Shown here piece by piece: positions 1 through 64,000 of a stretch of DNA of 64,000 nt. Source of the stretch: Pseudoalteromonas distincta. Its GTDB lineage: Bacteria; Pseudomonadota; Gammaproteobacteria; Enterobacterales; Alteromonadaceae. The stretch spans positions 248,001-312,000 of the forward strand of contig NZ_JWIG01000029.1 in the NCBI RefSeq assembly GCF_000814675.1. Direction: 5' to 3'. Each line of letters starts with the position of its first letter. Position 1 is the first letter of the stretch. The translations under genes were made by a program, and so were the position numbers. Under the pieces are notes generated by a model, which saw only the letters and a list, made by a program, of their open reading frames with translations, was not told the origin of the DNA and ran no database searches.

Positions 1-869
1 TGCCAAGTAACGCCAGCCTCCCAACTTAGACCACTAAAGCTCTCACGTTGGTTATCGTCAAAGTCTTTATTTTGGTAACCAAGTTTAAAGGTGCCAGAGG
101 TAAGTGACGTTGCTTCCCACTCCATACCAAAAAGTACTTTAGTATCGTCAGAGTTACGTGAAACACCACTAGACTCTAAAACGTCGTAGCGGTAGTCATC
201 GCGGGTTACCTCTACAAACATGCGTGTTGCAGCTTGTGTGTTGTAATACCCTTTTGCGCCAACTAACGTTTTATCGTAATCACGAAATTGTGATGTAGCT
301 CTAAAATTTTGATATTTTTTACTGTAAAAGCCAGAAACCAACTCTAATTGGGCTTTAGATGTTTTCGAACCAAATTGATAAGTACCAGTAATATCTTGCT
401 GTTGATACTTTATTAGCTCGTCAACAATATCGCCCAAGCCTTGCGTTAAACCAGCACCTCGTGGTTCATATAGCCAATCAGCCGTGCCGTTAATATCAAA
501 AACGTGTCGGCTGGTAAGCTCTTTATGTACACCTGCACCCAAATTAACTTGAGTAAAGTTATCAACAGAATTTTTATTATATAAAGAGCTACTGGTGCCA
601 ACGTTTAGTTTGTAGCTGTCTGGCCCATCGTCTATTACTGCTGCAACCCCAGGCGAAATAGTCCAAATCACACGCGACTCTTCATCGGTTGGTGTATTAA
701 AAATGTTGTCGTTAACGCTTAGGCCTGTTTGCAAAACCGGAGTAATTTCGGCACCATCTTTGGTCATAAAACTGCCCGGCGTAAATTCAGCCAATGCAGG
801 ATCTGACAACGTTGCCGACAGTAAAACTACAGCACAAGGTATAACTGATTTTTTAGTATGCATTTGCAT
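1..869 (-). CDS. Outer-membrane beta-barrel protein of the exopolysaccharide locus (3' end beyond window)
   Basis: Reading leftward from ATG at 869 gives an open frame of about 289 codons to the window edge, so the C-terminus is missing. It begins with a short signal peptide (MQMHTKKSVIPCAVVLLSAT, then cleavage near ALA-EF). The body is a run of alternating polar/aromatic strands typical of an outer-membrane beta-barrel. An AAGGGA ribosome-binding site lies about 8 nt upstream. The start overlaps the end of the glycosyl-1-phosphate transferase gene by 17 nt, which suggests translational coupling. Beta-barrels at this place in Vibrio and Alteromonadales polysaccharide loci are thought to take part in export or surface retention. 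The exact family is not certain. Confidence 0.7.
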   Translation of the reverse strand, partial: MQMHTKKSVIPCAVVLLSATLSDPALAEFTPGSFMTKDGAEITPVLQTGLSVNDNIFNTPTDEESRVIWTISPGVAAVIDDGPDSYKLNVGTSSSLYNKNSVDNFTQVNLGAGVHKELTSRHVFDINGTADWLYEPRGAGLTQGLGDIVDELIKYQQQDITGTYQFGSKTSKAQLELVSGFYSKKYQNFRATSQFRDYDKTLVGAKGYYNTQAATRMFVEVTRDDYRYDVLESSGVSRNSDDTKVLFGMEWEATSLTSGTFKLGYQNKDFDDNQRESFSGLSWEAGVTW

Positions 870-2256
870 TTTTAAATCCCTTAAAAATTGTCATCAAAAT
901 AATTTTAACATCTAACCATAAAGACCAATGCTTTATGTAATGTAAATCGTATTCAACGCGTTTTTCCATTTTATCAAGCGTATCGGTTTCGCCGCGCCAG
1001 CCATTAATTTGTGCCCAACCGGTTATACCGGGTTTAGCTTTATGCCTAAACATGTAAAACTCAACTTTTTTACGATACTCTTCGTTGTGGGCAACGGCAT
1101 GCGGGCGTGGCCCTACTATCGACATATCGCCTTTTAGCACGTTTATAAATTGCGGTAGCTCGTCAAGGCTAGTACGGCGTAAAAAACCACCTAATTTTGT
1201 AATACGGGCATCGTTTTTAGTTGCTTGAGTAACTACTGCGCTATTTTCAGTTACCGACATTGAGCGAAATTTCCATACTTTAATTTTACGCCCATCAAGC
1301 CCATATCGGTCTTGTTTAAAAATTACAGGCCCCTTAGAGGTGAACTTAACAGCAAACGCTATAGCAATAAGCATAGGGGATATAAGCAGTAAAATAATCG
1401 ACGATACTATTATGTCTTCGGTGCGTTTAATAAACTCACGAGCACCTATAAAAGGAGATTCAAAAACGCTTAGCGTGTCTACATCGCCAACGTGTTCAAC
1501 CCGGGCATGTATTAAGTTCGAAAGTAAAAAGTCAGGTATAAAATGCACGTCTACCGTGGTGTCGCCAAGTTGTAGTAATAAATCGGCTATACGCTTATCG
1601 GCTTTCATTGGGAGTGCTATATAAAGTATGTCAATTTTACCTTCGCGAGCGGCACATATGGCATTTTGAATAGTTCCGGATATTTCGTACGTTTTTACAT
1701 TATTAAATAAACGTTTTGGTTTACGATCATCAAAAAAGCCTAAAAACTTAAAACCAAGCTCATCGTTTTTTTCAATCTCGTCATACAAATAAACGGCAGA
1801 CTCTGTGGCACCTACAATTGCAACGTTACGTAAGTTCATGCCTAAACTACGGCGATTACGTTTATATAATTGCACCCCAAAGCGCCATATATACAAATAA
1901 GCTACACTAAGCAAAAACCATAAGCCTAAACCAATACGCGAAAACGACTCGGTAAACTTAAACATAAAAGATATGACGAATAGAATACTAAAGGCAACAA
2001 ATAAAGAGCCCCATGCACACAAAACCATGGTTTTAAATTTACCTGCACGCCAAGAGCGATAAGCAGAAAATATTTCGGCGCAGTATAAAAAGCTTAGTGC
2101 AACGGTTAAAACAGCCACCATATAATGGGCTGTTAGTTCAAAACTATAAAAGAGTGCTGAGCATTGAAAGGCTAAAAATAACGCGAAAATATCGAACAAA
2201 CGATAAAAATTAGCATCGGATGAGCTAGATGGCTTAAACGTCCTTGACGATTTCAT
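853..2256 (-). CDS. Undecaprenyl-phosphate glycosyl-1-phosphate transferase (priming enzyme, WcaJ/WbaP-like)
   Basis: This 467-residue membrane protein should transfer a hexose-1-phosphate from a UDP-sugar to undecaprenyl phosphate, the first step of repeat-unit assembly on the inner membrane. The N-terminal ~130 residues hold four hydrophobic segments. Next comes a Rossmann-like CoA-binding-type domain (VAIVGATESAVYLYDEI), then a re-entrant helix near residue 285. The C-terminal bacterial sugar transferase domain carries KFRSMSV, GPRPHAVAHNEEY and KPGITGWAQINGWRGETD. Length and layout match the WcaJ-type undecaprenyl-phosphate glucose phosphotransferases. Sugar specificity cannot be read from sequence; glucose is the usual default for the family. 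Confidence 0.9.
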   Translation of the reverse strand: MKSSRTFKPSSSSDANFYRLFDIFALFLAFQCSALFYSFELTAHYMVAVLTVALSFLYCAEIFSAYRSWRAGKFKTMVLCAWGSLFVAFSILFVISFMFKFTESFSRIGLGLWFLLSVAYLYIWRFGVQLYKRNRRSLGMNLRNVAIVGATESAVYLYDEIEKNDELGFKFLGFFDDRKPKRLFNNVKTYEISGTIQNAICAAREGKIDILYIALPMKADKRIADLLLQLGDTTVDVHFIPDFLLSNLIHARVEHVGDVDTLSVFESPFIGAREFIKRTEDIIVSSIILLLISPMLIAIAFAVKFTSKGPVIFKQDRYGLDGRKIKVWKFRSMSVTENSAVVTQATKNDARITKLGGFLRRTSLDELPQFINVLKGDMSIVGPRPHAVAHNEEYRKKVEFYMFRHKAKPGITGWAQINGWRGETDTLDKMEKRVEYDLHYIKHWSLWLDVKIILMTIFKGFKNANAY

Positions 2257-2460
2257 ACTTTTAGTCCCTAAGTAAAGTGCTGTGGATAAATACCCACATA
2301 GCTGTAAAATGATAACGTATTACTTATCTGTATTCAATAATGCAGTTTTTTTAAAAAGCTAAAAATAGTGTAACAGCAAGCAATAAAATTAACTCACTAT
2401 TAATAAAATAAAAACATATATAAACAAAAATAAATATTTAAGTTTTTGTTTACCCCAATG

Positions 2461-2847
2461 TTATAAAAATAAACTTTTAACGTAACTCCATATACCTAAT
2501 GAAAAACCATCAAACAGGTTGATACCTAACGCTGACTTTAATAAATAAATAAATAATAACATTATAAAAAAGCCTAATGTTACTACAGTAGCTTGGGCTA
2601 TGGCTGAGGCTTTTTTTTCGGTAGCACTTAATTGCCGCCTATTTCGACCGGCTAATAACACAAAGTAATATCTGTACTTAAATAATCTAACAACACCTCT
2701 GCAATCTACAGCATGAACTCCCCACTGCCTAGCGCCAATGGCTATTTTTAGGTGAGATAATTGCTCTTCAGTAAAGCTGTTTTGTACACCTTGGGGCATC
2801 CTATTTAATAAACTTCTTATTGCCGGGTCTTCAGATAAAGTAGGCAT
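2461..2847 (-). CDS. Small membrane protein of the polysaccharide locus, function unknown
   Basis: A 128-residue protein with a soluble N-terminal half (MPTLSEDPAIRSLLNRMP..) and two hydrophobic segments in the C-terminal half, around residues 85-105 and 108-125. The frame extends four codons further upstream to a GTG. I chose ATG at 2847 because that extension itself supplies a GTGGAG Shine-Dalgarno at the right distance. It lies between the polymerase-like gene and the priming transferase, with about 200 nt of A+T-rich DNA (2257-2460) separating it from the latter. I do not recognise a family. Similar small proteins occur in exopolysaccharide clusters of related bacteria, but that is recollection, not a search result. 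Confidence 0.6.
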   Translation of the reverse strand: MPTLSEDPAIRSLLNRMPQGVQNSFTEEQLSHLKIAIGARQWGVHAVDCRGVVRLFKYRYYFVLLAGRNRRQLSATEKKASAIAQATVVTLGFFIMLLFIYLLKSALGINLFDGFSLGIWSYVKSLFL

Positions 2848-2889
2848 TAGCCACTCCACTTTGTTAAATATTTAATTAAATACAACAAG

Positions 2890-4062
2890 TTAATCACTCA
2901 TCTTATTAGCAATAAAAGCTTTAAAAATTGGTAAGTAAAAAATCACCATAGATGGAGCACCACCAGACATAAAAAACAACATAAAAATGGAGTATAAACA
3001 AAAAGCAAAAAATATCGTTTTATCTTTTTTATTTTTCAACCCAGAACCTCGGGTAATATAAACCAAATAAGGTAAAAGTAATAAAAACAAGCCAACTGAC
3101 CCTTGCTCAATTAAAGTATCTAAAAAAACATTATGTGTATAAAGTGCAAGTCCTTGGTTTATATAATAATCACTCATATACACTTGTAGCATTTTTGGCC
3201 CTACACCAAAAATAAAATGCGTGGTAAATATATCCCAGCCATTTGTAACTAAAGATTGCCTGTGCAGATTAGATACCCACAAAGCTTGCTCTTCATCTAG
3301 GTAGAGCATTTCGAGATCTGAGTATTCAAAAAAAGTAAAACTATTTAAAAACGATAAGTCATAAAATAATGCTAATAGCAGTACAGTTAAGCTACACAAG
3401 GCTGATATTATAAATTTATTTAACGACTTTAAAGTAATAAAAATATAAAAAAAAGTAACCATATGAAATGCTAAAATCCCTTTCCGCTCTAGAGAGAGTA
3501 ATATCACTGGGTATAGAAATATCAATGGTTTTAAGTAGCTTTTATCGTCAAAGTAATAAGCGCAACTTATAAGTATTACCCCCGTTAATGCAAAGGCGTA
3601 TTTAGCATCGCCTAAAAGCTTATAGCGTGTTAAGTGCCCATGCATTAAATGATAGACTAGCGTAAAAAAACAAATAACTAATAAAGTTTTTATAAAAATC
3701 GCCCTGAACTTTTCAGGGTTTTTAACCGCACTTGTATATACCACAACTAAAGTAAAAAGAATTAGCACCCACTGTACGGTTGCAATAATAGCTTTAGTTA
3801 ATCCCACTTGAACTAGCGCATTAAAAAAACAATAAGTTACAAAAATACATATATAGTTAAAACCAACCGGGTACTTAATAGTTATTTTGTTTTTTAATAG
3901 CAGGAATAAAAAAATAGAAATAGAAAATAAGGCTAAAACATCCGAGAGCCTTATTTTTACACTACTTTTTTCTAACCTAAAATCAGTGAAATACATTGGT
4001 ATTACCATCGCGCTAATCACTAAAAGCACATATTCGAGGTTTTTAACTTTAATACTAAACAT
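2890..4062 (-). CDS. O-antigen polymerase/ligase-family membrane protein (Wzy-like)
   Basis: A 390-residue protein made almost wholly of hydrophobic segments (about ten), with one larger polar loop around residues 230-300 carrying LHRQSLVTNGWDIFTTHFIF and then YTHNVFLDTLIEQGSVGLF. The H-N-x(n)-E-x-G pattern in a periplasmic loop is characteristic of the Wzy polymerase/WaaL ligase superfamily. Next to a Wzx-type flippase and glycosyltransferases, polymerisation of the repeat unit is the likely role. The start ATG overlaps the upstream glycosyltransferase by 8 nt. The superfamily is divergent, so polymerase versus ligase rests on context. Confidence 0.75.
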   Translation of the reverse strand: MFSIKVKNLEYVLLVISAMVIPMYFTDFRLEKSSVKIRLSDVLALFSISIFLFLLLKNKITIKYPVGFNYICIFVTYCFFNALVQVGLTKAIIATVQWVLILFTLVVVYTSAVKNPEKFRAIFIKTLLVICFFTLVYHLMHGHLTRYKLLGDAKYAFALTGVILISCAYYFDDKSYLKPLIFLYPVILLSLERKGILAFHMVTFFYIFITLKSLNKFIISALCSLTVLLLALFYDLSFLNSFTFFEYSDLEMLYLDEEQALWVSNLHRQSLVTNGWDIFTTHFIFGVGPKMLQVYMSDYYINQGLALYTHNVFLDTLIEQGSVGLFLLLLPYLVYITRGSGLKNKKDKTIFFAFCLYSIFMLFFMSGGAPSMVIFYLPIFKAFIANKMSD

Positions 4063-5092
4063 TGTTTAATACACTTTTATAAATTTTGGTGTGCTCAATA
4101 GCTGTATTTTTAATTGAAAAGCTCGCTGCCTTTTTTAACGCAGCTACAGACTGCTCATTATAATAATTAGCATCATCAACCAAAACATTTATTTTATCGG
4201 CTAATGTGTGTGCATCGCCCACTTCAAATAAACCTTGCTCAACAACTACATTATTTAAACCTTTAACATTAGTGGCAAATGATGGCAACCCGGCTGCCAT
4301 TGCCTCTACTACTGCAATACCAAACCCTTCCCAGTGGGAAGATTGTATATATATATCTAGTGAGTTTAAAAAAGTGGGTATATCGTTAACTTGGCCTAAA
4401 AATTTAACTTTATTGTTTACTCCTATGCTTAAAGCGTAAACTTCATATTCTGACCTTAGTTCGCCATCGCCCGCTAAATTAAGTACAAATCGTTCATCAA
4501 GCAAGGTCATTAATTTTATTAAGGTTTTTATATCTTTTTGTGGTGCAAAACGACCAACCATGCCTATATTAATCACTTTAGCGTCAGCACTCAGAGTTTT
4601 AGCAGTTTGAGAAAATCGCTCCAAATTAACCCCATTATTTATAACATAAGCTTTTGAGCTGCTTGCTCTAATACTTTCTAAAAATTTTGTTTTAACGCCC
4701 TCTGATATACAGATAATTTTTTTAAATTTTTTATAAATAATACTTTCAAGGGTTTTTACAAAAGACAAATCTCGTCGCCTATAATGTGGGTTATGCTCTG
4801 TAACCACTGTTGGTGTATTCGTAAAATACGCAATATAGATTGACGGGTATAAATGAGTATGGACTAAATCCGCTGCATTTAAACGCTTTATAACACCTAA
4901 AAAACCTAAGTCGTTTTTATGGAATACCTCTACCCCTAAAGCCTTTAACTCATCAACGTATTCGTTTTTTCCACGAGTTAAAATAACTTCAAACTTAAAG
5001 TCATCGTTTTGTAGCGTCATTAAATCTACAAGCAAACGCTGAACACCGCCTAGACGCTGAAGATCATTAGTAATGTGCACTATTTTTTTCAT
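4055..5092 (-). CDS. Glycosyltransferase family 4 (GT-B)
   Basis: A 345-residue GT-B glycosyltransferase. The N-terminal half has the GT4 acceptor domain (VHITNDLQRLGGVQRLLVDL, then VHTHLYPSIYIAYF). The C-terminal half has the Glycos_transf_1 domain with NIGMVGRFAPQKDIKTLI and the nucleotide-sugar site SSHWEGFGIAVVEAMAAGLP. It should add one sugar to the lipid-linked repeat unit at the cytoplasmic face. The gene follows the GT2 gene with a 42-nt gap and overlaps the polymerase-like gene by 8 nt. Donor and acceptor are not predictable. Confidence 0.88.
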   Translation of the reverse strand: MKKIVHITNDLQRLGGVQRLLVDLMTLQNDDFKFEVILTRGKNEYVDELKALGVEVFHKNDLGFLGVIKRLNAADLVHTHLYPSIYIAYFTNTPTVVTEHNPHYRRRDLSFVKTLESIIYKKFKKIICISEGVKTKFLESIRASSSKAYVINNGVNLERFSQTAKTLSADAKVINIGMVGRFAPQKDIKTLIKLMTLLDERFVLNLAGDGELRSEYEVYALSIGVNNKVKFLGQVNDIPTFLNSLDIYIQSSHWEGFGIAVVEAMAAGLPSFATNVKGLNNVVVEQGLFEVGDAHTLADKINVLVDDANYYNEQSVAALKKAASFSIKNTAIEHTKIYKSVLNNV

Positions 5093-5134
5093 TTATTATC
5101 CATAATAAGCTTTAATTTTAAATACACAGTTAAA

Positions 5135-6073
5135 TTAAAAAACTCGCCCAATGAAACAGCAAAAATAAGTTAAACTAAATTTTAAACGTTCAACAATAGA
5201 ATCATTATATTTAAGGAACAAGGGTTTAAACGAATCATTTATTTTTAAGCATTGCCTATAAAATAGATGTCTGTCTGTCCTATCTTTAATTTTAGAACCT
5301 TTTAATACTGTTAGTAAAGAGAACCTAGCAACCTCAGCAGTAACAATGTTTTTATGATCGAAAAGCTCAATAGTGTCTTTAACTGAGTTAACTAAGTTGA
5401 GTAATAAATGAGAATAAGTAGAAGTGCGTATACTAGTTGTAGAACCCGCTCTTTTTCTGTAGTAAACCAAAACAGAAGATATTTTCACTGTTGTACTTGC
5501 CTTAGAAAAAGCCTGTACATTATAAAAAACATCTTCGTAAATCATACCTTCGGGGAAAGTAAGACCATCTAACATGCTTTTTCTGTATAAGCGAGTCCAA
5601 ACAAAAAAACCACTATGGAACGGGTTTAAATTTGATGACTCTAATTCTACTAATGCCAAAGAAGCACTAGCTGGCATAACAGAAGTAAACTCTTCAAAAC
5701 TAAATTCAATTATGTCATTTGTTGCCGCTGTTACATAAGATGACAGTGCGTTCCAATAATTGGAGGCAATTGCATCGTCAGAATCTATAAAGCCAATATA
5801 CTCACCTTTTGCAATGAGCAATGCGGCATTACGGGCAGCAGCTTGGCCTTTATTATTGGGTTGCTTAATTATTGTAGAATTAAATTTTATGCTTGATTTA
5901 TGCTCTAAAATAAAGCTCTCACAAAGGCTAATTGAATTTTCAGGGCAGCAGTCGTCAACAAAAATAATCTCAACTTGGTCGCTATTAGCGCCTTGCAGTA
6001 AGCTTTGCATTAAATCAGGTATAAATTCAGCTACTTTATAAACAGGGCATATAAGAGATAATTTAATTGGCAT
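5135..6073 (-). CDS. Glycosyltransferase family 2
   Basis: A 312-residue GT-A enzyme. The N-terminus has LSLICPVYKVAEFIPDLMQS and VEIIFVDDCCPENS. The donor loop GEYIGFIDSDDAIASNYW contains the DxD-type metal motif, and YEDVFYNVQAF supplies the ED motif. A short hydrophobic C-terminus ends in FCCFIGRVF. The open frame extends six codons upstream to a GTG inside the preceding gene. I chose ATG at 6073 because it aligns with GT2 starts and lies one base after the upstream stop codon (TAATATG). It probably adds one sugar during repeat-unit assembly; the linkage is unknown. Confidence 0.85.
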   Translation of the reverse strand: MPIKLSLICPVYKVAEFIPDLMQSLLQGANSDQVEIIFVDDCCPENSISLCESFILEHKSSIKFNSTIIKQPNNKGQAAARNAALLIAKGEYIGFIDSDDAIASNYWNALSSYVTAATNDIIEFSFEEFTSVMPASASLALVELESSNLNPFHSGFFVWTRLYRKSMLDGLTFPEGMIYEDVFYNVQAFSKASTTVKISSVLVYYRKRAGSTTSIRTSTYSHLLLNLVNSVKDTIELFDHKNIVTAEVARFSLLTVLKGSKIKDRTDRHLFYRQCLKINDSFKPLFLKYNDSIVERLKFSLTYFCCFIGRVF

Positions 6074-6074
6074 A

Positions 6075-7184
6075 TTAATTATTTGCACCACTTTTTATTA
6101 CACCATATTGTTTTGCGTAACTCTCTAACATTACAGGTAAGGAATACTTTTGCTTATATAGCTTGTAAGCAACATCACCATGTGACACTGTTTTAACTTT
6201 ATTATTAATGTATTTACCCATGGCAATAGCCATTGTAGATGCATCACGAATAGGAATTAAATAACCCGACTCACCCTCTATTATCAGCTCAGAACAACCA
6301 CCAACATCAGATGCAACCACCGCTTTTTTACATGCCATAGCTTCAATAATACTTCGTGGTAAGCCTTCCCAAAAGCTAGAGAGTATAAATACATCAGCTT
6401 GAGTTAGTTTTTCGGCAAAGTTGTCAACCACGCCACAAAAGTTTATTACCCCTACAGGAAAGTGAGCAAACAACTGCTTTACTTTAGCTTCGTACTGGCC
6501 ATCGCCATATATACTTAAGATAAAGGGTTTGCCTTGGCTTAATAAAGAGTTACATGCATGAGCAAGCGTAGTGTAGTCTTTTTGATCTTCAAAACGGGCT
6601 GCGGTAATAAAATTAACGGGCTTGTCGGTTAGCTCCCACGTATCGTTAAATTTACCAAGCATACCGTTTCGTATCACTAACAACTTTTTGTCGGGCACGC
6701 CTATTCGTAAATACTCATTTTTATCAAACTCGCACACACCTATAATTTTTGAAGGTAAATACGATAGCAGCTTTTCAAGTCGCTCATATTTTTTAAAGCC
6801 TTTATTTTCAGGTGTATTAACAAAAGGCACACCGTGCGGAACATAATAAGATCGCTTAAAAGTAAGCATTGCAGCTATACGCCCAAGCGCACCTATTTTA
6901 GCCGTATGCCAAGAACAAACTTGCGGATTTTCTGAAGTAATTAGCCATATTAATTTTAACAATGACCAAATATCGCTAAGTGGGCTTAAATCTCTTTTTA
7001 AATTAGTTAAAGCATGCACTTTAAAGCCAGCCGATCGTAATTTAGTTATAGCATCGCCGTTGCCACCTAATACGTATACAACCTCTGCACCTTCGTCTCT
7101 AAACTTTTCGCCAATTTGGCAAATATGTTTAAATGAACCAGATACAATAGTATCCGAACGCGTCATCCCTATTAAAACCTTCAT
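6075..7184 (-). CDS. Glycosyltransferase family 4 (GT-B)
   Basis: A 369-residue GT-B glycosyltransferase, starting MKVLIGMTRSDTIVSGSFKH. The C-terminal Glycos_transf_1 domain shows FITAARFEDQKDYTTLAHAC and the donor site SSFWEGLPRSIIEAMACKKA followed by VVASDVGGCSELI. The N-terminal half contains the VCSWHTAKIGALGRIAAML segment seen in capsule and O-antigen GT4 enzymes. The start codon directly abuts the stop of the upstream GT4 gene (TAGATG), so the two are co-transcribed and probably coupled. Specificity is unknown. Confidence 0.88.
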   Translation of the reverse strand: MKVLIGMTRSDTIVSGSFKHICQIGEKFRDEGAEVVYVLGGNGDAITKLRSAGFKVHALTNLKRDLSPLSDIWSLLKLIWLITSENPQVCSWHTAKIGALGRIAAMLTFKRSYYVPHGVPFVNTPENKGFKKYERLEKLLSYLPSKIIGVCEFDKNEYLRIGVPDKKLLVIRNGMLGKFNDTWELTDKPVNFITAARFEDQKDYTTLAHACNSLLSQGKPFILSIYGDGQYEAKVKQLFAHFPVGVINFCGVVDNFAEKLTQADVFILSSFWEGLPRSIIEAMACKKAVVASDVGGCSELIIEGESGYLIPIRDASTMAIAMGKYINNKVKTVSHGDVAYKLYKQKYSLPVMLESYAKQYGVIKSGANN

Positions 7185-8336
7185 CTATGAAGCTCCAAGT
7201 AATTTTTTATAAAGCTTTACGTATTCTTTTGCTATTACATCTACTGTAAAGTTAGATGCTATTAATTGCTCAGAAAAAGTTCGTACTTCACCACTATTTT
7301 TATAATGTAATGCAATACCATCTTCTGTACTTTTAGCAATTTCAGCCGCACTAAAACCTGTAGCAATGTAACCGTTTTTATCTGTAAATATGGCATCGCT
7401 TGCTCCACTCACAGGTGTCGACACCAATACCTTTCCAGCTAATAAAGCCTCAAGTAATGAGTTCGAAAATCCTTCAGCCTCAGAGGCATTTACAAAAATA
7501 TCAAATTGCTTAATAAAATTTACCGGATCGTCAACCTCACCATAAAATGTTATTTTGTTTTGCAGGTTATTTGCTTCAATATATTTTTTTGCTGCGGGTA
7601 ATACACTACCACTGCCTATTAAATGAAAATGCACTTGATCATGCTTTTTAGTAAGCAATGCAAATGCTTCCATTAGTACATCTACTTTTTTAATTTGCTC
7701 TAACCTACCATGATAAAAAAGATTTATTACAGAATCGTTTTTACTATCAGAAAATGAGCTATCAGCTTTAATCAAGCTTTTATCAATACTGTTTGGTATA
7801 TTAATAATATTTTTAAAGCCAAACTCTTTACAGTTTTGTGCGATAACATCCGATATTGCGACTACCGTCGGGTTAGTTTTTAATACAAAGTCAGCCATTA
7901 TTGGCCCAATAACTTTTTTAGCTTTTAATGCTTTGAAATCCATGAACTGGTTAGAGTTACCTACCTTAATTAATATTGGCTTTTTGAATATGCGCGCCAA
8001 GCAGCAACCCACAAAAGCACCAAATTTACCTTGATGACAATGTATTACATCAAAGCTTTTACTATTAAACGTACCCCAAATTAATACCCGCATTAACCAA
8101 TATACCGAAAAGGGTAACCAGCGACCAAGTAAGTCAGGCCCTATTGGCGAATATAAACGCGTTACAGGTACATCGTTCATTACCTCATTTGCATTGCCTT
8201 TTAACTTTTGGCGTGATGTTAATATATGTACACTAACTCCCTCAGTTTGAATCCCTTTAGAAACTCGCCCGCATTGTTTTTCAGCACCACCAAATACATC
8301 TGGCATATATTGACATGTCAACATTAGTATCTTCAT
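7185..8336 (-). CDS. Glycosyltransferase family 4 (GT-B)
   Basis: A 383-residue GT-B glycosyltransferase. It opens with MKILMLTCQYMPDVFGGAEK, where the glycine-rich loop GGAEKQ is typical of GT4. The C-terminal domain has LFYHGRLEQIKKVDVLMEAF and the acidic donor site VNASEAEGFSNSLLEALLAG. The gene lies 3 nt after the membrane acyltransferase gene and abuts the next GT4, within the same operon. The four glycosyltransferases plus the priming enzyme are consistent with a repeat unit of about five sugars, if each acts once. Confidence 0.88.
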   Translation of the reverse strand: MKILMLTCQYMPDVFGGAEKQCGRVSKGIQTEGVSVHILTSRQKLKGNANEVMNDVPVTRLYSPIGPDLLGRWLPFSVYWLMRVLIWGTFNSKSFDVIHCHQGKFGAFVGCCLARIFKKPILIKVGNSNQFMDFKALKAKKVIGPIMADFVLKTNPTVVAISDVIAQNCKEFGFKNIINIPNSIDKSLIKADSSFSDSKNDSVINLFYHGRLEQIKKVDVLMEAFALLTKKHDQVHFHLIGSGSVLPAAKKYIEANNLQNKITFYGEVDDPVNFIKQFDIFVNASEAEGFSNSLLEALLAGKVLVSTPVSGASDAIFTDKNGYIATGFSAAEIAKSTEDGIALHYKNSGEVRTFSEQLIASNFTVDVIAKEYVKLYKKLLGAS

Positions 8337-8339
8337 TAA

Positions 8340-9302
8340 TTATCCAACGCTCTCTAAGTTTCTCTTGTAAATCCTACTAAACGAAGTAGCAGATGCCCAC
8401 AAAATTATGGATGCAAAAATACCGAAAAAGAATAAGGTTAAATATCCATAACTAAAGGGAGATAACTTTTCTAATACTTCAAAGAAAAATCGATGAAATA
8501 AGAAAATTATAAAAGTTGCTTGAGCTACTATAGTAAGTATTTTTTTTAAAAACTTACCAATAATAATAGTTTTATAAAAAACTAATAAATACCCTGCGGA
8601 ACAAAGCCAATAAAAATTAAGGTCATATGGGCCTATTATTAATATGCATGAAAGAGCTAATATTATAAAAGCAAAGACCTTCTTTGAGAGTGACTCACTA
8701 ACTTTTGCGTAATAAAAAACCCACCCCATTACGAAAACCCATGCGTACAATTGTGGTACCTTATATTTAAGCATATCTAGCTCAAATGTATAAATACCAA
8801 TTATAGCTGAGGAAATAGTAATCATTAAAAATAATAAGGATAAACCCCACGGTTTGCTCTGAATAAATCCAAATACCAATGGTAAAATAAGATAAAGAAC
8901 TAAAAGCATCTGTAGCATCACCTGAGGATACCATATTGGAAACTTAGAGATTCTATCATTATCTATGAAATTCCTAATAAATAACAATTCATATATATTG
9001 AATTTTGATAAAATAACAAAGAAAAAAACAGTTAAAAGTAAAGAAGGTATAGCTATTTTTTTTGCAAACCCAACCAATGAGATTTTTAAGGATGAAACAT
9101 CACTTTTACTCATTATAAATTCAGCAAAGTTAAAGCCTGATATTAGTAATAAAACATTAGCTCCTCCAGCTAAAGATAAACCAAAAAAAACATCTTCAAC
9201 CGAACCATAAGCTTCATAGTACCTATCTATATAGGCATGGTTAAAAACAACAGAAATAATTGCTAAAGCTCTTATAAATAAGTTCACATCCATTGTTTTC
9301 AT
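8340..9302 (-). CDS. Membrane acyltransferase (acyltransferase-3-like)
   Basis: A 320-residue polytopic protein with about ten hydrophobic segments. The opening MDVNLFIRALAIISVVFNHA holds the conserved H near the end of the first membrane helix. An ISGFNF segment and the short overall length also fit the acyltransferase-3 superfamily, which O-acylates surface polysaccharides. The start is ATG at 9302, because AGGAGG lies at ideal spacing just before it. It overlaps the stop of the upstream adenylation-carrier gene as ATGA. That tight coupling implies that the upstream protein provides the activated acyl group. The acyltransferase assignment rests on topology and the N-terminal motif. Confidence 0.72.
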   Translation of the reverse strand: MKTMDVNLFIRALAIISVVFNHAYIDRYYEAYGSVEDVFFGLSLAGGANVLLLISGFNFAEFIMSKSDVSSLKISLVGFAKKIAIPSLLLTVFFFVILSKFNIYELLFIRNFIDNDRISKFPIWYPQVMLQMLLVLYLILPLVFGFIQSKPWGLSLLFLMITISSAIIGIYTFELDMLKYKVPQLYAWVFVMGWVFYYAKVSESLSKKVFAFIILALSCILIIGPYDLNFYWLCSAGYLLVFYKTIIIGKFLKKILTIVAQATFIIFLFHRFFFEVLEKLSPFSYGYLTLFFFGIFASIILWASATSFSRIYKRNLESVG

Positions 9303-10954
9303 AGCTCTCCTCCTTTAGACTCTAATTCGATTAAATCTTTTATACTTAATGACTCCCAGCGCTCTGGAAGAAAACCTATTATCTCATCTAATTCCATGCT
9401 TATTGTTACATATGTCATAGAATCACCGCCTAGTTCTTTAAATGAAGCTGTTTCACTGGTGTTATCTGGGAATTCGCGAAAAAAAAGTTTCTTAACAGTT
9501 AAGCTTTTATCTAGAAACCCTAGTGTAGTGAAAAGTTCTTTAAAGTAATCTTTCCAAAAAGACTTAGTAAAAATAAATTTAAATATTCTAAAATAATTTT
9601 TATTATTTTTATGTGCTAAAGATTTAATAGCTTTGTAATCCACCTTATTATTAGAAAGGATTGGCATCACTTTTAGTTGCATATTTTGAAAACATGTTTC
9701 AGGTATGTTTATTTTTTTTGAAAGTTTACTTATAGCAGCATTTGGGTTTGATACTCCTGTATGTGCTACAATAATTTTAGTATCATCACCGGTACAAATA
9801 ACATCCTGACCTAGGGTATTAAAATACTCTTCTAAATCGTCCAAGTTGATGCGGATACCAAATAACTTAACGAAACGTGAACTCCTCCCTACTATAGTAA
9901 ACAACCCTAATTCATTAAATTTCGCTATATCACCAGTATATAGTTCTGAAACAACCTTGCCTTTGGCCAAGTCATCTAAAGATGAGGCATAGCCTTGCAT
10001 AACATTTGGACCACGATAGACAAGCTCCCCTTCGACATTAGGCTCTCTTATAATATTCTTTTTATCATCAACTAGTAAAATTTCTCCATTGGGAATTGCA
10101 ACCCCTATAGAATCTGGGTGCTGTTCTACATACTTAGGAGGTAAATAAGATATTCTCGGTGCAGCTTCAGTTTGCCCATACATAACAAAAAATTCTATTT
10201 CGTTTTTAATGGATTCTTTACTCCACCTTAGTACATCATCTTTAAACATCTTCCCGCCAGCTTGGGTTATTTGCCTTAAAGAAGGGTACTGGCTCAAATC
10301 AAAGGAAGCCTTATCAAGAGTCTGAAATATAAATGGAACGCCTGAGAAACTAGTTATATTATGTTTATTTATAAGCTTACCAAAGCTCGCATCCATAGCA
10401 GTGGTATTTGTAAGAACTACTGAAGCTCCAACTGACATATACGAATTCAGTATTGACAACCCAAAAGAGTAATGTAACTTTAAATGCAACAGAGCTCTAT
10501 CTGAAGGTCTTAGTTCTAAATAATCAGCAATAGCTGCGGCATTACTATCAATATTTGAACCAGTTAATCTAACAAACTTTGGAGTTCCAGTACTGCCAGA
10601 AGTAGAAAGTAGCAGTACAGTTTCGGAGTGCAAAGATAACTTGTCACTATGTAGTGTTGTATATTCGCCATTTTCAAATAGATAGTTAGGGTTATAAATA
10701 TCAATTAAATTATTAACTACTGATTTATTATTACTGTCGTATAGATATATAATATTACCTGCAACTAAATTACTCAAATAAGCAACAATCGTCTCTAAGT
10801 CATTACTTGCCTTTATAAATACTAATGATTTAAAAGGAAGTTTCAAAGCACTATTATTATTTATCTTTTTTGCAAGCTCCCTATATGTAATCTCTTCTGA
10901 CCCGCTTATTATAGCAACATTATCGTTGAATCTATCGAGATTTAAAAAAAACAT
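9299..10954 (-). CDS. Acyl-adenylating ligase fused to a C-terminal carrier domain (A-PCP didomain)
   Basis: A 551-residue two-domain protein. Residues ~1-440 form an AMP-binding (ANL) domain: P-loop STSGSTGTPKFVRLTG, VMYGQTEAAPR, LYTGDIAKF, GRSSRFVKLFGIRINLDDLE, and a C-terminal NNKVDYKAIK with the candidate catalytic lysine. Residues ~480-551 form an acyl/peptidyl carrier domain whose ELGGDSMTYV has the phosphopantetheine serine. It should activate a carboxylic or amino acid and load it on its own carrier. The open frame extends to 10966, but ATG at 10954 is preferred because the upstream ATG supplies GGAG at 6-nt spacing. No condensation or thioesterase domain is present, so a stand-alone acyl-donor role is more likely than peptide synthesis. 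The substrate is unknown. Confidence 0.82.
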   Translation of the reverse strand: MFFLNLDRFNDNVAIISGSEEITYRELAKKINNNSALKLPFKSLVFIKASNDLETIVAYLSNLVAGNIIYLYDSNNKSVVNNLIDIYNPNYLFENGEYTTLHSDKLSLHSETVLLLSTSGSTGTPKFVRLTGSNIDSNAAAIADYLELRPSDRALLHLKLHYSFGLSILNSYMSVGASVVLTNTTAMDASFGKLINKHNITSFSGVPFIFQTLDKASFDLSQYPSLRQITQAGGKMFKDDVLRWSKESIKNEIEFFVMYGQTEAAPRISYLPPKYVEQHPDSIGVAIPNGEILLVDDKKNIIREPNVEGELVYRGPNVMQGYASSLDDLAKGKVVSELYTGDIAKFNELGLFTIVGRSSRFVKLFGIRINLDDLEEYFNTLGQDVICTGDDTKIIVAHTGVSNPNAAISKLSKKINIPETCFQNMQLKVMPILSNNKVDYKAIKSLAHKNNKNYFRIFKFIFTKSFWKDYFKELFTTLGFLDKSLTVKKLFFREFPDNTSETASFKELGGDSMTYVTISMELDEIIGFLPERWESLSIKDLIELESKGGEL

Positions 10955-11035
10955 CTTAAACTCCATTTTATAGCATTAACATTTCAAATTAATTAAATTA
11001 ACCCACTTAAAAATCTAATCAAGCATTGTAAAAAA

Positions 11036-12481
11036 CTATCTTTTATTCTTTAAATTTTTAATATCACCTATTATCCTCAACACTACTTCAGGAAATACAA
11101 GCCTGTAAAATAAAAAATAAAACAACAGTCCTACTGGAGTAATTAAAGCCACTTTAACTAACGCTTGTTCTTCAAATAAAATAAAATAATCTACAAGGTA
11201 TAACACTACTCCCATAGCAAAAGAAGACACTACCGTTGGTAATAAACTTATTATCATTAATTTAATAGAAAAATAAAATTTACTTCCTAAAACAAACAAC
11301 ATACTCGTAGTTAAAATACTTGCAATAACAACATTAGAAAAAACCACATGAAAAATTGAGTATTGAGCAAAAAAACTAACAACGGAGATTGTAATAATAA
11401 ATTCTACAACTCTTAACTTAAATGGGATATTTGAATTATGAGTTGCATGACATAGTGGTGCAAAAAAATAATTAAATGATGCACTAAAGCCACTTAAACA
11501 TAATATAGAAAATATCACTCCACTTTCAGACCATTTATCGCCAAAAACTAAGTACACCATTTCGTCACCAATGATGAAACCACCAATAAATATAGGTAAC
11601 GAAAATAGTGTAGTTGTAGTAATAAATTTAATAAAACAAGCTTCTAGTTCATTAGTATTGCTTTGTAAATTGGCGAAAGCTGAAAAAGAGACATCAACAA
11701 TTGGTCTTATTGTAAATTGCACAATAACATCAAGCAATTTACCTGCAATTTTAAAGTAGCCTAACGCAACTACTCCTAGAAAAAAACCTATTATAAGTTC
11801 AACAAATCTAAATATCCCCTGCCCAACCAGTGAACTTAATAATATAGGTTGGCCTTGTTTTAATGTATTTAAAATACCACTTACGGATAAACTTAATTCA
11901 GGCTTCCAGTTAATTGCCTTCCACACAAGTAATAATGATAAAAAAATTGATAAAATTTTCTGGATTATTAAACTGTAAAAACCATAGCTTGCATAAGCAA
12001 GGTAAATAGCTACAGCACCGGAAAATAATGACGAAAGTAATAATCTTATAGCAAGTGCTTTAAATTTAAAATCACGTTTAAGTAACCCTTCTGGTACTGT
12101 TGATAATGCTTGCATTACAGGTACGATTGAAAGTATTTGTAATGATATTGCAAGGCCAGGAGCTTCGAATAGCACTTCTAAATAAGTAGATGAAAAAATA
12201 AAAAACAGAGCCGAAACTATTCCAATTATTAAAGTGGCGAAGAAAATACTATTCTCTATATTTGAGTTTTTTTTACTACGTACAACTACCTCAACTAATC
12301 CGTACCTAACAACTGTGTTTGTTAACTCAACAAAAACGACTGCTAATGCTGCAGTACCAAAATCAACAGGAGATAATATACGTGATAGAATTATGAATAT
12401 TACTAACCCAGATAATTGAAATGAAGCATTACCTATAAAGCTCCATAAGGAGCCACTAACAATTTTATTTTTTAATGTCAT
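11036..12481 (-). CDS. Wzx-type polysaccharide flippase (MOP superfamily)
   Basis: A 481-residue membrane protein with about 12-14 hydrophobic segments. The start MTLKNKIVSGSLWSFIGNAS and ILSRILSPVDFGTAALAVVF are typical of the polysaccharide-biosynthesis (Wzx/MurJ-like) branch of the MOP exporters. It should move the undecaprenyl-linked repeat unit from the cytoplasmic to the periplasmic face for the Wzy-like polymerase. The start overlaps the sulfotransferase stop as ATGA. About 80 nt of A+T-rich DNA separate it from the adenylation-carrier gene. Confidence 0.87.
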   Translation of the reverse strand: MTLKNKIVSGSLWSFIGNASFQLSGLVIFIILSRILSPVDFGTAALAVVFVELTNTVVRYGLVEVVVRSKKNSNIENSIFFATLIIGIVSALFFIFSSTYLEVLFEAPGLAISLQILSIVPVMQALSTVPEGLLKRDFKFKALAIRLLLSSLFSGAVAIYLAYASYGFYSLIIQKILSIFLSLLLVWKAINWKPELSLSVSGILNTLKQGQPILLSSLVGQGIFRFVELIIGFFLGVVALGYFKIAGKLLDVIVQFTIRPIVDVSFSAFANLQSNTNELEACFIKFITTTTLFSLPIFIGGFIIGDEMVYLVFGDKWSESGVIFSILCLSGFSASFNYFFAPLCHATHNSNIPFKLRVVEFIITISVVSFFAQYSIFHVVFSNVVIASILTTSMLFVLGSKFYFSIKLMIISLLPTVVSSFAMGVVLYLVDYFILFEEQALVKVALITPVGLLFYFLFYRLVFPEVVLRIIGDIKNLKNKR

Positions 12482-13371
12482 TTGTTTCTTTTATCTGTAT
12501 ATTTTTTGGGGTTAACAAATTTTTTAAACCAGATTTCTTTTAAATACTCTTTAATCAAGTGTAATTTAGTTACTTTAAAACCATCAGTTTCTATTAATTT
12601 ATAATCAAGTAAATTTAAAGTATCTTTACCGTAGTATTGAAAGTCTGCTATGTTTTGTTTTGTCATTTTACCCATCCATGCGCTTGCTCGGCTAGCATCA
12701 GGCGCTTCCCCGACTAAAGCGTGTTGAGATTTAGTAAATTCAGGCAAAAATTCATTCTTGATGTTAGTTAATTCAATTATATTTGGATTATTTAAAAAAC
12801 TCATAATTCTGGTTATTTCATTTACTTCGTTATGGAGTAAGTCTTCATACTTTACTAAAAGAGTTTTATTAGGAAATAATGCTTGGGTAATAAACCCATA
12901 TAAAATTTTGTTGTTCCAAACTTTAGATGCGTCTAAATAAGTATTTGAACCCCATTCAAGTGGGACTTGTGATTGCGCCACCGCACGCCCATCACGAATT
13001 ATATGTATGAAGTAACATTCACTAAAAACATCATTTAGCCACTTAGAATAAACTAAATTATTCGGTGAGTGATCAATCCAGAATACAACATCATTTTTCC
13101 CACAATACAAACTAACTAGGTCTTTGTAGAATTCTTCAAACGAACGGTGGTTTTTATCTTTTAAGGATTCGATGTTAAGACCCCAAAATTTAAACCGCTC
13201 GTTATTTTCTAGTAAATCACAGTATATTTTTGTACAAAACGGTTGTTCAGCTAAAACTTCATTTTTAAATAAAGACTCAGGAGTAACGACACTTTTTTCA
13301 ATTTTAGAAAGCAGAGAAGCAAGCATTGTTGTACCGCTTCTATCTGCCCCACCAATAAATATACACTTCAT
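12478..13371 (-). CDS. Sulfotransferase-family protein (PAPS-dependent)
   Basis: A 297-residue cytosolic protein. The N-terminal PAPS phosphosulfate loop IGGADRSGTTMLASLLSKIE (residues ~6-25) and the 3'-phosphate motif HIIRDGRAVAQSQVPLEWGS (near residue 125) are the two hallmarks of the sulfotransferase fold. It should transfer sulfate from PAPS to a hydroxyl, here probably on a sugar of the repeat unit. It lies directly between the UDP-uronate epimerase and the flippase, with a 2-nt gap and a 4-nt overlap. That placement supports a role in a sulfated exopolysaccharide. The acceptor is inferred from context only. Confidence 0.82.
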   Translation of the reverse strand: MKCIFIGGADRSGTTMLASLLSKIEKSVVTPESLFKNEVLAEQPFCTKIYCDLLENNERFKFWGLNIESLKDKNHRSFEEFYKDLVSLYCGKNDVVFWIDHSPNNLVYSKWLNDVFSECYFIHIIRDGRAVAQSQVPLEWGSNTYLDASKVWNNKILYGFITQALFPNKTLLVKYEDLLHNEVNEITRIMSFLNNPNIIELTNIKNEFLPEFTKSQHALVGEAPDASRASAWMGKMTKQNIADFQYYGKDTLNLLDYKLIETDGFKVTKLHLIKEYLKEIWFKKFVNPKKYTDKRNK

Positions 13372-13373
13372 GA

Positions 13374-14378
13374 TTATTTCCCTGAGTTATAACTCCGGTA
13401 CCAATCAACAAACTGTTGCATACCATATTCAATGTTTGTATTAGGTTTAAAGCCAACTTCTTTTTGTAGGCTATCTATATCTGCGAATGTTGCTGGTACG
13501 TCGCCTGCTTGCATTGGCATGTAATTTTTGTCAGCTATTTTACCTGCCGCTTTTTCGATTGATTCAATAAAGGTCATTAATGCTATGGGTTCGTTATTAC
13601 CAATATTGAATACACGGTATGGTGCTTTACTTGACTCTGGCGAGGTATTGCTATTTGACTGGTCTCTTTTTGGAACTACGTTTTGAATGCGAATAATGCC
13701 CTCTACAATGTCGTCTATGTAGGTAAAGTCGCGTTTCATTTTTCCGTTATTAAATACTTTAATTTCTCGGTTATTTAATATTGCATCGGTAAATAAGTAA
13801 GGGGCCATATCTGGGCGACCCCAAGGGCCATACACTGTAAAAAAGCGCAGCCCTGTTGTTGGTAGGTCATATAGGTGGCTATAGCTATGCGCCATCAACT
13901 CATTTGATTTTTTAGTTGCAGCATACAGCGATACTGGATGATCTACTGCATCGTCAGTCGAAAATGGCATTTTTTCGTTCATGCCATAAACAGAGCTTGA
14001 TGATGCATATACTAAATGCTGTACTTTATTATGGCGACACCCTTCTAAAATAGTAGCTGTTCCCACTAAATTAGAATCGATATACGCCATTGGGTTTTCT
14101 ATTGAATAACGCACGCCAGCTTGCGCTGCTAGATGTATTACGCGGTCAAACTTTTCATCCTTAAATAAGTTGGCTATGCCGTCTCTGTCGGCTAAATCCA
14201 TTTTTACAAAACGAAATTGCGTAAGGTGTTTAATACGCTCAAGTCTTGCATGTTTTAATGCCGGATCGTAATAGTCATTTAGGTTATCTAGACCTACTAC
14301 TTCGTGGCCATCGTTACATAAGCGTTCAGCCACAAAGTTACCGATAAAACCTGCGGCACCAGTTACAAGATATTTCAT
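13374..14378 (-). CDS. NAD-dependent epimerase, probably UDP-glucuronate 4-epimerase
   Basis: A 334-residue extended short-chain dehydrogenase. The NAD loop is GAAGFIG (residues 7-13), followed by LDNLNDYYDPALKHARLERI. Catalytic SSSSVYG and YAATKKSNELMAHSY lie in the middle, then TGLRFFTVYGPWGRPDMAPY. The YYDPALK and GRPDMA signatures are typical of UDP-glucuronate 4-epimerases (LpsL/Gla/WbnF type), which make UDP-galacturonate. It lies in the operon just after galU. UDP-glucose dehydrogenase, needed to make UDP-glucuronate, is not in this window. Confidence 0.85.
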   Translation of the reverse strand: MKYLVTGAAGFIGNFVAERLCNDGHEVVGLDNLNDYYDPALKHARLERIKHLTQFRFVKMDLADRDGIANLFKDEKFDRVIHLAAQAGVRYSIENPMAYIDSNLVGTATILEGCRHNKVQHLVYASSSSVYGMNEKMPFSTDDAVDHPVSLYAATKKSNELMAHSYSHLYDLPTTGLRFFTVYGPWGRPDMAPYLFTDAILNNREIKVFNNGKMKRDFTYIDDIVEGIIRIQNVVPKRDQSNSNTSPESSKAPYRVFNIGNNEPIALMTFIESIEKAAGKIADKNYMPMQAGDVPATFADIDSLQKEVGFKPNTNIEYGMQQFVDWYRSYNSGK

Positions 14379-14491
14379 TTGTAAGAATCCTTTAAATTTG
14401 CTTTATTAATTTAATTTCAGGCACTGCTATTTTGGCGTTTAAATATTGCCGTTAAATACAAATTAAATTTGGTTGCAATTATACAAGTAAA

Positions 14492-15382
14492 TTACGAAAC
14501 TAGTTTTTTAACTGCTTTAGTAAACTCTTCACCCATATGGCTTGATTGCATTGCATATTCTACATTTGCAAGCATATAGCCTAATTTAGAACCACAATCG
14601 TGCGATTGGCCTTTTAAGTGGTATGCTTCGAGTGTTTCTAGATGACGTAATTGCAGTAATGCATCAGTAAGTTGTATTTCCCCACCGGCACCAGGAGGTG
14701 TGTACTCTAATAAATCCCAAATAGCAGTTGATACAACATAACGGCCTGTAATAGCTAAGTTGCTTGGCGCTTCATCGGTATTTGGCTTTTCTACCATATT
14801 TTTAATTATTGCATTTTCGCCCGCTTTAATTTTTATGCCCGCTAGGTCAACCACACCATATTGATGTACCTGTTCTTTTGGCACTGGCTCTACCATTACT
14901 TGGTTGTGGCCTGTTTGGTCGAAGCGGTCTATCATTTGGCTTAAATTATCGATTTTTGGATTTGATTTGTATTTGTCAATAATTACGTCAGGTAACATTA
15001 CTGCGAATGGGTTGTTGCCTACTATTGGGCGCGCCGCTAAAACAGCATGGCCTAGACCAAGTGGAGCAGATTGACGAACCGAAATTACAGTTACGTCTTT
15101 TGGTACTATTGAGCGCACTTCTTCTAGCAGGCTTCGCTTTACGCGTGCTTCTAATGTAGCTTCTAGCTCAAAGCTAGTATCAAAATGGTTTTCGATCGAA
15201 TTTTTTGAGGCGTGAGTTACAAGTATTATTTCTTTAATACCTGCTTGTACGGCTTCGTTAACTACGTATTGAATAAGTGGTTTGTCTACTAGAGGTAGCA
15301 TTTCTTTTGGAATAGCTTTTGTGGCCGGCAACATACGAGTGCCAAGACCGGCAACAGGGAGAACTGCTTTTAAAACTTTCAC
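14492..15382 (-). CDS. galU: UTP-glucose-1-phosphate uridylyltransferase
   Basis: GalU makes UDP-glucose from UTP and glucose-1-phosphate, feeding the glycosyltransferases and epimerase downstream. The protein is about 296 residues, with the nucleotidyltransferase signature [20 protein letters not shown] near the N-terminus, and later VMLPDVIID and VEKP. The frame could begin at ATG 15397, giving [17 protein letters not shown], the same length as E. coli GalU. I prefer GTG at 15382 because AAAGGA lies 7 nt before it, while the ATG has no ribosome-binding site. galU is the first gene of the minus-strand polysaccharide operon and diverges from lapG across about 290 nt. Confidence 0.93.
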
Positions 15383-15675
15383 TTTAATTCCTTTCATTAT
15401 GATTTTGTAAACACATCAAGAAGAAACCAAAGTTAACTTCCATATAACGTGCTTCACATACCTTGTGTTAGCATTATTATACACACCATAATGTTTGACT
15501 CAATAAATAAAGCATACTTTTAGATTGTTTTTCTGTTAACTTTATGTTGCACCAAACTGGTTAGGATGAGTTACATTGGAGCATCTCATTCTTTTTGATG
15601 ACCTACCTTTTTTAAAGTAATAATACTATACTGGTTAATGTCGTTTATTAGGGATTACCAACTTAAGGAACATTT

Positions 15676-16374
15676 GTGCGCTTAGAGCTTTGCATTTTAT
15701 TTATTGTCTCGTTTTTTGTATGCGCGCAAGATATGCTTTTGTATTTGCGTAATAGCGATATTATTACCCGTGCACAGCAACAGTATGGCAACGAAGGTCA
15801 TAAACGAATTAAAGATTGGCTTAACTTTATTGATGACTCTGCTGATGAAAGCGAATGGAAAAAAATTCACCTTGTTAACGATTTTTTTAATAAAAACATT
15901 AAATACAAAAGCGATGAAGATCTTTGGCAGCAAAAAGATTACTGGGCTACCCCACTAGAGAGTTTAGGTGTTGGTATGGGCGATTGCGAAGACTACGTTA
16001 TTGCAAAATACTTTACGTTAATAGCGTTAGGTGTTCCTGAGGATAAAATTCGTTTAATGTATGTCCGACAGCGCACAGTAAACCAACCCCACATGGTACT
16101 TATATATATAGAAGATCCAAACAGAATCCCCTTTGTTTTAGGTAACTTTAATACTAAACTGCTGCCCGCTAATAAACGCCCCGATTTAACGCCTATTTAC
16201 AGTTTTAATGGTCAAGGGCTTTGGTTAGCAAAATCGAAAGGGTTAGGCAATAAGGTAAAAAATAGCCGTGGTGTGTCGGCTTGGAATACTATGCTAGAGC
16301 GAATTGAACAAGGTGAGCTTGCTCCCATTAAAAGTAACATTAAAGGAACTACCAGTTATGTCTCGACTTTTTAA
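15676..16374 (+). CDS. lapG: LapG-type periplasmic cysteine protease (transglutaminase-like)
   Basis: A 232-residue exported protein of the bacterial transglutaminase-like cysteine proteinase family. LapG cuts the N-terminal retention module of a large surface adhesin and releases it from the cell; LapD holds LapG inactive when c-di-GMP is high. A short signal peptide (to about residue 18) starts from GTG at 15676, with TTAAGGA 8 nt upstream. The catalytic cysteine is in GVGMGDCEDYVIAKY and the histidine in NQPHMVLIY. The site where the family normally has the triad aspartate (VLDN) reads VLGN here. The gene overlaps lapD by 17 nt. No adhesin substrate or type I secretion genes are in the window. 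Confidence 0.87.
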   Translation: MRLELCILFIVSFFVCAQDMLLYLRNSDIITRAQQQYGNEGHKRIKDWLNFIDDSADESEWKKIHLVNDFFNKNIKYKSDEDLWQQKDYWATPLESLGVGMGDCEDYVIAKYFTLIALGVPEDKIRLMYVRQRTVNQPHMVLIYIEDPNRIPFVLGNFNTKLLPANKRPDLTPIYSFNGQGLWLAKSKGLGNKVKNSRGVSAWNTMLERIEQGELAPIKSNIKGTTSYVSTF

Positions 16375-18367
16375 AAATGGATTGAGCCTTAAAACCCAAG
16401 TTTACGGTTTAATAATCGTTATTTCGGTTGTTTCATTTGTAGTTCGGGTAGTTACAGATGTTGAAACCACCCGCGATTATTTACAAACCCAAATGGGAAG
16501 CCATGCTCAAGACACTGCTACCAGTTTAGGGCTTTCTATTTCGCCTTATTTAGATCCAGAAAACCTAGTAATAGCAGAAACAATGGCTACCGCTATCTTT
16601 GATTCTGGTTACTACAAAAAAATTAAATTTACAAATTCACAAAGCCAAGTTGTATTTGTTCTGGAAAATCCTAAGCGTGTTGAATCTGTGCCTAATTGGT
16701 TTATTGCTTTAAGTAGTTTAAAAGCCCCCTCTATGCAGTCGGAACTAAATAATGGTTGGGTTATGGCGGGTATACTTGAGGTTACAAGCCATACTGGACA
16801 GTCTTATGTTACTTTGTGGGAGCATACAAAACGCAGTTTTTATGGTTCTTTTTTAATACTAATTGCATCGCTTGCAGTTGCCTTTTTAATATTACGTGAA
16901 GTATTTAAGCCTTTAAAAGCAGTTGAGCATCAAGCTCACCTTGTTACTCGTAAACGCTTTACATTAAACGAAGAAATACCTATTGCACGAGAGCTGCGCA
17001 CTGTAACTAAAGCTATAAACAATCTGGTTATTAACTTACAAAGTACTTTTGATTCTTTGACTAAACAAACACAAGCCTTAACTGAAGAAGTTTATATTGA
17101 TTCTTTAACTGGGTTAGGTAATCGAAAGTTATTTGAAAATCACTTTAGCTCGGTTGTAGACACAATAACCACTGATGCTCCACTTACCGCAATGATGATT
17201 ACTCTACCTTCACTTACAAATATAAACCAAAGTGTTAGCTATCAAGATGGTGACGCCCACGTAAAAGATGTAAGTGTTATTCTTACTAAAATTATTGGCA
17301 ACCTTACTAACTCTAAAATATTTAGGTTAAACGGTAGTACTTTTATTGCGCTGATTCCTTACGATACGCAGTTTTTAAACAGAACCCGTTTAGAAATTAC
17401 AGATGCTTTTAGTAAACAAAAAAATAGCTTACACGTTAATGGGTTTGCTAATTTTGCAATATTGGAAGTTAATAAAGGCTCCTCTATTGGTAGTGTTTTA
17501 TCTGCTTTAGATACAGGTAGTACTATTGGCGATACAATAGACACTAACAAAATAGATAAAGATACGCTATTTAGTGTTAAACAATGGCGTACACTTATTC
17601 AATCGATTATTGACTCTGGTGAGGTTAGCTTTTCGGTGCAGCCAGTTAAACGGGCTAACTCTCAAAACAAGCAGTGTTACTTTGAGGCCTTTGCCCACTT
17701 TACCCATGAAGGTGAAAAGGTAAATAATGGCCATTTATTTGCTATGGCCGAAAAACTTAATTTAACTGAAGAATTAGACAAAAAAATAATTCGTAACTTT
17801 GTAAATATAAAAGAACAATACCCTGATGACGTATTTGCCTTAAACGTAAGTAAGGCATCTTTATATTCAGCTGATTTTATACAATGGTTAACGCTTTATG
17901 CGCACACGAAACCCGTTATTAAAACTAACCTCATTTTTGAATTACATGAAATTAGTTTACTTTATAATGTACATATAGCTTCAAAGCACATTGATGCAAT
18001 TAAAGATATTGGTATTAACGTGTGTATAGAGCACTTTGGAACAAGTTTAACGTCGTTTAGGTATTTACAAGGCCTTGATATTGAATATGTAAAAATTGAT
18101 GGGAGCTACATTCAAGACTTGTTAGATAATTCTCAAAGCCAGTTTTTTATTCAAACCGTTAATAATATTTGTCATGGTTTTGGTATTAAAGTGTTGGCAT
18201 GCTTAATTGAAAAGCCCGAAACATTAAAAATGCTTGAAAATTTAGGCTGTGATGGTGTACAAGGTAATTTAATTATGGAGCCTTCTAAAGTACTTACAGG
18301 CAAGAACCGTGATAACGTTAATAAAGAGTTTACTTTTTGCGCAGACACGCTAAAATTCTGTAATTAG
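16358..18367 (+). CDS. lapD: LapD-type c-di-GMP receptor with degenerate GGDEF and EAL domains
   Basis: A 669-residue inner-membrane signalling protein. An N-terminal helix (~residues 10-32) and a second helix (~150-175) flank a periplasmic LapD/MoxY-type domain that binds LapG. A HAMP-like stretch leads to a GGDEF domain (DSLTGLGNRKLFENHF) whose active loop reads NGSTF. The EAL domain has FEAFAHF instead of EALxR, and EHFGTS in the usual DDFGTG place. Both enzymatic sites therefore look dead, as expected for a c-di-GMP receptor. The frame opens at 16304, but ATG 16358 is preferred because AAAGGA precedes it and the protein then starts MSRLFKNGLSLKTQVYG, as LapD proteins do. Confidence 0.9.
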   Translation: MSRLFKNGLSLKTQVYGLIIVISVVSFVVRVVTDVETTRDYLQTQMGSHAQDTATSLGLSISPYLDPENLVIAETMATAIFDSGYYKKIKFTNSQSQVVFVLENPKRVESVPNWFIALSSLKAPSMQSELNNGWVMAGILEVTSHTGQSYVTLWEHTKRSFYGSFLILIASLAVAFLILREVFKPLKAVEHQAHLVTRKRFTLNEEIPIARELRTVTKAINNLVINLQSTFDSLTKQTQALTEEVYIDSLTGLGNRKLFENHFSSVVDTITTDAPLTAMMITLPSLTNINQSVSYQDGDAHVKDVSVILTKIIGNLTNSKIFRLNGSTFIALIPYDTQFLNRTRLEITDAFSKQKNSLHVNGFANFAILEVNKGSSIGSVLSALDTGSTIGDTIDTNKIDKDTLFSVKQWRTLIQSIIDSGEVSFSVQPVKRANSQNKQCYFEAFAHFTHEGEKVNNGHLFAMAEKLNLTEELDKKIIRNFVNIKEQYPDDVFALNVSKASLYSADFIQWLTLYAHTKPVIKTNLIFELHEISLLYNVHIASKHIDAIKDIGINVCIEHFGTSLTSFRYLQGLDIEYVKIDGSYIQDLLDNSQSQFFIQTVNNICHGFGIKVLACLIEKPETLKMLENLGCDGVQGNLIMEPSKVLTGKNRDNVNKEFTFCADTLKFCN

Positions 18368-18390
18368 ATACTCACCTAAAGGGACACAAG

Positions 18391-18942
18391 ATGAAATCAA
18401 TTTTTTTAAAGAGTTTATTAATAGGTGCAATGGCTTTTACCGTTTCACCTGTTTACTCACAAGCAGATTCTGATGTTGTAGTACAATCTGACAGCCTTAC
18501 TAATTTACTTAATATTTTAAATAATGCCCCGGATGATATTTCGTCTGAGGAACTACAAAGAGAGTTAGTTGCTGCTATTGAGCAATTTTGCCAAGATATG
18601 GGTCCTATTGACCTCGATTCGCCTATTGCAAACGGTTCGTGTAGCGCTGAACAACTTGATATATTAATTAACGCAGTTGTTGCTTCTTTAGGTGCCGATA
18701 ATGCGTTAATTTCTGACTTTTTAGCAGCCTTAGTAACTGCTGGTTCTGATAGTGATGCGGTAACTATTGCTGCAATTACTGCTGGTATAGATGCCACAGT
18801 TGCATCTGAAGCTACTGCTGCGGGTCCTACTGATGATACCCCAACTGCAGCTCCTCCTGTTGTTGTTTTACCAACAACTACTGTACCTCAAGGTACTGGT
18901 GGTACTGGTGGTGATGCTGGTATATCAGAAGTTGGTAACTAA
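18391..18942 (+). CDS. Secreted low-complexity protein, function unknown
   Basis: A 183-residue protein with a clear signal peptide (MKSIFLKSLLIGAMAFTVSP, cleavage near VYSQA). A helical middle domain of about 110 residues has only two cysteines (EQFCQDM and GSCSAEQ), which could form a disulfide. The tail is rich in Ala, Thr, Pro and Gly and ends GTGGTGGDAGISEVGN. The gene lies 23 nt after lapD and is followed by a strong terminator, so it closes the lapG-lapD transcript. I do not recognise a family. A periplasmic or surface role linked to adhesin control or polysaccharide is plausible by position only. Confidence 0.7.
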   Translation: MKSIFLKSLLIGAMAFTVSPVYSQADSDVVVQSDSLTNLLNILNNAPDDISSEELQRELVAAIEQFCQDMGPIDLDSPIANGSCSAEQLDILINAVVASLGADNALISDFLAALVTAGSDSDAVTIAAITAGIDATVASEATAAGPTDDTPTAAPPVVVLPTTTVPQGTGGTGGDAGISEVGN

Positions 18943-18964
18943 GCACTCTTCTCAAATATAATAC

Positions 18965-18990
18965 AAACGCAGCCTTTGGCTGCGTTTTTA
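18965..18990 (+). terminator. Intrinsic terminator after the lapG-lapD transcript
   Basis: A 10-bp perfect stem (AAACGCAGCC / GGCTGCGTTT) with a 3-nt loop runs into TTTTTA on the plus strand, 22 nt after the stop of the secreted protein gene. Confidence 0.88.
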
Positions 18991-19005
18991 CTTTATGAGT
19001 TTAAA

Positions 19006-20322
19006 TTGAACCGTTTTATATTTATTTTGCTATGTGCAATACTTTTTTTGCTGCCTATTCCTTTAGGTAGCTATCGCCCTTGGGCTATTTTGGCAATATG
19101 TTTGTTGATTGGTGTTACTTTTTTAATTCATTTAATTAATAGCGCTATAAACAATAAGCAGCCCCTCTACCCTCCTTTATACTCCTGGCCTTTATTTGTT
19201 GCTCTTGGTGTTGTTGTTTTAATTTGCTTTATACAAATATTTAGCGTTAGCCTTGACCCTTTTCAGACCAAACAAATGCTTATTAAAACAAGCTTTATGA
19301 TTTTATTTTGTTGGCTATTATTTATTTATTGTAATACTGAAAAGCGTATTAAAAATTTAATATATGCAATTATAAGTGCCGGTGTGTTTCAGGCTTTATA
19401 TGCCACTTATTTAAATTTGTCGCCTGATATTATTAGCCCACTATTTGGTTATAAGCATACCGACCGTGCTATTGGTACGTTTACTTACTCTAATTTTTTG
19501 GCTAACTTTTTAGCTTTATGCTTATGTATGGGTATTGGTGTTTTAGTTAGCGAATTAAAGCGCTCTACTAGCGATTACAAGCAAACATTAAAACAAACGC
19601 TTCGGGCGTGGACTGAAATACTTTTAAGCTCAAAAATAATTTTACGTATTTCGTTAATTATTATTATTGTTGCGTTAATTTTAACCCGTAGCCGTATGGG
19701 TAACTCTGCATTTTTTATTGCATTAATGGTTGTTAGCTTACTCGCGTTTTTTATTTACAGGCAAAAACCTAAAGCGTTTAAACTACTTATCGTTAGTTTT
19801 TTTATAATCGATTTAATTATTATCGGCGCTATATTTGATGTAGAAAAAGTTAAACAGCGTATAAGCGAAACCAGTATTTCATCAGAAACCCGTGACGAAG
19901 TTGTACGTGATTCAATACCCCTCATTTTAGATAAGCCTTTGTTGGGCTCTGGTGGTGGCACATTTTATACTGCGTTTCCGGCGTATCAGTCTGAGCCTTA
20001 TTCAGGTTACTACGATAACGCCCATAACGATTACGTACAGTTTGCAGTAGAGCTGGGTATACCCACTACAGCCGCACTGGGCTCACTTATACTTTATTGT
20101 TTATGGTTATGTATAGCGACTATGCGAAAGCGTAAAACAGCGTTGTTTCAGGGCGTTGCTTTTGGCTGCGCTATTGCAATTATAGATATGCTGCTGCATT
20201 CATTGGTAGATTACTCTTTACAAGCAGGTGCAAACTCAATGTTGTTTATGACTATTTTATGTTTGGCAATATTGAGTAGTAAGTTACCTGCGTCTAAACG
20301 AAGCCGAAAAGAGCATGGTTAA
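19006..20322 (+). CDS. O-antigen ligase/polymerase-family membrane protein (WaaL/Wzy-like)
   Basis: About 438 residues with roughly 12 hydrophobic segments. LTRSRMGNSAFFIALMV and the periplasmic loop YYDNAHNDYVQFAVELGIPT (H-N-D-Y-x(n)-E-x-G) are hallmarks of the WaaL/Wzy superfamily. The frame is open from 18976, but that point lies inside the terminator hairpin, so the start must be further on. TTG at 19006 with a weak GAG upstream fits best and gives MNRFIFILLCAILFLLPIPL. It is encoded apart from the 1-15 kb polysaccharide operon. It could be a ligase for surface glycan or lipopolysaccharide, or a second polymerase. No terminator is obvious after it. Confidence 0.75.
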   Translation: MNRFIFILLCAILFLLPIPLGSYRPWAILAICLLIGVTFLIHLINSAINNKQPLYPPLYSWPLFVALGVVVLICFIQIFSVSLDPFQTKQMLIKTSFMILFCWLLFIYCNTEKRIKNLIYAIISAGVFQALYATYLNLSPDIISPLFGYKHTDRAIGTFTYSNFLANFLALCLCMGIGVLVSELKRSTSDYKQTLKQTLRAWTEILLSSKIILRISLIIIIVALILTRSRMGNSAFFIALMVVSLLAFFIYRQKPKAFKLLIVSFFIIDLIIIGAIFDVEKVKQRISETSISSETRDEVVRDSIPLILDKPLLGSGGGTFYTAFPAYQSEPYSGYYDNAHNDYVQFAVELGIPTTAALGSLILYCLWLCIATMRKRKTALFQGVAFGCAIAIIDMLLHSLVDYSLQAGANSMLFMTILCLAILSSKLPASKRSRKEHG

Positions 20323-20463
20323 ATACAAAGCCAAGTAATTAGCTAATATAGACTGATTAGAAGCTGCGCTTCTCACGCGAGCAAGCTCAGCGTCTACCGC
20401 CAAGGTTAAATTTACGGTTAACTTGTTAGCGTGACAAGCAAAGCCTTTAATAAGTAATTTATG
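20323..20463. other. Intergenic stretch before the repeat array
   Basis: No convincing gene, RNA or terminator is seen. A short open frame on the minus strand overlaps this stretch and the first repeat, but it has no ribosome-binding site and no recognisable content. Confidence 0.5.
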
Positions 20464-20572
20464 CACTAAGAGGTTAAGAGGCGCTACGCTTTTAGAGAAG
20501 TAAATAAACACCAAACGCAGTTTTTATTAGTATTTTGTCTTCTCATTTACTCCTCTTTCGCTTCTCTTTGTG
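20464..20572 (+). repeat. Palindromic repeat copy R1 (109 bp)
   Basis: First of six same-orientation copies around the GxxExxY gene. It starts CACTAAGAGGTTAAGAGGCG and ends CGCTTCTCTTTGTG. The two ends pair as an inverted repeat (CACAAAGAG / CTCTTTGTG, one mismatch here), as do inner AGAG-AAGTAAAT and ATTTACTCCTCT segments. The central ~40 bp is the variable part. Confidence 0.85.
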
Positions 20573-20658
20573 AAAATAGATCTTTAGCTGGTTTTTAAAT
20601 AAATTGAATAATTTTAAGCATTGCTTTGTAACAGCAGCGCCTGTAATTAGTGATTTTT

Positions 20659-20767
20659 CACTAAGAGGTTAAGAGGCGCTACGCTTTTAGAGGAAGTAAT
20701 AAAACCGAAACTATACCCTGATTGGTCTTGTCTTTTCTCATTTACTCCTCTTTCGTTTCTCTTTGTG
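20659..20767 (+). repeat. Palindromic repeat copy R2 (109 bp)
   Basis: Same length and orientation as R1. It starts CACTAAGAGGTTAAGAGGCG and ends TTTCTCTTTGTG. It is followed by a 59-bp spacer identical to the one after R4. Confidence 0.87.
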
Positions 20768-20826
20768 CAAATAGATCTTTAGCTGGTTTTTACTGTAACA
20801 GCAGCGCATGTAATTAGTGACTTTTT

Positions 20827-20935
20827 CACTAAGAGGTTAAGAGGCGCTGCTCTTTTAGAGGAAGTAATAAAGCAGAAACTATACTCTGATTGGCATTTTG
20901 TTTTCTCATTTACTCCTCTTTTATTTCTCTTTGTG
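20827..20935 (+). repeat. Palindromic repeat copy R3 (109 bp)
   Basis: The R2-R3 period is 168 bp. Left arm CACTAAGAGGTTAAGAGGCG, right arm ATTTCTCTTTGTG. It is the last copy before the GxxExxY gene, about 180 nt upstream of its start. Confidence 0.87.
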
Positions 20936-21116
20936 CAAATAGTTCTTTAATCGATTTTATTAGTAAATAGCTCAACAAACGAGTGACAACTTAATAAATT
21001 GCTTTATATAGCCTACAAGTATTCAATTTTGTTATTTATTTGTACTACACTTAAGTCTCATTTTAGAACTCTTTCTTAGTTGATTAAATGCTTGTAAATT
21101 AAGCAAAAGGATACCT

Positions 21117-21488
21117 ATGGATACTGATACATTAACAAAAACAGTAATAGGTTGCGCTATAGAAGTACACAGGAATTTAGGCCCAGGGTTATTAGAATCG
21201 AGTTACGAGACTTGCTTAATATATGAATTAAGTAAAATTGGCTTATCTGCTAAAAACCAAGTTGAGCTGCCGATATATTATAAAGATCAATATATAAATA
21301 CAGGTTACCGGTTAGATATTTTATTGCCTAATAAATTAATAATTGAACTAAAGGTGGTTGATAAGCTTCTTCCAATTCACTCTGCACAATTAATAACTTA
21401 TATGAAACTTGCAGAAATAAGTACTGGTTTACTAATAAACTTCAATGTTCTAAAGCTAGTCGATGGCATAAAGCGCTTTAATTCATAA
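21117..21488 (+). CDS. GxxExxY-family protein with PD-(D/E)XK nuclease-like motif
   Basis: A 123-residue protein starting at ATG 21117, with AAAAGGA 5-6 nt upstream. The family signature is HRNLGPGLLESSYETCL, containing G-L-L-E-S-S-Y. A PD-(D/E)XK-like core follows: GYRLDILLPNKLIIELKVVD supplies D...E-x-K, and AQLITYMKL supplies the Q-x3-Y helix. The family (PDDEXK_3/GxxExxY) is predicted to have the restriction-endonuclease fold; its biological role is not established. Here it lies alone, with no operon partner, between two groups of three 109-bp palindromic repeats. Confidence 0.87.
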   Translation: MDTDTLTKTVIGCAIEVHRNLGPGLLESSYETCLIYELSKIGLSAKNQVELPIYYKDQYINTGYRLDILLPNKLIIELKVVDKLLPIHSAQLITYMKLAEISTGLLINFNVLKLVDGIKRFNS

Positions 21489-21565
21489 AAATTATTTACT
21501 TAGGTTTTAAGTCGTTATCCAAAGGGCTATAAGTAACTGTACATTAAATTTTTAAGCGATTTATT

Positions 21566-21674
21566 CACAAAGAGGTTATGAGGCGCTGCGCTTTTAGAGA
21601 AGAAAATAAAACCGAAAACATATCCTGAATAGCATTATGTTTTCTCATTTACTCATCTTTCGCTTCTCTTTGTG
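21566..21674 (+). repeat. Palindromic repeat copy R4 (109 bp)
   Basis: First copy downstream of the GxxExxY gene, same orientation as R1-R3. The left arm is CACAAAGAGGTTATGAGGCG and the right arm CGCTTCTCTTTGTG; the outer 9 bp pair perfectly. Confidence 0.87.
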
Positions 21675-21733
21675 CAAATAGATCTTTAGCTGGTTTTTAC
21701 TGTAACAGCAGCGCATGTAATTAGTGACTTTTT

Positions 21734-21842
21734 CACTAAGAGGGTATGAGGCGCTGCGCTTTTAGAGGAAGTAATAAAGCAGAAACTATACCCTGATTGG
21801 TATTGTGTTTTCTCATTTACTCCTCTTTTGTTTCTCTTTGTG
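21734..21842 (+). repeat. Palindromic repeat copy R5 (109 bp)
   Basis: Lies 168 bp after R4, the same period as R2-R3. It starts CACTAAGAGGGTATGAGGCG and ends TTTCTCTTTGTG. The 59-bp spacer before it matches the R2-R3 spacer base for base. Confidence 0.87.
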
Positions 21843-21933
21843 AAAATAGATCTTTAATTGATTTATTGGTGAATAGACTAAATAATTTAAGCGTGGCTTT
21901 CGTAACAACCGTACCCGTTATAAGTGATTTTTT

Positions 21934-22042
21934 CACAAAGAGGTTAAGAGGCGCTACGCTTTTAGAGGCAGTAATAAAGCAGAAACTATATTCTGATTGG
22001 TATTGTGTCTTCTCATTTACTCCTCTTTCGCTTCTCTTTGTG
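21934..22042 (+). repeat. Palindromic repeat copy R6 (109 bp)
   Basis: Last copy of the array, ending about 35 nt from the stop codon of the convergent PhoD-like gene. It starts CACAAAGAGGTTAAGAGGCG and ends CGCTTCTCTTTGTG, with perfect 9-bp ends. Confidence 0.87.
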
Positions 22043-22077
22043 CAAATAGTTCTTTAATTTTAATTATTGATTAAAAA

Positions 22078-23937
22078 TTACTGCTCTTCTAAATCGAACT
22101 CAGTTAAATGGCCATCGCCGTGTATTAACTGGTAGCGGGCTAAATTTCCTTGCTCTAGTGTTATTAAACTAATAGCTGAGTCGCTTACTAAGTATTTTTG
22201 CCCTTCTCCTATGGTTTGGTGTTTATCTACTTCCATGTGCCAGCGTTTGGTAAAAAAGTTTAATGGGCTTTTTGGGCCGTATAGAATTGAATCTAGTTTA
22301 TCGAGTATGTTTATTAATTTACGCGGGAACTCGTTTTTAATACCGCTGGCGGTAAGCTGCCAAATTCGATTGTGGTGATCGCCAAAACGCTTTTGCACCG
22401 AAAAGCAAAATGAGTAATGTACATCACCCGATAAAATAAGCGTTTCGTTTGGGGTGTCGGTTCGTCTAAAAGTATCGAGTAGCTTTTTGGCTGAGCCTTC
22501 GTGCGCCATCCAGTTTTCTACGTCAACCATGAGCGGTTGGCCACATATGTTAAACATAGCTTGAATGGCTTCTATTGATTTAACACCAAATACGGGGGCT
22601 GGCGATACAATAATAACCTGATCGTGGCTTAATAGGCTTTCTTCAAGCTCTGTTAAACGCTCCCAATCAAGTAGACCTGAAGGCTCGTTAAAGTTTTGCT
22701 CATTTCGCCAACGATGCGTACGTGTATCTAGCACTACTACTTTTGGGGTTGTAGTTAACTCATAATGCCAAAAACTAAAATCGTTTAGTGGTTTATCAAA
22801 TGCTTTAAACTGCCATAAATTATTAGCAGTACGGCTTTGCTTAAAAGGTGTTAGTAACTCGCCTGTTTTATTTAGTGCATCGTTCCCCATTCCCTGAAAA
22901 AGCCAATAACTAATTAAGCCGTTATTAATGATTCGTTTACTACTTGGGTTTTCATTTATAGCTTGCTCCCACCCAGCGGTGAGGTTCCAATCATCGGTTA
23001 CATCATGGTCGTCAAACATCATTAGCGTAGATACATTGGCAAACAATCGCTCTACTTCACTTAATCCTTTTGCATAATCAATCAGTGCTGTTTTTTCAGC
23101 GTCAAAAATAGTTTTGTTTTGCTTGTTTTGACCTGAATACGTTGTGTTTTTTATATCAACGCATTGCCAAGCAGCAGCACTAAAATTTAATAAATACAGT
23201 GCTATATATTCTTCAAAGTTGATAAGGTGATTGTAGGCTTTTACGCTTGAAAAGTGAGGTTCGTCTTTTTTTAGCCAGTAACCAACACCTAACTTTGAGC
23301 GTTTTTGCCAAGGCGTTTTTGGTAAAAACAAATGGCGATCATAAAGTTGCTCATTTATATCGCTCGGTAGCTCAATGGCAAGTGGTTGCTCTTTATAAAT
23401 ACCTAAGGCTTTAATTAACTGATGAATAGCTAATAACATGGGGCCTGCTACGTCATCGGCGTAAACCTGGTCACCGCTCAGTAATAATAACTGTGCGCCT
23501 TGATTATTATTACCGCGCTGAGTATTTTGCCAGTGACTTGCAGATACTAAGCTGTCTTTTGCTGGGTGATGTGCATTACGGCACGAGCCATGCAAAATAT
23601 CACTCAGTTTATTAGGAATTACAAATGCAGGCGTTGTTTGATTGCTATAGCACCAAGGCGATAAATCGATTGCTGTGTCGTCAATTACAAGCTCATAGCT
23701 TAATAAGCTATCGACAGGGAGTTTATTGTCAATAGGCTTTATAATAACGAAATGCAGGTATAAATGTTCGCCTAAAGAAACAGTATGTTGATCGCTATAA
23801 CACTCAACATTTAATAAGTTTATTTGGCAGTTTGCAGGCTTGGAGGTAGCAAACTGAATGCAGACTCCAGCTTGCTCTGCACGGCGCACCATTGGCCCCA
23901 TTAGTAAAATAGGAAGGTTTGCCGTGTGAGTAATCAT
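22078..23937 (-). CDS. PhoD-like metallophosphatase (alkaline phosphatase D family)
   Basis: A 619-residue protein with the calcineurin-like/PhoD metal-site motifs in order: HGSCRNAHHP, LLLSGDQVYADDVAGP, MMFDDHDVTDDWNLTAGW and LILSGDVHYSF. It should hydrolyse phosphoesters using a two-metal site. No signal peptide or Tat motif is seen, so it is probably cytosolic, unlike classical exported PhoD. The N-terminal ~150 residues look like a beta-rich accessory domain. It starts 4 nt after the tatD-family gene and is the last gene of that minus-strand run. The substrate is unknown. Confidence 0.82.
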   Translation of the reverse strand: MITHTANLPILLMGPMVRRAEQAGVCIQFATSKPANCQINLLNVECYSDQHTVSLGEHLYLHFVIIKPIDNKLPVDSLLSYELVIDDTAIDLSPWCYSNQTTPAFVIPNKLSDILHGSCRNAHHPAKDSLVSASHWQNTQRGNNNQGAQLLLLSGDQVYADDVAGPMLLAIHQLIKALGIYKEQPLAIELPSDINEQLYDRHLFLPKTPWQKRSKLGVGYWLKKDEPHFSSVKAYNHLINFEEYIALYLLNFSAAAWQCVDIKNTTYSGQNKQNKTIFDAEKTALIDYAKGLSEVERLFANVSTLMMFDDHDVTDDWNLTAGWEQAINENPSSKRIINNGLISYWLFQGMGNDALNKTGELLTPFKQSRTANNLWQFKAFDKPLNDFSFWHYELTTTPKVVVLDTRTHRWRNEQNFNEPSGLLDWERLTELEESLLSHDQVIIVSPAPVFGVKSIEAIQAMFNICGQPLMVDVENWMAHEGSAKKLLDTFRRTDTPNETLILSGDVHYSFCFSVQKRFGDHHNRIWQLTASGIKNEFPRKLINILDKLDSILYGPKSPLNFFTKRWHMEVDKHQTIGEGQKYLVSDSAISLITLEQGNLARYQLIHGDGHLTEFDLEEQ

Positions 23938-23941
23938 GTAT

Positions 23942-24721
23942 TTAGCCTTTAGCTGCTAATTTAAATAAAGAATAAAAGTTCTCGGTAGTCGCTTTAGCAA
24001 GCTCATTAAAGCTAATGCCTTTAAGTTCGCTAATGTAATAAGCAACATCTTCTACGTACGCTGGCTGGTTTGTTTGCCCACGGTACGGCACCGGTGCTAA
24101 ATAAGGCGAGTCGGTTTCTATTAGTAATCTATCAAGTGGAATTTGTTTTACTACTTCTTTGAGCTCAATAGCATTTTTAAAGGTAACAATGCCCGAAATA
24201 GATATATAAAAGCCCATGTCTATGGCTTTTTTAGCCATATCCCAATCTTCAGTAAAGCAATGTAGTACACCACCGCAGTTTTCGGCCTTGTGCTCACGCA
24301 TTAAATTAATGGTATCGGCGCGGGCATCACGAGTATGAATAATTAACGGTTTTTGTAATTCGTTAGCTACTTCAATATGCCCAACAAAGCTTGCTTGTTG
24401 CACTGCGTGAGTATCTTTTGAATAGTAGTAATCAAGGCCCGTTTCGCCAATAGCAACGACTTTTTCGTGTGAGGCTAAGTCGATTAGTTGCTGTTTATTA
24501 AGGGCGTCTTTTTGATCAAGTGGATGTACACCACATGAGGCTGAAACATCGTCGTAGTGCTTAATTTTATCAAGCATGCTTGGAAACTGATCAAGCGTTA
24601 CGCTTACACATAAAAAGTGCTCTATTTGCTTTGCACGCGCTTTATCAAGAACTTGGTCAAGGTTTAAGTCTAGTTTATCAAAATCAAGACGGTCTAAATG
24701 GCAATGAGAATCTACAATCAC
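23942..24721 (-). CDS. ycfH: TatD-family metal-dependent hydrolase (YcfH type)
   Basis: A 259-residue TIM-barrel hydrolase. Metal ligands are visible in IVDSHCHLDRLDF, GETGLDYYY, PLIIHTRDA, GVLHCFTEDW and IETDSPYLAPVPYRG. TatD-family proteins are metal-dependent DNases/hydrolases. The position after holB and a PilZ gene matches ycfH in other gammaproteobacteria. It follows the PilZ gene with a gap of about 115 nt. Confidence 0.92.
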   Translation of the reverse strand: MIVDSHCHLDRLDFDKLDLNLDQVLDKARAKQIEHFLCVSVTLDQFPSMLDKIKHYDDVSASCGVHPLDQKDALNKQQLIDLASHEKVVAIGETGLDYYYSKDTHAVQQASFVGHIEVANELQKPLIIHTRDARADTINLMREHKAENCGGVLHCFTEDWDMAKKAIDMGFYISISGIVTFKNAIELKEVVKQIPLDRLLIETDSPYLAPVPYRGQTNQPAYVEDVAYYISELKGISFNELAKATTENFYSLFKLAAKG

Positions 24722-24755
24722 TATAAGGCCTGTATTATGTTCAGGGTTTAAATTT

Positions 24756-24791
24756 GTTCTTTTAATTTATTATGTTAGCAATTAAAAGAAC
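24756..24791. other. A+T-rich inverted repeat between the PilZ gene and ycfH
   Basis: A perfect 12-bp stem (GTTCTTTTAATT / AATTAAAAGAAC) with a 12-nt loop. There is no clear U-tract on either strand, so its status as a terminator or processing site is unsure. Confidence 0.45.
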
Positions 24792-24836
24792 TCAATATAG
24801 GGCGGCGTTAATCTCAATGAAAAACCGACCCTATAA

Positions 24837-25163
24837 CTACATGGTATATGTTTGATCGCCTGAGTTTAACATAGTCCCAAGTAGCTTTTCGATTTTAGCG
24901 TTTAGGTTTGTTTTATCGTCTAAAAAGCTAATACCAATACCTGGAGGATTAGAGCTTTGTGCACCTTGTGGCGTGATCCACGACACTTTACCTGTCACTA
25001 CGTCATCTTCTAAGGCATCGGGCAAAGTAACTCTAAGCGCTAATGAATGCCCTGCTTCGTAACGCATATTAGTGCGTACAAATAAGCCACCTTTTTTTAA
25101 GTAAGGCATATAACAACGGTATAACTCGTCTAAATCGTCTATGTCTACTAGTAGTTCTTGCAT
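24837..25163 (-). CDS. PilZ-domain protein
   Basis: A 108-residue protein starting at ATG 25163 with AAAAGGA upstream. It begins MQELLVDIDDLDELYRCYMP; the beta-barrel core includes GGLFVRTNMRYEAGHSLALR, VTGKVSWITP and PPGIGISFLDD. This is the short PilZ type found between holB and ycfH in many gammaproteobacteria. The classical c-di-GMP motifs (RxxxR, [D/N]xSxxG) are not evident, so nucleotide binding is uncertain. It lies 11 nt after holB. Confidence 0.85.
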   Translation of the reverse strand: MQELLVDIDDLDELYRCYMPYLKKGGLFVRTNMRYEAGHSLALRVTLPDALEDDVVTGKVSWITPQGAQSSNPPGIGISFLDDKTNLNAKIEKLLGTMLNSGDQTYTM

Positions 25164-25174
25164 GATTAATCCTT

Positions 25175-26089
25175 TTAAGAATTTCGCAATGTGTATGCTA
25201 ATCGTGATACAGCAAGCGATAAATTAAGGCCAAGTACTTGTGTGTTATTTTGTAAAAACTCGCCTAATGCATTTTGCGCACTTTGATAAGCGTCAAAACT
25301 CATGCCTTGCAGTAATTGCTGCTTTAGTTGCACGCTTAAAAACAAAGTAAATATACGAACAAGTTCAGGCTGTTTATTTATTATATCGACTAACGCTTTG
25401 AAATTATGGCTTTGTTTAAACTCAGTTGCAAACTTATAAAGTGTATCAATATTTTTCAGCTGATCTTGCTGTTGCCAATGCTTTACTTGCAGCGGTTGGT
25501 TATAAAAAAGTGCTAACCAACTATAGTTAGGAATACCTAATGTCTCTAGCCATTGCTGAGCAAGTGATGTATTAGTTATTTTTACGTCACTTTTAGCGCA
25601 TCGACTTAAAATAGTTGCAGGGAGCTGCTGTGGTTGGCTTGTGGTTAATATTAAAAAGCGGCTATTAGTTGGCTCTTCAAGTGTTTTTAATAATGCGTTA
25701 GCTGCTGCTGTGGTCATTTTTTCGCAATTTTCGATTATCGCGACTTTATTGCCATTTTGCGCTGCTGAGTGATTCATAAAATCACTAATACCACGAATAT
25801 CATCTACACCAATACTTTGCCCATCGACTTGCGTTAAGCGCTTGTCAGGATGAGTGCCAGCCAGGGTAAGTAAACAGCTTTTACACTGTCCGCAAGGTTT
25901 TAGCATACTGTTTTGCGCAGCTACTTGCTTAGCTATATTTTGGCATAACAAAGCATTCCCAAGCTCATCACTTAACTCAAACTTACCTACGCCAACAGGC
26001 CCACAAAATAATTGCGCATGATGAAAACGCTCTGCGCGATAACTTTTCGCTAAACGTGCTTGAGTATCATGTAGCCAAGGCAATGGCAT
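25175..26089 (-). CDS. holB: DNA polymerase III delta-prime subunit
   Basis: A 304-residue clamp-loader subunit. It has an AAA+ P-loop relic (FCGPVGVGKFELSDELGNAL), a zinc-binding CGQCKSCLL module, the QSIGVDDIRGISDFM segment and ALLKTLEEPTNSRFLILTTS with the SRC motif (LSRCAKSD). Delta-prime is the stator of the clamp loader that places the beta clamp on DNA. The gene begins 1 nt after tmk ends, as in the usual tmk-holB order. Confidence 0.93.
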   Translation of the reverse strand: MPLPWLHDTQARLAKSYRAERFHHAQLFCGPVGVGKFELSDELGNALLCQNIAKQVAAQNSMLKPCGQCKSCLLTLAGTHPDKRLTQVDGQSIGVDDIRGISDFMNHSAAQNGNKVAIIENCEKMTTAAANALLKTLEEPTNSRFLILTTSQPQQLPATILSRCAKSDVKITNTSLAQQWLETLGIPNYSWLALFYNQPLQVKHWQQQDQLKNIDTLYKFATEFKQSHNFKALVDIINKQPELVRIFTLFLSVQLKQQLLQGMSFDAYQSAQNALGEFLQNNTQVLGLNLSLAVSRLAYTLRNS

Positions 26090-26090
26090 A

Positions 26091-26717
26091 TTATTTTAGG
26101 CCTTCAAAAAATGAATGCAGTACATTGGTAATATCGCGATGTACTTTATCAATACTTTGGTTTGCATCAACGGTTTTAATTGTGTTGTCGTCATTAGCAA
26201 GTTCAACATAACGCATACGTGTACGCTGAAAAAACTCAATGGCTTCTTGTTCAATACGGTCAAGCTCGCCACGCCCTTTTGCACGTTCAAGGCCTATCAC
26301 TGGGTCAATATCAAGGTAAATAGTTAAATCTGGCTTTAAGCCTTTTAACACCATTGACGAAAGTGAAGCTAATGTATTTGAGCTAATGCCACGCCCGCCA
26401 CCTTGATACGCCTGAGACGATAAATCATGACGATCGGCAAGTACCCATTGGCCTTTATCAAGCGCTGGGGTAATAACATTGTGCATTAGCTGCGAGCGAG
26501 CTGCATACATAATAAGCAACTCGGTTTCAAAGGCAATCTCTTCTTCGTGCTCTGCTTTTACAAGCGTACGAAGCGATTCAGCCAGTGGTGTTCCGCCAGG
26601 TTCGCGGACGTTAATGAAGTCTATTTTTTGTTTGTTTAAAAAGTCTTGGCATAACGAAATAGCGGTTGATTTACCCGCGCCTTCTAGCCCTTCTATTACT
26701 ATAAATTTTGGTTTCAT
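26091..26717 (-). CDS. tmk: Thymidylate kinase
   Basis: A 208-residue kinase converting dTMP to dTDP. The P-loop is IEGLEGAGKSTAIS, the substrate DR motif is LADRHDLSSQAYQGGGRGIS, and the lid region is RAKGRGELDRIEQE. Length and motif order match bacterial Tmk. It follows mltG by 6 nt in the pabC-mltG-tmk-holB run. Confidence 0.95.
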   Translation of the reverse strand: MKPKFIVIEGLEGAGKSTAISLCQDFLNKQKIDFINVREPGGTPLAESLRTLVKAEHEEEIAFETELLIMYAARSQLMHNVITPALDKGQWVLADRHDLSSQAYQGGGRGISSNTLASLSSMVLKGLKPDLTIYLDIDPVIGLERAKGRGELDRIEQEAIEFFQRTRMRYVELANDDNTIKTVDANQSIDKVHRDITNVLHSFFEGLK

Positions 26718-26723
26718 AAAATA

Positions 26724-27710
26724 TTAATTCTTTTTATTTAATATATACGTTTTAACTGCTGCGTTATGCTGTTTTAACGTGGTTGAAAATTGGTGGCTAC
26801 CATCGCCTTTTGATACAAAGTAAACATATTCACTTTGCGGCGGATTAACTGCAGCTAAAATAGCGGCTTTTGATGGCATTGCAATCGGTGTTGGCGGTAA
26901 ACCATTAATGCGATACGTATTGTAAGGCGTATAATCGCGTAAATCTTTACGTTTAATATCACCATCAAAATCAGCGCCTAGCCCGTATATTACGGTTGGA
27001 TCGGTTTGCAGGCGCATATTGGTGTTTAATCGATTAACAAACGCTGATGCAATTAACGGACGTTCGCTGGCAAGGCCTGTTTCTTTTTCAATAATTGAAG
27101 CCATTATTAGTGCTTCGTATGCTGTTTTATAGGGTAGATTAGCGGCGCGCTGCTGCCAAGCATCATCTAATGTTTGCTGCATTTTTTGTGCTGCACGTTT
27201 TAATACACTGCTTGCAGTATCGTTATTATGATAATGGTAAGTGTCGGGGAATAACCAGCCTTCTAAGTGCGTGTCATTACCCAGTATTTGTGTACTTAGT
27301 TCATCACTTTTTAAATCGTTTTGTAAATTATCGGCTTTTTTAATAGCACTTAGTACTTCACGTAAGTTTTGACCTTCAATTATGGTAAAACTAAAACTAA
27401 TTTGCTGACCTTGGTTAATTTTTTTTACGTTATTAATAACGCTATCGGCTGTTAGCTCGTAAAGTCCCGCTTTTAAGTCGGTAAGTGTGGGATCTAATTT
27501 TGCAATTACCTGATAACGCCAACAACTTTCTACCCAGTTATTAGCTTGCCATTGTTGGCATAATTTATTAAAGCCAGTGCCATGCTTAACTTCAAATTGT
27601 GTGTTTTGTGCTACCTTTAACGGGCTATTTATTGTTGCTTGTAATTGCTGGTAACCAACAGCAGTGGTTATAACAGCTAAAAAAAGTACCGATAAAATAA
27701 CTCTTAACAC
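26724..27710 (-). CDS. mltG: Endolytic murein transglycosylase
   Basis: A 328-residue protein with one N-terminal membrane anchor (residues ~3-20) and a periplasmic YceG domain. LEGWLFPDTYHYHNND, the catalytic glutamate in MASIIEKETGLASERP and LQTDPTVIYGLG are visible. MltG cuts nascent glycan strands and is thought to set their length. The start overlaps pabC by 7 nt. Confidence 0.94.
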   Translation of the reverse strand: MLRVILSVLFLAVITTAVGYQQLQATINSPLKVAQNTQFEVKHGTGFNKLCQQWQANNWVESCWRYQVIAKLDPTLTDLKAGLYELTADSVINNVKKINQGQQISFSFTIIEGQNLREVLSAIKKADNLQNDLKSDELSTQILGNDTHLEGWLFPDTYHYHNNDTASSVLKRAAQKMQQTLDDAWQQRAANLPYKTAYEALIMASIIEKETGLASERPLIASAFVNRLNTNMRLQTDPTVIYGLGADFDGDIKRKDLRDYTPYNTYRINGLPPTPIAMPSKAAILAAVNPPQSEYVYFVSKGDGSHQFSTTLKQHNAAVKTYILNKKN

Positions 27711-28519
27711 TCAGCCTCCTTGGCTAATAATTTAGTTAGTAATGCGTGGCTGTCGTCTGTATTAAATACCTGTTGCTCAATACGTTTTACAGGTACTGCT
27801 CCCATTAAGCTATTACACACAAATACGGCGTCTGCTTGGGTTAAGTCTTCTACTTTCACGCGTTTAAATTCAACAGGCAATTTATCACATAACGATTGCA
27901 GATAAACGCCCTTTATTCCGCACTCATCAAGCAATGGCGTAAACACACACTTATTTTTAATCGCAAAAATATTAGCTGCTGAAGCTTCAATTACATTGTT
28001 ATTGTAATCAAGCACTAACACATCGTCGCAGTTTTGCGTTTGCATTGCTTTTTTAACTAGTACTTGCTCTAGCCGGTTTAGTGTTTTAAGGCCCGCCAAA
28101 TAAGGCTGTGCTGCTAATTTAATTGGGCTTATTTCGAGATTTACACCCTTTTTAACAAGCGCTTCGTAATTACTAGGGTAATCTAATATGCTCAATAAAA
28201 TAGTAATATTACACTCACTTGGCAGCCCATAACCACGTCCGCCTTCGCCTCGCGTTACAAGTATTTTAAGTACGTTGAGTGATGCTGCTTTTATTTGCAA
28301 AGCAATTTGATTTTCAAGGCTATTAAAATCTAGCTCAGGAAAACCTAGGCGCTGTGCGCATTCAATCAAACGCGCTTTATGATGAGCCCAATACTGTACT
28401 TGCCCATTAACAACTTTAGCCGTTGTAAAAAAGCCGTCACCGTAATTTAAGCCTCTGTCACGCGTGCTTAAAGTGCTGTTTTGATCTACTGCTATTATTG
28501 TTTGCATTTTATTTGGCAT
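27704..28519 (-). CDS. pabC: Aminodeoxychorismate lyase
   Basis: A 271-residue class IV PLP enzyme converting 4-amino-4-deoxychorismate to p-aminobenzoate for folate synthesis. It shows RGLNYGDGFFTTAKV, VTRGEGGRGYG, the PLP-lysine segment AGLKTLNRLEQVLVKKAM and EASAANIFAIKNK. The gene follows a terminator after fabF, so it may start the pabC-mltG-tmk-holB unit. Confidence 0.92.
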   Translation of the reverse strand: MPNKMQTIIAVDQNSTLSTRDRGLNYGDGFFTTAKVVNGQVQYWAHHKARLIECAQRLGFPELDFNSLENQIALQIKAASLNVLKILVTRGEGGRGYGLPSECNITILLSILDYPSNYEALVKKGVNLEISPIKLAAQPYLAGLKTLNRLEQVLVKKAMQTQNCDDVLVLDYNNNVIEASAANIFAIKNKCVFTPLLDECGIKGVYLQSLCDKLPVEFKRVKVEDLTQADAVFVCNSLMGAVPVKRIEQQVFNTDDSHALLTKLLAKEAEC

Positions 28520-28521
28520 AT

Positions 28522-28551
28522 AAAAAAAGCCCAGTTAAACAACTGAGCTCT
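28522..28551 (-). terminator. Intrinsic terminator between fabF and pabC
   Basis: Read on the minus strand, GAGCTCAGTTG and CAACTGGGC-like arms form an imperfect stem closed by a TTAA-type loop and followed by TTTTTTT. It lies 28 nt after the fabF stop, so pabC probably has its own promoter or depends on read-through. Confidence 0.75.
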
Positions 28552-28578
28552 TATAATTTGATTCGTTGTTAAAAAAGA

Positions 28579-29817
28579 TTATACCTTTTTAAATAGCAAC
28601 GAGCCATTAGTACCACCAAAACCGAACGAGTTACACAGAGCAAAGTCTAACTTTGCATCACGTGCAGTGTGAGCAATATAATCTAAGTCACACCCTTCGT
28701 CTGGGTTATCAAGGTTGATAGTTGGCGACACTTTTTGATCTGTCAGTGATAAAATCGAAATAATCGATTCAACCGAGCCTGCAGCACCTAACAAGTGACC
28801 CATCATCGATTTAGACGAGCCTACCATTACATCTTTAGCTGCGTTACCAAAAATAGACTTAACAGCGGCAGTTTCTGCTTTATCGCCTGCATTTGTAGAT
28901 GTACCGTGTGCGTTAATGTAACCAATTTGCTCAGCGTTTACTTGCGCATCATTTAGTGCGTTTTGCATTGCAAGTGCAGCACCTGCACCATCTTCTGGTG
29001 GTGATGTCATGTGGTACGCATCGCCGCTCATACCAAAGCCTACAAGCTCAGCATAAATTTTAGCGCCACGCGCTTTAGCATGTTCGTACTCTTCAACTAC
29101 AACAACACCTGCACCGTCAGAAAGCACAAAGCCATCGCGGTCTTTATCCCAAGGGCGAGAAGCCGCTTGTGGATCGTCATTGCGGGTTGAAAGTGCACGT
29201 GCAGCATTAAAGCCACCCATACCAATAGGCGTACAGGCTTTTTCTGCACCGCCAGCAACCATTGCATCTGCATCACCGTAGGCAATCATGCGCGCGGCAT
29301 GGCCAATATTATGCAAACCAGTAGTACAGGCTGTTACAATTGAAATATTTGGACCACGAAGTCCATGCATCATTGATAAGTGACCTGAGATCATATTAAT
29401 AATGGTAGACGGCACATAAAATGGCGATAACTTGCGCGGACCACTATTTAATAGCTTAATGTGGTTTTCTTCGATAAGCGTTAAGCCACCAATACCAGAG
29501 CCCACAGCTACACCTATACGTGTTGCGTTTTGCTCAGTAATTTCAAGGCCTGAATCTTTAAAGGCTTGAACACCCGCTGCAATGCCGTACTGAATAAACA
29601 AGTCCATTTTTTTAGTATCTTTCGCTGACATGTATGCAGTTGCATCAAAGTCATTTATTAAACCAGCGAATTTAGTACCAAATTTTGATGTATCAAAGTG
29701 GGTTATTGTTTGAATGCCACTTTTGCCATCTAATAAGCCTTGCCAGGTTGATTGAACATCATTACCTAGCGGCGTCAACATTCCTAAGCCAGTTACGACG
29801 ACTCGACGTTTAGCCAC
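28579..29817 (-). CDS. fabF: Beta-ketoacyl-ACP synthase II
   Basis: A 412-residue elongating condensing enzyme. The Cys-His-His triad is in [32 protein letters not shown] and [15 protein letters not shown]. It starts [18 protein letters not shown], as FabF does. FabF condenses malonyl-ACP with acyl-ACP and supports temperature control of unsaturated fatty acids. It is separated from acpP by a terminator and an inverted-repeat element. Confidence 0.96.
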
Positions 29818-29860
29818 GGTTTGCCTCCAATAAGGGATATTTTACAAGGGGATGATCATA

Positions 29861-29987
29861 CCCAAGCTACCTCAAAGTGCTAGTCCCAAAATAGATTAAA
29901 AACGCATAACACAATCAAAATTAATTTTTAGCTAAAATTGAGCATTGAGGCTTAAGTTTTGAATCACGAACTTTGAGGTGGTTTGGA
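29861..29987. mobile_element. TA-flanked inverted-repeat element (127 bp, MITE-like)
   Basis: The left end CCCAAGCTACCTCAAAGTGC and the right end (reverse complement TCCAAACCACCTCAAAGTTC) are about 80% matched. Both outer edges abut TA dinucleotides. It has no coding capacity and lies in the acpP-fabF gap. Single copy in this window, so mobility is inferred. Confidence 0.55.
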
Positions 29988-29990
29988 TAT

Positions 29991-30022
29991 AAAAAATTAA
30001 AGGCAGCGGATGCTGCCTTTAA
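29991..30022 (-). terminator. Intrinsic terminator after acpP
   Basis: A perfect 11-bp stem (TTAAAGGCAGC / GCTGCCTTTAA) with loop GGAT/ATCC is followed on the minus strand by TTTTTT. It begins 12 nt after the acpP stop. Confidence 0.9.
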
Positions 30023-30033
30023 CGTGCGATTAA

Positions 30034-30270
30034 TTACTCAGCGTGTGCTGTTACGTAATCGATAGCAGTTTGTACTGTAGTGATCTTCTCAGCTTCTTCA
30101 TCTGGGATCTCAGTATCAAACTCTTCTTCAAGAGCCATTACTAGTTCAACAGTATCAAGAGAATCTGCACCTAGGTCATCTACGAAAGAAGATTCATTTT
30201 TAACTTCTTCTTCTTTAACACCTAGTTGTTCAATGATAATTTTCTTTACGCGTTCTTGGATATCGCTCAT
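30034..30270 (-). CDS. acpP: Acyl carrier protein
   Basis: A 78-residue acidic helical protein. [20 protein letters not shown] contains the phosphopantetheine serine at residue 37. It carries the growing acyl chain in fatty-acid synthesis. It follows fabG after about 250 nt and has its own terminator, fitting the very high expression usual for acpP. Confidence 0.97.
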
Positions 30271-30520
30271 TCTTCTTTCCTTTATTAAAAACGCCGATGC
30301 GTTATTTTCAGATTGCCGCGTAGTTTACGCGGCATAATTCTCTGATTCAATGATTTGACCATAAATAATTGTCTGGTCAAACCTCTGAGTGTGTGTTTTG
30401 TCTTTTATCGCTTATTTTCGCAGCGATTTCAAGTATGTTTAAAGCAAGTTCACAAATAATTCAATGTTTTTGAGGTAACTTACTTAACTTTATTAGGTAA
30501 CAATGTGGGTACAATGGTTA

Positions 30521-31267
30521 TTAAACCATGTACATCGCGCCATTTACATGCAAAGTTTCACCTGATACGTACGCAGCCGCGTCAGATGCTAAATAACATA
30601 CCGCAGCTGCAATTTCGTCTGGTTGGCCTAAACGCCCTGCTGGAACATTTGCAAGTGTTGCTGCTTTTTGCTCGTCAGTTAAATCATCAGTCATATCAGT
30701 TTGAATAAAACCAGGTGCTACTACGTTTACTGTAATACCACGTGATGCCACTTCGCGTGCAAGTGACTTAGAAAAACCAATTACGCCTGCTTTAGCCGCT
30801 GCATAGTTAGCTTGCCCTGCATTACCCATAGTGCCCACTACTGAGCCAATATTGATAATACGACCTTTCTTTTTCTTCATCATTGGACGAAGTACTGCTT
30901 TAGATAAACGGAAAATCGAGCTTAAGTTAGTGTCGATTATATCGTCCCACTCAGTCTCTTTCATACGCATTAATAGGTTGTCACGTGTGATACCTGCGTT
31001 ATTAACAAGTACGTCAATATCGCCAAAATCAGCTTTTATTGCGGCAAGTGACGCTTCAATAGATGCAGGATCCGTTACGTTTAATGCATAACCTTTACCA
31101 TTGTCACCTAAGTACTCGCTGATTTTAGCAGCGCCTGACTCGCTTGTAGCAGTACCTGCAACTTTTGCACCTTGCGCAACTAATGTTGTTGCAATTGCTT
31201 TACCAATACCACGGCTAGCGCCAGTAATTAGGACAATTTTGCCCTCTAAAGAAAATAAATTAGACAT
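30521..31267 (-). CDS. fabG: 3-oxoacyl-ACP reductase
   Basis: A 248-residue short-chain dehydrogenase. The NADP loop is TGASRGIGKAIA, the structural motif NNAGITRDNLLMRM, and the catalytic Ser and Tyr-Lys lie in NIGSVVGTMGNAGQ and ANYAAAKAGVIGFSKS. It reduces beta-ketoacyl-ACP with NADPH. It lies 11 nt after fabD. Confidence 0.96.
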   Translation of the reverse strand: MSNLFSLEGKIVLITGASRGIGKAIATTLVAQGAKVAGTATSESGAAKISEYLGDNGKGYALNVTDPASIEASLAAIKADFGDIDVLVNNAGITRDNLLMRMKETEWDDIIDTNLSSIFRLSKAVLRPMMKKKKGRIINIGSVVGTMGNAGQANYAAAKAGVIGFSKSLAREVASRGITVNVVAPGFIQTDMTDDLTDEQKAATLANVPAGRLGQPDEIAAAVCYLASDAAAYVSGETLHVNGAMYMV

Positions 31268-31278
31268 TTTATATACTC

Positions 31279-32205
31279 TTATTTAGCTGCAGCGATTGAA
31301 GCGGCATCGTTTACTGAGCCACAAACCATTGCTTTATCAATTCGTTTCGCAAGCCCTGTTAATACTTTACCAGGACCAAATTCGTAGCTTTGCGTTACAT
31401 CTTGTGCAACCAAGGCTTGTACTGTTTCTGTCCAGCGAACTGGGCTGTATAGTTGACGTACTAGTGCATCTTTAATTGCATCAGCGGTCGATTCAGCTTT
31501 TACATCAACATTATTAATTACATCACACTTAGGTGTATTAAATGTTAAAGCGGCTAAGTCTACCGCTAGCTTATCAGCTGCTGGCTTCATTAGTTCACAA
31601 TGTGAAGGTACGCTAACCGAAAGTGGTAATGCGCGTTTAGCACCAGCATCTTTACATGCTTGTGATGCTCTATCTACTGCCGCTTTATGCCCTGCAATAA
31701 CAACTTGACCAGGAGAATTGTAGTTAACTGGAGATACAACCTCACCTTGCGCTGAGGCAGCACATGCCGCTTTTATTTCTTCATCGCCTAAGCCAATAAT
31801 CGCAGCCATTGAACCTACGCCTGCAGGTACAGCTTCTTGCATGTATAAACCACGGTTTTCAACAAGCTTAACAGCTTCGCTCAAGCTTAGTACGTCGCTA
31901 CATACTAGTGCTGAATATTCACCTAAGCTGTGACCGGCCATAACAACGTCTGCATCTGGGTTTGCTGCAAGCCAATCACGGTAAATAGCAACACTTGCAG
32001 TTAATAATGCAGGTTGTGTACGATGAGTTTGATTTAATTTTTCTTCTGGGCCATTAAGAACTAGCTCTGCTAAGTCGTAACCCAGTGCATCTGATGCTTC
32101 TGCAAATGTTGCTTTAACAATGTCAGAACTCTCTAGTAGCTCTTGTAACATACCAACGCTTTGCGAGCCTTGACCTGGGAATAGAAGTGCAATTTTTTGT
32201 GCCAT
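31279..32205 (-). CDS. fabD: Malonyl-CoA:ACP acyltransferase
   Basis: A 308-residue acyltransferase. It starts with LLFPGQGSQSVGMLQEL and has the nucleophile elbow AGHSLGEYSALVCSD. The catalytic histidine is in SVPSHCELMKPAADK. It moves malonyl from CoA to ACP. Its upstream neighbour is plsX (52-nt gap); the fabH usually found between them is absent. Confidence 0.96.
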   Translation of the reverse strand: MAQKIALLFPGQGSQSVGMLQELLESSDIVKATFAEASDALGYDLAELVLNGPEEKLNQTHRTQPALLTASVAIYRDWLAANPDADVVMAGHSLGEYSALVCSDVLSLSEAVKLVENRGLYMQEAVPAGVGSMAAIIGLGDEEIKAACAASAQGEVVSPVNYNSPGQVVIAGHKAAVDRASQACKDAGAKRALPLSVSVPSHCELMKPAADKLAVDLAALTFNTPKCDVINNVDVKAESTADAIKDALVRQLYSPVRWTETVQALVAQDVTQSYEFGPGKVLTGLAKRIDKAMVCGSVNDAASIAAAK

Positions 32206-32257
32206 ACTTTGCTCTTTTTAATTAAACAAATAAATAATGAAATACACGGCACATCAA

Positions 32258-33298
32258 TTATTGATTAACCGCCGTGTCTTTAGAATGTGTTTTTTCGAAA
32301 ATAGCGGCTATTTTATCAGGAAGTTGACGTTCAACCTCTTTTACCGCTTCATCAATTGCTGCTTGAAATGCTTTAGCTGACGCATTTCCGTGACTTTTAA
32401 CGACAATACCGCGCAATCCTACCAGAGAAGCACCGTTATACTGGTCGGGGTTCACCCTTTTATAGAGTTTTTTTATTATTGGACGCAATATAAACGCCAT
32501 ACATTTATACAAAAGGTGCTTTTCGAGCGCAGCTGTAAACTTATTCATAATAAGCTTGGCAATGCCTTCGCATGTTTTAAGCGCCACGTTACCCACAAAC
32601 CCTTCGCATACAATAACATCAGCCTTGCCAGAAAAAATATCACTTCCTTCGCTGTAACCAATGTAATTAATATGTGGGCTTTGCTGCATTAATTGTGCAG
32701 CCTGTTTAATATCATCGTGGCCTTTAATGTCCTCAGCGCCAATATTTAATAAGCTAACGCGAGGGTTATCGCAGCCAAGTGCTTGGCCAGCAACTACAGA
32801 GCCCATAATCCCAAACTGATACAGCATTTGCGCATCGCAGTGCACATTAGCACCTAAGTCGAGTAAATATACTGGGTTTTGGCTTTCTGTAGGAACAGAT
32901 GAAATGAGTGCGGCACGTTTAACACCTGGCAGCATTTTTAATACGTAGTGAGCCATAAAAAATAAAGCGCCGGTATTACCTGAGCTAACACACGCTTGTG
33001 CTTCGCCCGATTTAACTAAATCAAGGGCAACACGCATAGATGAATCTTTTTTCGAACGTACTGCAATTGCAGGTTCGCAGGCGTTAGTGACTATTTCACT
33101 ACAGTGACGAATTATGAGTCTTGGATGAGATAAAGAATCGAGGGATTCGAGTTCTTTAGATATAACGTCTTCATTGCCACATAAAATGAGACTTAAATTG
33201 GCATGAGCGTTTACCGCATGAACGGCAGCAGGAATAGATGAACGGGGGCCGTAATCGCCCCCCATCATATCTAACGCTATGGTTAGATCTTTCAGCAT
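32258..33298 (-). CDS. plsX: Phosphate acyltransferase
   Basis: A 346-residue enzyme making acyl-phosphate from acyl-ACP for phospholipid synthesis. It begins [20 protein letters not shown] and contains [18 protein letters not shown] and [16 protein letters not shown], all PlsX signatures. It follows rpmF by 12 nt, the standard order. Confidence 0.95.
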
Positions 33299-33310
33299 AT
33301 AAGTAATCTC

Positions 33311-33481
33311 TTATTTAGAAATTACTTGAACGCCTTTGTAGTAACCATCTGCAGTCACATGGTGACGACGATGAGTCTCACCAGATGTTTGATCTACAGT
33401 TAAAGTTGGACCACTGATCGCATCGTGTGAACGGCGCATGCCGCGTCTTGCACGAGACTTTTTGCTTTTTTGTACAGCCAT
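33311..33481 (-). CDS. rpmF: 50S ribosomal protein L32
   Basis: A 56-residue protein, [20 protein letters not shown], continuing through [20 protein letters not shown] to [12 protein letters not shown]. This is the cysteine-free (zinc-independent) L32 type. It lies 9 nt after yceD and just before plsX. Confidence 0.96.
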
Positions 33482-33490
33482 AGTCTTCTC

Positions 33491-34015
33491 CTAAGAATCT
33501 TTCTTAAGTTGTTTCAAAATATCAAATGGATTAGGTTTATCATCTTCCGCCTTTAATACACCAAAGCTGGCAGGCTTTGCTGAATAACTGCATGAAGCTT
33601 CGTTGTGGGTAGCCACTAATGGAATTGCTAAAATTAGTTCGTCTTCAATTAAATCAAAAACGTTAACTTCACCATTTTCATCAAGTGCTACTTCGTCGTA
33701 GTCTTCAGGAAAAATATCTAACTCTGTATCTTCACCTACTGGTGAATATGCAAAGTCTTGAACCAAATCCAACCCTAAATCACCATTACAACGTTGACAA
33801 ATGACAGTAACATGTGTGGACAAATTGCCTCTAATCACAGCGAAACCTTGATCATCGTTTTTGCAATGTATTTTTACCGCTATTTCACCTACTTCTTCCT
33901 GCACAACTTTCTCTAAACGAGTAAGTTTTTCAAGCGGTACAATTCCGTCATACTTTAAACGGTGCTGCGCTGCTTTGCCTGGATGAAGAGTGATGGGAAT
34001 TTTCACCTTTTGCAT
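33491..34015 (-). CDS. yceD: DUF177 protein YceD (23S rRNA accumulation protein)
   Basis: A 174-residue protein with the DUF177 pattern TVICQRCNGDL followed by acidic segments and a C-terminal NPFDILKQLKKD. YceD-family proteins are co-transcribed with rpmF and are linked to 23S rRNA accumulation. The minus-strand operon yceD-rpmF-plsX-fab starts here, diverging from maf. Confidence 0.92.
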   Translation of the reverse strand: MQKVKIPITLHPGKAAQHRLKYDGIVPLEKLTRLEKVVQEEVGEIAVKIHCKNDDQGFAVIRGNLSTHVTVICQRCNGDLGLDLVQDFAYSPVGEDTELDIFPEDYDEVALDENGEVNVFDLIEDELILAIPLVATHNEASCSYSAKPASFGVLKAEDDKPNPFDILKQLKKDS

Positions 34016-34146
34016 AGGGGCTGCATCATATAGATAGTTAGTTTGTTAGTCAAAGTAAAAAACCATTTTTACTTGGTTTTTAACGTGTTTTACTCTCGGA
34101 TCTGATTTATCCTAACTCAATCTGAATTATCGTAGGAAAACAGTCC

Positions 34147-34746
34147 ATGAAGCTTCCACTCATTTTAGCGTCAAGCTCGCCTTTTAGGCAGTCTTTATTA
34201 CAAAAATTTAATTTACCCTTTGATACGTTTTCACCCGACGTTGACGAATCAGCACTTGAATGCGAAACACCTACTGAACTGGTTAAGCGTTTAAGTGAGT
34301 TAAAAGCCTCAGCAGCTAATAAACACTTTAAAAAAGGGTTAGCAATTGGATCAGACCAAGTCGCTGTGTTTAACAATCAAATTTTAGGTAAACCGCACAA
34401 TAAACAAAATGCTCTAAAACAACTAAATTTATTTAGCGGTAATACTGTAACATTTTTAACTGGGCTTTGTGTTTACGATATTGTAACTGGAACAAAAAAA
34501 ACCTGCGTAGAACCTTTTAATGTGACGTTTAAAACCCTAAGTGATGCACAAATTTGTGCTTATTGCGACGCAGAGCAGCCTTATAACTGTGCTGGCAGCT
34601 TTAAAAGTGAAGGATTGGGTATCTGTTTATTTGAAAAACTAAGCGGAGACGATCCTAATAGCTTAATTGGATTACCATTAATTAAACTCAGCCAATTACT
34701 GGCTGAGTTTGGTATTGATGTGCTTACCGCTCAAAGCAAGCTCTAG
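34147..34746 (+). CDS. maf: Maf-family nucleotide pyrophosphatase
   Basis: A 199-residue protein beginning MKLPLILASSSPFRQSLLQK, with FSPDVDESALECETPTELVK, AIGSDQVAVFNNQILGKP and CAGSFKSEGLGICLFEKLSG. These are Maf/YceF motifs, and position beside yceD supports the YceF (7-methyl-GTP) subgroup. It removes damaged or modified nucleotides. Near its 3' end lies a perfect 11-bp inverted repeat (34684-34710). Confidence 0.92.
   Translation: MKLPLILASSSPFRQSLLQKFNLPFDTFSPDVDESALECETPTELVKRLSELKASAANKHFKKGLAIGSDQVAVFNNQILGKPHNKQNALKQLNLFSGNTVTFLTGLCVYDIVTGTKKTCVEPFNVTFKTLSDAQICAYCDAEQPYNCAGSFKSEGLGICLFEKLSGDDPNSLIGLPLIKLSQLLAEFGIDVLTAQSKL
34684..34710 (-). terminator. Possible terminator for the HAD gene, embedded in the maf 3' end
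   Basis: AAACTCAGCCA and TGGCTGAGTTT form a perfect 11-bp stem with a 5-nt loop. Read on the minus strand it lies about 45 nt after the HAD pseudogene stop, but the following U-tract (TTTAATTAAT) is weak. Confidence 0.4.
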
Positions 34747-34755
34747 TTAAATAAA

Positions 34756-35684
34756 TTAGCCAAGCAAAACCTGTTGCAATTGCAGATAATTATCTACCGT
34801 TGCAACAGGGCTAAGCTTATTTAGCTGCTGTGCGTTATGTACACCCATTGTTACGCCAATTCTATCCATGCCTGCAGCTTTTGCAATTGTCATGTCTATT
34901 TGGGTATCACCAATCATTACAGCGTCTTGAGCGCTTATGCCAAGTTCTTCAAGTAATTGATACAGCATATCCGCAGACGGCTTAGACAGTCCGTCGTCGC
35001 TAGGGCCTGTTTATCTTTCGAGGTTAAATTTGCAGCAGACTGTTTGGTATTTAGGCAAGGCAGAGCCTATGTAGTGTGGTTATTCCCCATAAATAGGCGA
35101 TAACGCAGCATAAATGCCAAACATGCGCTGCCCGAAGGGTTCTGCCTAGGGGCGATTTACTCTTTGTTGCTCGGTTTTTACTTAGCCCACTAGGTTACAA
35201 ACCTCACGCCGCGATTAAATCGCCCCTAGATTGAGCAAATTTTAATCCTGAAAGGTCAACAGGCCCTAATACGTGTTGCACTAAAAAAATGTCTAAGTTG
35301 GCTTTGATCAAGCAAACGCTCTAATCCATCTCGACCTTTACCTGTTGCAACCGCTAAAACAATGCCCTGCTCTTTTAAGGCACCTAAAACGCTGACAACA
35401 TTATCAAATACAGGAGTTGGCGTGGTATCAACACTATATTGGTGTTTATACCCCTTAATTAGCGCTTGATGCTGCGCGGCATTATTGGGAAATAAAACAT
35501 CAATTGCTTTTTCAAGCGACATACCAATAATGTTTTTAATGGCTTCGTCACTTGGTGACACTAAATTAAGTGACTCAGCACTACTACGAATACAGTTAAC
35601 TATTTTAGTGACTGAATCCATAACGGTGCCATCCCAATCAAAAATGACGAGCTTATATTTTTTAATCGGCGTCACTGCAATCAC
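34756..35684 (-). pseudogene. HAD-superfamily phosphatase (Gph/YqaB-like) split by a MITE
   Basis: The N-terminal half (from ATG 35684) has VIFDWDGTVMDSVTKIVN and AVATGKGRDGLERLL, then runs into the inserted element and stops (TRI-RAC-stop). The C-terminal half is SDDGLSKPSADMLYQLLEEL then AVMIGDTQIDMTIAKAAGMD. Removing 35003-35266 and one copy of the flanking TA joins them in frame as TRISDDGLSKPS, a frame of exactly 221 codons including stop. The intact protein would be a 220-residue HAD-IA phosphatase with all four motifs. It overlaps rluC by 4 nt and is probably inactive here. The 3' half could still be translated from internal ATG 34968, but it would lack the nucleophile. Confidence 0.93.
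35003..35266 (+). mobile_element. 264-bp MITE, copy 1 (inside the HAD gene)
   Basis: It is bounded by GGGCCTGTTTATCTTTC on the left and GAAAGGTCAACAGGCCC on the right, which are inverted repeats extending imperfectly to about 30 bp. TA is duplicated at both edges (35001-35002 and 35267-35268). There is no coding capacity. A second copy of identical length lies at 53412-53675 in the same orientation. TA duplication is typical of elements moved by IS630/Tc1-mariner transposases; no such transposase is in the window. Confidence 0.92.
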
Positions 35685-36640
35685 TGTTTTGCGTCTCGTA
35701 ATTTTAGTAATGTATTTTTAAGCGTTTTATCAAGGGGCGCTTCAATACGCATCGTTGTTTCGTTTTTAGGATGATAAAAACTTAAATCATGTGCATGTAA
35801 AAATAATCGGTTTAACCCAACTTTACGCATAGATTCATCAAACCCCTGGTCACCGTATTTATCATCGCACGCGATAGGATGACCTTTACATTGGGTATGA
35901 ACACGAATTTGGTGCGTACGTCCTGTAACAGGCGATGCTTGTACAAGTGAGCAATCGTTAAAACGTTCAAGTACTTTAAAACGCGTATGCGAAGGCTTGC
36001 CCTCAGTGTTATCGACACGTACTACGCGTTCACCCGATTTAAGTGTGTTTTTACGTAGCCCTTCAGTAACGTTTTTAGTTTTAGAGTCCCACTGCCCTTC
36101 TACAAGTGCCCAGTAATTTTTTTCCATGGTTTTTTCACGAAGCTGTTCATGCAATGCTGTTAACACCGAACGGCGCTTTGCTATAAGTAAACAGCCCGAA
36201 GTATCACGGTCAAGCCTATGTACTAGCTCAAGGCTGCGCTCTTCTGGGCGAAGCGCGCGCAGCGCTTCAATTAAACCATAACTTAAACCACTGCCACCAT
36301 GAACAGCCATACCTGAAGGTTTATTTATGACGATAAGGTATTTATCTTCAAATAAAATATCGTTTTCTAGGCGAGTTACTTTGTCTAACTTTGATGGTAC
36401 AAACTCTTCACGCTCAGCAACTCTGATAGGTGCAATACGCAGTACGTCGTCAAGCTGTAGTTTATATACAGGCTTAATACGCTTTTTATTAACGCGTACC
36501 TCACCTTTGCGCAAAAGTTTATAAATAGCGCTTTTAGGCACCCCTTTTAAATGGGTAATAAGAAAGTTATCAATACGCTGACCTAAATGGTCTTCATTGA
36601 TCGTGACATAAGTTACTTGTAAGTCGTTTTTTTCTGACAT
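35681..36640 (-). CDS. rluC: 23S rRNA pseudouridine synthase (955/2504/2580)
   Basis: A 319-residue protein with an N-terminal S4 RNA-binding domain (residues ~15-75, LRKGEVRVNKKRIKPVYKLQ). The RluA-type catalytic domain has the active-site aspartate in ELVHRLDRDTSGCLLIAKRR and SPVTGRTHQIRVHTQCKGHP. It isomerises uridines in 23S rRNA. It lies divergent from rne, as in E. coli. Confidence 0.93.
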   Translation of the reverse strand: MSEKNDLQVTYVTINEDHLGQRIDNFLITHLKGVPKSAIYKLLRKGEVRVNKKRIKPVYKLQLDDVLRIAPIRVAEREEFVPSKLDKVTRLENDILFEDKYLIVINKPSGMAVHGGSGLSYGLIEALRALRPEERSLELVHRLDRDTSGCLLIAKRRSVLTALHEQLREKTMEKNYWALVEGQWDSKTKNVTEGLRKNTLKSGERVVRVDNTEGKPSHTRFKVLERFNDCSLVQASPVTGRTHQIRVHTQCKGHPIACDDKYGDQGFDESMRKVGLNRLFLHAHDLSFYHPKNETTMRIEAPLDKTLKNTLLKLRDAKQ

Positions 36641-37412
36641 TGCCTAATCACTAATTTAAGTAAAATAATTTAGTTGCTAACACTGTAATAATAGTGGGAT
36701 AATCAGCAGCGCAAATATTTAGTATTTGCAAATAACAACGGTGCTTTTTAACACATTAAAACATTCGTGATGCACATTCTGGGTAGCCGATCATACAGAT
36801 CCGAGTTAAGTTTTCCAAAGCTTTTATGCCTCCTCAGTTAACACGTGCGATCAATTAACGGCAATGCGCGTAATATATTGCTGGTTAAGTTTGAACATGA
36901 AGCGATTTTTAATGTGCTAGAGAAAGCAATGAACAGATAATTTGTCTGATAGTGACGACGTAAAAAACGTCGTTCAGCACTAGCTCAATTATTGTAGTAC
37001 CGTACAGCAGCTTATTTAGAATTAAAAAAATCTAATAAATAAGCGTTCATTAACATCGGCAGCGATTTTTGCTCTTAAAACGGATATTAGCGATACATCA
37101 GTATGTATTGCTCACCAACTTAATGAGCCCTACGCGCCTAATATGAATGATATTTAGTAAGATTAATATGACAGGCCGACTTCTGGGTAAAACTTGTAAA
37201 CGTAGCTGAAAAGCCGACAGTTTTAGCACCATTAAGAATTTAATAGCGGTAATAATCGCTATTGTTTGCCAGCATTTAAAATACTGCATACGAGATACAG
37301 AGCCGTTCCGTTAAAGACCCAGTCGTGAGGCTGCACATTCTAAAAATAGGGACAACTGAACAGGCGAGAAAAACATCGTCATGTCAGCGACATAAATAAG
37401 TAGAGTAACAAT
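36641..37412 (+). promoter_or_regulatory. Long rluC-rne intergenic region, probable structured rne leader
   Basis: 772 nt with no convincing gene. Three hairpins can be drawn: ACGACGT-AAAAA-ACGTCGT (36955-36973), AGCGATACAT/ATGTATTGCT with one mismatch (37089-37112), and AATAGCG/CGCTATT (37242-37263). In E. coli the rne 5' leader is long and structured and mediates autoregulation by RNase E; a similar role is inferred from position. Sequence homology to the E. coli leader was not established. The short open frames in it have no support. Confidence 0.5.
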
Positions 37413-40400
37413 ATGAAACGTATGCTAATCAATGCAACGCAGCAAGAAGAAATGCGCGTAGCACTGGTTGATGGCCAGCGCCTTTATGATTTAGATATCG
37501 AAAGCCCAGGTCACGAACAGAAAAAAGCCAATATTTATAAAGGCAAAATCACTCGCATTGAACCATCTCTTGAAGCAGCATTTGTTGATTACGGTGCTGA
37601 CCGCCATGGTTTCCTTCCTTTAAAAGAAATTGCACGTACTTACTTCCCTGCAGGTTACACTTTTCATGGTCGCCCTAACATTCGCGACGTAATAAAAGAA
37701 GGTCAAGAAGTAATAGTACAAGTTGATAAAGAAGAACGCGGCCAAAAAGGCGCAGCGTTAACTACTTTTATCAGTGTTGCTGGTAGCTATTTAGTTCTTA
37801 TGCCTAATAACCCTCGTGCTGGCGGTATTTCTCGTCGTATTGAAGGTGATGAGCGAACTGAACTTAAAGAAGCATTAGGTCGTTTAGAACTACCTAAAGG
37901 TATGGGCTTAATTGTTCGTACAGCGGGTGTTGGTAAATCATTTGAAGAACTTAACTACGATTTAAAAGCACTATTAGTACATTGGGATGCAATTAAACAA
38001 GCAGCCGATAGTGCTAAAGCACCTTTTTTGATTCACCAAGAAAGCAACGTGATTTTCCGCGCAATACGCGATTATTTACGTCGTGACATTGGCGAAATTT
38101 TAATTGATAAACCACGTGTTTTTGAAGAAGCTAAAGCGCACATTGAGCGTTTTCGTCCTGACTTTATGAGCCGTGTTAAGCTTTATCAAGGTGACACTCC
38201 TTTATTTACACATTACCAAATTGAAAGCCAAATTGAGTCTGCATTCCAGCGTGAAGTACGTCTTCCTTCTGGTGGTTCAATTGTAATTGACCCTACTGAA
38301 GCACTGACATCTATTGATATCAACTCGTCTAAGGCAACTAAAGGCGGCGATATTGAAGAGACAGCACTTAATACAAACTTAGAAGCGGCCGATGAAATTG
38401 CACGTCAATTACGTCTTCGTGACCTAGGTGGTTTAATTGTAATCGACTTTATCGATATGACTCCTCCACGCCATCAACGTGAAGTAGAGAATCGTTTAAA
38501 AGATGCAGCGCGCCCAGACCGTGCTCGCGTTCAAATTGGTAAAATCTCACGCTTTGGTTTACTTGAAATGTCGCGCCAGCGTTTGCGTCCTTCATTAGGT
38601 GAAGCAAGCCAAGGCCCATGTCCACGTTGTAGTGGCCAAGGTACTATTCGTTCAAACGAATCAATAGCACTTTCAATTCTTCGCTTAATTGAAGAAGAAG
38701 CAATTAAAGACAATACAGCACAAGTAAATGCACAAGTGCCTGTTGCTGTCGCCGCTTATTTATTAAATGAGCAACGTCGTAGTGTTCATCGCATTGAAAA
38801 ACATCATAAATGTGACGTAGTGATTATTCCAAATCAACATATGGAAACACCACATTATGAAGTTATGCGCTTGCGTAAAGACGAAACACTTGAAACTGTA
38901 AGTTACGGACAAGTTGTTGCACCGGAGCCTGAAGTATTCGAGATGTCAAAATCTCCTAGTGCGCCAGTCCGTGAAGAGCCGATGCTAAAAGGCGTGGTAA
39001 TGCCTTCTACTCCTGCTCCACAAGCAGCGCCAGCTAAAGCCGTAGAACCTGCTGCGGTAGCACAAACTAAAACTGAAGGTGGCTTACTAGCTGCTATTGG
39101 TAATTGGTTTAAGTCGTTATTTGCAAGTGAATCTGAAGAAGAGAAAAAAGAAGCTGTAGAAAAAGAGCAGCAAGAAACGCGCAATAATGCGCGTCGTGGT
39201 AACGATAATCGTCGTCGTAATAACAATCAACGTCGTCGTAATAATAACCCACGCACTAACAAGCCGCGCAATGAGCGTCCAGCCGCTGAAGAGGAAGCTA
39301 AAACTGACTCAGCAGCAAGCACCGAGACTCAAGAGAGAAGCGAGAACCGCAACAAGCGCCGTCGTAATCCTAACTCTCGTAAGCGCCCAGAGCATAAAAA
39401 CCAAGAAAAAGATCAAGTTAAAACTGAAGCCCCTGCAAAGGCGGAAGTAGAAACTGATTCTAAGCCAGCACAAGCTGCAGAGCCTAAAGAGCAGAAGCCT
39501 AAAGTTCGCCGTCAACGTCGTAACATACGTAAAAAAGTACGTCTGCAAGATGAAAAAGCTGAGCAAGCTAACTCAACAGAGCAAGCACCTGAGCAAACGG
39601 CTGTAACTGAAACTTCACAAGTTCAAGAGCAAGCTCCTGCTGTAGAAAAGCAAAAGCAAGCTCCGGCAGAAAAAACAGCTCACATTAAAGAAGAGAAAGT
39701 TGATGTTGTTGATTCTAACGATGAAACAGCAACTACTGAAGACGAACAAGAGCAAACACGTACACGTTCACGTCGTTCTCCTCGTCATCTTCGTGCATCT
39801 GGTCAACGTCGTCGTCGCCCTGAAGGTGAAGCAGAAGTTAAATCTGATGAAGCCCCTGCATTCATTCCAGTTGCTGATCAAGCTGCTGCAGAATACGAAG
39901 CAGAACTTAAAGCTAAATCAGAAGAAACACCGGTAGATGCGTCGCAACAAGTTGAGCAAGCCGTTGCGGTTGAAGACTTAGCAAAAGTTGAAGCTGTAGA
40001 AGAGCCAGTAAAAGCTAAAGAACCGGCTAAAGTTGAAACGCCAGTAGCCACTGAAGAACCTACTAAAGTTGAAGCGCCAGTAGCAACTGAAGAGCCTGCT
40101 AAAGCTGAAACGCCAGTAGCAACTGAAGAGCCTGCTAAAGTTGAAACACCAGTAGCAACTGAAGAGCCAGCTAAAGTTGAAACACCAGTAGCCACTGAAG
40201 AGCCTGCTAAAGTTGAAACACCAGTAGCCACTGAAGAGCCTGCTAAAGTTGAAACACCAGTAGCAACTGAAGAGCCTGCTAAAGTTGAAACACCAGCAGC
40301 AACTGAAGAGCCTGCTAAAGCTGAAACGCCAGTAGCCACTGAAGAACCTACTAAAGTTGAAACGCCAGTAGCCACTGAAGAGCCTGCTAAAGTTGAAGCA

Positions 40401-40634
40401 AAAGTGAAAACTGAAAAATCAACACCGCATGTTAAAACAGCAGTTACTCAAGGGTCAGCAAGTGCGCCAATGGCACAACCTACTCCTGTAGCTGATAGCG
40501 AAGTGAAACATACTTCTGTAGCAATGGCTCACGATAAACGTGAACTAGTTCCAGACAGTGGTTTACGTGCAGGTTCAATCAAACCTGCTGGTCGTGCAAG
40601 CTCTGCAATGACTAAAACAATGAGTGTTGATTAA
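37413..40634 (+). CDS. rne: Ribonuclease E
   Basis: A 1073-residue endoribonuclease and degradosome scaffold. The S1 domain lies around residues 35-125. The catalytic DNase-like region has [14 protein letters not shown] (Asp near 302) and [11 protein letters not shown] (Asp near 345), and the zinc-link CPRCSGQG is near residue 403. The amphipathic membrane-anchor helix [14 protein letters not shown] is near residue 560. The C-terminal half is disordered, with arginine-rich blocks ([13 protein letters not shown]) and eleven 12-residue [12 protein letters not shown]-type repeats (~869-1000). The end, [14 protein letters not shown], resembles the PNPase-binding tail of gammaproteobacterial RNase E. 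A strong terminator follows. Confidence 0.96.
40018..40407 (+). repeat. 36-bp tandem repeat tract in rne (11 units)
   Basis: In-frame tandem units encode [12 protein letters not shown] with variants [24 protein letters not shown] and [12 protein letters not shown]. Several neighbouring units differ by only a few bases, which indicates recent expansion. It lies in the disordered, acidic part of the degradosome scaffold. Confidence 0.92.
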
Positions 40635-40651
40635 TAACTAACATTCATTTA

Positions 40652-40688
40652 AAAGCCCCGCTATTTAATAAATAGCGGGGCTTTTTTG
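40652..40688 (+). terminator. rne intrinsic terminator
   Basis: AAAGCCCCGCTATTT pairs with AAATAGCGGGGCTTT around a short loop, followed by TTTTTTG. It starts 17 nt after the rne stop. Confidence 0.93.
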
Positions 40689-40745
40689 TTTATATGATTT
40701 GAATAATTATTAAAGTTTCTTCACGCCCACAATAAGCGATTTATT

Positions 40746-40874
40746 CACAAAGAGGTAAAGAGACGCTGCGCTTTTAGAGGTAGTAATAAGTCTAAGTCTT
40801 GCTAACTTTAAAAAGCCCCGCTAGTAAACCATCGCTTGTGTTTCTCATTTACTCCTCTTTCACTTCTCTATGTG
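40746..40874 (+). repeat. Palindromic repeat copy R7 (129 bp, solitary)
   Basis: Same family and orientation as R1-R6: left arm CACAAAGAGGTAAAGAGACG, right arm CACTTCTCTATGTG, and the shared CTCATTTACTCCTCTTTC. The centre is 20 bp longer and contains AAAAGCCCCGCTA, the same word as the left arm of the adjacent rne terminator. Confidence 0.8.
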
Positions 40875-40922
40875 AAATAAATATTTAAGGTTTTTCCGAT
40901 GCAACGAATTTATATACCGATA

Positions 40923-40950
40923 CAAAAAAGCGCGATATAAATACCGCGCT
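40923..40950 (-). terminator. yejK intrinsic terminator
   Basis: On the minus strand AGCGCG and CGCGCT form the stem base, with extra pairing inside, followed by TTTTTT. It lies about 30 nt after the yejK stop. Confidence 0.8.
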
Positions 40951-40978
40951 CTTAAATCAGCTTTTTAACTTGTGAAAT

Positions 40979-41995
40979 TTACTCGCTTTCACTTTCCATA
41001 AAACGTTGTAACTGATCTTTTAAGTTTGGTGGAATACCTTTAATTACAAGCGTGTCAGTTGCCTCGTTGTAAGTTACGCGCTCACCTAAGTGCTTACGTT
41101 CAAAGCTTACACTCACACCACCTCCAAGACCTGAGAACTTAACCATGCTGGTTACGGTTTTTTTATCAACAGGGAAAGTTTCTTCTAAATCGTAACTTTG
41201 CTCTTTACAAAAACTATCAAACGGGCTGTCATCGCCTTTTGTAAGCGTTGCAGATAGCTCGCTTACGCTTGCATCTTCACCAGTTGTCACACAGTCATTA
41301 CAGTAGTCAAAAACTTGTTTACGTAAATCGTCTTTTTCTGATTTATCAAATTGTTGCTCAGATAAATAATCCTCTACTGCGCTAAGCATTACTTGGCTTT
41401 GCTGTTTTGAATCAATACCCTCTTCACAACCTAAAAAGTCTAAGAAAAAGTCAGCAACTTTACGTCCAGCTCGCCCTTTGATAAATGAAATATAACGGTT
41501 GTCGTCAGCTTGTGTATCCCACGCTGTTAAATCGATACGAGCAGCAAGTTGCATGCGTGATATGTCTAAATGACGAGAAGCGGCTAAATCAAGCTCTGAG
41601 GTCATAGAATAATGCTCTTTGATGTTAATCATCGCAATTAGCATGTAATCAGTTGCAACGTACTGGTAATGACAAAATACTAAATAGCCTGTTTCACTAA
41701 ATGCATATTTATCAAGCTCTTCTTTTAAAACCGTTGAGGCTTGCTCGGTCATATGCCAAAAGCCTAACTCATCATTACGGTAACTTTGCATTGCAGATGC
41801 TACAACACTGTTTTTGTCACCACTGAAAGCACAATAACCTTTACCAGGTTTACCATTGTATGCATGATGTAATTGTTCGATAAAAACGGCTACTTTATCG
41901 TTAATTACCATCTCATCATTTCGAAGGTGAATTTGCGTATCGTCGTCTTTTTTGTCTACATAGTGAACGACTAATTTTTTAACGTCTGTTGTCAT
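40979..41995 (-). CDS. yejK: Nucleoid-associated protein YejK (NdpA)
   Basis: A 338-residue protein of the NdpA/37-kDa nucleoid-associated family, recognised from VEDYLSEQQF, VFDYCNDCV and SVSFERKHLGERVTYNEATD, and from the divergent yejL-yejM genes. Family members associate with the nucleoid; the molecular role is unclear. The gene ends with its own terminator. Confidence 0.92.
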   Translation of the reverse strand: MTTDVKKLVVHYVDKKDDDTQIHLRNDEMVINDKVAVFIEQLHHAYNGKPGKGYCAFSGDKNSVVASAMQSYRNDELGFWHMTEQASTVLKEELDKYAFSETGYLVFCHYQYVATDYMLIAMINIKEHYSMTSELDLAASRHLDISRMQLAARIDLTAWDTQADDNRYISFIKGRAGRKVADFFLDFLGCEEGIDSKQQSQVMLSAVEDYLSEQQFDKSEKDDLRKQVFDYCNDCVTTGEDASVSELSATLTKGDDSPFDSFCKEQSYDLEETFPVDKKTVTSMVKFSGLGGGVSVSFERKHLGERVTYNEATDTLVIKGIPPNLKDQLQRFMESESE

Positions 41996-42057
41996 CTTTG
42001 TTTTTCACGCCTCTAGTGTTAAAATACGAGAATATAACTATTTTATTGAACCAACTA

Positions 42058-42270
42058 ATGCCAATCTTATCAAAATACTCTAATGAAGAAGTAGAACAAA
42101 TCGTCGATCAGCTTATTGATGTGCTAACTAAACACAATGCGCCGGTTGATTTAAGTCTTATGTGTTTAGGAAATTCTATCACGCATATCTTAAAAGAGCA
42201 TGTACCAACAGGGAAAAGACAAGCCGTAACCGAGAACTTTGCAAAAGCGCTCGCGCAGTCGGTTAAGTAA
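42058..42270 (+). CDS. yejL: DUF1414 protein YejL
   Basis: A 70-residue protein, MPILSKYSNEEVEQIVDQLI, with APVDLSLMCLGNSITHIL. It aligns by eye with E. coli YejL (MPQISRYSDEQVEQLL..). The open frame extends upstream to 41989 across the yejK start, but the YejL alignment fixes ATG 42058. It lies 5 nt before the yejM-like gene. Function unknown. Confidence 0.9.
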   Translation: MPILSKYSNEEVEQIVDQLIDVLTKHNAPVDLSLMCLGNSITHILKEHVPTGKRQAVTENFAKALAQSVK

Positions 42271-42275
42271 AATTT

Positions 42276-43772
42276 ATGAATTTATCGCAGCACAATCAAT
42301 TTTCATCAAAAGCGAGTCAGCTGCTAAGTTGGGGGCATTGGTTTACCTTTGCCAATATCGGCTTAGCCCTGCTTATTAGCTTAAGCTATTTATTTGCAGA
42401 CTCGCCACCTACAAGCTTTTTAGGCATTACCTATATGCTAGTTACTTGGCTAAGCCACACTAGTTTTATAGCCTTTTTAGCGTTTGTGCTGACGGTATTT
42501 CCGCTTAGTTTAATATTCCCCTACCCACGACACATTCGTGGCATGGCCGCTGTTATAGCCACTGTAGGCGCATCATTGCTTACTCTTGATGCTTATGTGT
42601 ATGTTAATTTAGGTTATCACCTAAGTATATCTGCCTTACCTGAAATCATTTCATTGTTGTGGCATCGTTTAACAAGCTCTCCTGCTTTAACAACCATTTT
42701 AGCCAGTGGTATTGTTGTTGTTATTTTAGGCTTTCAGCTACTTGTTAGTAATTACTCATGGCACCACCTTGAGCGTTTAAAGCAATATAAATTTGCACGT
42801 TACGCAATTTCTTTTTTAATCGTGTGTTTTTCGCTTAGCCACAGTATTCATATTTGGGCTGACGCCAATTTAAACTTTGACGTAACAAAACAAGATAATG
42901 TTTTGCCACTTTCATACCCTACTACCGCTAAAAGCTTGTTAGCTAAAAATGATCTGCTAGATATAGAAAGCTACGAGCAAGCACACAACGTAAAAATTAA
43001 TAACCAAAATATTAGTTATCAAATGCCAAGCCCGCTTGAAAAATGCGAGGACTACACACAAGCCAATGTAGATATATTTGTATTTGAAACCCAGCAACAA
43101 CTCGAAAAGTTTGTTGCCGAGAATAAAAACATGCACAAAACAGAGCAGTTTTTACAGCCAACAAATCATGACGATACGTTATTTAGCTTAGTGTATGGTT
43201 TACCTGCTTTTTATAAAGCAGCAATTTTAACCGAGCAGACACTCCCAGTTTGGCAAAGTCAGCGCCGTAGTATTGAAGTAACTGGCATTGAAGAACTAAG
43301 CTTTATTAATGATCAAGCACATAGCTCTAGTGCTATTCGAGTAATTAAAGCGAGTGATACCCCTACTGTTCGAGATGATGAAACACAGGTTTTTGCTTTT
43401 AGTCTTGCCAATAACAAGCAAGAAGTAGTAACCACCTCAACTTTATACAGCTCTGACAAACGTATTTCTAAAGTAGATGGGCTAATTCAACCTAGCGATT
43501 TAATTGCAACAAGCGTTGGGCAATATTTAAATTGCAAAGCTATTGCCAAGCAAACAATGCTAGGCGTTAATCTATACAAGAAAAAAGACGATATGGGCGT
43601 GAACTACTCTCAGGGTGTTGTTATAGCCTATAAAAAAGATAGGATTACCTTAATAGATTCAGATGGTAACTTTAAAAACATTTCCGCCGCTGAAGGTTTT
43701 TCTATTGAACAAGGTTTAGATATACCATTTTTAGTACAGAGTATTAAAAAGCTCAAAACCTTTACCCAATAA
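42276..43772 (+). CDS. YejM/LapC/PbgA-like membrane protein with shortened periplasmic domain
   Basis: A 498-residue protein. The N-terminal DUF3413 part (residues ~1-195) has five membrane helices and starts LLSWGHWFTFANIGLALLIS, as YejM does. The periplasmic part (~200-498) keeps a recognisable DDTLFSLVYGLPAFYKA, matching the GxFSLFYG stretch of the YejM sulfatase-like domain. It appears about 90 residues shorter than the E. coli protein (586 aa), and I see no metal-site or VDGLN-type motif. In E. coli, YejM couples lipopolysaccharide level to LpxC turnover through LapB, mainly via its membrane part. The gene order yejK/yejL/yejM is conserved. Confidence 0.83.
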   Translation: MNLSQHNQFSSKASQLLSWGHWFTFANIGLALLISLSYLFADSPPTSFLGITYMLVTWLSHTSFIAFLAFVLTVFPLSLIFPYPRHIRGMAAVIATVGASLLTLDAYVYVNLGYHLSISALPEIISLLWHRLTSSPALTTILASGIVVVILGFQLLVSNYSWHHLERLKQYKFARYAISFLIVCFSLSHSIHIWADANLNFDVTKQDNVLPLSYPTTAKSLLAKNDLLDIESYEQAHNVKINNQNISYQMPSPLEKCEDYTQANVDIFVFETQQQLEKFVAENKNMHKTEQFLQPTNHDDTLFSLVYGLPAFYKAAILTEQTLPVWQSQRRSIEVTGIEELSFINDQAHSSSAIRVIKASDTPTVRDDETQVFAFSLANNKQEVVTTSTLYSSDKRISKVDGLIQPSDLIATSVGQYLNCKAIAKQTMLGVNLYKKKDDMGVNYSQGVVIAYKKDRITLIDSDGNFKNISAAEGFSIEQGLDIPFLVQSIKKLKTFTQ

Positions 43773-43781
43773 CAGTTATCC

Positions 43782-43814
43782 TAACCTAGCTTGATATACC
43801 ACCAAGCTAGGTTA
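43782..43814 (+). terminator. Terminator-like hairpin after the yejM-like gene
   Basis: A perfect 12-bp stem (TAACCTAGCTTG / CAAGCTAGGTTA) with a 9-nt loop lies 9 nt after the stop. The following U-tract (TAGTTTTAT) is imperfect. Confidence 0.7.
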
Positions 43815-43858
43815 TAGTTTTATATTGTTGTTAGATATAAAAACCAAGGATGACATGT

Positions 43859-44338
43859 ATGTTTAAAACTTCTCGTTATATTCTCCATTCTAGCTTTTTA
43901 CTTATCAGTTTTTTTAGCTTTAGCGATACCACTTACTACAAATGTGTAACAGAAAAAGGCTCTGTCTTTTCTCAACTCCCCTGTGACGACGAAGCAACGA
44001 CTTATAAAGTTAACACAACGGGTAATCAGTATTCTGGTCCTAAGGTTGACTACACTAAACAACTAAACGAACTTGAGCGTGAAAGGCTTCTGTCTGCCTT
44101 ACAGGCAGAGCTTCGCAGTAATAACCATAAACTAACAATACTTGATCGTAATAAAGAGCGTGCTGAATACAAACAACAAGAGCGGTTAAATCATATCTTA
44201 GCCATTGATGATAAAAAGCGTATTACTAAAGACATTACTAAAAAACTAAAAATAATTAATAAAACATATAAGAAAAACGTATCGGCTGTGACTAAACAAA
44301 TTAAAACTCTCGAAAAAAAGATAGCTCAATTCCAATAA
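43859..44338 (+). CDS. Exported DUF4124-like protein with coiled-coil tail
   Basis: A 159-residue protein with a signal peptide (MFKTSRYILHSSFLLISFFS, cleavage near FSFSD). A short DUF4124-type module follows (TYYKCVTEKGSVFSQLPCDD, two cysteines), then a charged helical region of about 110 residues rich in Lys, Glu and Gln, likely coiled coil. The frame opens at 43850, but ATG 43859 has AAGGA at proper spacing. It is a periplasmic protein of unknown function. Confidence 0.75.
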   Translation: MFKTSRYILHSSFLLISFFSFSDTTYYKCVTEKGSVFSQLPCDDEATTYKVNTTGNQYSGPKVDYTKQLNELERERLLSALQAELRSNNHKLTILDRNKERAEYKQQERLNHILAIDDKKRITKDITKKLKIINKTYKKNVSAVTKQIKTLEKKIAQFQ

Positions 44339-44441
44339 GTTACTCTTAGTTAGTAAATAACATTTATCTTGGTTTTAAACTTAAAATAACATACCCTTAA
44401 CACAATAGAGTATAAACTCTAGGGACTTTTAAGGAGTGCGA

Positions 44442-46160
44442 ATGCAACCTCGCCATATTGCTGAATTAATTTTAACGGGTTTTAAAAGGCACTATCAGTT
44501 ATTTCAAAAAACAACAGCCAAAGCCCCTCTTGCCTTTGCAAAAAAAGATTGGCAAACAATTAATGATATCAGCCGTTTGCGTATCAGCTATTATGATGAT
44601 CGTGTTAACGAAACCACGCAAGCGCTAAAAAAAGAAACCCCAACCGAACAACTCGATGAAAGCCTATGGCTTGAAGTTAAAAAGGTATATCAGCATTTTT
44701 TATGTTTTCATCCCCAAGCAGAGCTCGCCGAAACTTTTTATAACTCTGTATTTTGCCGGCTGTACCATAGGCGCTATTTTCATAATGACTTTATATTTGT
44801 AGAAGCAACCTTAAAAGATGCTCCTTCAGTGCCTGTAGAGGCAGAATATAGAACATACTTTCCTGTAGTTGATGGCCTAAAACCAACAATAAAACGCATT
44901 ATTAGTCATTTTGATTTTAAAGCCCCATTTGTAAATTTAGAGCGTGATATCCGCCTCCTTGTTAAAGCTTTTTATAAACAAGCCCCCGATACACATCACC
45001 AACCTTGGCAAATGCGCTTTGATATTTTACACACGCCTTTTTATCGTAATAAAGCAGCCTATATTGTTGGTCGTGTTGTTTCAAAAAGTGGGGTTCAGCC
45101 CTTTATAATCGCTGTATTACACGATGAAGATAACGGATTATATTTAGATGCACTTTTAACTAAGTCATCTCAAATGCGTGTTATTTTTGGCTTTGCCCGC
45201 GCCTACTTTATGGTAGAGACTCACGCACCTTCAGCACTTGTTCGGTTTTTGAATCAACTTATGCCAAACAAAACACTTGCTGAGCTCTATAACGCAGTGG
45301 GTTTTCATAAGCAGGGTAAAACTGAGTTTTACCGAGAGTTTTTAAATCATTTATCTCACTCTAGTGATGAGTTTACAATTGCACCGGGGACTCCCGGTAT
45401 GGTGATGATGGTATTTACCCTTCCCTCATTTGGTTATGTTTTTAAAGTAATAAAAGACAAATTTGGTGAAAGTAAGCCCTTTGGCCGTGATACCGTATTA
45501 AAGCGCTATCAACTAGTAAAAAACCATGATCGCGTTGGCAGAATGGCCGATACCATAGAGTATTCTAACGTCGTATTTCCTTTAGCGCGTTTTGATAGTA
45601 ATTTACTTGCGCAATTACATAAAACAATTGGCTCATCAATGGTAATTGAGGGCGATTGGTTGATCATCAAGCATTTGTATATTGAACGGCGCATGACACC
45701 TCTTAACTTGTTTTTAGAAAATGCTGATGAAGAAAGTGTCGCCGACGCGATTGAAGAATACGGGCAAGCTCTAAAAGAAATGATTGCTGTTAATATATTC
45801 CCTGGTGATATGCTCTTAAAAAACTTTGGTGTAAGTAAGCACAAACGTATTATTTTTTACGATTACGATGAAGTTCAATATCTAACCGATATGAACTTTA
45901 GAGCATTACCAAAAGCAAAGAGCTATGACGACTATTTAATGGATGAACAAAGTTACTCTGTTGCACCACAGGACGTATTTCCTGAGCAACTTTGTACATT
46001 TGTAATGCCAAACCCTATGTATAAAAAGTTTTTACTCAGTACTCATCCAGAGCTTATAGATGTTAGCTTTTGGAAGCAGGCACAACAAAATATAAAAAAT
46101 GGTCAGGTAAGTCATATTTACCCATACCCGACAGCACAGCGCTTTATTCACCACTGGTAA
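44442..46160 (+). CDS. aceK: Isocitrate dehydrogenase kinase/phosphatase
   Basis: A 572-residue bifunctional enzyme that phosphorylates and dephosphorylates isocitrate dehydrogenase and so directs carbon to the glyoxylate shunt. Recognised by PGTPGMVMMVFTLPSFGYVF, FKVIKDKFGESKPFGRDTVL and the kinase-core MLLKNFGVSKHKRIIFYDYD. The frame opens at GTG 44436, but ATG 44442 is preferred, with AAGGAG 5 nt upstream. aceB and aceA are not adjacent, unlike in E. coli. Confidence 0.94.
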   Translation: MQPRHIAELILTGFKRHYQLFQKTTAKAPLAFAKKDWQTINDISRLRISYYDDRVNETTQALKKETPTEQLDESLWLEVKKVYQHFLCFHPQAELAETFYNSVFCRLYHRRYFHNDFIFVEATLKDAPSVPVEAEYRTYFPVVDGLKPTIKRIISHFDFKAPFVNLERDIRLLVKAFYKQAPDTHHQPWQMRFDILHTPFYRNKAAYIVGRVVSKSGVQPFIIAVLHDEDNGLYLDALLTKSSQMRVIFGFARAYFMVETHAPSALVRFLNQLMPNKTLAELYNAVGFHKQGKTEFYREFLNHLSHSSDEFTIAPGTPGMVMMVFTLPSFGYVFKVIKDKFGESKPFGRDTVLKRYQLVKNHDRVGRMADTIEYSNVVFPLARFDSNLLAQLHKTIGSSMVIEGDWLIIKHLYIERRMTPLNLFLENADEESVADAIEEYGQALKEMIAVNIFPGDMLLKNFGVSKHKRIIFYDYDEVQYLTDMNFRALPKAKSYDDYLMDEQSYSVAPQDVFPEQLCTFVMPNPMYKKFLLSTHPELIDVSFWKQAQQNIKNGQVSHIYPYPTAQRFIHHW

Positions 46161-46179
46161 GCGCTAAAGGACACACACA

Positions 46180-47118
46180 ATGAATATAAGTAAAATAGAT
46201 TTAAATTTACTCGTTTACCTCGATACATTGCTTCGAGAATGCAACGTAACACGCGCTGCTAATCAATTGAGTATAACGCAACCTGCAATGAGTAATGGCC
46301 TTAAACGTCTTCGTAACTTATTTAACGACCCTATTTTAGTTCGTACCAGCGATGGTATGGTACCTACCGAGCGTGCTTTGGAGTTACAACCCGTTATTCG
46401 TGGCATATTAATGACGCTTGAAGAAACTCTAGCTCCTAATCGAGAATTTGAGGCAAGCCAAAGTAAGCGTGTGTTTAGAATAATGGCCAGTGATTACGCT
46501 GCAAGTACATTAGCACCAAAGCTTTTAAGTAAATTGCACGAAGAAGCCCCCGATACTACTTTAGATATACTCACACCAAGTGATGTCACCTTTCATGATG
46601 TAGAAAACGGTAAAGTAGATATGGCAATCAACCGTTTTGAAAACTTACCTCAGTCTTTTCATCATAAACGTATTTGGAAAGATAGTTTTTGCTGCTTAGT
46701 AAAAGCCGATAATCCTATAATTGAAAACTTTAGCCTCGACAGCTATTTAAAAGCGCGCCATATATGGGTAAGCAAAACAGGTTTTGGTGTAGGTGTGGGC
46801 ATGGACCCTAAAGATGTGCAAAAACTTGGCTGGGTTGACGAAGCACTTGCTCACTTTGGTAAGCATCGTAATATTGCCACTTTTACGCGTAACTACCATG
46901 TAGCAATTCATTTAGCTAAAGAGAAAAATTTGATTGCGACCCTTCCTTCAAAAGCCGCAAATATATATTTAGATGATCCGGGGCTTAAAATTTTAGAGCC
47001 ACCATTTCCAATTCCTCCTTTTGAGCTTGATATGATTTGGAGCCCACTGTTACATCGCGATGCGAGTCACATTTGGTTACGTCAAAAAGTAGCTGAAGTA
47101 GCTGAAGAGCTAAAATAA
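46180..47118 (+). CDS. LysR-family transcriptional regulator
   Basis: A 312-residue regulator. The N-terminal winged helix-turn-helix is LLVYLDTLLRECNVTRAANQ followed by LSITQPAMSNGLKRLRNLF; a LysR substrate-binding domain follows (residues ~90-300). The DNA-binding end resembles the NodD/LeuO-like branch. It lies 19 nt after aceK in the same direction, so it may be co-transcribed; regulation of aceK is possible but unproven. Confidence 0.88.
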   Translation: MNISKIDLNLLVYLDTLLRECNVTRAANQLSITQPAMSNGLKRLRNLFNDPILVRTSDGMVPTERALELQPVIRGILMTLEETLAPNREFEASQSKRVFRIMASDYAASTLAPKLLSKLHEEAPDTTLDILTPSDVTFHDVENGKVDMAINRFENLPQSFHHKRIWKDSFCCLVKADNPIIENFSLDSYLKARHIWVSKTGFGVGVGMDPKDVQKLGWVDEALAHFGKHRNIATFTRNYHVAIHLAKEKNLIATLPSKAANIYLDDPGLKILEPPFPIPPFELDMIWSPLLHRDASHIWLRQKVAEVAEELK

Positions 47119-47295
47119 CTTTATTACACAATATAATGTAAAAATTGCTAGGTTAATTTTCTACCTGTTAACTTAGTACCCTACTAAAACAAAATTAAAC
47201 CAATAAAATCAAATGACTACATAACTATTGAAACGTGGAACATACATTGCTTTTATTAAATTGAACTATACATTCATTTAATTAAAGAGGTCATT

Positions 47296-47739
47296 ATGAA
47301 CACCCATCAAGGATCAGAAGTAAATCATATTACTGACATCATTCAAGTTATGAACAGCGGCATAGATTTTTATCAAAAAGCACAGGAAAAAGTTGAAGAC
47401 CCTGCTATTGGTGCACTTTTTCAGCGTATGATTGATGCCCGAAAAGTGAGTGTTGAGCGCTTGCAGCCATATGCAATTAATGAAAAAGGCGAACGCGAAG
47501 ATGGCTCATCTTTCGCAGTTGAAGCACGACGTGCGTACACAGCCCTATTGACTACTTTCACCTCACACAACGACAGCACGTATGTAAAAGAGCTTGAAGA
47601 GGTAGAAGATAAAACCCTTGAAGAAATTAAAGCAGCAATGGATAAACCGCAACCAGCTGACTGCGAAGCTGCACTGGCTAAAACATTATTAACAATGCAA
47701 AGCTGCCATGCAGAAATGAGCCGTATGCAAAAGCATTAA
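47296..47739 (+). CDS. DUF2383/PA2169-family four-helix-bundle protein
   Basis: A 147-residue helical protein. It matches the PA2169 family by the N-terminal helix with IIQVMNSGIDFYQKAQEKV and the C-terminal helix AALAKTLLTMQSCHAEMSRM, giving a ferritin-like four-helix pattern. Family members are often stress-induced; function is unknown. It is monocistronic, with AAAGAGG before the start and a terminator 21 nt after the stop. Confidence 0.82.
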   Translation: MNTHQGSEVNHITDIIQVMNSGIDFYQKAQEKVEDPAIGALFQRMIDARKVSVERLQPYAINEKGEREDGSSFAVEARRAYTALLTTFTSHNDSTYVKELEEVEDKTLEEIKAAMDKPQPADCEAALAKTLLTMQSCHAEMSRMQKH

Positions 47740-47760
47740 GCTGACATAGCGCATAACTAG

Positions 47761-47786
47761 AACCCAGCCTCGAGTTGGGTTTTTTA
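47761..47786 (+). terminator. Terminator after the DUF2383 gene
   Basis: AACCCAGC pairs with GTTGGGTT (one G-U) around CTCGA, followed by TTTTTA. Confidence 0.85.
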
Positions 47787-48050
47787 TTGCCTAATGCCAA
47801 TCTACATATTTTTTTAAGCAATTTAACGAATTGAATTACATTATAACGATGCTAAATAGACCCATATTTAAGCAGATCAGTATAAACACCACCTTATTTC
47901 ACCACATTTTAAATACATAATTAGTACAAATATTTAATGTTATTAGAATATTTATTTAACCACGCTTTATTTTTGCTGTGCTAATTTTGTTAATAGGTAC
48001 CTAAAACCTTGCTGTGGCGCCGCAGCATTTAATTAAAAATAAGGTCCAAT
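47787..48050. other. A+T-rich region upstream of exbD
   Basis: No gene is seen. A near-perfect 16-bp palindrome, GCTGTGGCGCCGCAGC (48011-48026), stands out from its A+T-rich surroundings 25 nt before the exbD start. It could be an operator or a hairpin in the leader. Confidence 0.4.
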
Positions 48051-48443
48051 ATGAAAAAACTAACCAAACTGCAAAATAATGCTGATGTAGATATGACCCC
48101 GATGTTAGACATAGTGTTCATATTACTAATTTTCTTTATTGTAACTACATCTTTTGTAAAACCTGTGGCTATTGAATTAAACCGACCACTCGACAGCCCT
48201 CAAATAGATAAGCCTGTTAAAAATGCTTTATTTAAAATTGATGAAAGTAACGGAGTATATTTTTCTGGGAGGTTAATTGATTTAGAGCAAGTTGCGACTA
48301 ATTTAGCTATGTTCGCGGCTGAATATGAAATAAGTTCGGTACTTATAACCGCAGACGAAAACAGTACACATAATACTTTAATGAATGTAATGAATAATAT
48401 TAAGCAATACGATGATTATCCAATAAGTTTGATTTCTAAATAG
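48051..48443 (+). CDS. ExbD/TolR-family biopolymer transport protein
   Basis: A 130-residue inner-membrane protein with one N-terminal helix. DMTPMLDIVFILLIFFIVTT contains the family's essential membrane aspartate; a small periplasmic domain follows. ExbD works with ExbB to energise TonB from the proton gradient. No exbB or tonB is next to it, so partners must be elsewhere. AAGGT precedes the start. It converges with the TonB-dependent receptor operon. Confidence 0.88.
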   Translation: MKKLTKLQNNADVDMTPMLDIVFILLIFFIVTTSFVKPVAIELNRPLDSPQIDKPVKNALFKIDESNGVYFSGRLIDLEQVATNLAMFAAEYEISSVLITADENSTHNTLMNVMNNIKQYDDYPISLISK

Positions 48444-48461
48444 AATCAGCCCAAGCTAAAA

Positions 48462-48487
48462 CCAAAAAAAGGGCCTTACGGCCCTTT
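48462..48487 (-). terminator. Terminator of the sigma-fecR-receptor operon
   Basis: AAAGGGCC / GGCCCTTT with a 4-nt loop is a perfect 8-bp stem. The T-run (TTTTTT) is on the minus strand, so it serves the receptor operon. It lies beyond the 166-bp inverted-repeat element. Confidence 0.8.
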
Positions 48488-48517
48488 GAGTTAAATAACA
48501 AAAGGGAGAGTTGCTTA

Positions 48518-48683
48518 ACCTAAATTCTGGCTAATAAATCTATCTCTAGCAGCTATTTTCAGCGTTAACTGCGTTGAATTTAATTGCAATAGGCCAGCTA
48601 TTGACGCGTAAATTCGCCTTGTTTTCACTGAAAACCTCTGGCTAGAGAAATCAAAGTTTAAATATCTTAACCAGAGTTTAGGT
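48518..48683. mobile_element. TA-flanked inverted-repeat element (166 bp, MITE-like)
   Basis: The left end ACCTAAATTCTGGCTAATA and the right end (reverse complement ACCTAAACTCTGGTTAAGA) match at about 16 of 19 positions. TA abuts both edges. There is no coding capacity. It sits between the receptor stop codon and its terminator. Confidence 0.6.
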
Positions 48684-48689
48684 TAGTAA

Positions 48690-51600
48690 TTAAAAACGGT
48701 ATTCTGCACCTACATAGTAGTAAGCACCGTTAAAACCAAACGGAGCCGAACGACGTGAGTAGTCAAACACACCTGAGCTACTTATTACGGTATTGCCACT
48801 AGCATCCACAATAGTACCTGAGCGAGAGTTACCTATTTCATTTTTATCTGGGTAAACATCGAACAAGTTATTTGCACCAATATTTACTGATAAGTCTTCA
48901 GTAACGAAGTAGTTAACTTTAACGTCAGTTAAAATTTCTGCGCCATACGTTTGACGACCGCCATCTTCTACTGTGTATTCACCAAAACGATTAAGTGACA
49001 GGTTAACAGTCCAATCATCACGTTGATAAAGCGCACTTAAGTTAATACGGTCCTCTGGTTGCCACTCTTCTATAATAGAGATGTCTTCAGCTGAGAATAT
49101 ATCTTCTACTTTTACTGTCTCAAGGCTTGAGCCAGCAGGAGAGAACAACGATACAACATCTGTTTTGGTAAAGTTAGCTGCAAGTGTAAAATCAAGCGTG
49201 CCACCTAAACCTTCAGTGTTCCACGTTGCTACAAAATCAACACCACGAGTTTCTGTATCAGCACCATTTAAGAAAAACTGCCCTACGCCAGCACCAGCAC
49301 TATTTAGTGCTGCATCAAGGCTTGTAGATAACCCTTTACCTAAGCGATCACTAATTACAATACGGTCATCAATATCAATCGAGTAGTAATCAACGGTTAC
49401 ATTAATATTATCGGTAACGTTATACACAATACCTAAACTACGGTTTTGTGATTTTTCTTCTTTAAGTTTTGGAATACCTAAACTTTGCGCAAGTGTTGAA
49501 TCATTTCTAAATGTACCAACTTCTTCTGCAACTAAATTACCATTAGTATCAACAACAAATTGTGTGCTTACGTTATTAAAGTAAAGCTGCTGCATTGAAG
49601 GCGCTCTAAATCCTGAGCTTAATGCACCACGTAATGAAATATCGTCGGTAATAGACCAGTTACCTGCAAGTTTAAAGTTTACTGTATCGCCAAAACCTTT
49701 GTAGTTATCGTAGCGAAGTGCACCAGATAAAATCACATCTTCAATTACATAAGCTTCTGCATCTACGTAAAATGAAATTACATCACGTGACTCATCCACT
49801 GAAGACGCAGGTGATGAACCACCAAAACCTTGTGAACCACCCGATGCATCTTCAGAGCCAACACCACCACTTAAACCGCTGTAAATACTTACACCATTTA
49901 ATGTGTCGTAATCGCGGTACGCATATTCATTACCTTCTAAAATACGGTATTCATCAGTACGTATTTCAGCACCCATCGCTAACGAATAATCATCAAAGTT
50001 TTGCGTAAAATCAATATTGATTGTTTGCAGTGATAATTCCATGCCGTAAGCGTACGCTTCACGTGGAATAGTTGTACGAATATCAGCTGCACTTAAACCT
50101 TGGTCATAACGTAAAAAGTTAGCGTATGAGGCATTGATAGTGTCACTTGTAGTGTAATCAATGCTGTTCTCGCCATAGGTGTAAGATAAATCAAGGCTTG
50201 CATCGTTATCAAATTCAGTTTTATAACCAAAGTTGTACGAGATATCATCGATAGTTGTGTTGATTTTTGGTAAGAAACCTAGCGGAATCGTCGCATCGTT
50301 ATCTTGTAGTACTGGGTTACCACCTGCATTTGCATTATGACGGAAAAATGCAGCCGACTCATTTTCACGTGTTGAGTAAGTAATAAAGCCGTAAAGCTCG
50401 CCATCACCTAACTCGTAACCGGTATTAATTGTTAAACCAAACTGCTGAGAGTCAGCATCACCAATTCTAAAGGTATCACGATCGGCTGTCAGCTCACGCG
50501 GATCACCAGCAAGTAAAGTGCCGTCACTTAGTTCTGTACAACCATAAAACTGACAAGAGCCATGTAAACCGGCACGGTTAGTCGGTGCACGGTCACGGTA
50601 ATTGATAGTTGTATTTAAATAACCGTCATCACCTAGCGCAAAGCCTTTATTAAAATCAAGATTAATAGTTTCGCCATCGCCTTCAGAATATTGACCGTAG
50701 TTAATAGCCGCTTTGCCACCTTCGCTACCATCTTTAAGTACAATATTAATAACACCAGCAATTGCATCAGAACCATACTGAGCAGCAGCGCCATCACGTA
50801 ATACTTCAATGCGTTTAATTGCAGAGGCTGGAATTGCATTCATGTCAGTACCTGCGGTACCACGCCCAACAGAGCCATTAATATGAATAATACTTGCTTG
50901 GTGACGACGTTTGCCGTTAATTAACACCAATGTTTGATCGGGGCCCAAACCGCGAAGTGTCGCAGGTCTTAAAGCATCAGTACCATCACTAATTGCAGAG
51001 CTTGAAAAGTTAAATGAAGGGGCGATAGACTGTAGCATACGACCAACTTCTGTTTGGCCCGTATTTTCAAGCGCTTCTGCACTTAGGATATCTACTGGAA
51101 CGGGTAAATCTTCAACTGAACGTCCTGCTACACGGCTACCGACAATAGCAATTTTTTCAATTTTTTCTTGAGCGACTTCTTCTGCTGCGTTTACACCTTG
51201 CGAATTTACTGCAAGTAAAGCTGGTAATACTGCTGCACTGACCGCTGAAAGCTTCATCATGTTGTTATCATTCCTGTTGATTTGTTTGAGTTTTATACTC
51301 AGTAAACCATTTTGATCAACAACCGCATCGAGTTCAGTCCCACCTAATAATGCCTCTAGAGCATCTAGCTGAGTGTAAAATCCATAAACTGAATTTGCGT
51401 CATACTGCTTTGCCAACTCATAAGAAAACACCACGGTTTGCTCTGTTTGTTTAGCATATTCAATTAAGGCTTTGTCTGCTCGCTGCGCTTTTATATCAAA
51501 TTGCACCATTTGCCCAGTGGTTTGTGTTGCTGCTTGTACACTTAAACTAAAAATAGCCGGTGCAAGCACACTAAATCCACTCAATAAATGCGTTTGGTTA

Positions 51601-51725
51601 CTGCGCAACTTATATAAACAGCTGACAAACAAAAATCCTCTATGGGTTTGTTTCTTTTTTTTAATGTTTTTTTTACGTTCAATCTTTATTGATGCAACTT
51701 TATCTAACATTAGTTTGATTTGCAT
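48690..51725 (-). CDS. TonB-dependent receptor with N-terminal STN signalling domain
   Basis: A 1011-residue outer-membrane receptor. After a long basic leader and a signal sequence ending LSVQAATQ (~residue 65), an STN domain lies at ~70-150 (VQFDIKAQRADKALIEYAKQ). At ~157-185 a second signal-like stretch appears (MMKLSAVSAAVLPALLAVNS then QGVNAAEEV). The plug domain follows (VEDLPVPVDILSAEALE, VLRDGAAAQYGSDAIAGVIN), then a 22-strand-type barrel ending YYYVGAEYRF. The STN domain talks to FecR when ligand is bound; sigma factor, FecR and receptor are adjacent and in that order. The ligand is unknown. Confidence 0.9.
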   Translation of the reverse strand: MQIKLMLDKVASIKIERKKNIKKKKQTHRGFLFVSCLYKLRSNQTHLLSGFSVLAPAIFSLSVQAATQTTGQMVQFDIKAQRADKALIEYAKQTEQTVVFSYELAKQYDANSVYGFYTQLDALEALLGGTELDAVVDQNGLLSIKLKQINRNDNNMMKLSAVSAAVLPALLAVNSQGVNAAEEVAQEKIEKIAIVGSRVAGRSVEDLPVPVDILSAEALENTGQTEVGRMLQSIAPSFNFSSSAISDGTDALRPATLRGLGPDQTLVLINGKRRHQASIIHINGSVGRGTAGTDMNAIPASAIKRIEVLRDGAAAQYGSDAIAGVINIVLKDGSEGGKAAINYGQYSEGDGETINLDFNKGFALGDDGYLNTTINYRDRAPTNRAGLHGSCQFYGCTELSDGTLLAGDPRELTADRDTFRIGDADSQQFGLTINTGYELGDGELYGFITYSTRENESAAFFRHNANAGGNPVLQDNDATIPLGFLPKINTTIDDISYNFGYKTEFDNDASLDLSYTYGENSIDYTTSDTINASYANFLRYDQGLSAADIRTTIPREAYAYGMELSLQTINIDFTQNFDDYSLAMGAEIRTDEYRILEGNEYAYRDYDTLNGVSIYSGLSGGVGSEDASGGSQGFGGSSPASSVDESRDVISFYVDAEAYVIEDVILSGALRYDNYKGFGDTVNFKLAGNWSITDDISLRGALSSGFRAPSMQQLYFNNVSTQFVVDTNGNLVAEEVGTFRNDSTLAQSLGIPKLKEEKSQNRSLGIVYNVTDNINVTVDYYSIDIDDRIVISDRLGKGLSTSLDAALNSAGAGVGQFFLNGADTETRGVDFVATWNTEGLGGTLDFTLAANFTKTDVVSLFSPAGSSLETVKVEDIFSAEDISIIEEWQPEDRINLSALYQRDDWTVNLSLNRFGEYTVEDGGRQTYGAEILTDVKVNYFVTEDLSVNIGANNLFDVYPDKNEIGNSRSGTIVDASGNTVISSSGVFDYSRRSAPFGFNGAYYYVGAEYRF

Positions 51726-51734
51726 AACGTCTAC

Positions 51735-52814
51735 TTATGATTCTGTATGGTGTTTTAGCGTTACTACATGCTCACCTAAACGCTCATGATCAATCGAAAA
51801 GTTAGTTTGTAAACTTTCTAGTAAACCTTCAACGTCACCGGCTTTAAATACTCCAGCCACTTTAATACTGGCAAGCTCAGCTGATGAAAGCTCAAAACGT
51901 GTTGCTGTATAGCGGCTTACTTCATTTAAAGCATCGCTTAGCTCTTCTCCATTAAAAATAAGCATCCCATTTTGCCATGCCAAATCGCGCTGTACGTCGT
52001 TCATTGAAAGCTGCGTAATTGGCTTTGTAACACTTTGCTCAATAACTGCTTTTTCGCCTGAGGTAACAATATTGGCATTAATTTGACGAATTTTTTTCGT
52101 GCTATTATCTGCAAGTTGATAATCTTTAAAGTCATTAGCATCAACCGCTACACTTGGATCAGTGATCATCACTTTGCCTTCAGTAACCACCAGTTCTAAA
52201 TCTGATGAAGTATTGCGTTGTACATTAAATACCGTGCCTAACGCGGTAAAACTTTTATCACCTGCCATAACACTAAATGGACGCGTGGCATCTTTTGCTA
52301 CATTAAAGCGCCCTTCCCCACGACTAAGTAATAACTGCCTGCGACCTTTGCTATAAGCAACTTCTAGTAAGCTATTAGTATTAAGCTGCACTATGGTGCC
52401 GTCTGGCAACACATACGTTGCTTGCTCGCCTACTTTTGTTTTGTAAATTTTAGTGTAATTAACTTTAGCAAGCTCTTGGTTGTAGCCATTTTCTAAGTTA
52501 ATTAATAAGTAGCTGCATACCATTAACGCTGCAAACAAACTCGCTGCAATTGAGTAAGAAAACATCCACTTATTTTTTGATGCTTTAGTATTGTTACGCT
52601 GAGGAAATAAATGACTTAATTCGTTTAATACTGAAAGCTCATCCCAAAGCTGAGCAAGCTCGTATATAGAGTCTTGATGTGCGGTGCTTTGCATCATCCA
52701 TAATTTAAATTGCTCTTTTTCATCATCAGTTAAACCACGATCAATCGCGCTTATCCAATCACATGACTTTTCTAAGATTAAATCTTTTGAATTAAATTGA
52801 TGAACATTACTCAT
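51735..52814 (-). CDS. FecR-family anti-sigma/sigma regulator
   Basis: A 359-residue inner-membrane regulator. The cytoplasmic N-terminus (DUF4880-like, GLTDDEKEQFKLWMMQSTAH) binds the sigma factor. One membrane helix lies near residues 85-107. The periplasmic FecR domain has VGEQATYVLPDGTIVQLNTN and LLLSRGEGRFNVAKDATRPF, and an STN-like C-terminus resembles the receptor-contact domain. It overlaps the sigma gene by 4 nt (ATGA) and lies 9 nt before the receptor. Confidence 0.9.
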   Translation of the reverse strand: MSNVHQFNSKDLILEKSCDWISAIDRGLTDDEKEQFKLWMMQSTAHQDSIYELAQLWDELSVLNELSHLFPQRNNTKASKNKWMFSYSIAASLFAALMVCSYLLINLENGYNQELAKVNYTKIYKTKVGEQATYVLPDGTIVQLNTNSLLEVAYSKGRRQLLLSRGEGRFNVAKDATRPFSVMAGDKSFTALGTVFNVQRNTSSDLELVVTEGKVMITDPSVAVDANDFKDYQLADNSTKKIRQINANIVTSGEKAVIEQSVTKPITQLSMNDVQRDLAWQNGMLIFNGEELSDALNEVSRYTATRFELSSAELASIKVAGVFKAGDVEGLLESLQTNFSIDHERLGEHVVTLKHHTES

Positions 52815-53377
52815 TCTGCGACCCTCTTAACTGATATAGGATGTGCCTGAGCTTTAGGGTTCGTTTGAGGGCTTTGCTCATGTTCACGCATGTACAACAT
52901 GGTTTGTAACAATCCTTTGGCAATGTGTTTTTCAACAGTGCTTTGGCTTAACTGCATTTGGTCTGCTATCTCTTTTTGGCTCATACCGTAAACTTTTTTT
53001 AATATAAAGCATTTACGAATCGATGAGCTTAGTTGCTCAGTAGCTCTACAAAAAAGTAAAAAACGCTCTTTAGATGTGTATTCGTCTTCGAGCTTCATTG
53101 ATTTGAGTAATACGGGTAATTCGTTATCATTTTCTAACGAATCATTAAATTTGTTGTCCCACTTAGCTATATGGTTGAGTGCTAGATGTTTTGCTGTTTT
53201 TAGCATATAACTGCGGGTAAACTGGATGTCTTGTTTTAAATCAGCTTCATAGCTTTTTACAAAAGTTTCTTGCACAATATCTTCTACATCGTCGGGTTGA
53301 ACAATGCGCGATACAAAACGTTTGAGCTGTTTAGAAATATCAACAAATGTTGACGTGAACTTTACTTTTTTCGTCAT
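52811..53377 (-). CDS. ECF (FecI-like) RNA polymerase sigma factor
   Basis: A 188-residue sigma factor with region 2 (VQPDDVEDIVQETFVKSYEA) and region 4 (LKKVYGMSQKEIADQMQLSQ, STVEKHIAKGLL). The open frame extends to 53467 inside the neighbouring MITE. I place the start at ATG 53377, which has AGGTGG 9 nt upstream and begins MTKKVKF; ATG 53386 is an alternative. It should drive expression of the downstream receptor when FecR signals. Its upstream region carries a 264-bp MITE 34 nt from the start codon. Confidence 0.88.
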   Translation of the reverse strand: MTKKVKFTSTFVDISKQLKRFVSRIVQPDDVEDIVQETFVKSYEADLKQDIQFTRSYMLKTAKHLALNHIAKWDNKFNDSLENDNELPVLLKSMKLEDEYTSKERFLLFCRATEQLSSSIRKCFILKKVYGMSQKEIADQMQLSQSTVEKHIAKGLLQTMLYMREHEQSPQTNPKAQAHPISVKRVAE

Positions 53378-53411
53378 CCTTAACATCCACCTGTTGTTAT
53401 TTTTATTATTA

Positions 53412-53675
53412 GGGCGTGTTGGCCTTTCGTGGTTGAATTTGCAGCAGTACGTTTGGGATTTAGGCAAGGCAGAGCCTATGTAGTGTGGTTATTCCCCATA
53501 AATAGGTGATAACGCAGCATAAATGCCAAACATGCGCTGCCCGTTGGGTTCTTTCTAGGGACGATTAACTCTTTGTTGCTCGGTTTTGACTTAGCCCGCT
53601 AGGTTACAAACCTCGCGCCGCGATTAAATCGTACCTAGATTGAACAAATTTCAATCCACAAAGGTCAACACGCCC
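53412..53675 (+). mobile_element. 264-bp MITE, copy 2 (upstream of the ECF sigma gene)
   Basis: Identical in length and orientation to copy 1 at 35003 and highly similar throughout. Its ends are GGGCGTGTTGGCCTTTC and GAAAGGTCAACACGCCC-like inverted repeats. The left edge is TA, while the right edge now reads CA, so the target duplication has decayed. No coding capacity. It fills most of the gap between the sigma gene and the DUF2937 gene. Confidence 0.9.
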
Positions 53676-53751
53676 CATTAGATTACGAGTTTTTGACATA
53701 AAAACAAGCTCAAATGTTAATTCTGGGTTATTTAAATGCATAGGAAGATAA

Positions 53752-54267
53752 ATGAGTAAATTTTTAGATTATATACGACTTAGTTTCTTTGCATTCGGTT
53801 TACTACTTGGAGTGCAAATACCTGCATTTGTAAGTGACTTTGGCCAAGCACTATCAGCCCAGTTAATTGAAGCTAATAATGCCGTTGCGCCTTTTAAAAG
53901 CGATGCAGCTAAGTATTTCAATAATGATTTAAATAAGCTAATAAAACACTATCAAAATATTGATGATGAAATTGTGAACAAAGGGGCAAGTAATATCAGT
54001 ACTCTTTACGAGCGACAGCAAGATTTACAGATAGCCGTAAATAGGTTTGAGAAATCTCCGTATATATTTACTATGATCAGTGGCATGAGCGATATAAAGC
54101 AACAAGTATGGCAACGCTTTGAAGGTCAAATCATTTTGAAAAAAGACTCTATTATAGCCGCCATTGTTGCAGCCATAATTGTTGCCTTGCTTGCAGAGCT
54201 TACTGGTTATTTGTTTTTAACTGGAGTAAAACGCTCATTTAAACGCTTATTCGCAGCTCAAAAATAA
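53752..54267 (+). CDS. DUF2937 membrane protein
   Basis: A 171-residue protein with an N-terminal hydrophobic segment (LSFFAFGLLLGVQIPAFVSD), a helical middle region and a C-terminal membrane helix (IIAAIVAAIIVALLAELTGY). It matches the DUF2937 pattern; function unknown. It overlaps the 3' end of the convergent LysR gene by about 20 nt. Confidence 0.78.
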   Translation: MSKFLDYIRLSFFAFGLLLGVQIPAFVSDFGQALSAQLIEANNAVAPFKSDAAKYFNNDLNKLIKHYQNIDDEIVNKGASNISTLYERQQDLQIAVNRFEKSPYIFTMISGMSDIKQQVWQRFEGQIILKKDSIIAAIVAAIIVALLAELTGYLFLTGVKRSFKRLFAAQK

Positions 54268-55134
54268 TGATTTCATAAAATCATAAAATACATCGGTTTT
54301 GCGGGTTGTTAAACTATTTTGCGGACGTAAAAACCAAACCGGTGCATCATCTTGTGCCATTACCCCTGGCATAACTTCAACCAAAATACCGTTTTTAAGA
54401 TCTTCATTAATCGCTATTTTTGACTTAATAGCGATACCATGACCTGCAATAGCAGCTTGTGTCATATTATCGGAGTTTGAAATAGTAAAACGAGTTTTAG
54501 CATTAAAGGTATGTATTTTTTTGTGTTCGTCAAAAAGCTTTAACTGGCGTTGCCACGGCAGGCAAACCCAATAATGTTCACTCAATTGCGTTAAATTTTC
54601 AGGCATACCGTACTTTTCTATATAGCTAGGGGCTGCACACAGTATGCGACTATTGTTTACGATTTTACGAGAAAGTAATCCTGAGTCATTTAATTTTCCC
54701 ACCCTAATTGCAACATCTTGCGCGTCATCAACCACATTTACAAAATGATCCGTTATTAAAAAATCAAGCTTTAGTTCAGGGTAAGCTTGCTCAAACTCAT
54801 TGAGTTTAGGCATTACGTATTTTGAAAAAACCCAAGGCGGCATGGTCACGCGTAGTAAACCACTCACCGATGAGCTACGCGCGCCAATACTATGCTCAGC
54901 ATCGTGAAGAGCTTCTATTATAGCCCCCACACGCGTATAAAATATTTCACCTGCGGGAGATAACCGTACTCGCCTGCTATCTCTAAAAACAAGTACTGTA
55001 GCAAGCTCACGCTCTAGTTTACTCAAGCGATGGCTCACCGTTGCAGGCGATAAACGCTGCTCGCGGGCAGCAGCAAGTACGCCCTTATTTTCAACTACAG
55101 CTATAAATGTTTCTAGGTCGCTTAAATTATACAT
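54247..55134 (-). CDS. LysR-family transcriptional regulator
   Basis: A 295-residue regulator with helix-turn-helix DLETFIAVVENKGVLAAARE / RLSPATVSHRLSKLERELAT and a substrate-binding domain. The frame extends to a GTG at 55152, but ATG 55134 (MYNLSDLETF) is the normal LysR start. It diverges from the peroxiredoxin-HAD pair across about 120 nt, the usual layout for a LysR protein and its target. Confidence 0.9.
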   Translation of the reverse strand: MYNLSDLETFIAVVENKGVLAAAREQRLSPATVSHRLSKLERELATVLVFRDSRRVRLSPAGEIFYTRVGAIIEALHDAEHSIGARSSSVSGLLRVTMPPWVFSKYVMPKLNEFEQAYPELKLDFLITDHFVNVVDDAQDVAIRVGKLNDSGLLSRKIVNNSRILCAAPSYIEKYGMPENLTQLSEHYWVCLPWQRQLKLFDEHKKIHTFNAKTRFTISNSDNMTQAAIAGHGIAIKSKIAINEDLKNGILVEVMPGVMAQDDAPVWFLRPQNSLTTRKTDVFYDFMKSLFLSCE

Positions 55135-55256
55135 AAAGATGCCATTGTGCACTTTTCAATGTTTAATATTTTCGAATGAAGCTTTCAGTATTGCAATGTT
55201 TATTTAAATATATAAAACACTATAATTGCAAATAGTCTAATTATTGAGGTTCAATC

Positions 55257-55907
55257 ATGAGTTTAAAAGCGCAAATAGATGCCTATAACGTACAAAAAGA
55301 TGCCAAATTGCCGGCTGACGTTTTGGCACTAATGAACACTACAAACGAAGAGCTAATTGCACAGCATATTAAAGACAATGCATTGCAAATTGGTCAAAAA
55401 GTAGAAAACTTTAGCTTAGCCAACCATAACGGCGAAAACATTGAGCTTGCAGATTTATTAAAAAAAGGCCCGGTAATCATTAGTTTTTACCGTGGTGGCT
55501 GGTGCCCATATTGTAATTTAGAGCTAAAAGCACTTAACGACTACTTACCACAATTTAAAACTCAAAGTGCTCAGTTAGTCGCAATATCACCACAACTACC
55601 TGATGAAACTCTCTCAACTGCACAAAAAAACGACCTTGAATTTGACGTGCTTTGCGATGTGAGCAATAAAGTAGCTGAGCAATTTGGTTTATTGTTTACA
55701 CTTGATGAGCGTATTCAAGCGTTATACACACAATTTGGTATTGATTTTGAACACTACTACGGCGATAAAAGCTTTAAATTACCGCTACCGGCCACCTATG
55801 TGATAAACCAAGAAGGTGTAATTACATACGCATTTTTAAGCGAAGATTACACCCTACGCGCAGAACCTATTGATGTTATGACAGCACTTGAATCGGAGAA
55901 TAATTAA
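55257..55907 (+). CDS. Peroxiredoxin-like (AhpC/TSA family) protein
   Basis: A 216-residue thioredoxin-fold protein. The active site FYRGGWCPYCNLELKALNDY has a CxxC pattern rather than the lone peroxidatic cysteine of classical AhpC. VAISPQLPDETLS and PLPATYVINQEGVITYAF complete the fold. It probably reduces peroxides or acts as a thiol oxidoreductase in the cytoplasm. Its stop shares a base with the next start (TAATG). The divergent LysR gene is its probable regulator. Confidence 0.87.
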   Translation: MSLKAQIDAYNVQKDAKLPADVLALMNTTNEELIAQHIKDNALQIGQKVENFSLANHNGENIELADLLKKGPVIISFYRGGWCPYCNLELKALNDYLPQFKTQSAQLVAISPQLPDETLSTAQKNDLEFDVLCDVSNKVAEQFGLLFTLDERIQALYTQFGIDFEHYYGDKSFKLPLPATYVINQEGVITYAFLSEDYTLRAEPIDVMTALESENN

Positions 55908-56674
55908 TGTCTATTTTAAAATCGTTAAAAACACTTACTCTTTCACTACTTGTGGGCACAAGCCTTGTATCTGGTTATGCAGTCGCTGATGGACCAAAAG
56001 AACAAGCAAAACCTAAAGTGCTTATTTTTGATGTAAACGAAACCCTACTTGATTTAACGTCAATGCGTACCTCTATTGGTAAAGCGCTAGGCGGACGTGA
56101 AGATTTATTACCACTGTGGTTTTCAACTATGCTGCACCATTCATTAGTAGATACTGTAAGCGGTAGTTATCACGACTTTGGGCAAATCGGTGTGGCGTCA
56201 CTTCTTATGGTTGCTCAAAACAACAACATTGATATTACAAGTGAACAAGCTAAAACAGCTATTGTTACGCCTCTTTTAACGCTTCCTCCACACAGCGATG
56301 TTAAAGAAGGACTGGCAAAACTCAAAGCACAGGGCTATAAGTTAGTAAGCCTTACAAATTCTTCAAACAAAGGTGTAAAGGCACAGTTTGAAAGCGCTGG
56401 TTTAATGTCTTACTTTGATGCGCGTTACAGCATTGAAGATATTAAAATTTACAAACCAGACTTACGTGCGTATGAGTGGGTACTTAAAAAGCTAAACGTA
56501 GCACCAAATGAAGCAATGATGGTTGCAGCCCATGGCTGGGATGTTGCTGGTGCAAAAGAAGCTGGCTTACAAACCACTTTTATAGCACGCCCAGGTAAAG
56601 CACTTTACCCATTAGCTAAAAAACCAGATCATGTTGTGAAAGATTTACATGAATTAGCCGCTCTACTTAAATAA
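55907..56674 (+). CDS. Exported haloacid dehalogenase type II-like (HAD) protein
   Basis: A 255-residue HAD enzyme. A signal peptide (MSILKSLKTLTLSLLVGTSL, cleavage near YAVADG) is followed by the nucleophile motif LIFDVNETLLDL, motif II SLTNSSNKGVKAQF, KPDLRAYEWVLKKL and MMVAAHGWDVAGAKEAGLQT. The pattern is that of L-2-haloacid dehalogenases, usually cytosolic. Export to the periplasm is unusual. It is coupled to the peroxiredoxin gene and ends in a strong terminator. Substrate unknown. Confidence 0.85.
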   Translation: MSILKSLKTLTLSLLVGTSLVSGYAVADGPKEQAKPKVLIFDVNETLLDLTSMRTSIGKALGGREDLLPLWFSTMLHHSLVDTVSGSYHDFGQIGVASLLMVAQNNNIDITSEQAKTAIVTPLLTLPPHSDVKEGLAKLKAQGYKLVSLTNSSNKGVKAQFESAGLMSYFDARYSIEDIKIYKPDLRAYEWVLKKLNVAPNEAMMVAAHGWDVAGAKEAGLQTTFIARPGKALYPLAKKPDHVVKDLHELAALLK

Positions 56675-56698
56675 GTACACGCTGATGAATCAATACCC

Positions 56699-56735
56699 AA
56701 GCGGCCAATGTTAGGATGACATTGGCCGCTTTTTT
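56699..56735 (+). terminator. Terminator of the peroxiredoxin-HAD operon
   Basis: A perfect 13-bp stem (AAGCGGCCAATGT / ACATTGGCCGCTT) with a 7-nt loop, then TTTTT. Confidence 0.93.
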
Positions 56736-56893
56736 GTAACTACTCCTAATATGTCTTAGTGTATTTATTTTCATAATCAGTATGTTAAAAATTGAATGTA
56801 AACAAAGCATTTAGCCCGCTATGCGTTATTTTATCTGCTAGCAATTTAGTACTCACAACGCTACTATTAAATAAATACGTGGTGGAGAACATA

Positions 56894-57502
56894 ATGAATA
56901 GTGAAAGATTAGGTGAGTTTGAGCAGTACTTTCAAATTAATGAAAGTATAAGAGTAAATTTATTCCCCGTATCAAACGGACAAGTTCCTAAATCGCAGCT
57001 TGAGCTTGAAGACGACATTCCCCCACTATTTAGATTAGCAAATGAAGTAAGTGAGCTTGAGCAAAGCTCGTTACGCCCACTGCGTAACTTAGGCGATATA
57101 GCACAAGAGCTAGCTACTTTTTTACAAGCGCAGTCACGTAAAATAGATTTAATAATGAGCCATATTTTGGCCTCAGAACAAGCCCAAGATAACGCAATAC
57201 AATGTGATAGCTACGGCGGTGGCGGTATTCGTTTTACATCACCCGAAGTACACTCAATTGGCCAAGCATTTAGAACCAAACTGTTTTTGCACCACGAGGC
57301 CTCTGCGGTTTATTGTTACACCGAAGTTGTGGCAGTAGAAAAACAAGATAGCGAACACTACCAATACACTATGCTCTTTACCGCAATTAGAACCACAGAC
57401 CAAGAACTTATTGTTAGAGCGAGTTTACATGCTCAAACCCGCCAACTTAAAAAACGTCAAGAACTTGATCAAAACCAAGGCGACCTAAACAGTGATAATT
57501 AG
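56894..57502 (+). CDS. Possible PilZ-like protein, otherwise unknown
   Basis: A 202-residue cytosolic protein starting at ATG 56894, with GGTGGAG 7 nt upstream; the frame extends to 56792 without support. The N-terminal ~110 residues are helical. The C-terminal ~80 look like a PilZ-type beta-barrel: QCDSYGGGGIRFTSPEVHSI resembles the [D/N]xSxxG loop, with Tyr in the Ser place, then VYCYTEVVAVEKQD and YTMLFTAIR. An upstream arginine (SIRVNLFPV) might supply part of an RxxxR motif. Function unknown. Confidence 0.62.
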   Translation: MNSERLGEFEQYFQINESIRVNLFPVSNGQVPKSQLELEDDIPPLFRLANEVSELEQSSLRPLRNLGDIAQELATFLQAQSRKIDLIMSHILASEQAQDNAIQCDSYGGGGIRFTSPEVHSIGQAFRTKLFLHHEASAVYCYTEVVAVEKQDSEHYQYTMLFTAIRTTDQELIVRASLHAQTRQLKKRQELDQNQGDLNSDN

Positions 57503-57559
57503 CTGACATCTTTATGTAAAATGCTAAACTAGCGCCATCTTAATTAGTATATAAAATTC

Positions 57560-58615
57560 ATGAACTTTAGACTTTTACCAGAATGGGCCGAGCAAGACGC
57601 TGTTATGCTTACATGGCCTCACAAAGACACCGATTGGGCCGACAACTTAGCGCGTGTAGAACCTGTATATATAGAACTTGCTAAACATATAACAACGCAG
57701 CAACAGCTTGTTATTGTGGCGCATAACAGTGCCTTAAAAGTGCATATTACAGCATTACTAAATAGTGCTAACGTCTCTCTTAATCGTGTTCATTTTGTAG
57801 TAACGCCTACTAACGATACATGGGCGCGCGATCATGGTCCGCTTACTTGCGCCGCAATTGATTCACCAGAGCAACTAAAAGTATATGATTTTACTTTTAA
57901 TGGTTGGGGCAATAAGTTTGAAAGCGCATTAGACAATCAAATTAATCGTACTTTGGTAAAAGAGCTAAGTAGCACAAACAACCAATATCAAGCGCTCGAT
58001 ATGGTACTTGAAGGTGGCGGTATTGAAATAAACGAGCACGGTGTGTTGCTAACAACCAGCGAATGTTTGCTTAATAAAAACCGTAACCCTGATTTAAACC
58101 CAAATGATATTGAAGCACTTTTGAAAGAGCACTTAGGCGCGACGAGTTTTTTATGGGTTGAACATGGCTATTTAGCGGGCGATGACACCGACAGCCACAT
58201 TGATACCTTAGTGCGTTTTGCACCAAATAATACCCTTGTATATGTGCAGTGTGACGATAAAACTGATGAGCACTTTAGCGCACTTGATGCGATGGAAAAA
58301 CAACTAAAAACCTTTAAAACTGCCGATAACACCCCATATAACTTAATTGAGTTACCGTGGCCAAAAGCCGCTTATGACGATGAGCAAACACGCTTACCGG
58401 CTACCTACGCTAACTACTTAATTATTAATAATGCTGTGCTTGTGCCAACGTATAATGATGCCAATGATGAGCGTGCTCTTGCGCAAGTTCAAAAAGCATA
58501 CCCACAACACACTATTATTGGCGTAAATTGCCAACCAATTATTGAACAATTTGGCAGCCTGCACTGTATTACAATGCAATTACCTCGTGGATTTTTAGCT
58601 GGAGCAGCACAATGA
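57560..58615 (+). CDS. aguA: Agmatine deiminase
   Basis: A 351-residue enzyme converting agmatine to N-carbamoylputrescine and ammonia. Visible motifs are LLPEWAEQDAVMLTWPHKDT, NDTWARDHGPLT, LEGGGIEINEHGVLLTT, VEHGYLAGDDTDSHIDTLVR and the catalytic cysteine in GSLHCITMQLPRGF. It overlaps aguB by 4 nt (ATGA), so the two steps are co-expressed. Confidence 0.95.
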   Translation: MNFRLLPEWAEQDAVMLTWPHKDTDWADNLARVEPVYIELAKHITTQQQLVIVAHNSALKVHITALLNSANVSLNRVHFVVTPTNDTWARDHGPLTCAAIDSPEQLKVYDFTFNGWGNKFESALDNQINRTLVKELSSTNNQYQALDMVLEGGGIEINEHGVLLTTSECLLNKNRNPDLNPNDIEALLKEHLGATSFLWVEHGYLAGDDTDSHIDTLVRFAPNNTLVYVQCDDKTDEHFSALDAMEKQLKTFKTADNTPYNLIELPWPKAAYDDEQTRLPATYANYLIINNAVLVPTYNDANDERALAQVQKAYPQHTIIGVNCQPIIEQFGSLHCITMQLPRGFLAGAAQ

Positions 58616-59505
58616 CAAGCCCTGCAAAATTAACCGTTGCGTTAGTGCAACAAAGCAATACCGATAACGCTCAGGACAATATGGCAAAATCAATAAGTGC
58701 CATTCGTGAAGCCGCTCAAAAAGGTGCAAAACTGGTTGTACTCCAAGAGCTACACCGAAGCCTCTATTTTTGCCAAACCGAAAATGTTGACGTATTTGAT
58801 TTAGCCGAAACCATTCCAGGCCCTAGCAGTAATGCCTTAGGTGAGCTTGCTAAAGAGCTAAGCATTGTTATTGTCGCGTCTTTATTTGAAAAACGCGCTA
58901 CGGGCCTTTATCACAATACTGCGGTTGTATTAGAGCAAGACGGCAGTATTGCAGGTAAATACCGCAAAATGCATATTCCTGATGATCCAGGTTTTTACGA
59001 AAAATTTTACTTTACCCCAGGTGATATCGGTTTTGAGCCTATACAAACCTCAGTAGGTAAATTAGGCGTGCTAGTATGTTGGGATCAATGGTTTCCTGAA
59101 GCTGCACGTTTAATGGCAATGGCTGGCGCTGAGGTATTAATTTACCCAACCGCTATCGGTTGGGATCCTAACGACGACATTGCTGAGCAAACTCGTCAAA
59201 AAGATGCGTGGGTTATTAGCCAGCGTGCCCATGCTGTTGCCAATGGCGTGCCGGTAATTAGCTGTAACCGCGTTGGCCATGAAAGTGACCCTAGTGCGCA
59301 AAGCGATGGTATTTCGTTTTGGGGCAATTCGTTTATTGCAGGCCCACAAGGTGAACTATTAGCAGAGGCTAATAATACTGATGAGCAAATTTTAGTAGTA
59401 GAAATTGATCAAAAACGCTCAGAAAACGTAAGACGTATTTGGCCTTTCTTACGTGACCGTAGAATTGATCACTATAAAGACCTAACAAAAATATACCGAG
59501 ACTAA
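58612..59505 (+). CDS. aguB: N-carbamoylputrescine amidase
   Basis: A 297-residue nitrilase-superfamily enzyme that makes putrescine. The Glu-Lys-Cys triad lies in LVVLQELHRSLYFCQ, KYRKMHIPDDPGFYEKFYF and LGVLVCWDQWFPEAARLMAM. With aguA it completes the agmatine-to-putrescine route in the cytoplasm. Confidence 0.95.
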   Translation: MTSPAKLTVALVQQSNTDNAQDNMAKSISAIREAAQKGAKLVVLQELHRSLYFCQTENVDVFDLAETIPGPSSNALGELAKELSIVIVASLFEKRATGLYHNTAVVLEQDGSIAGKYRKMHIPDDPGFYEKFYFTPGDIGFEPIQTSVGKLGVLVCWDQWFPEAARLMAMAGAEVLIYPTAIGWDPNDDIAEQTRQKDAWVISQRAHAVANGVPVISCNRVGHESDPSAQSDGISFWGNSFIAGPQGELLAEANNTDEQILVVEIDQKRSENVRRIWPFLRDRRIDHYKDLTKIYRD

Positions 59506-59522
59506 GTAATCTTAACTCAAGA

Positions 59523-59545
59523 TGGCTCTTACTTGCTAAGAGCCA
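59523..59545. other. Hairpin between aguB and mfd
   Basis: TGGCTCTTA / TAAGAGCCA is a perfect 9-bp stem with loop CTTGC, but no U-tract follows. It may be a weak terminator or a processing site before mfd. Confidence 0.5.
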
Positions 59546-59564
59546 ACTATAAATGGAGTAATAA

Positions 59565-62500
59565 ATGGCGTTTGAGCAATGGGCAGCCTTGCCTTGGGTA
59601 AAATCTCATAAAGATAAAATTCAATGGGGCCAGCTAAGCGGAAGTGGTTTAAGTATTGCTATTGCTGAAGGCGTTAAACAACAAGATAACTTAGTCTTAA
59701 TTGTTACGCCGGATACACCAAGTGCACTGCGCCTTGAAACAGAATTAGAATATTTATTACCCGATAACCCAGTCATGGTATTTCCTGATTGGGAAACTCT
59801 GCCATACGATCATTTTTCTCCCCATCAAGATATTATTTCAGACCGTTTGGCCACTTTAAACACCTTAAAAAAAGAACAACAAAGTGTGTTAATTGTGCCT
59901 GTATCTACTTTAATGTTGCGCACAGCCCCGGCCTCATTTATTTACGGTTCAACAATAAACTTTAAAGTAGGCGACAAGCTAGACACACATAACTTTCGTG
60001 ACAACTTAGAGCAAGCTGGTTATTTAAATGTTCAACAAGTAATGGAGCACGGCGAATACGCTATACGCGGCTCTATCGTTGACTTATACCCAATGGGTAG
60101 CCCACACCCATTTAGACTCGACTTTTTTGATGACGAACTCGATACCATTCGCTTATTTGATGTAGAAACACAGCGCTCTGATGAAAAAGTAGATAAAATT
60201 GAGCTACTTCCAGCGCATGAATTTCCTACTAACGACGCTGATATTGAACGCTTTAGAATAAGCTACCGTGAAAAATTTGGCGCAAGCTCGCAACAAGATT
60301 CAGTTTACATGCAAGTAAGCAAAGGTAACTGGCCTGCAGGTATTGAATACTACATGCCATTATTTTTTGAAAAGCTCGCGACTATTTTTGACTACCTGCC
60401 AGATACAACAACCGTTATGCAGCTGGGTGATTTAGAGCACGCGGCAGATAACTTTTGGCACGATGTAAATGTACGCTATGAAAACCGCAGAGTTGACCCA
60501 CTTCGTCCATTACTTGAACCTAATGCGCTTTATCAGCCAATTGAAGAGCTGTTTTCTAATTTAGGCAATTTTGCACGTATTAGATTATCCCTTGCAAAGC
60601 TTGGCACTAAAGCAGGTAATAAAAACTTAAGCGTTAGCGAGCTGCCGGCCATTCGTATTGATCATAAACAGCATGAACCTTATGGCGCGTTTATAAATTA
60701 TGTAGCAGAGCAAAAAAAGAAAAAAGGCCGCATATTACTCAGTGTTGAATCGGACGGTCGTCGCGAATCATTGCTGAGCATTTTAAAGCCAAGCGGTTTA
60801 AAATTTAAAGAATTTGAAACACTCGAACAATTTATAAAAAGTGCAAGTGACGTAGGCTTAATAGTAAGTCCGCTCGAGCAAAGTGTAGTACTTGGCACTA
60901 AACCAAGCCTTTCTATTATTACCGAGCAAGAACTGCTTGGCATAAAAGTATCTCAGCGCAGACGCCGCAAGCACAAGTACGAAGCCAGCCAAGATGCGCT
61001 AATTCGTAATTTAGCCGAGCTTAAAGAAGGTCAACCTGTTGTGCATCTTGATCACGGTGTTGGCCGTTATCAGGGGTTGCAAACAATTGATGCTGCAGGT
61101 GTAGTTACTGAATTTGTAACAATTACTTACGCAAGTGAAGCTAAATTGTACGTGCCAGTGTCTGCATTGCATATGCTTAGTCGCTACTCTGGCGGTGAAG
61201 AAGCCAGCGCCCCGCTGCATAAGCTTGGCTCAGATGCGTGGGAAAAAGCAAAAAAACGTGCGGCTGAAAAAGTTCGCGATGTCGCCGCTGAATTACTCGA
61301 CATTTATGCTCAGCGCCAAGCAAAACCTGGTAATAAATTTACCCTAGATGCCCCTGCATATCGACAATTTAGCGATAGCTTTCCGTTTGAAGAAACTGAC
61401 GATCAGCGCAACGCCATAGAAGCCGTATTAGGTGATATGCAATCAAAACAAGCGATGGATCGCTTAGTGTGTGGTGACGTAGGCTTTGGTAAAACAGAAG
61501 TGGCCATGCGCGCTGCTTTTGTAGCAGTTAACGATGATAAACAGGTAGCCATTTTAGTACCAACTACCCTGCTGGCTCAACAACACTATGAAAACTTTAA
61601 AGACCGTTTTGCTGATTTTCCTATTGAAGTAGGTGTGCTTTCGCGCTTTAACTCCACTAAAGAGCAAAAAGACACACTTGAAAAAATGGCCAATGGTAAG
61701 CTCGATATAGTTATTGGCACGCATAAACTTATTCAACAAGACATTAAATTTAACGATTTAGGCTTATTAATTGTTGATGAAGAGCATCGCTTTGGTGTTC
61801 GCCAAAAAGAGAAAATTAAAGCACTGCGCGCTGATGTAGACATACTCACACTGACTGCAACGCCAATACCGCGTACACTCAACATGGCCATGAGCGGCAT
61901 GCGCGATTTATCAATTATCGCAACGCCGCCTGCTAAACGCTTAGCGGTTAAAACTTTTGTACGCCAACGCGAAGTAGAACTAATACGCGAAGCGGTACTG
62001 CGAGAAATTAAACGCGGTGGCCAAGTTTACTTTTTACATAACAACGTAGAAACTATTGAGCGTGTTGCACAAGAAATTAGTGAATGGGTACCTGAAGCAA
62101 GTGTGACCACAGCTCATGGCCAAATGCGCGAGCAAGAGCTTGAGCAAATAATGACTGACTTTTATCATCAAAAATACAACGTGCTGGTATGTACCACGAT
62201 TATCGAAACCGGTATTGATGTGCCTACGGCTAATACCATTATCATGGACAGAGCAGATAAACTCGGCCTTGCCCAGTTACACCAATTACGTGGACGAGTT
62301 GGGCGAAGCCACCATCAAGCGTATGCCTACTTACTAACAGGTGATCCTAAAGCGCTTTCTAAAGATGCGAGTAAACGCTTACAAGCAATTGAATCATTAG
62401 AGGATTTAGGTGCAGGTTTTGCCCTCGCTACACACGACTTAGAAATTCGTGGTGCGGGTGAGCTACTTGGCGATGATCAATCAGGCCAAATGCAAACCAT

Positions 62501-63038
62501 CGGCTTTAGTTTGTATATGGAAATGCTCGAACAAGCAGTAAATGCGCTGCGCGAAGGTAAAGAGCCAACGCTTGAAAACCTACTTCAAAAACAAACCGAA
62601 GTAGATTTAAAACTGGCTGCATTATTACCTGATGACTACATACACGATGTTAATGCACGCTTGGGTATGTATAAGCGCATTGCAAGTTGTGCTAACCTTG
62701 ATGATATGGATGAACTTCAAGTAGAACTAATAGACCGCTTTGGTTTATTACCTGATGCTGCTAAAAACCTATTTAGCCTACAATTATTAAAAATGAAGGC
62801 TAGTAATTTAGGTATAACTAAAATTGAGGCAAATCCAAAAGGTGGTTACTTTGAGTTTAGCCAAGATACCAAGGTTAACCCTAGCTTCATCATTGGCTTG
62901 ATACAAAGTGCGCCTAAGGTGTACAAAATGGATGGCGCAAATAAACTGCGCTTTGCAATTAGTGAGGCAAATGCCCGCGAACGCTTAAAAATGGTCACTG
63001 CAATGATTGCAGATTTCGAAAAAAAGGTTAGCCATTAA
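59565..63038 (+). CDS. mfd: Transcription-repair coupling factor
   Basis: A 1157-residue ATPase that removes stalled RNA polymerase and recruits UvrA. The N-terminal UvrB-like modules include FPDWETLPYDHFSPHQDIIS. The RNA polymerase interaction domain has VVHLDHGVGRYQGLQ. The RecG-like motor has CGDVGFGKTEVAMRAAFVAV, DEEHRFGVRQKEKI, TLTATPIPRTLNMAMSGMRD and QLRGRVGRSHHQAYAYLLTG, and the C-terminal domain follows. Length is normal. The start is ATG 59565, with GGAG upstream. Confidence 0.97.
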   Translation: MAFEQWAALPWVKSHKDKIQWGQLSGSGLSIAIAEGVKQQDNLVLIVTPDTPSALRLETELEYLLPDNPVMVFPDWETLPYDHFSPHQDIISDRLATLNTLKKEQQSVLIVPVSTLMLRTAPASFIYGSTINFKVGDKLDTHNFRDNLEQAGYLNVQQVMEHGEYAIRGSIVDLYPMGSPHPFRLDFFDDELDTIRLFDVETQRSDEKVDKIELLPAHEFPTNDADIERFRISYREKFGASSQQDSVYMQVSKGNWPAGIEYYMPLFFEKLATIFDYLPDTTTVMQLGDLEHAADNFWHDVNVRYENRRVDPLRPLLEPNALYQPIEELFSNLGNFARIRLSLAKLGTKAGNKNLSVSELPAIRIDHKQHEPYGAFINYVAEQKKKKGRILLSVESDGRRESLLSILKPSGLKFKEFETLEQFIKSASDVGLIVSPLEQSVVLGTKPSLSIITEQELLGIKVSQRRRRKHKYEASQDALIRNLAELKEGQPVVHLDHGVGRYQGLQTIDAAGVVTEFVTITYASEAKLYVPVSALHMLSRYSGGEEASAPLHKLGSDAWEKAKKRAAEKVRDVAAELLDIYAQRQAKPGNKFTLDAPAYRQFSDSFPFEETDDQRNAIEAVLGDMQSKQAMDRLVCGDVGFGKTEVAMRAAFVAVNDDKQVAILVPTTLLAQQHYENFKDRFADFPIEVGVLSRFNSTKEQKDTLEKMANGKLDIVIGTHKLIQQDIKFNDLGLLIVDEEHRFGVRQKEKIKALRADVDILTLTATPIPRTLNMAMSGMRDLSIIATPPAKRLAVKTFVRQREVELIREAVLREIKRGGQVYFLHNNVETIERVAQEISEWVPEASVTTAHGQMREQELEQIMTDFYHQKYNVLVCTTIIETGIDVPTANTIIMDRADKLGLAQLHQLRGRVGRSHHQAYAYLLTGDPKALSKDASKRLQAIESLEDLGAGFALATHDLEIRGAGELLGDDQSGQMQTIGFSLYMEMLEQAVNALREGKEPTLENLLQKQTEVDLKLAALLPDDYIHDVNARLGMYKRIASCANLDDMDELQVELIDRFGLLPDAAKNLFSLQLLKMKASNLGITKIEANPKGGYFEFSQDTKVNPSFIIGLIQSAPKVYKMDGANKLRFAISEANARERLKMVTAMIADFEKKVSH

Positions 63039-63874
63039 TGTTGCTAAAAAAATCGCTTATTGTTTTATGCTGCTTATTTAGCAGCACTGCATTTGCAGAA
63101 CGCTGGTTTGAGGTTGAGGTGCTTGTATTTAAACAGCGCCCTGCCCCGTATTTACAAGAAGACTTTAGCCTTAAGCACAAAGCTATTGAAGATAAAAATA
63201 CGCTAGACTTACTGACCACTCTTTACACTGAACAAGCAATGCAGGCCTGCATAGATGGCGATGAGCGTTTTCAAAAACGCACTTTTACTGATTCATTAGT
63301 TAATTCAAACCCGCAATCGGGTGTATGTGACAACAGTATCGACTACCTACAAAGCTACGATGAGCTACCTGTAACGCCTTTAGCACCCGCTAAAGATGAT
63401 ATGCAGCAAACTTATTTATTAGCGCCGCAACAGCTGCAATTTAAAGCGCAGTATAGGCATCTAGACCGCAAAGGCTTAACACCTATTCTACATACTGGCT
63501 GGCGCTTTGAAGGTGCAAGCAAGTCACGCGCCCCAAGCATGCATTTAATAGCGGGTAAGCATCTTAAAAATGAACCCAATGTAACACCTAGCTATTCAAA
63601 CCCTGATTTTGTAAGTTTATTGAATTCACAACCGGCGCTATTTAACGACCCAGATCAATCAAAAGCAGAATGGGAACTAGACGGTTTATTTAAAATACAT
63701 TTACGACATTATTTATACATAACAGCTGATTTTGATATTAGCCAAAAGCTAGAAAACGGCGATATAGAGTCAGCCCGTTTTTCTCAGTTTAGACGTGTAA
63801 TTAGTGGTGAAGTACATTACTTTGACCATCCACGAATGGGCATGATTGTCCAGATCAGAAAATTCAAACATTAA
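63038..63874 (+). CDS. csiV: CsiV-family periplasmic protein
   Basis: A 278-residue protein with a signal peptide (MLLKKSLIVLCCLFSSTAFA), then ERWFEVEVLVFKQRP, and a C-terminal DLDGLFKIHLRHYLYITADF-like stretch. It matches the CsiV family found next to mfd in Shewanella and Pseudomonas, reported as peptidoglycan-binding and linked to (p)ppGpp-responsive growth. The start shares one base with the mfd stop (TAATG). Confidence 0.87.
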   Translation: MLLKKSLIVLCCLFSSTAFAERWFEVEVLVFKQRPAPYLQEDFSLKHKAIEDKNTLDLLTTLYTEQAMQACIDGDERFQKRTFTDSLVNSNPQSGVCDNSIDYLQSYDELPVTPLAPAKDDMQQTYLLAPQQLQFKAQYRHLDRKGLTPILHTGWRFEGASKSRAPSMHLIAGKHLKNEPNVTPSYSNPDFVSLLNSQPALFNDPDQSKAEWELDGLFKIHLRHYLYITADFDISQKLENGDIESARFSQFRRVISGEVHYFDHPRMGMIVQIRKFKH

Positions 63875-63893
63875 TATTAAGTAGGATATAACA

Positions 63894-64000
63894 ATGAAAA
63901 AACTCCTTATCATCGCAGCTACATTAAGCCTTGCGGCTTGTTCTAAGGTAAGTCTTGAAAATTATGAAAAAATTAAAGTAGGCATGGATAAGACTGAAGT
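63894..64000 (+). CDS. Small lipoprotein, DUF3862/SmpA-like (3' end beyond window)
   Basis: Thirty-five codons are visible. The lipoprotein signal LLIIAATLSLAACSK has the lipobox LAAC. The mature start SLENYEKIKVGMDKTE resembles the BamE/SmpA-like DUF3862 repeat (Y-x2-I-x2-GM-x3-E-V). It lies 19 nt after csiV with GTAGGA upstream. Confidence 0.75.
   Translation, partial: MKKLLIIAATLSLAACSKVSLENYEKIKVGMDKTE

Follow-up and report, generated by a model that had tools for sequence, protein, structure and literature searches.

The window, as we call the whole stretch of 64,000 nucleotides of Pseudoalteromonas distincta DNA that was analyzed, contains a GxxExxY gene within an array of repeats. Mapping of the coordinates confirmed the arrangement given in the original prediction: six copies, every one 109 bp long and all in the same orientation on the forward strand, are placed three to the left and three to the right of a lone gene. 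The features are as follows.

20464..20572, + strand: repeat copy 1, 109 bp, with class A arms (CACWAAGAG ... CTCTTTGTG)
20659..20767, + strand: repeat copy 2, 109 bp
20827..20935, + strand: repeat copy 3, 109 bp
21117..21488, + strand: GxxExxY gene, 123 aa, PD-(D/E)XK fold (profiles; AlphaFold2 model, pLDDT 95.3)
21566..21674, + strand: repeat copy 4, 109 bp
21734..21842, + strand: repeat copy 5, 109 bp
21934..22042, + strand: repeat copy 6, 109 bp
about 40746..40874, + strand: repeat copy 7, longer, with no GxxExxY gene adjoining (core and end matches, ORF reading)

The window gene is placed between whole repeat units and not within one. A 28-base core and a 33-base end of the repeat each match seven times in the window (with up to 3 mismatches) and not at all in 100 dinucleotide shuffles, and the unit common to the copies exceeds 109 bp, forming a 147-nt family at an identity of at least 60%. 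The predicted pairing of the repeat ends is present but imperfect, as four of the six copies start with CACTAAGAG, which has one mismatch to CTCTTTGTG. Folded RNA was considered as an explanation of the repeat and dropped because only one of the six copies folds clearly above its dinucleotide shuffles (z, -4.14; the remaining five, -0.60 to -1.92). Rfam contains no family that fits, its single match sitting outside the repeats at 26.2 bits against a gathering score of 45. The ORF beside the seventh copy (37413-40634), which we take from its sequence to be RNase E-like, has a C-terminal run of near-identical 10-residue units (39878-40630).

The window ORF scores 145.4 bits against TIGR04256 (cut-off, 35), which makes it a member of the GxxExxY family, and 142.1 bits against PF13366 (cut-off, 22), its sole Pfam match at E values up to 1. 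Five residues (D67, E77, K79, Q91, and Y95) are invariant in all 68 aligned proteins and are taken to be catalytic on the basis of the PD-(D/E)XK motif. The best structural matches of the AlphaFold2 model have the PD-(D/E)XK fold; the nearest solved folds are those of SSO0001 (4ic1), presumably a Cas4, and of Hjc resolvases, and there is a weak fold match to I-Bth0305I (E, 0.26). A search of PDB sequences with the protein returned nothing significant. By its modeled fold and catalytic-type residues, the window protein belongs to the PD-(D/E)XK superfamily and is a predicted nuclease, in agreement with the nuclease-like motif first noticed in it. Matches were found in 8 of 72,556 plasmid records and in none of the phage records.

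Repeats and GxxExxY genes in the genus Pseudoalteromonas

The 109-bp repeat has 47 matches in the 4.53-Mb genome, grouped into 12 clusters, and most copies lie away from the window gene. The original prediction had set its proposed association against a genome-wide spread without enrichment at GxxExxY genes; the spread is indeed genome-wide, but the repeats are enriched at the genes. One of the 12 clusters lies at the window gene, and the chance of any cluster falling within 1.5 kb of either of the two PF13366 genes in this genome is about 0.016. The second of these genes (L037:3423-3791, - strand) lies within an array of another palindrome, with CACMGAG iterons, giving two genes, two arrays, and two repeat classes in one genome. 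Read directly, a further cluster (C5) proved to be a tandem array flanked by two ordinary genes that converge on it. In this array (L033:2940-4080), another palindrome (GTAGACGCGAAGCTTGCTTGCGTGACGGG / CACGTGAGCAAGCTC..CTAC) alternates with the 109-bp-like units; it also occurs, as one degenerate copy, upstream of the window array (about 20360-20445).

The GxxExxY gene occurs in 13 of 108 genomes of the genus, in 16 copies in total. Self-repeats were found on both flanks of 15 of the 16 loci, which are not all independent because L048 and L054 share a contig, as do L049 and L055; at the exception (L043, in genome G064), which has 2-3 arm motifs, the contig ends shortly on one side. At least 4 arm motifs are present within 400 bp of 15 of the 16 GxxExxY loci versus 1 of 30 loci of four-helix-bundle genes (PF05635) (p = 4.9e-10), with densities of 16.26 and 0.56 motifs per kb, respectively. 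The anticipated clustering around GxxExxY genes in other Pseudoalteromonas is therefore above chance. Nor do relatives carry the gene without repeats, since arm motifs adjoin it in all 13 gene-bearing genomes, weakly so in G064. Repeat class (A, CACWAAGAG; B, CACVGAG) agrees with protein clade in 15 of 15 loci (duplicate L054 left out), a match that counts as one event rather than fifteen because the division is a single split on the protein tree (SH-aLRT, 95%), and one for which shared ancestry was left uncorrected; the 7-residue classes A and B were first spotted by eye and counted afterwards.

The 109-bp repeat itself is present in 12 of the 13 gene-bearing genomes and in 31 of the 95 gene-less ones (p = 5e-5), with presence scored on 8 candidates per genome, so the total of 43/108 may be an underestimate. 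In the remaining gene-bearing genome (G014), each of the two GxxExxY genes is surrounded by class B arms. The repeat is thus not exclusive to GxxExxY, and its presence also tracks four-helix-bundle genes: it was found in 29 of 38 genomes with such a gene versus 14 of 70 without and, among the genomes lacking GxxExxY, in 21 of 29 versus 10 of 66, those ten having neither gene. The assignment of the repeat to GxxExxY alone was dropped on this account. Because the repeat tracks both families, genome presence alone cannot assign it to GxxExxY; local nesting does.

Four-helix-bundle genes, likewise a small family, come with a different kind of repeat. Tandem 7-mers lie within 400 bp of 24 of 30 PF05635 loci versus 2 of 16 GxxExxY loci (p = 1.8e-5), and the PF05635 genes read directly (L296-L325) sit between inverted arrays of 7-bp units (CCTAGCT, TTTAACC, ACCTAGA, GCTGATA, and others). 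These genes were intended as a control; given their own inverted repeats, the control bears on the motif and not on inverted repeats as such. The upstream flank of one GxxExxY locus (L042, 1001-1500) holds, just before the gene, a four-helix-bundle-like start, atgcaatttgaaaaactggatgtt, followed by an early stop; this start is identical to that of the four-helix-bundle genes L307 and L310.

Inverted arms, shared units, and gene-less palindromes across phyla

A scan of genome contigs yielded at least 579 relatives, the best 80 of which formed the cross-phyla set, a choice that favors proteins resembling those of Pseudoalteromonas. The protein tree of 79 of these loci spans 13 phyla and is clustered by phylum with some mixing, requiring 20 phylum changes (minimum, 12; shuffled mean, 39.1) on a topology in which many forks are unresolved. 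In the flanks of 18 loci that were read, the ORF often lies directly between inverted arms of 9-bp iterons (e.g., CACGAAGNN, CACAGAGNN, and CGCAGAGNN), which differ between loci and tend to match within a locus. Among the 79 loci scored from the best 80 of at least 579 relatives (L142 was unscored), the inverted-arm score was at least 14 in 41 and lower in 38; of 339 neighboring ORFs at these loci, 5 reached this limit, which had been picked from several computed side by side. The respective medians were 14.0 and 8.0 (Mann-Whitney p = 1.6e-27). Inverted iteron pairs reach a density of 5.2-5.7 per kb in the 60 bp next to the ORF and of 0.05-0.14 per kb at distances over 1 kb, a difference of about 40- to 100-fold. 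Pairs in the other orientation show a smaller excess near the ORF (1.7-2.5 per kb), and both arms lie within 300 bp of the ORF at 42 of the best 80 loci.

Scores of at least 14 were also obtained in 24 of 28 scored loci of the family f39 (30 top-scoring loci of this one family, two of them unscored) and in 10 of 18 scored loci from further families of the phylum, a sample made up of 19 of 21 matches lying outside both f39 and the genome of the window (two short fragments were left out, and L344 was unscored). Four of the eight low scorers in the latter sample (L326, L329, L335, and L343) have no visible arm. Terminal inverted repeats thus bound the gene in 41/79, 24/28, and 10/18 scored loci, though not at the window copy. 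The score is not specific to GxxExxY, because four-helix-bundle loci also score high through their other repeat kind (at least 14 in 16 of 28 scored loci, via 7-bp arrays). When the two arms of one locus are scored against each other, the median over 107 loci is 16.5, compared with 8.0 for arms taken from different loci; the own right arm ranks in the top 5% of partners at 52 of these loci, where 5.35 are expected. Arm similarity tracks protein similarity across 64 loci (Mantel r = 0.33, p = 0.0005, with shared ancestry left uncorrected).

Three states were observed at the trpD-trpC site in f39. Among 30 loci, 17 bear the gene, 2 have only the palindrome, and 7 have a 4-bp overlap of the two genes; the rest are 2 short gaps, 1 other, and 1 unreadable. 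Intergenic regions with the gene measure 451-610 bp (882 bp in L212; L201 has a fragment), and the palindrome-only regions are 88 and 92 bp, L209 being counted among these from its sequence and a palindrome-pattern match there (script class, "other"). Stop and start are both kept around the unit, as selection for working genes would also ensure. Within f39, a few operon junctions carry gene-bearing units repeatedly, namely those preceding trpC, pyrC, and sufC (L146-L148, L150, L154-L155, L157-L158, L160-L161, L163-L164, and L170-L171). The gene names (trpD, trpC, pyrC, sufC, ligase, and PhoD-like) are presumptive, being recognized from sequence. At the window site, 6 of 29 relatives have repeats without the gene and 23 have neither (60 of the 108 genus genomes were searched and 30 loci taken); in L215 and L216 the neighboring gene matches end 11 bp apart.

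Some copies share only the unit. Two loci of one MAG (L110/L120) are 82% identical over 424 bp around the ORF and have only short repeat matches elsewhere, and the common sequence of two loci from different phyla (L099/L140) is only 372 bp. In Aequorivita (L109/L114), the units in a syntenic place are 95% identical and their flanks 73-75%, a pattern of identities that suggests a recent transfer or conversion of the unit alone.

Gene-less palindromes were sought with patterns that detect only two-iteron CACVRAG arms, with set gap ranges that differ between the phylum, genus, and named-locus searches and with per-genome counts that include overlapping registers of one palindrome. The strict pattern was found in 29 of 398 genomes of the phylum sample (23 of 64 with the gene versus 6 of 334 without), and the same pattern reversed had no match in these 398 genomes. 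Co-occurrence is weak within f39 alone (17/45 with the gene versus 4/29 without; p = 0.035); outside f39, palindromes are present in 6 of 19 genomes with the gene versus 2 of 305 without, and the stratified odds ratio is 7.1 (p = 4e-6). In the genus, searched with another gap range, the counts are 6 of 13 gene-bearing versus 7 of 95 gene-less genomes, and 11 of the 19 genomes of named loci searched (L079's genome left out) hold gene-less palindromes. In G521 (L245-L262) and G520 (L263-L279), palindromes lie inside larger dispersed repeats and may have been spread by these; the loops, read by eye, differ or face either way relative to identical outer sequence.

Interpretation and relation to known systems

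Collectively, we consider it probable that the GxxExxY gene supplies the protein-coding portion of a very small kind of selfish element, of which the palindromes are relatives that have no gene. Its basic unit would consist of a left arm, an ORF of about 120 codons, and a right arm, roughly 430-460 bp in all, each arm being built from two or three 9-bp iterons that recur inverted in the other. The small PD-(D/E)XK protein most likely recognizes arms of its own class and may cut DNA at or beside them, after which repair of the break would duplicate the unit or relocate it. Palindromes that have these arms but no gene would be its non-autonomous derivatives, produced by loss of the ORF and perhaps acted on in trans, much as has been suggested for REPINs and their RAYTs. 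In Pseudoalteromonas, they are arranged in tandem arrays, and the gene is found either within a unit or between two of them. Besides the ORF, the arms are the part common to the units, and they are matched within the unit and covary with the protein; a nuclease specific to its own arms that spreads through cutting and repair would account for this with few assumptions.

Homing is a less likely explanation. Here the palindrome would have come first, spread by other means, and served as the target, with the nuclease cutting it and the gene being copied in or beside it by repair, so that gene-less palindromes are simply uninvaded. The position of the gene between palindrome arms would be expected, and so would palindromes that outlive or precede the gene in many genomes (31/95 gene-less genomes in the genus, 6/334 in the phylum), the palindrome-only and gene-bearing alleles at trpD-trpC, and the G521 palindromes, whose arms are kept while the loops vary and sit in either orientation to the outer repeat (by eye). 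However, the arms change along with the protein, both inside the genus and across phyla, and seven trpD-trpC alleles have no palindrome at all; barring loss of the palindrome, then, invasion of this site did not require one.

We give still less credence to the gene being a passenger, carried in repeat arrays or inverted-repeat units whose amplification is due to other enzymes or to slippage during replication, with the protein in an unrelated role. The double dissociation of repeat kinds between GxxExxY and PF05635, the match of protein and repeat classes, the finding, in many phyla, of arms that enclose the ORF and nothing else, and the conserved catalytic-type positions all argue against it, even though the 109-bp repeat also tracks four-helix-bundle genes, ten repeat-bearing genomes of the genus have neither gene, and the palindromes of G521 and G520 lie within larger repeats. 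A host function, in which cells would keep the gene and its palindromes for a Cas4- or Hjc-like repair or defense nuclease acting on hairpins or cruciforms, is very improbable: the nearest solved folds and weak matches of two of the four proteins run (one to Cas4 in PADLOC, E, 0.0037; another to a CRISPR-associated PHROG, E, 0.004) point that way, but the gene is patchily present (13/108 genus genomes and 64/398 in the phylum sample), the window protein has no match in PADLOC or PHROGs, and a common fold proves no function.

The reading of GxxExxY genes as the coding part of selfish elements invites comparison with REPtrons, which combine a RAYT (TnpA-REP transposase) with REP or REPIN sequences. 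The suggested resemblance to the RAYT layout, with a different protein family, is borne out by the nesting in the genus, the clade-class match, the arms across phyla, and the palindrome-gene co-occurrence. Published descriptions report two RAYT genes in the SBW25 genome, each next to repeats of a separate class (PMC3116915, PMC8266576, PMC2817692), and RAYTs are reported to be single-copy and not self-mobile (PMC3116915). The two systems have in common a lone small gene with palindromes of the matching class in its vicinity, both clustered and scattered copies, two genes per genome with different repeat classes, a repeat and an enzyme that vary together, and a proposed action in trans. Palindromes of the matching class beside the gene, a feature of REPtrons, are found at GxxExxY loci. 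Unlike the HUH tyrosine transposase of REPtrons, the GxxExxY protein has a PD-(D/E)XK fold (PF13366), and its arms consist of 9-bp iterons that often bound the gene itself. The GxxExxY system works like a REPtron but is not one, as the defining HUH transposase is absent: neither it nor any other known transposase family was found in the window unit, which matches TIGR04256/PF13366 only.

Terminal inverted repeats and gene-less copies with the same ends also recall MITEs and small TIR transposons, although the GxxExxY unit has no DDE or other known transposase, only PF13366. Free-standing homing endonucleases include some of PD-(D/E)XK type, such as I-Ssp6803I, and resemble the present genes in that a small nuclease gene lies inside or beside its likely target and is patchily present. 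Their target is a unique conserved site, whereas the putative GxxExxY target, for which occupied, palindrome-only, and empty alleles are seen at trpD-trpC, is a repeated palindrome. The intervening sequence of 23S rRNA with an S23/four-helix-bundle ORF is described as a 428-nt selfish element with one small ORF (PMC4990558). Its protein is unrelated, and the PF05635 genes of the genus lie among 7-bp tandem arrays and not iteron palindromes. The open-licence PMC papers covered contain no report linking GxxExxY and palindromes, though one may still be published elsewhere.

On balance, we lean toward GxxExxY genes and iteron palindromes forming one class of minimal, nuclease-driven selfish elements that occurs in at least 13 bacterial phyla and in which repeat and enzyme co-evolve; it would have given rise, independently of HUH REPtrons, to a widespread and hitherto unexplained type of CACRRAG palindrome. 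The curated family GxxExxY carries no functional description; in the literature searched, two papers name it in passing and one mentions PF13366. Its tie to palindromes provides a testable substrate for the family and a candidate enzyme for the repeats, as well as a second, non-HUH route to REP-like repeats. A genome that carries one gene of each class, A and B, lends itself to a swap experiment. To our knowledge, a mobile element whose single gene has about 120 codons and whose arms measure about 28 bp would rank among the smallest that carry a gene.
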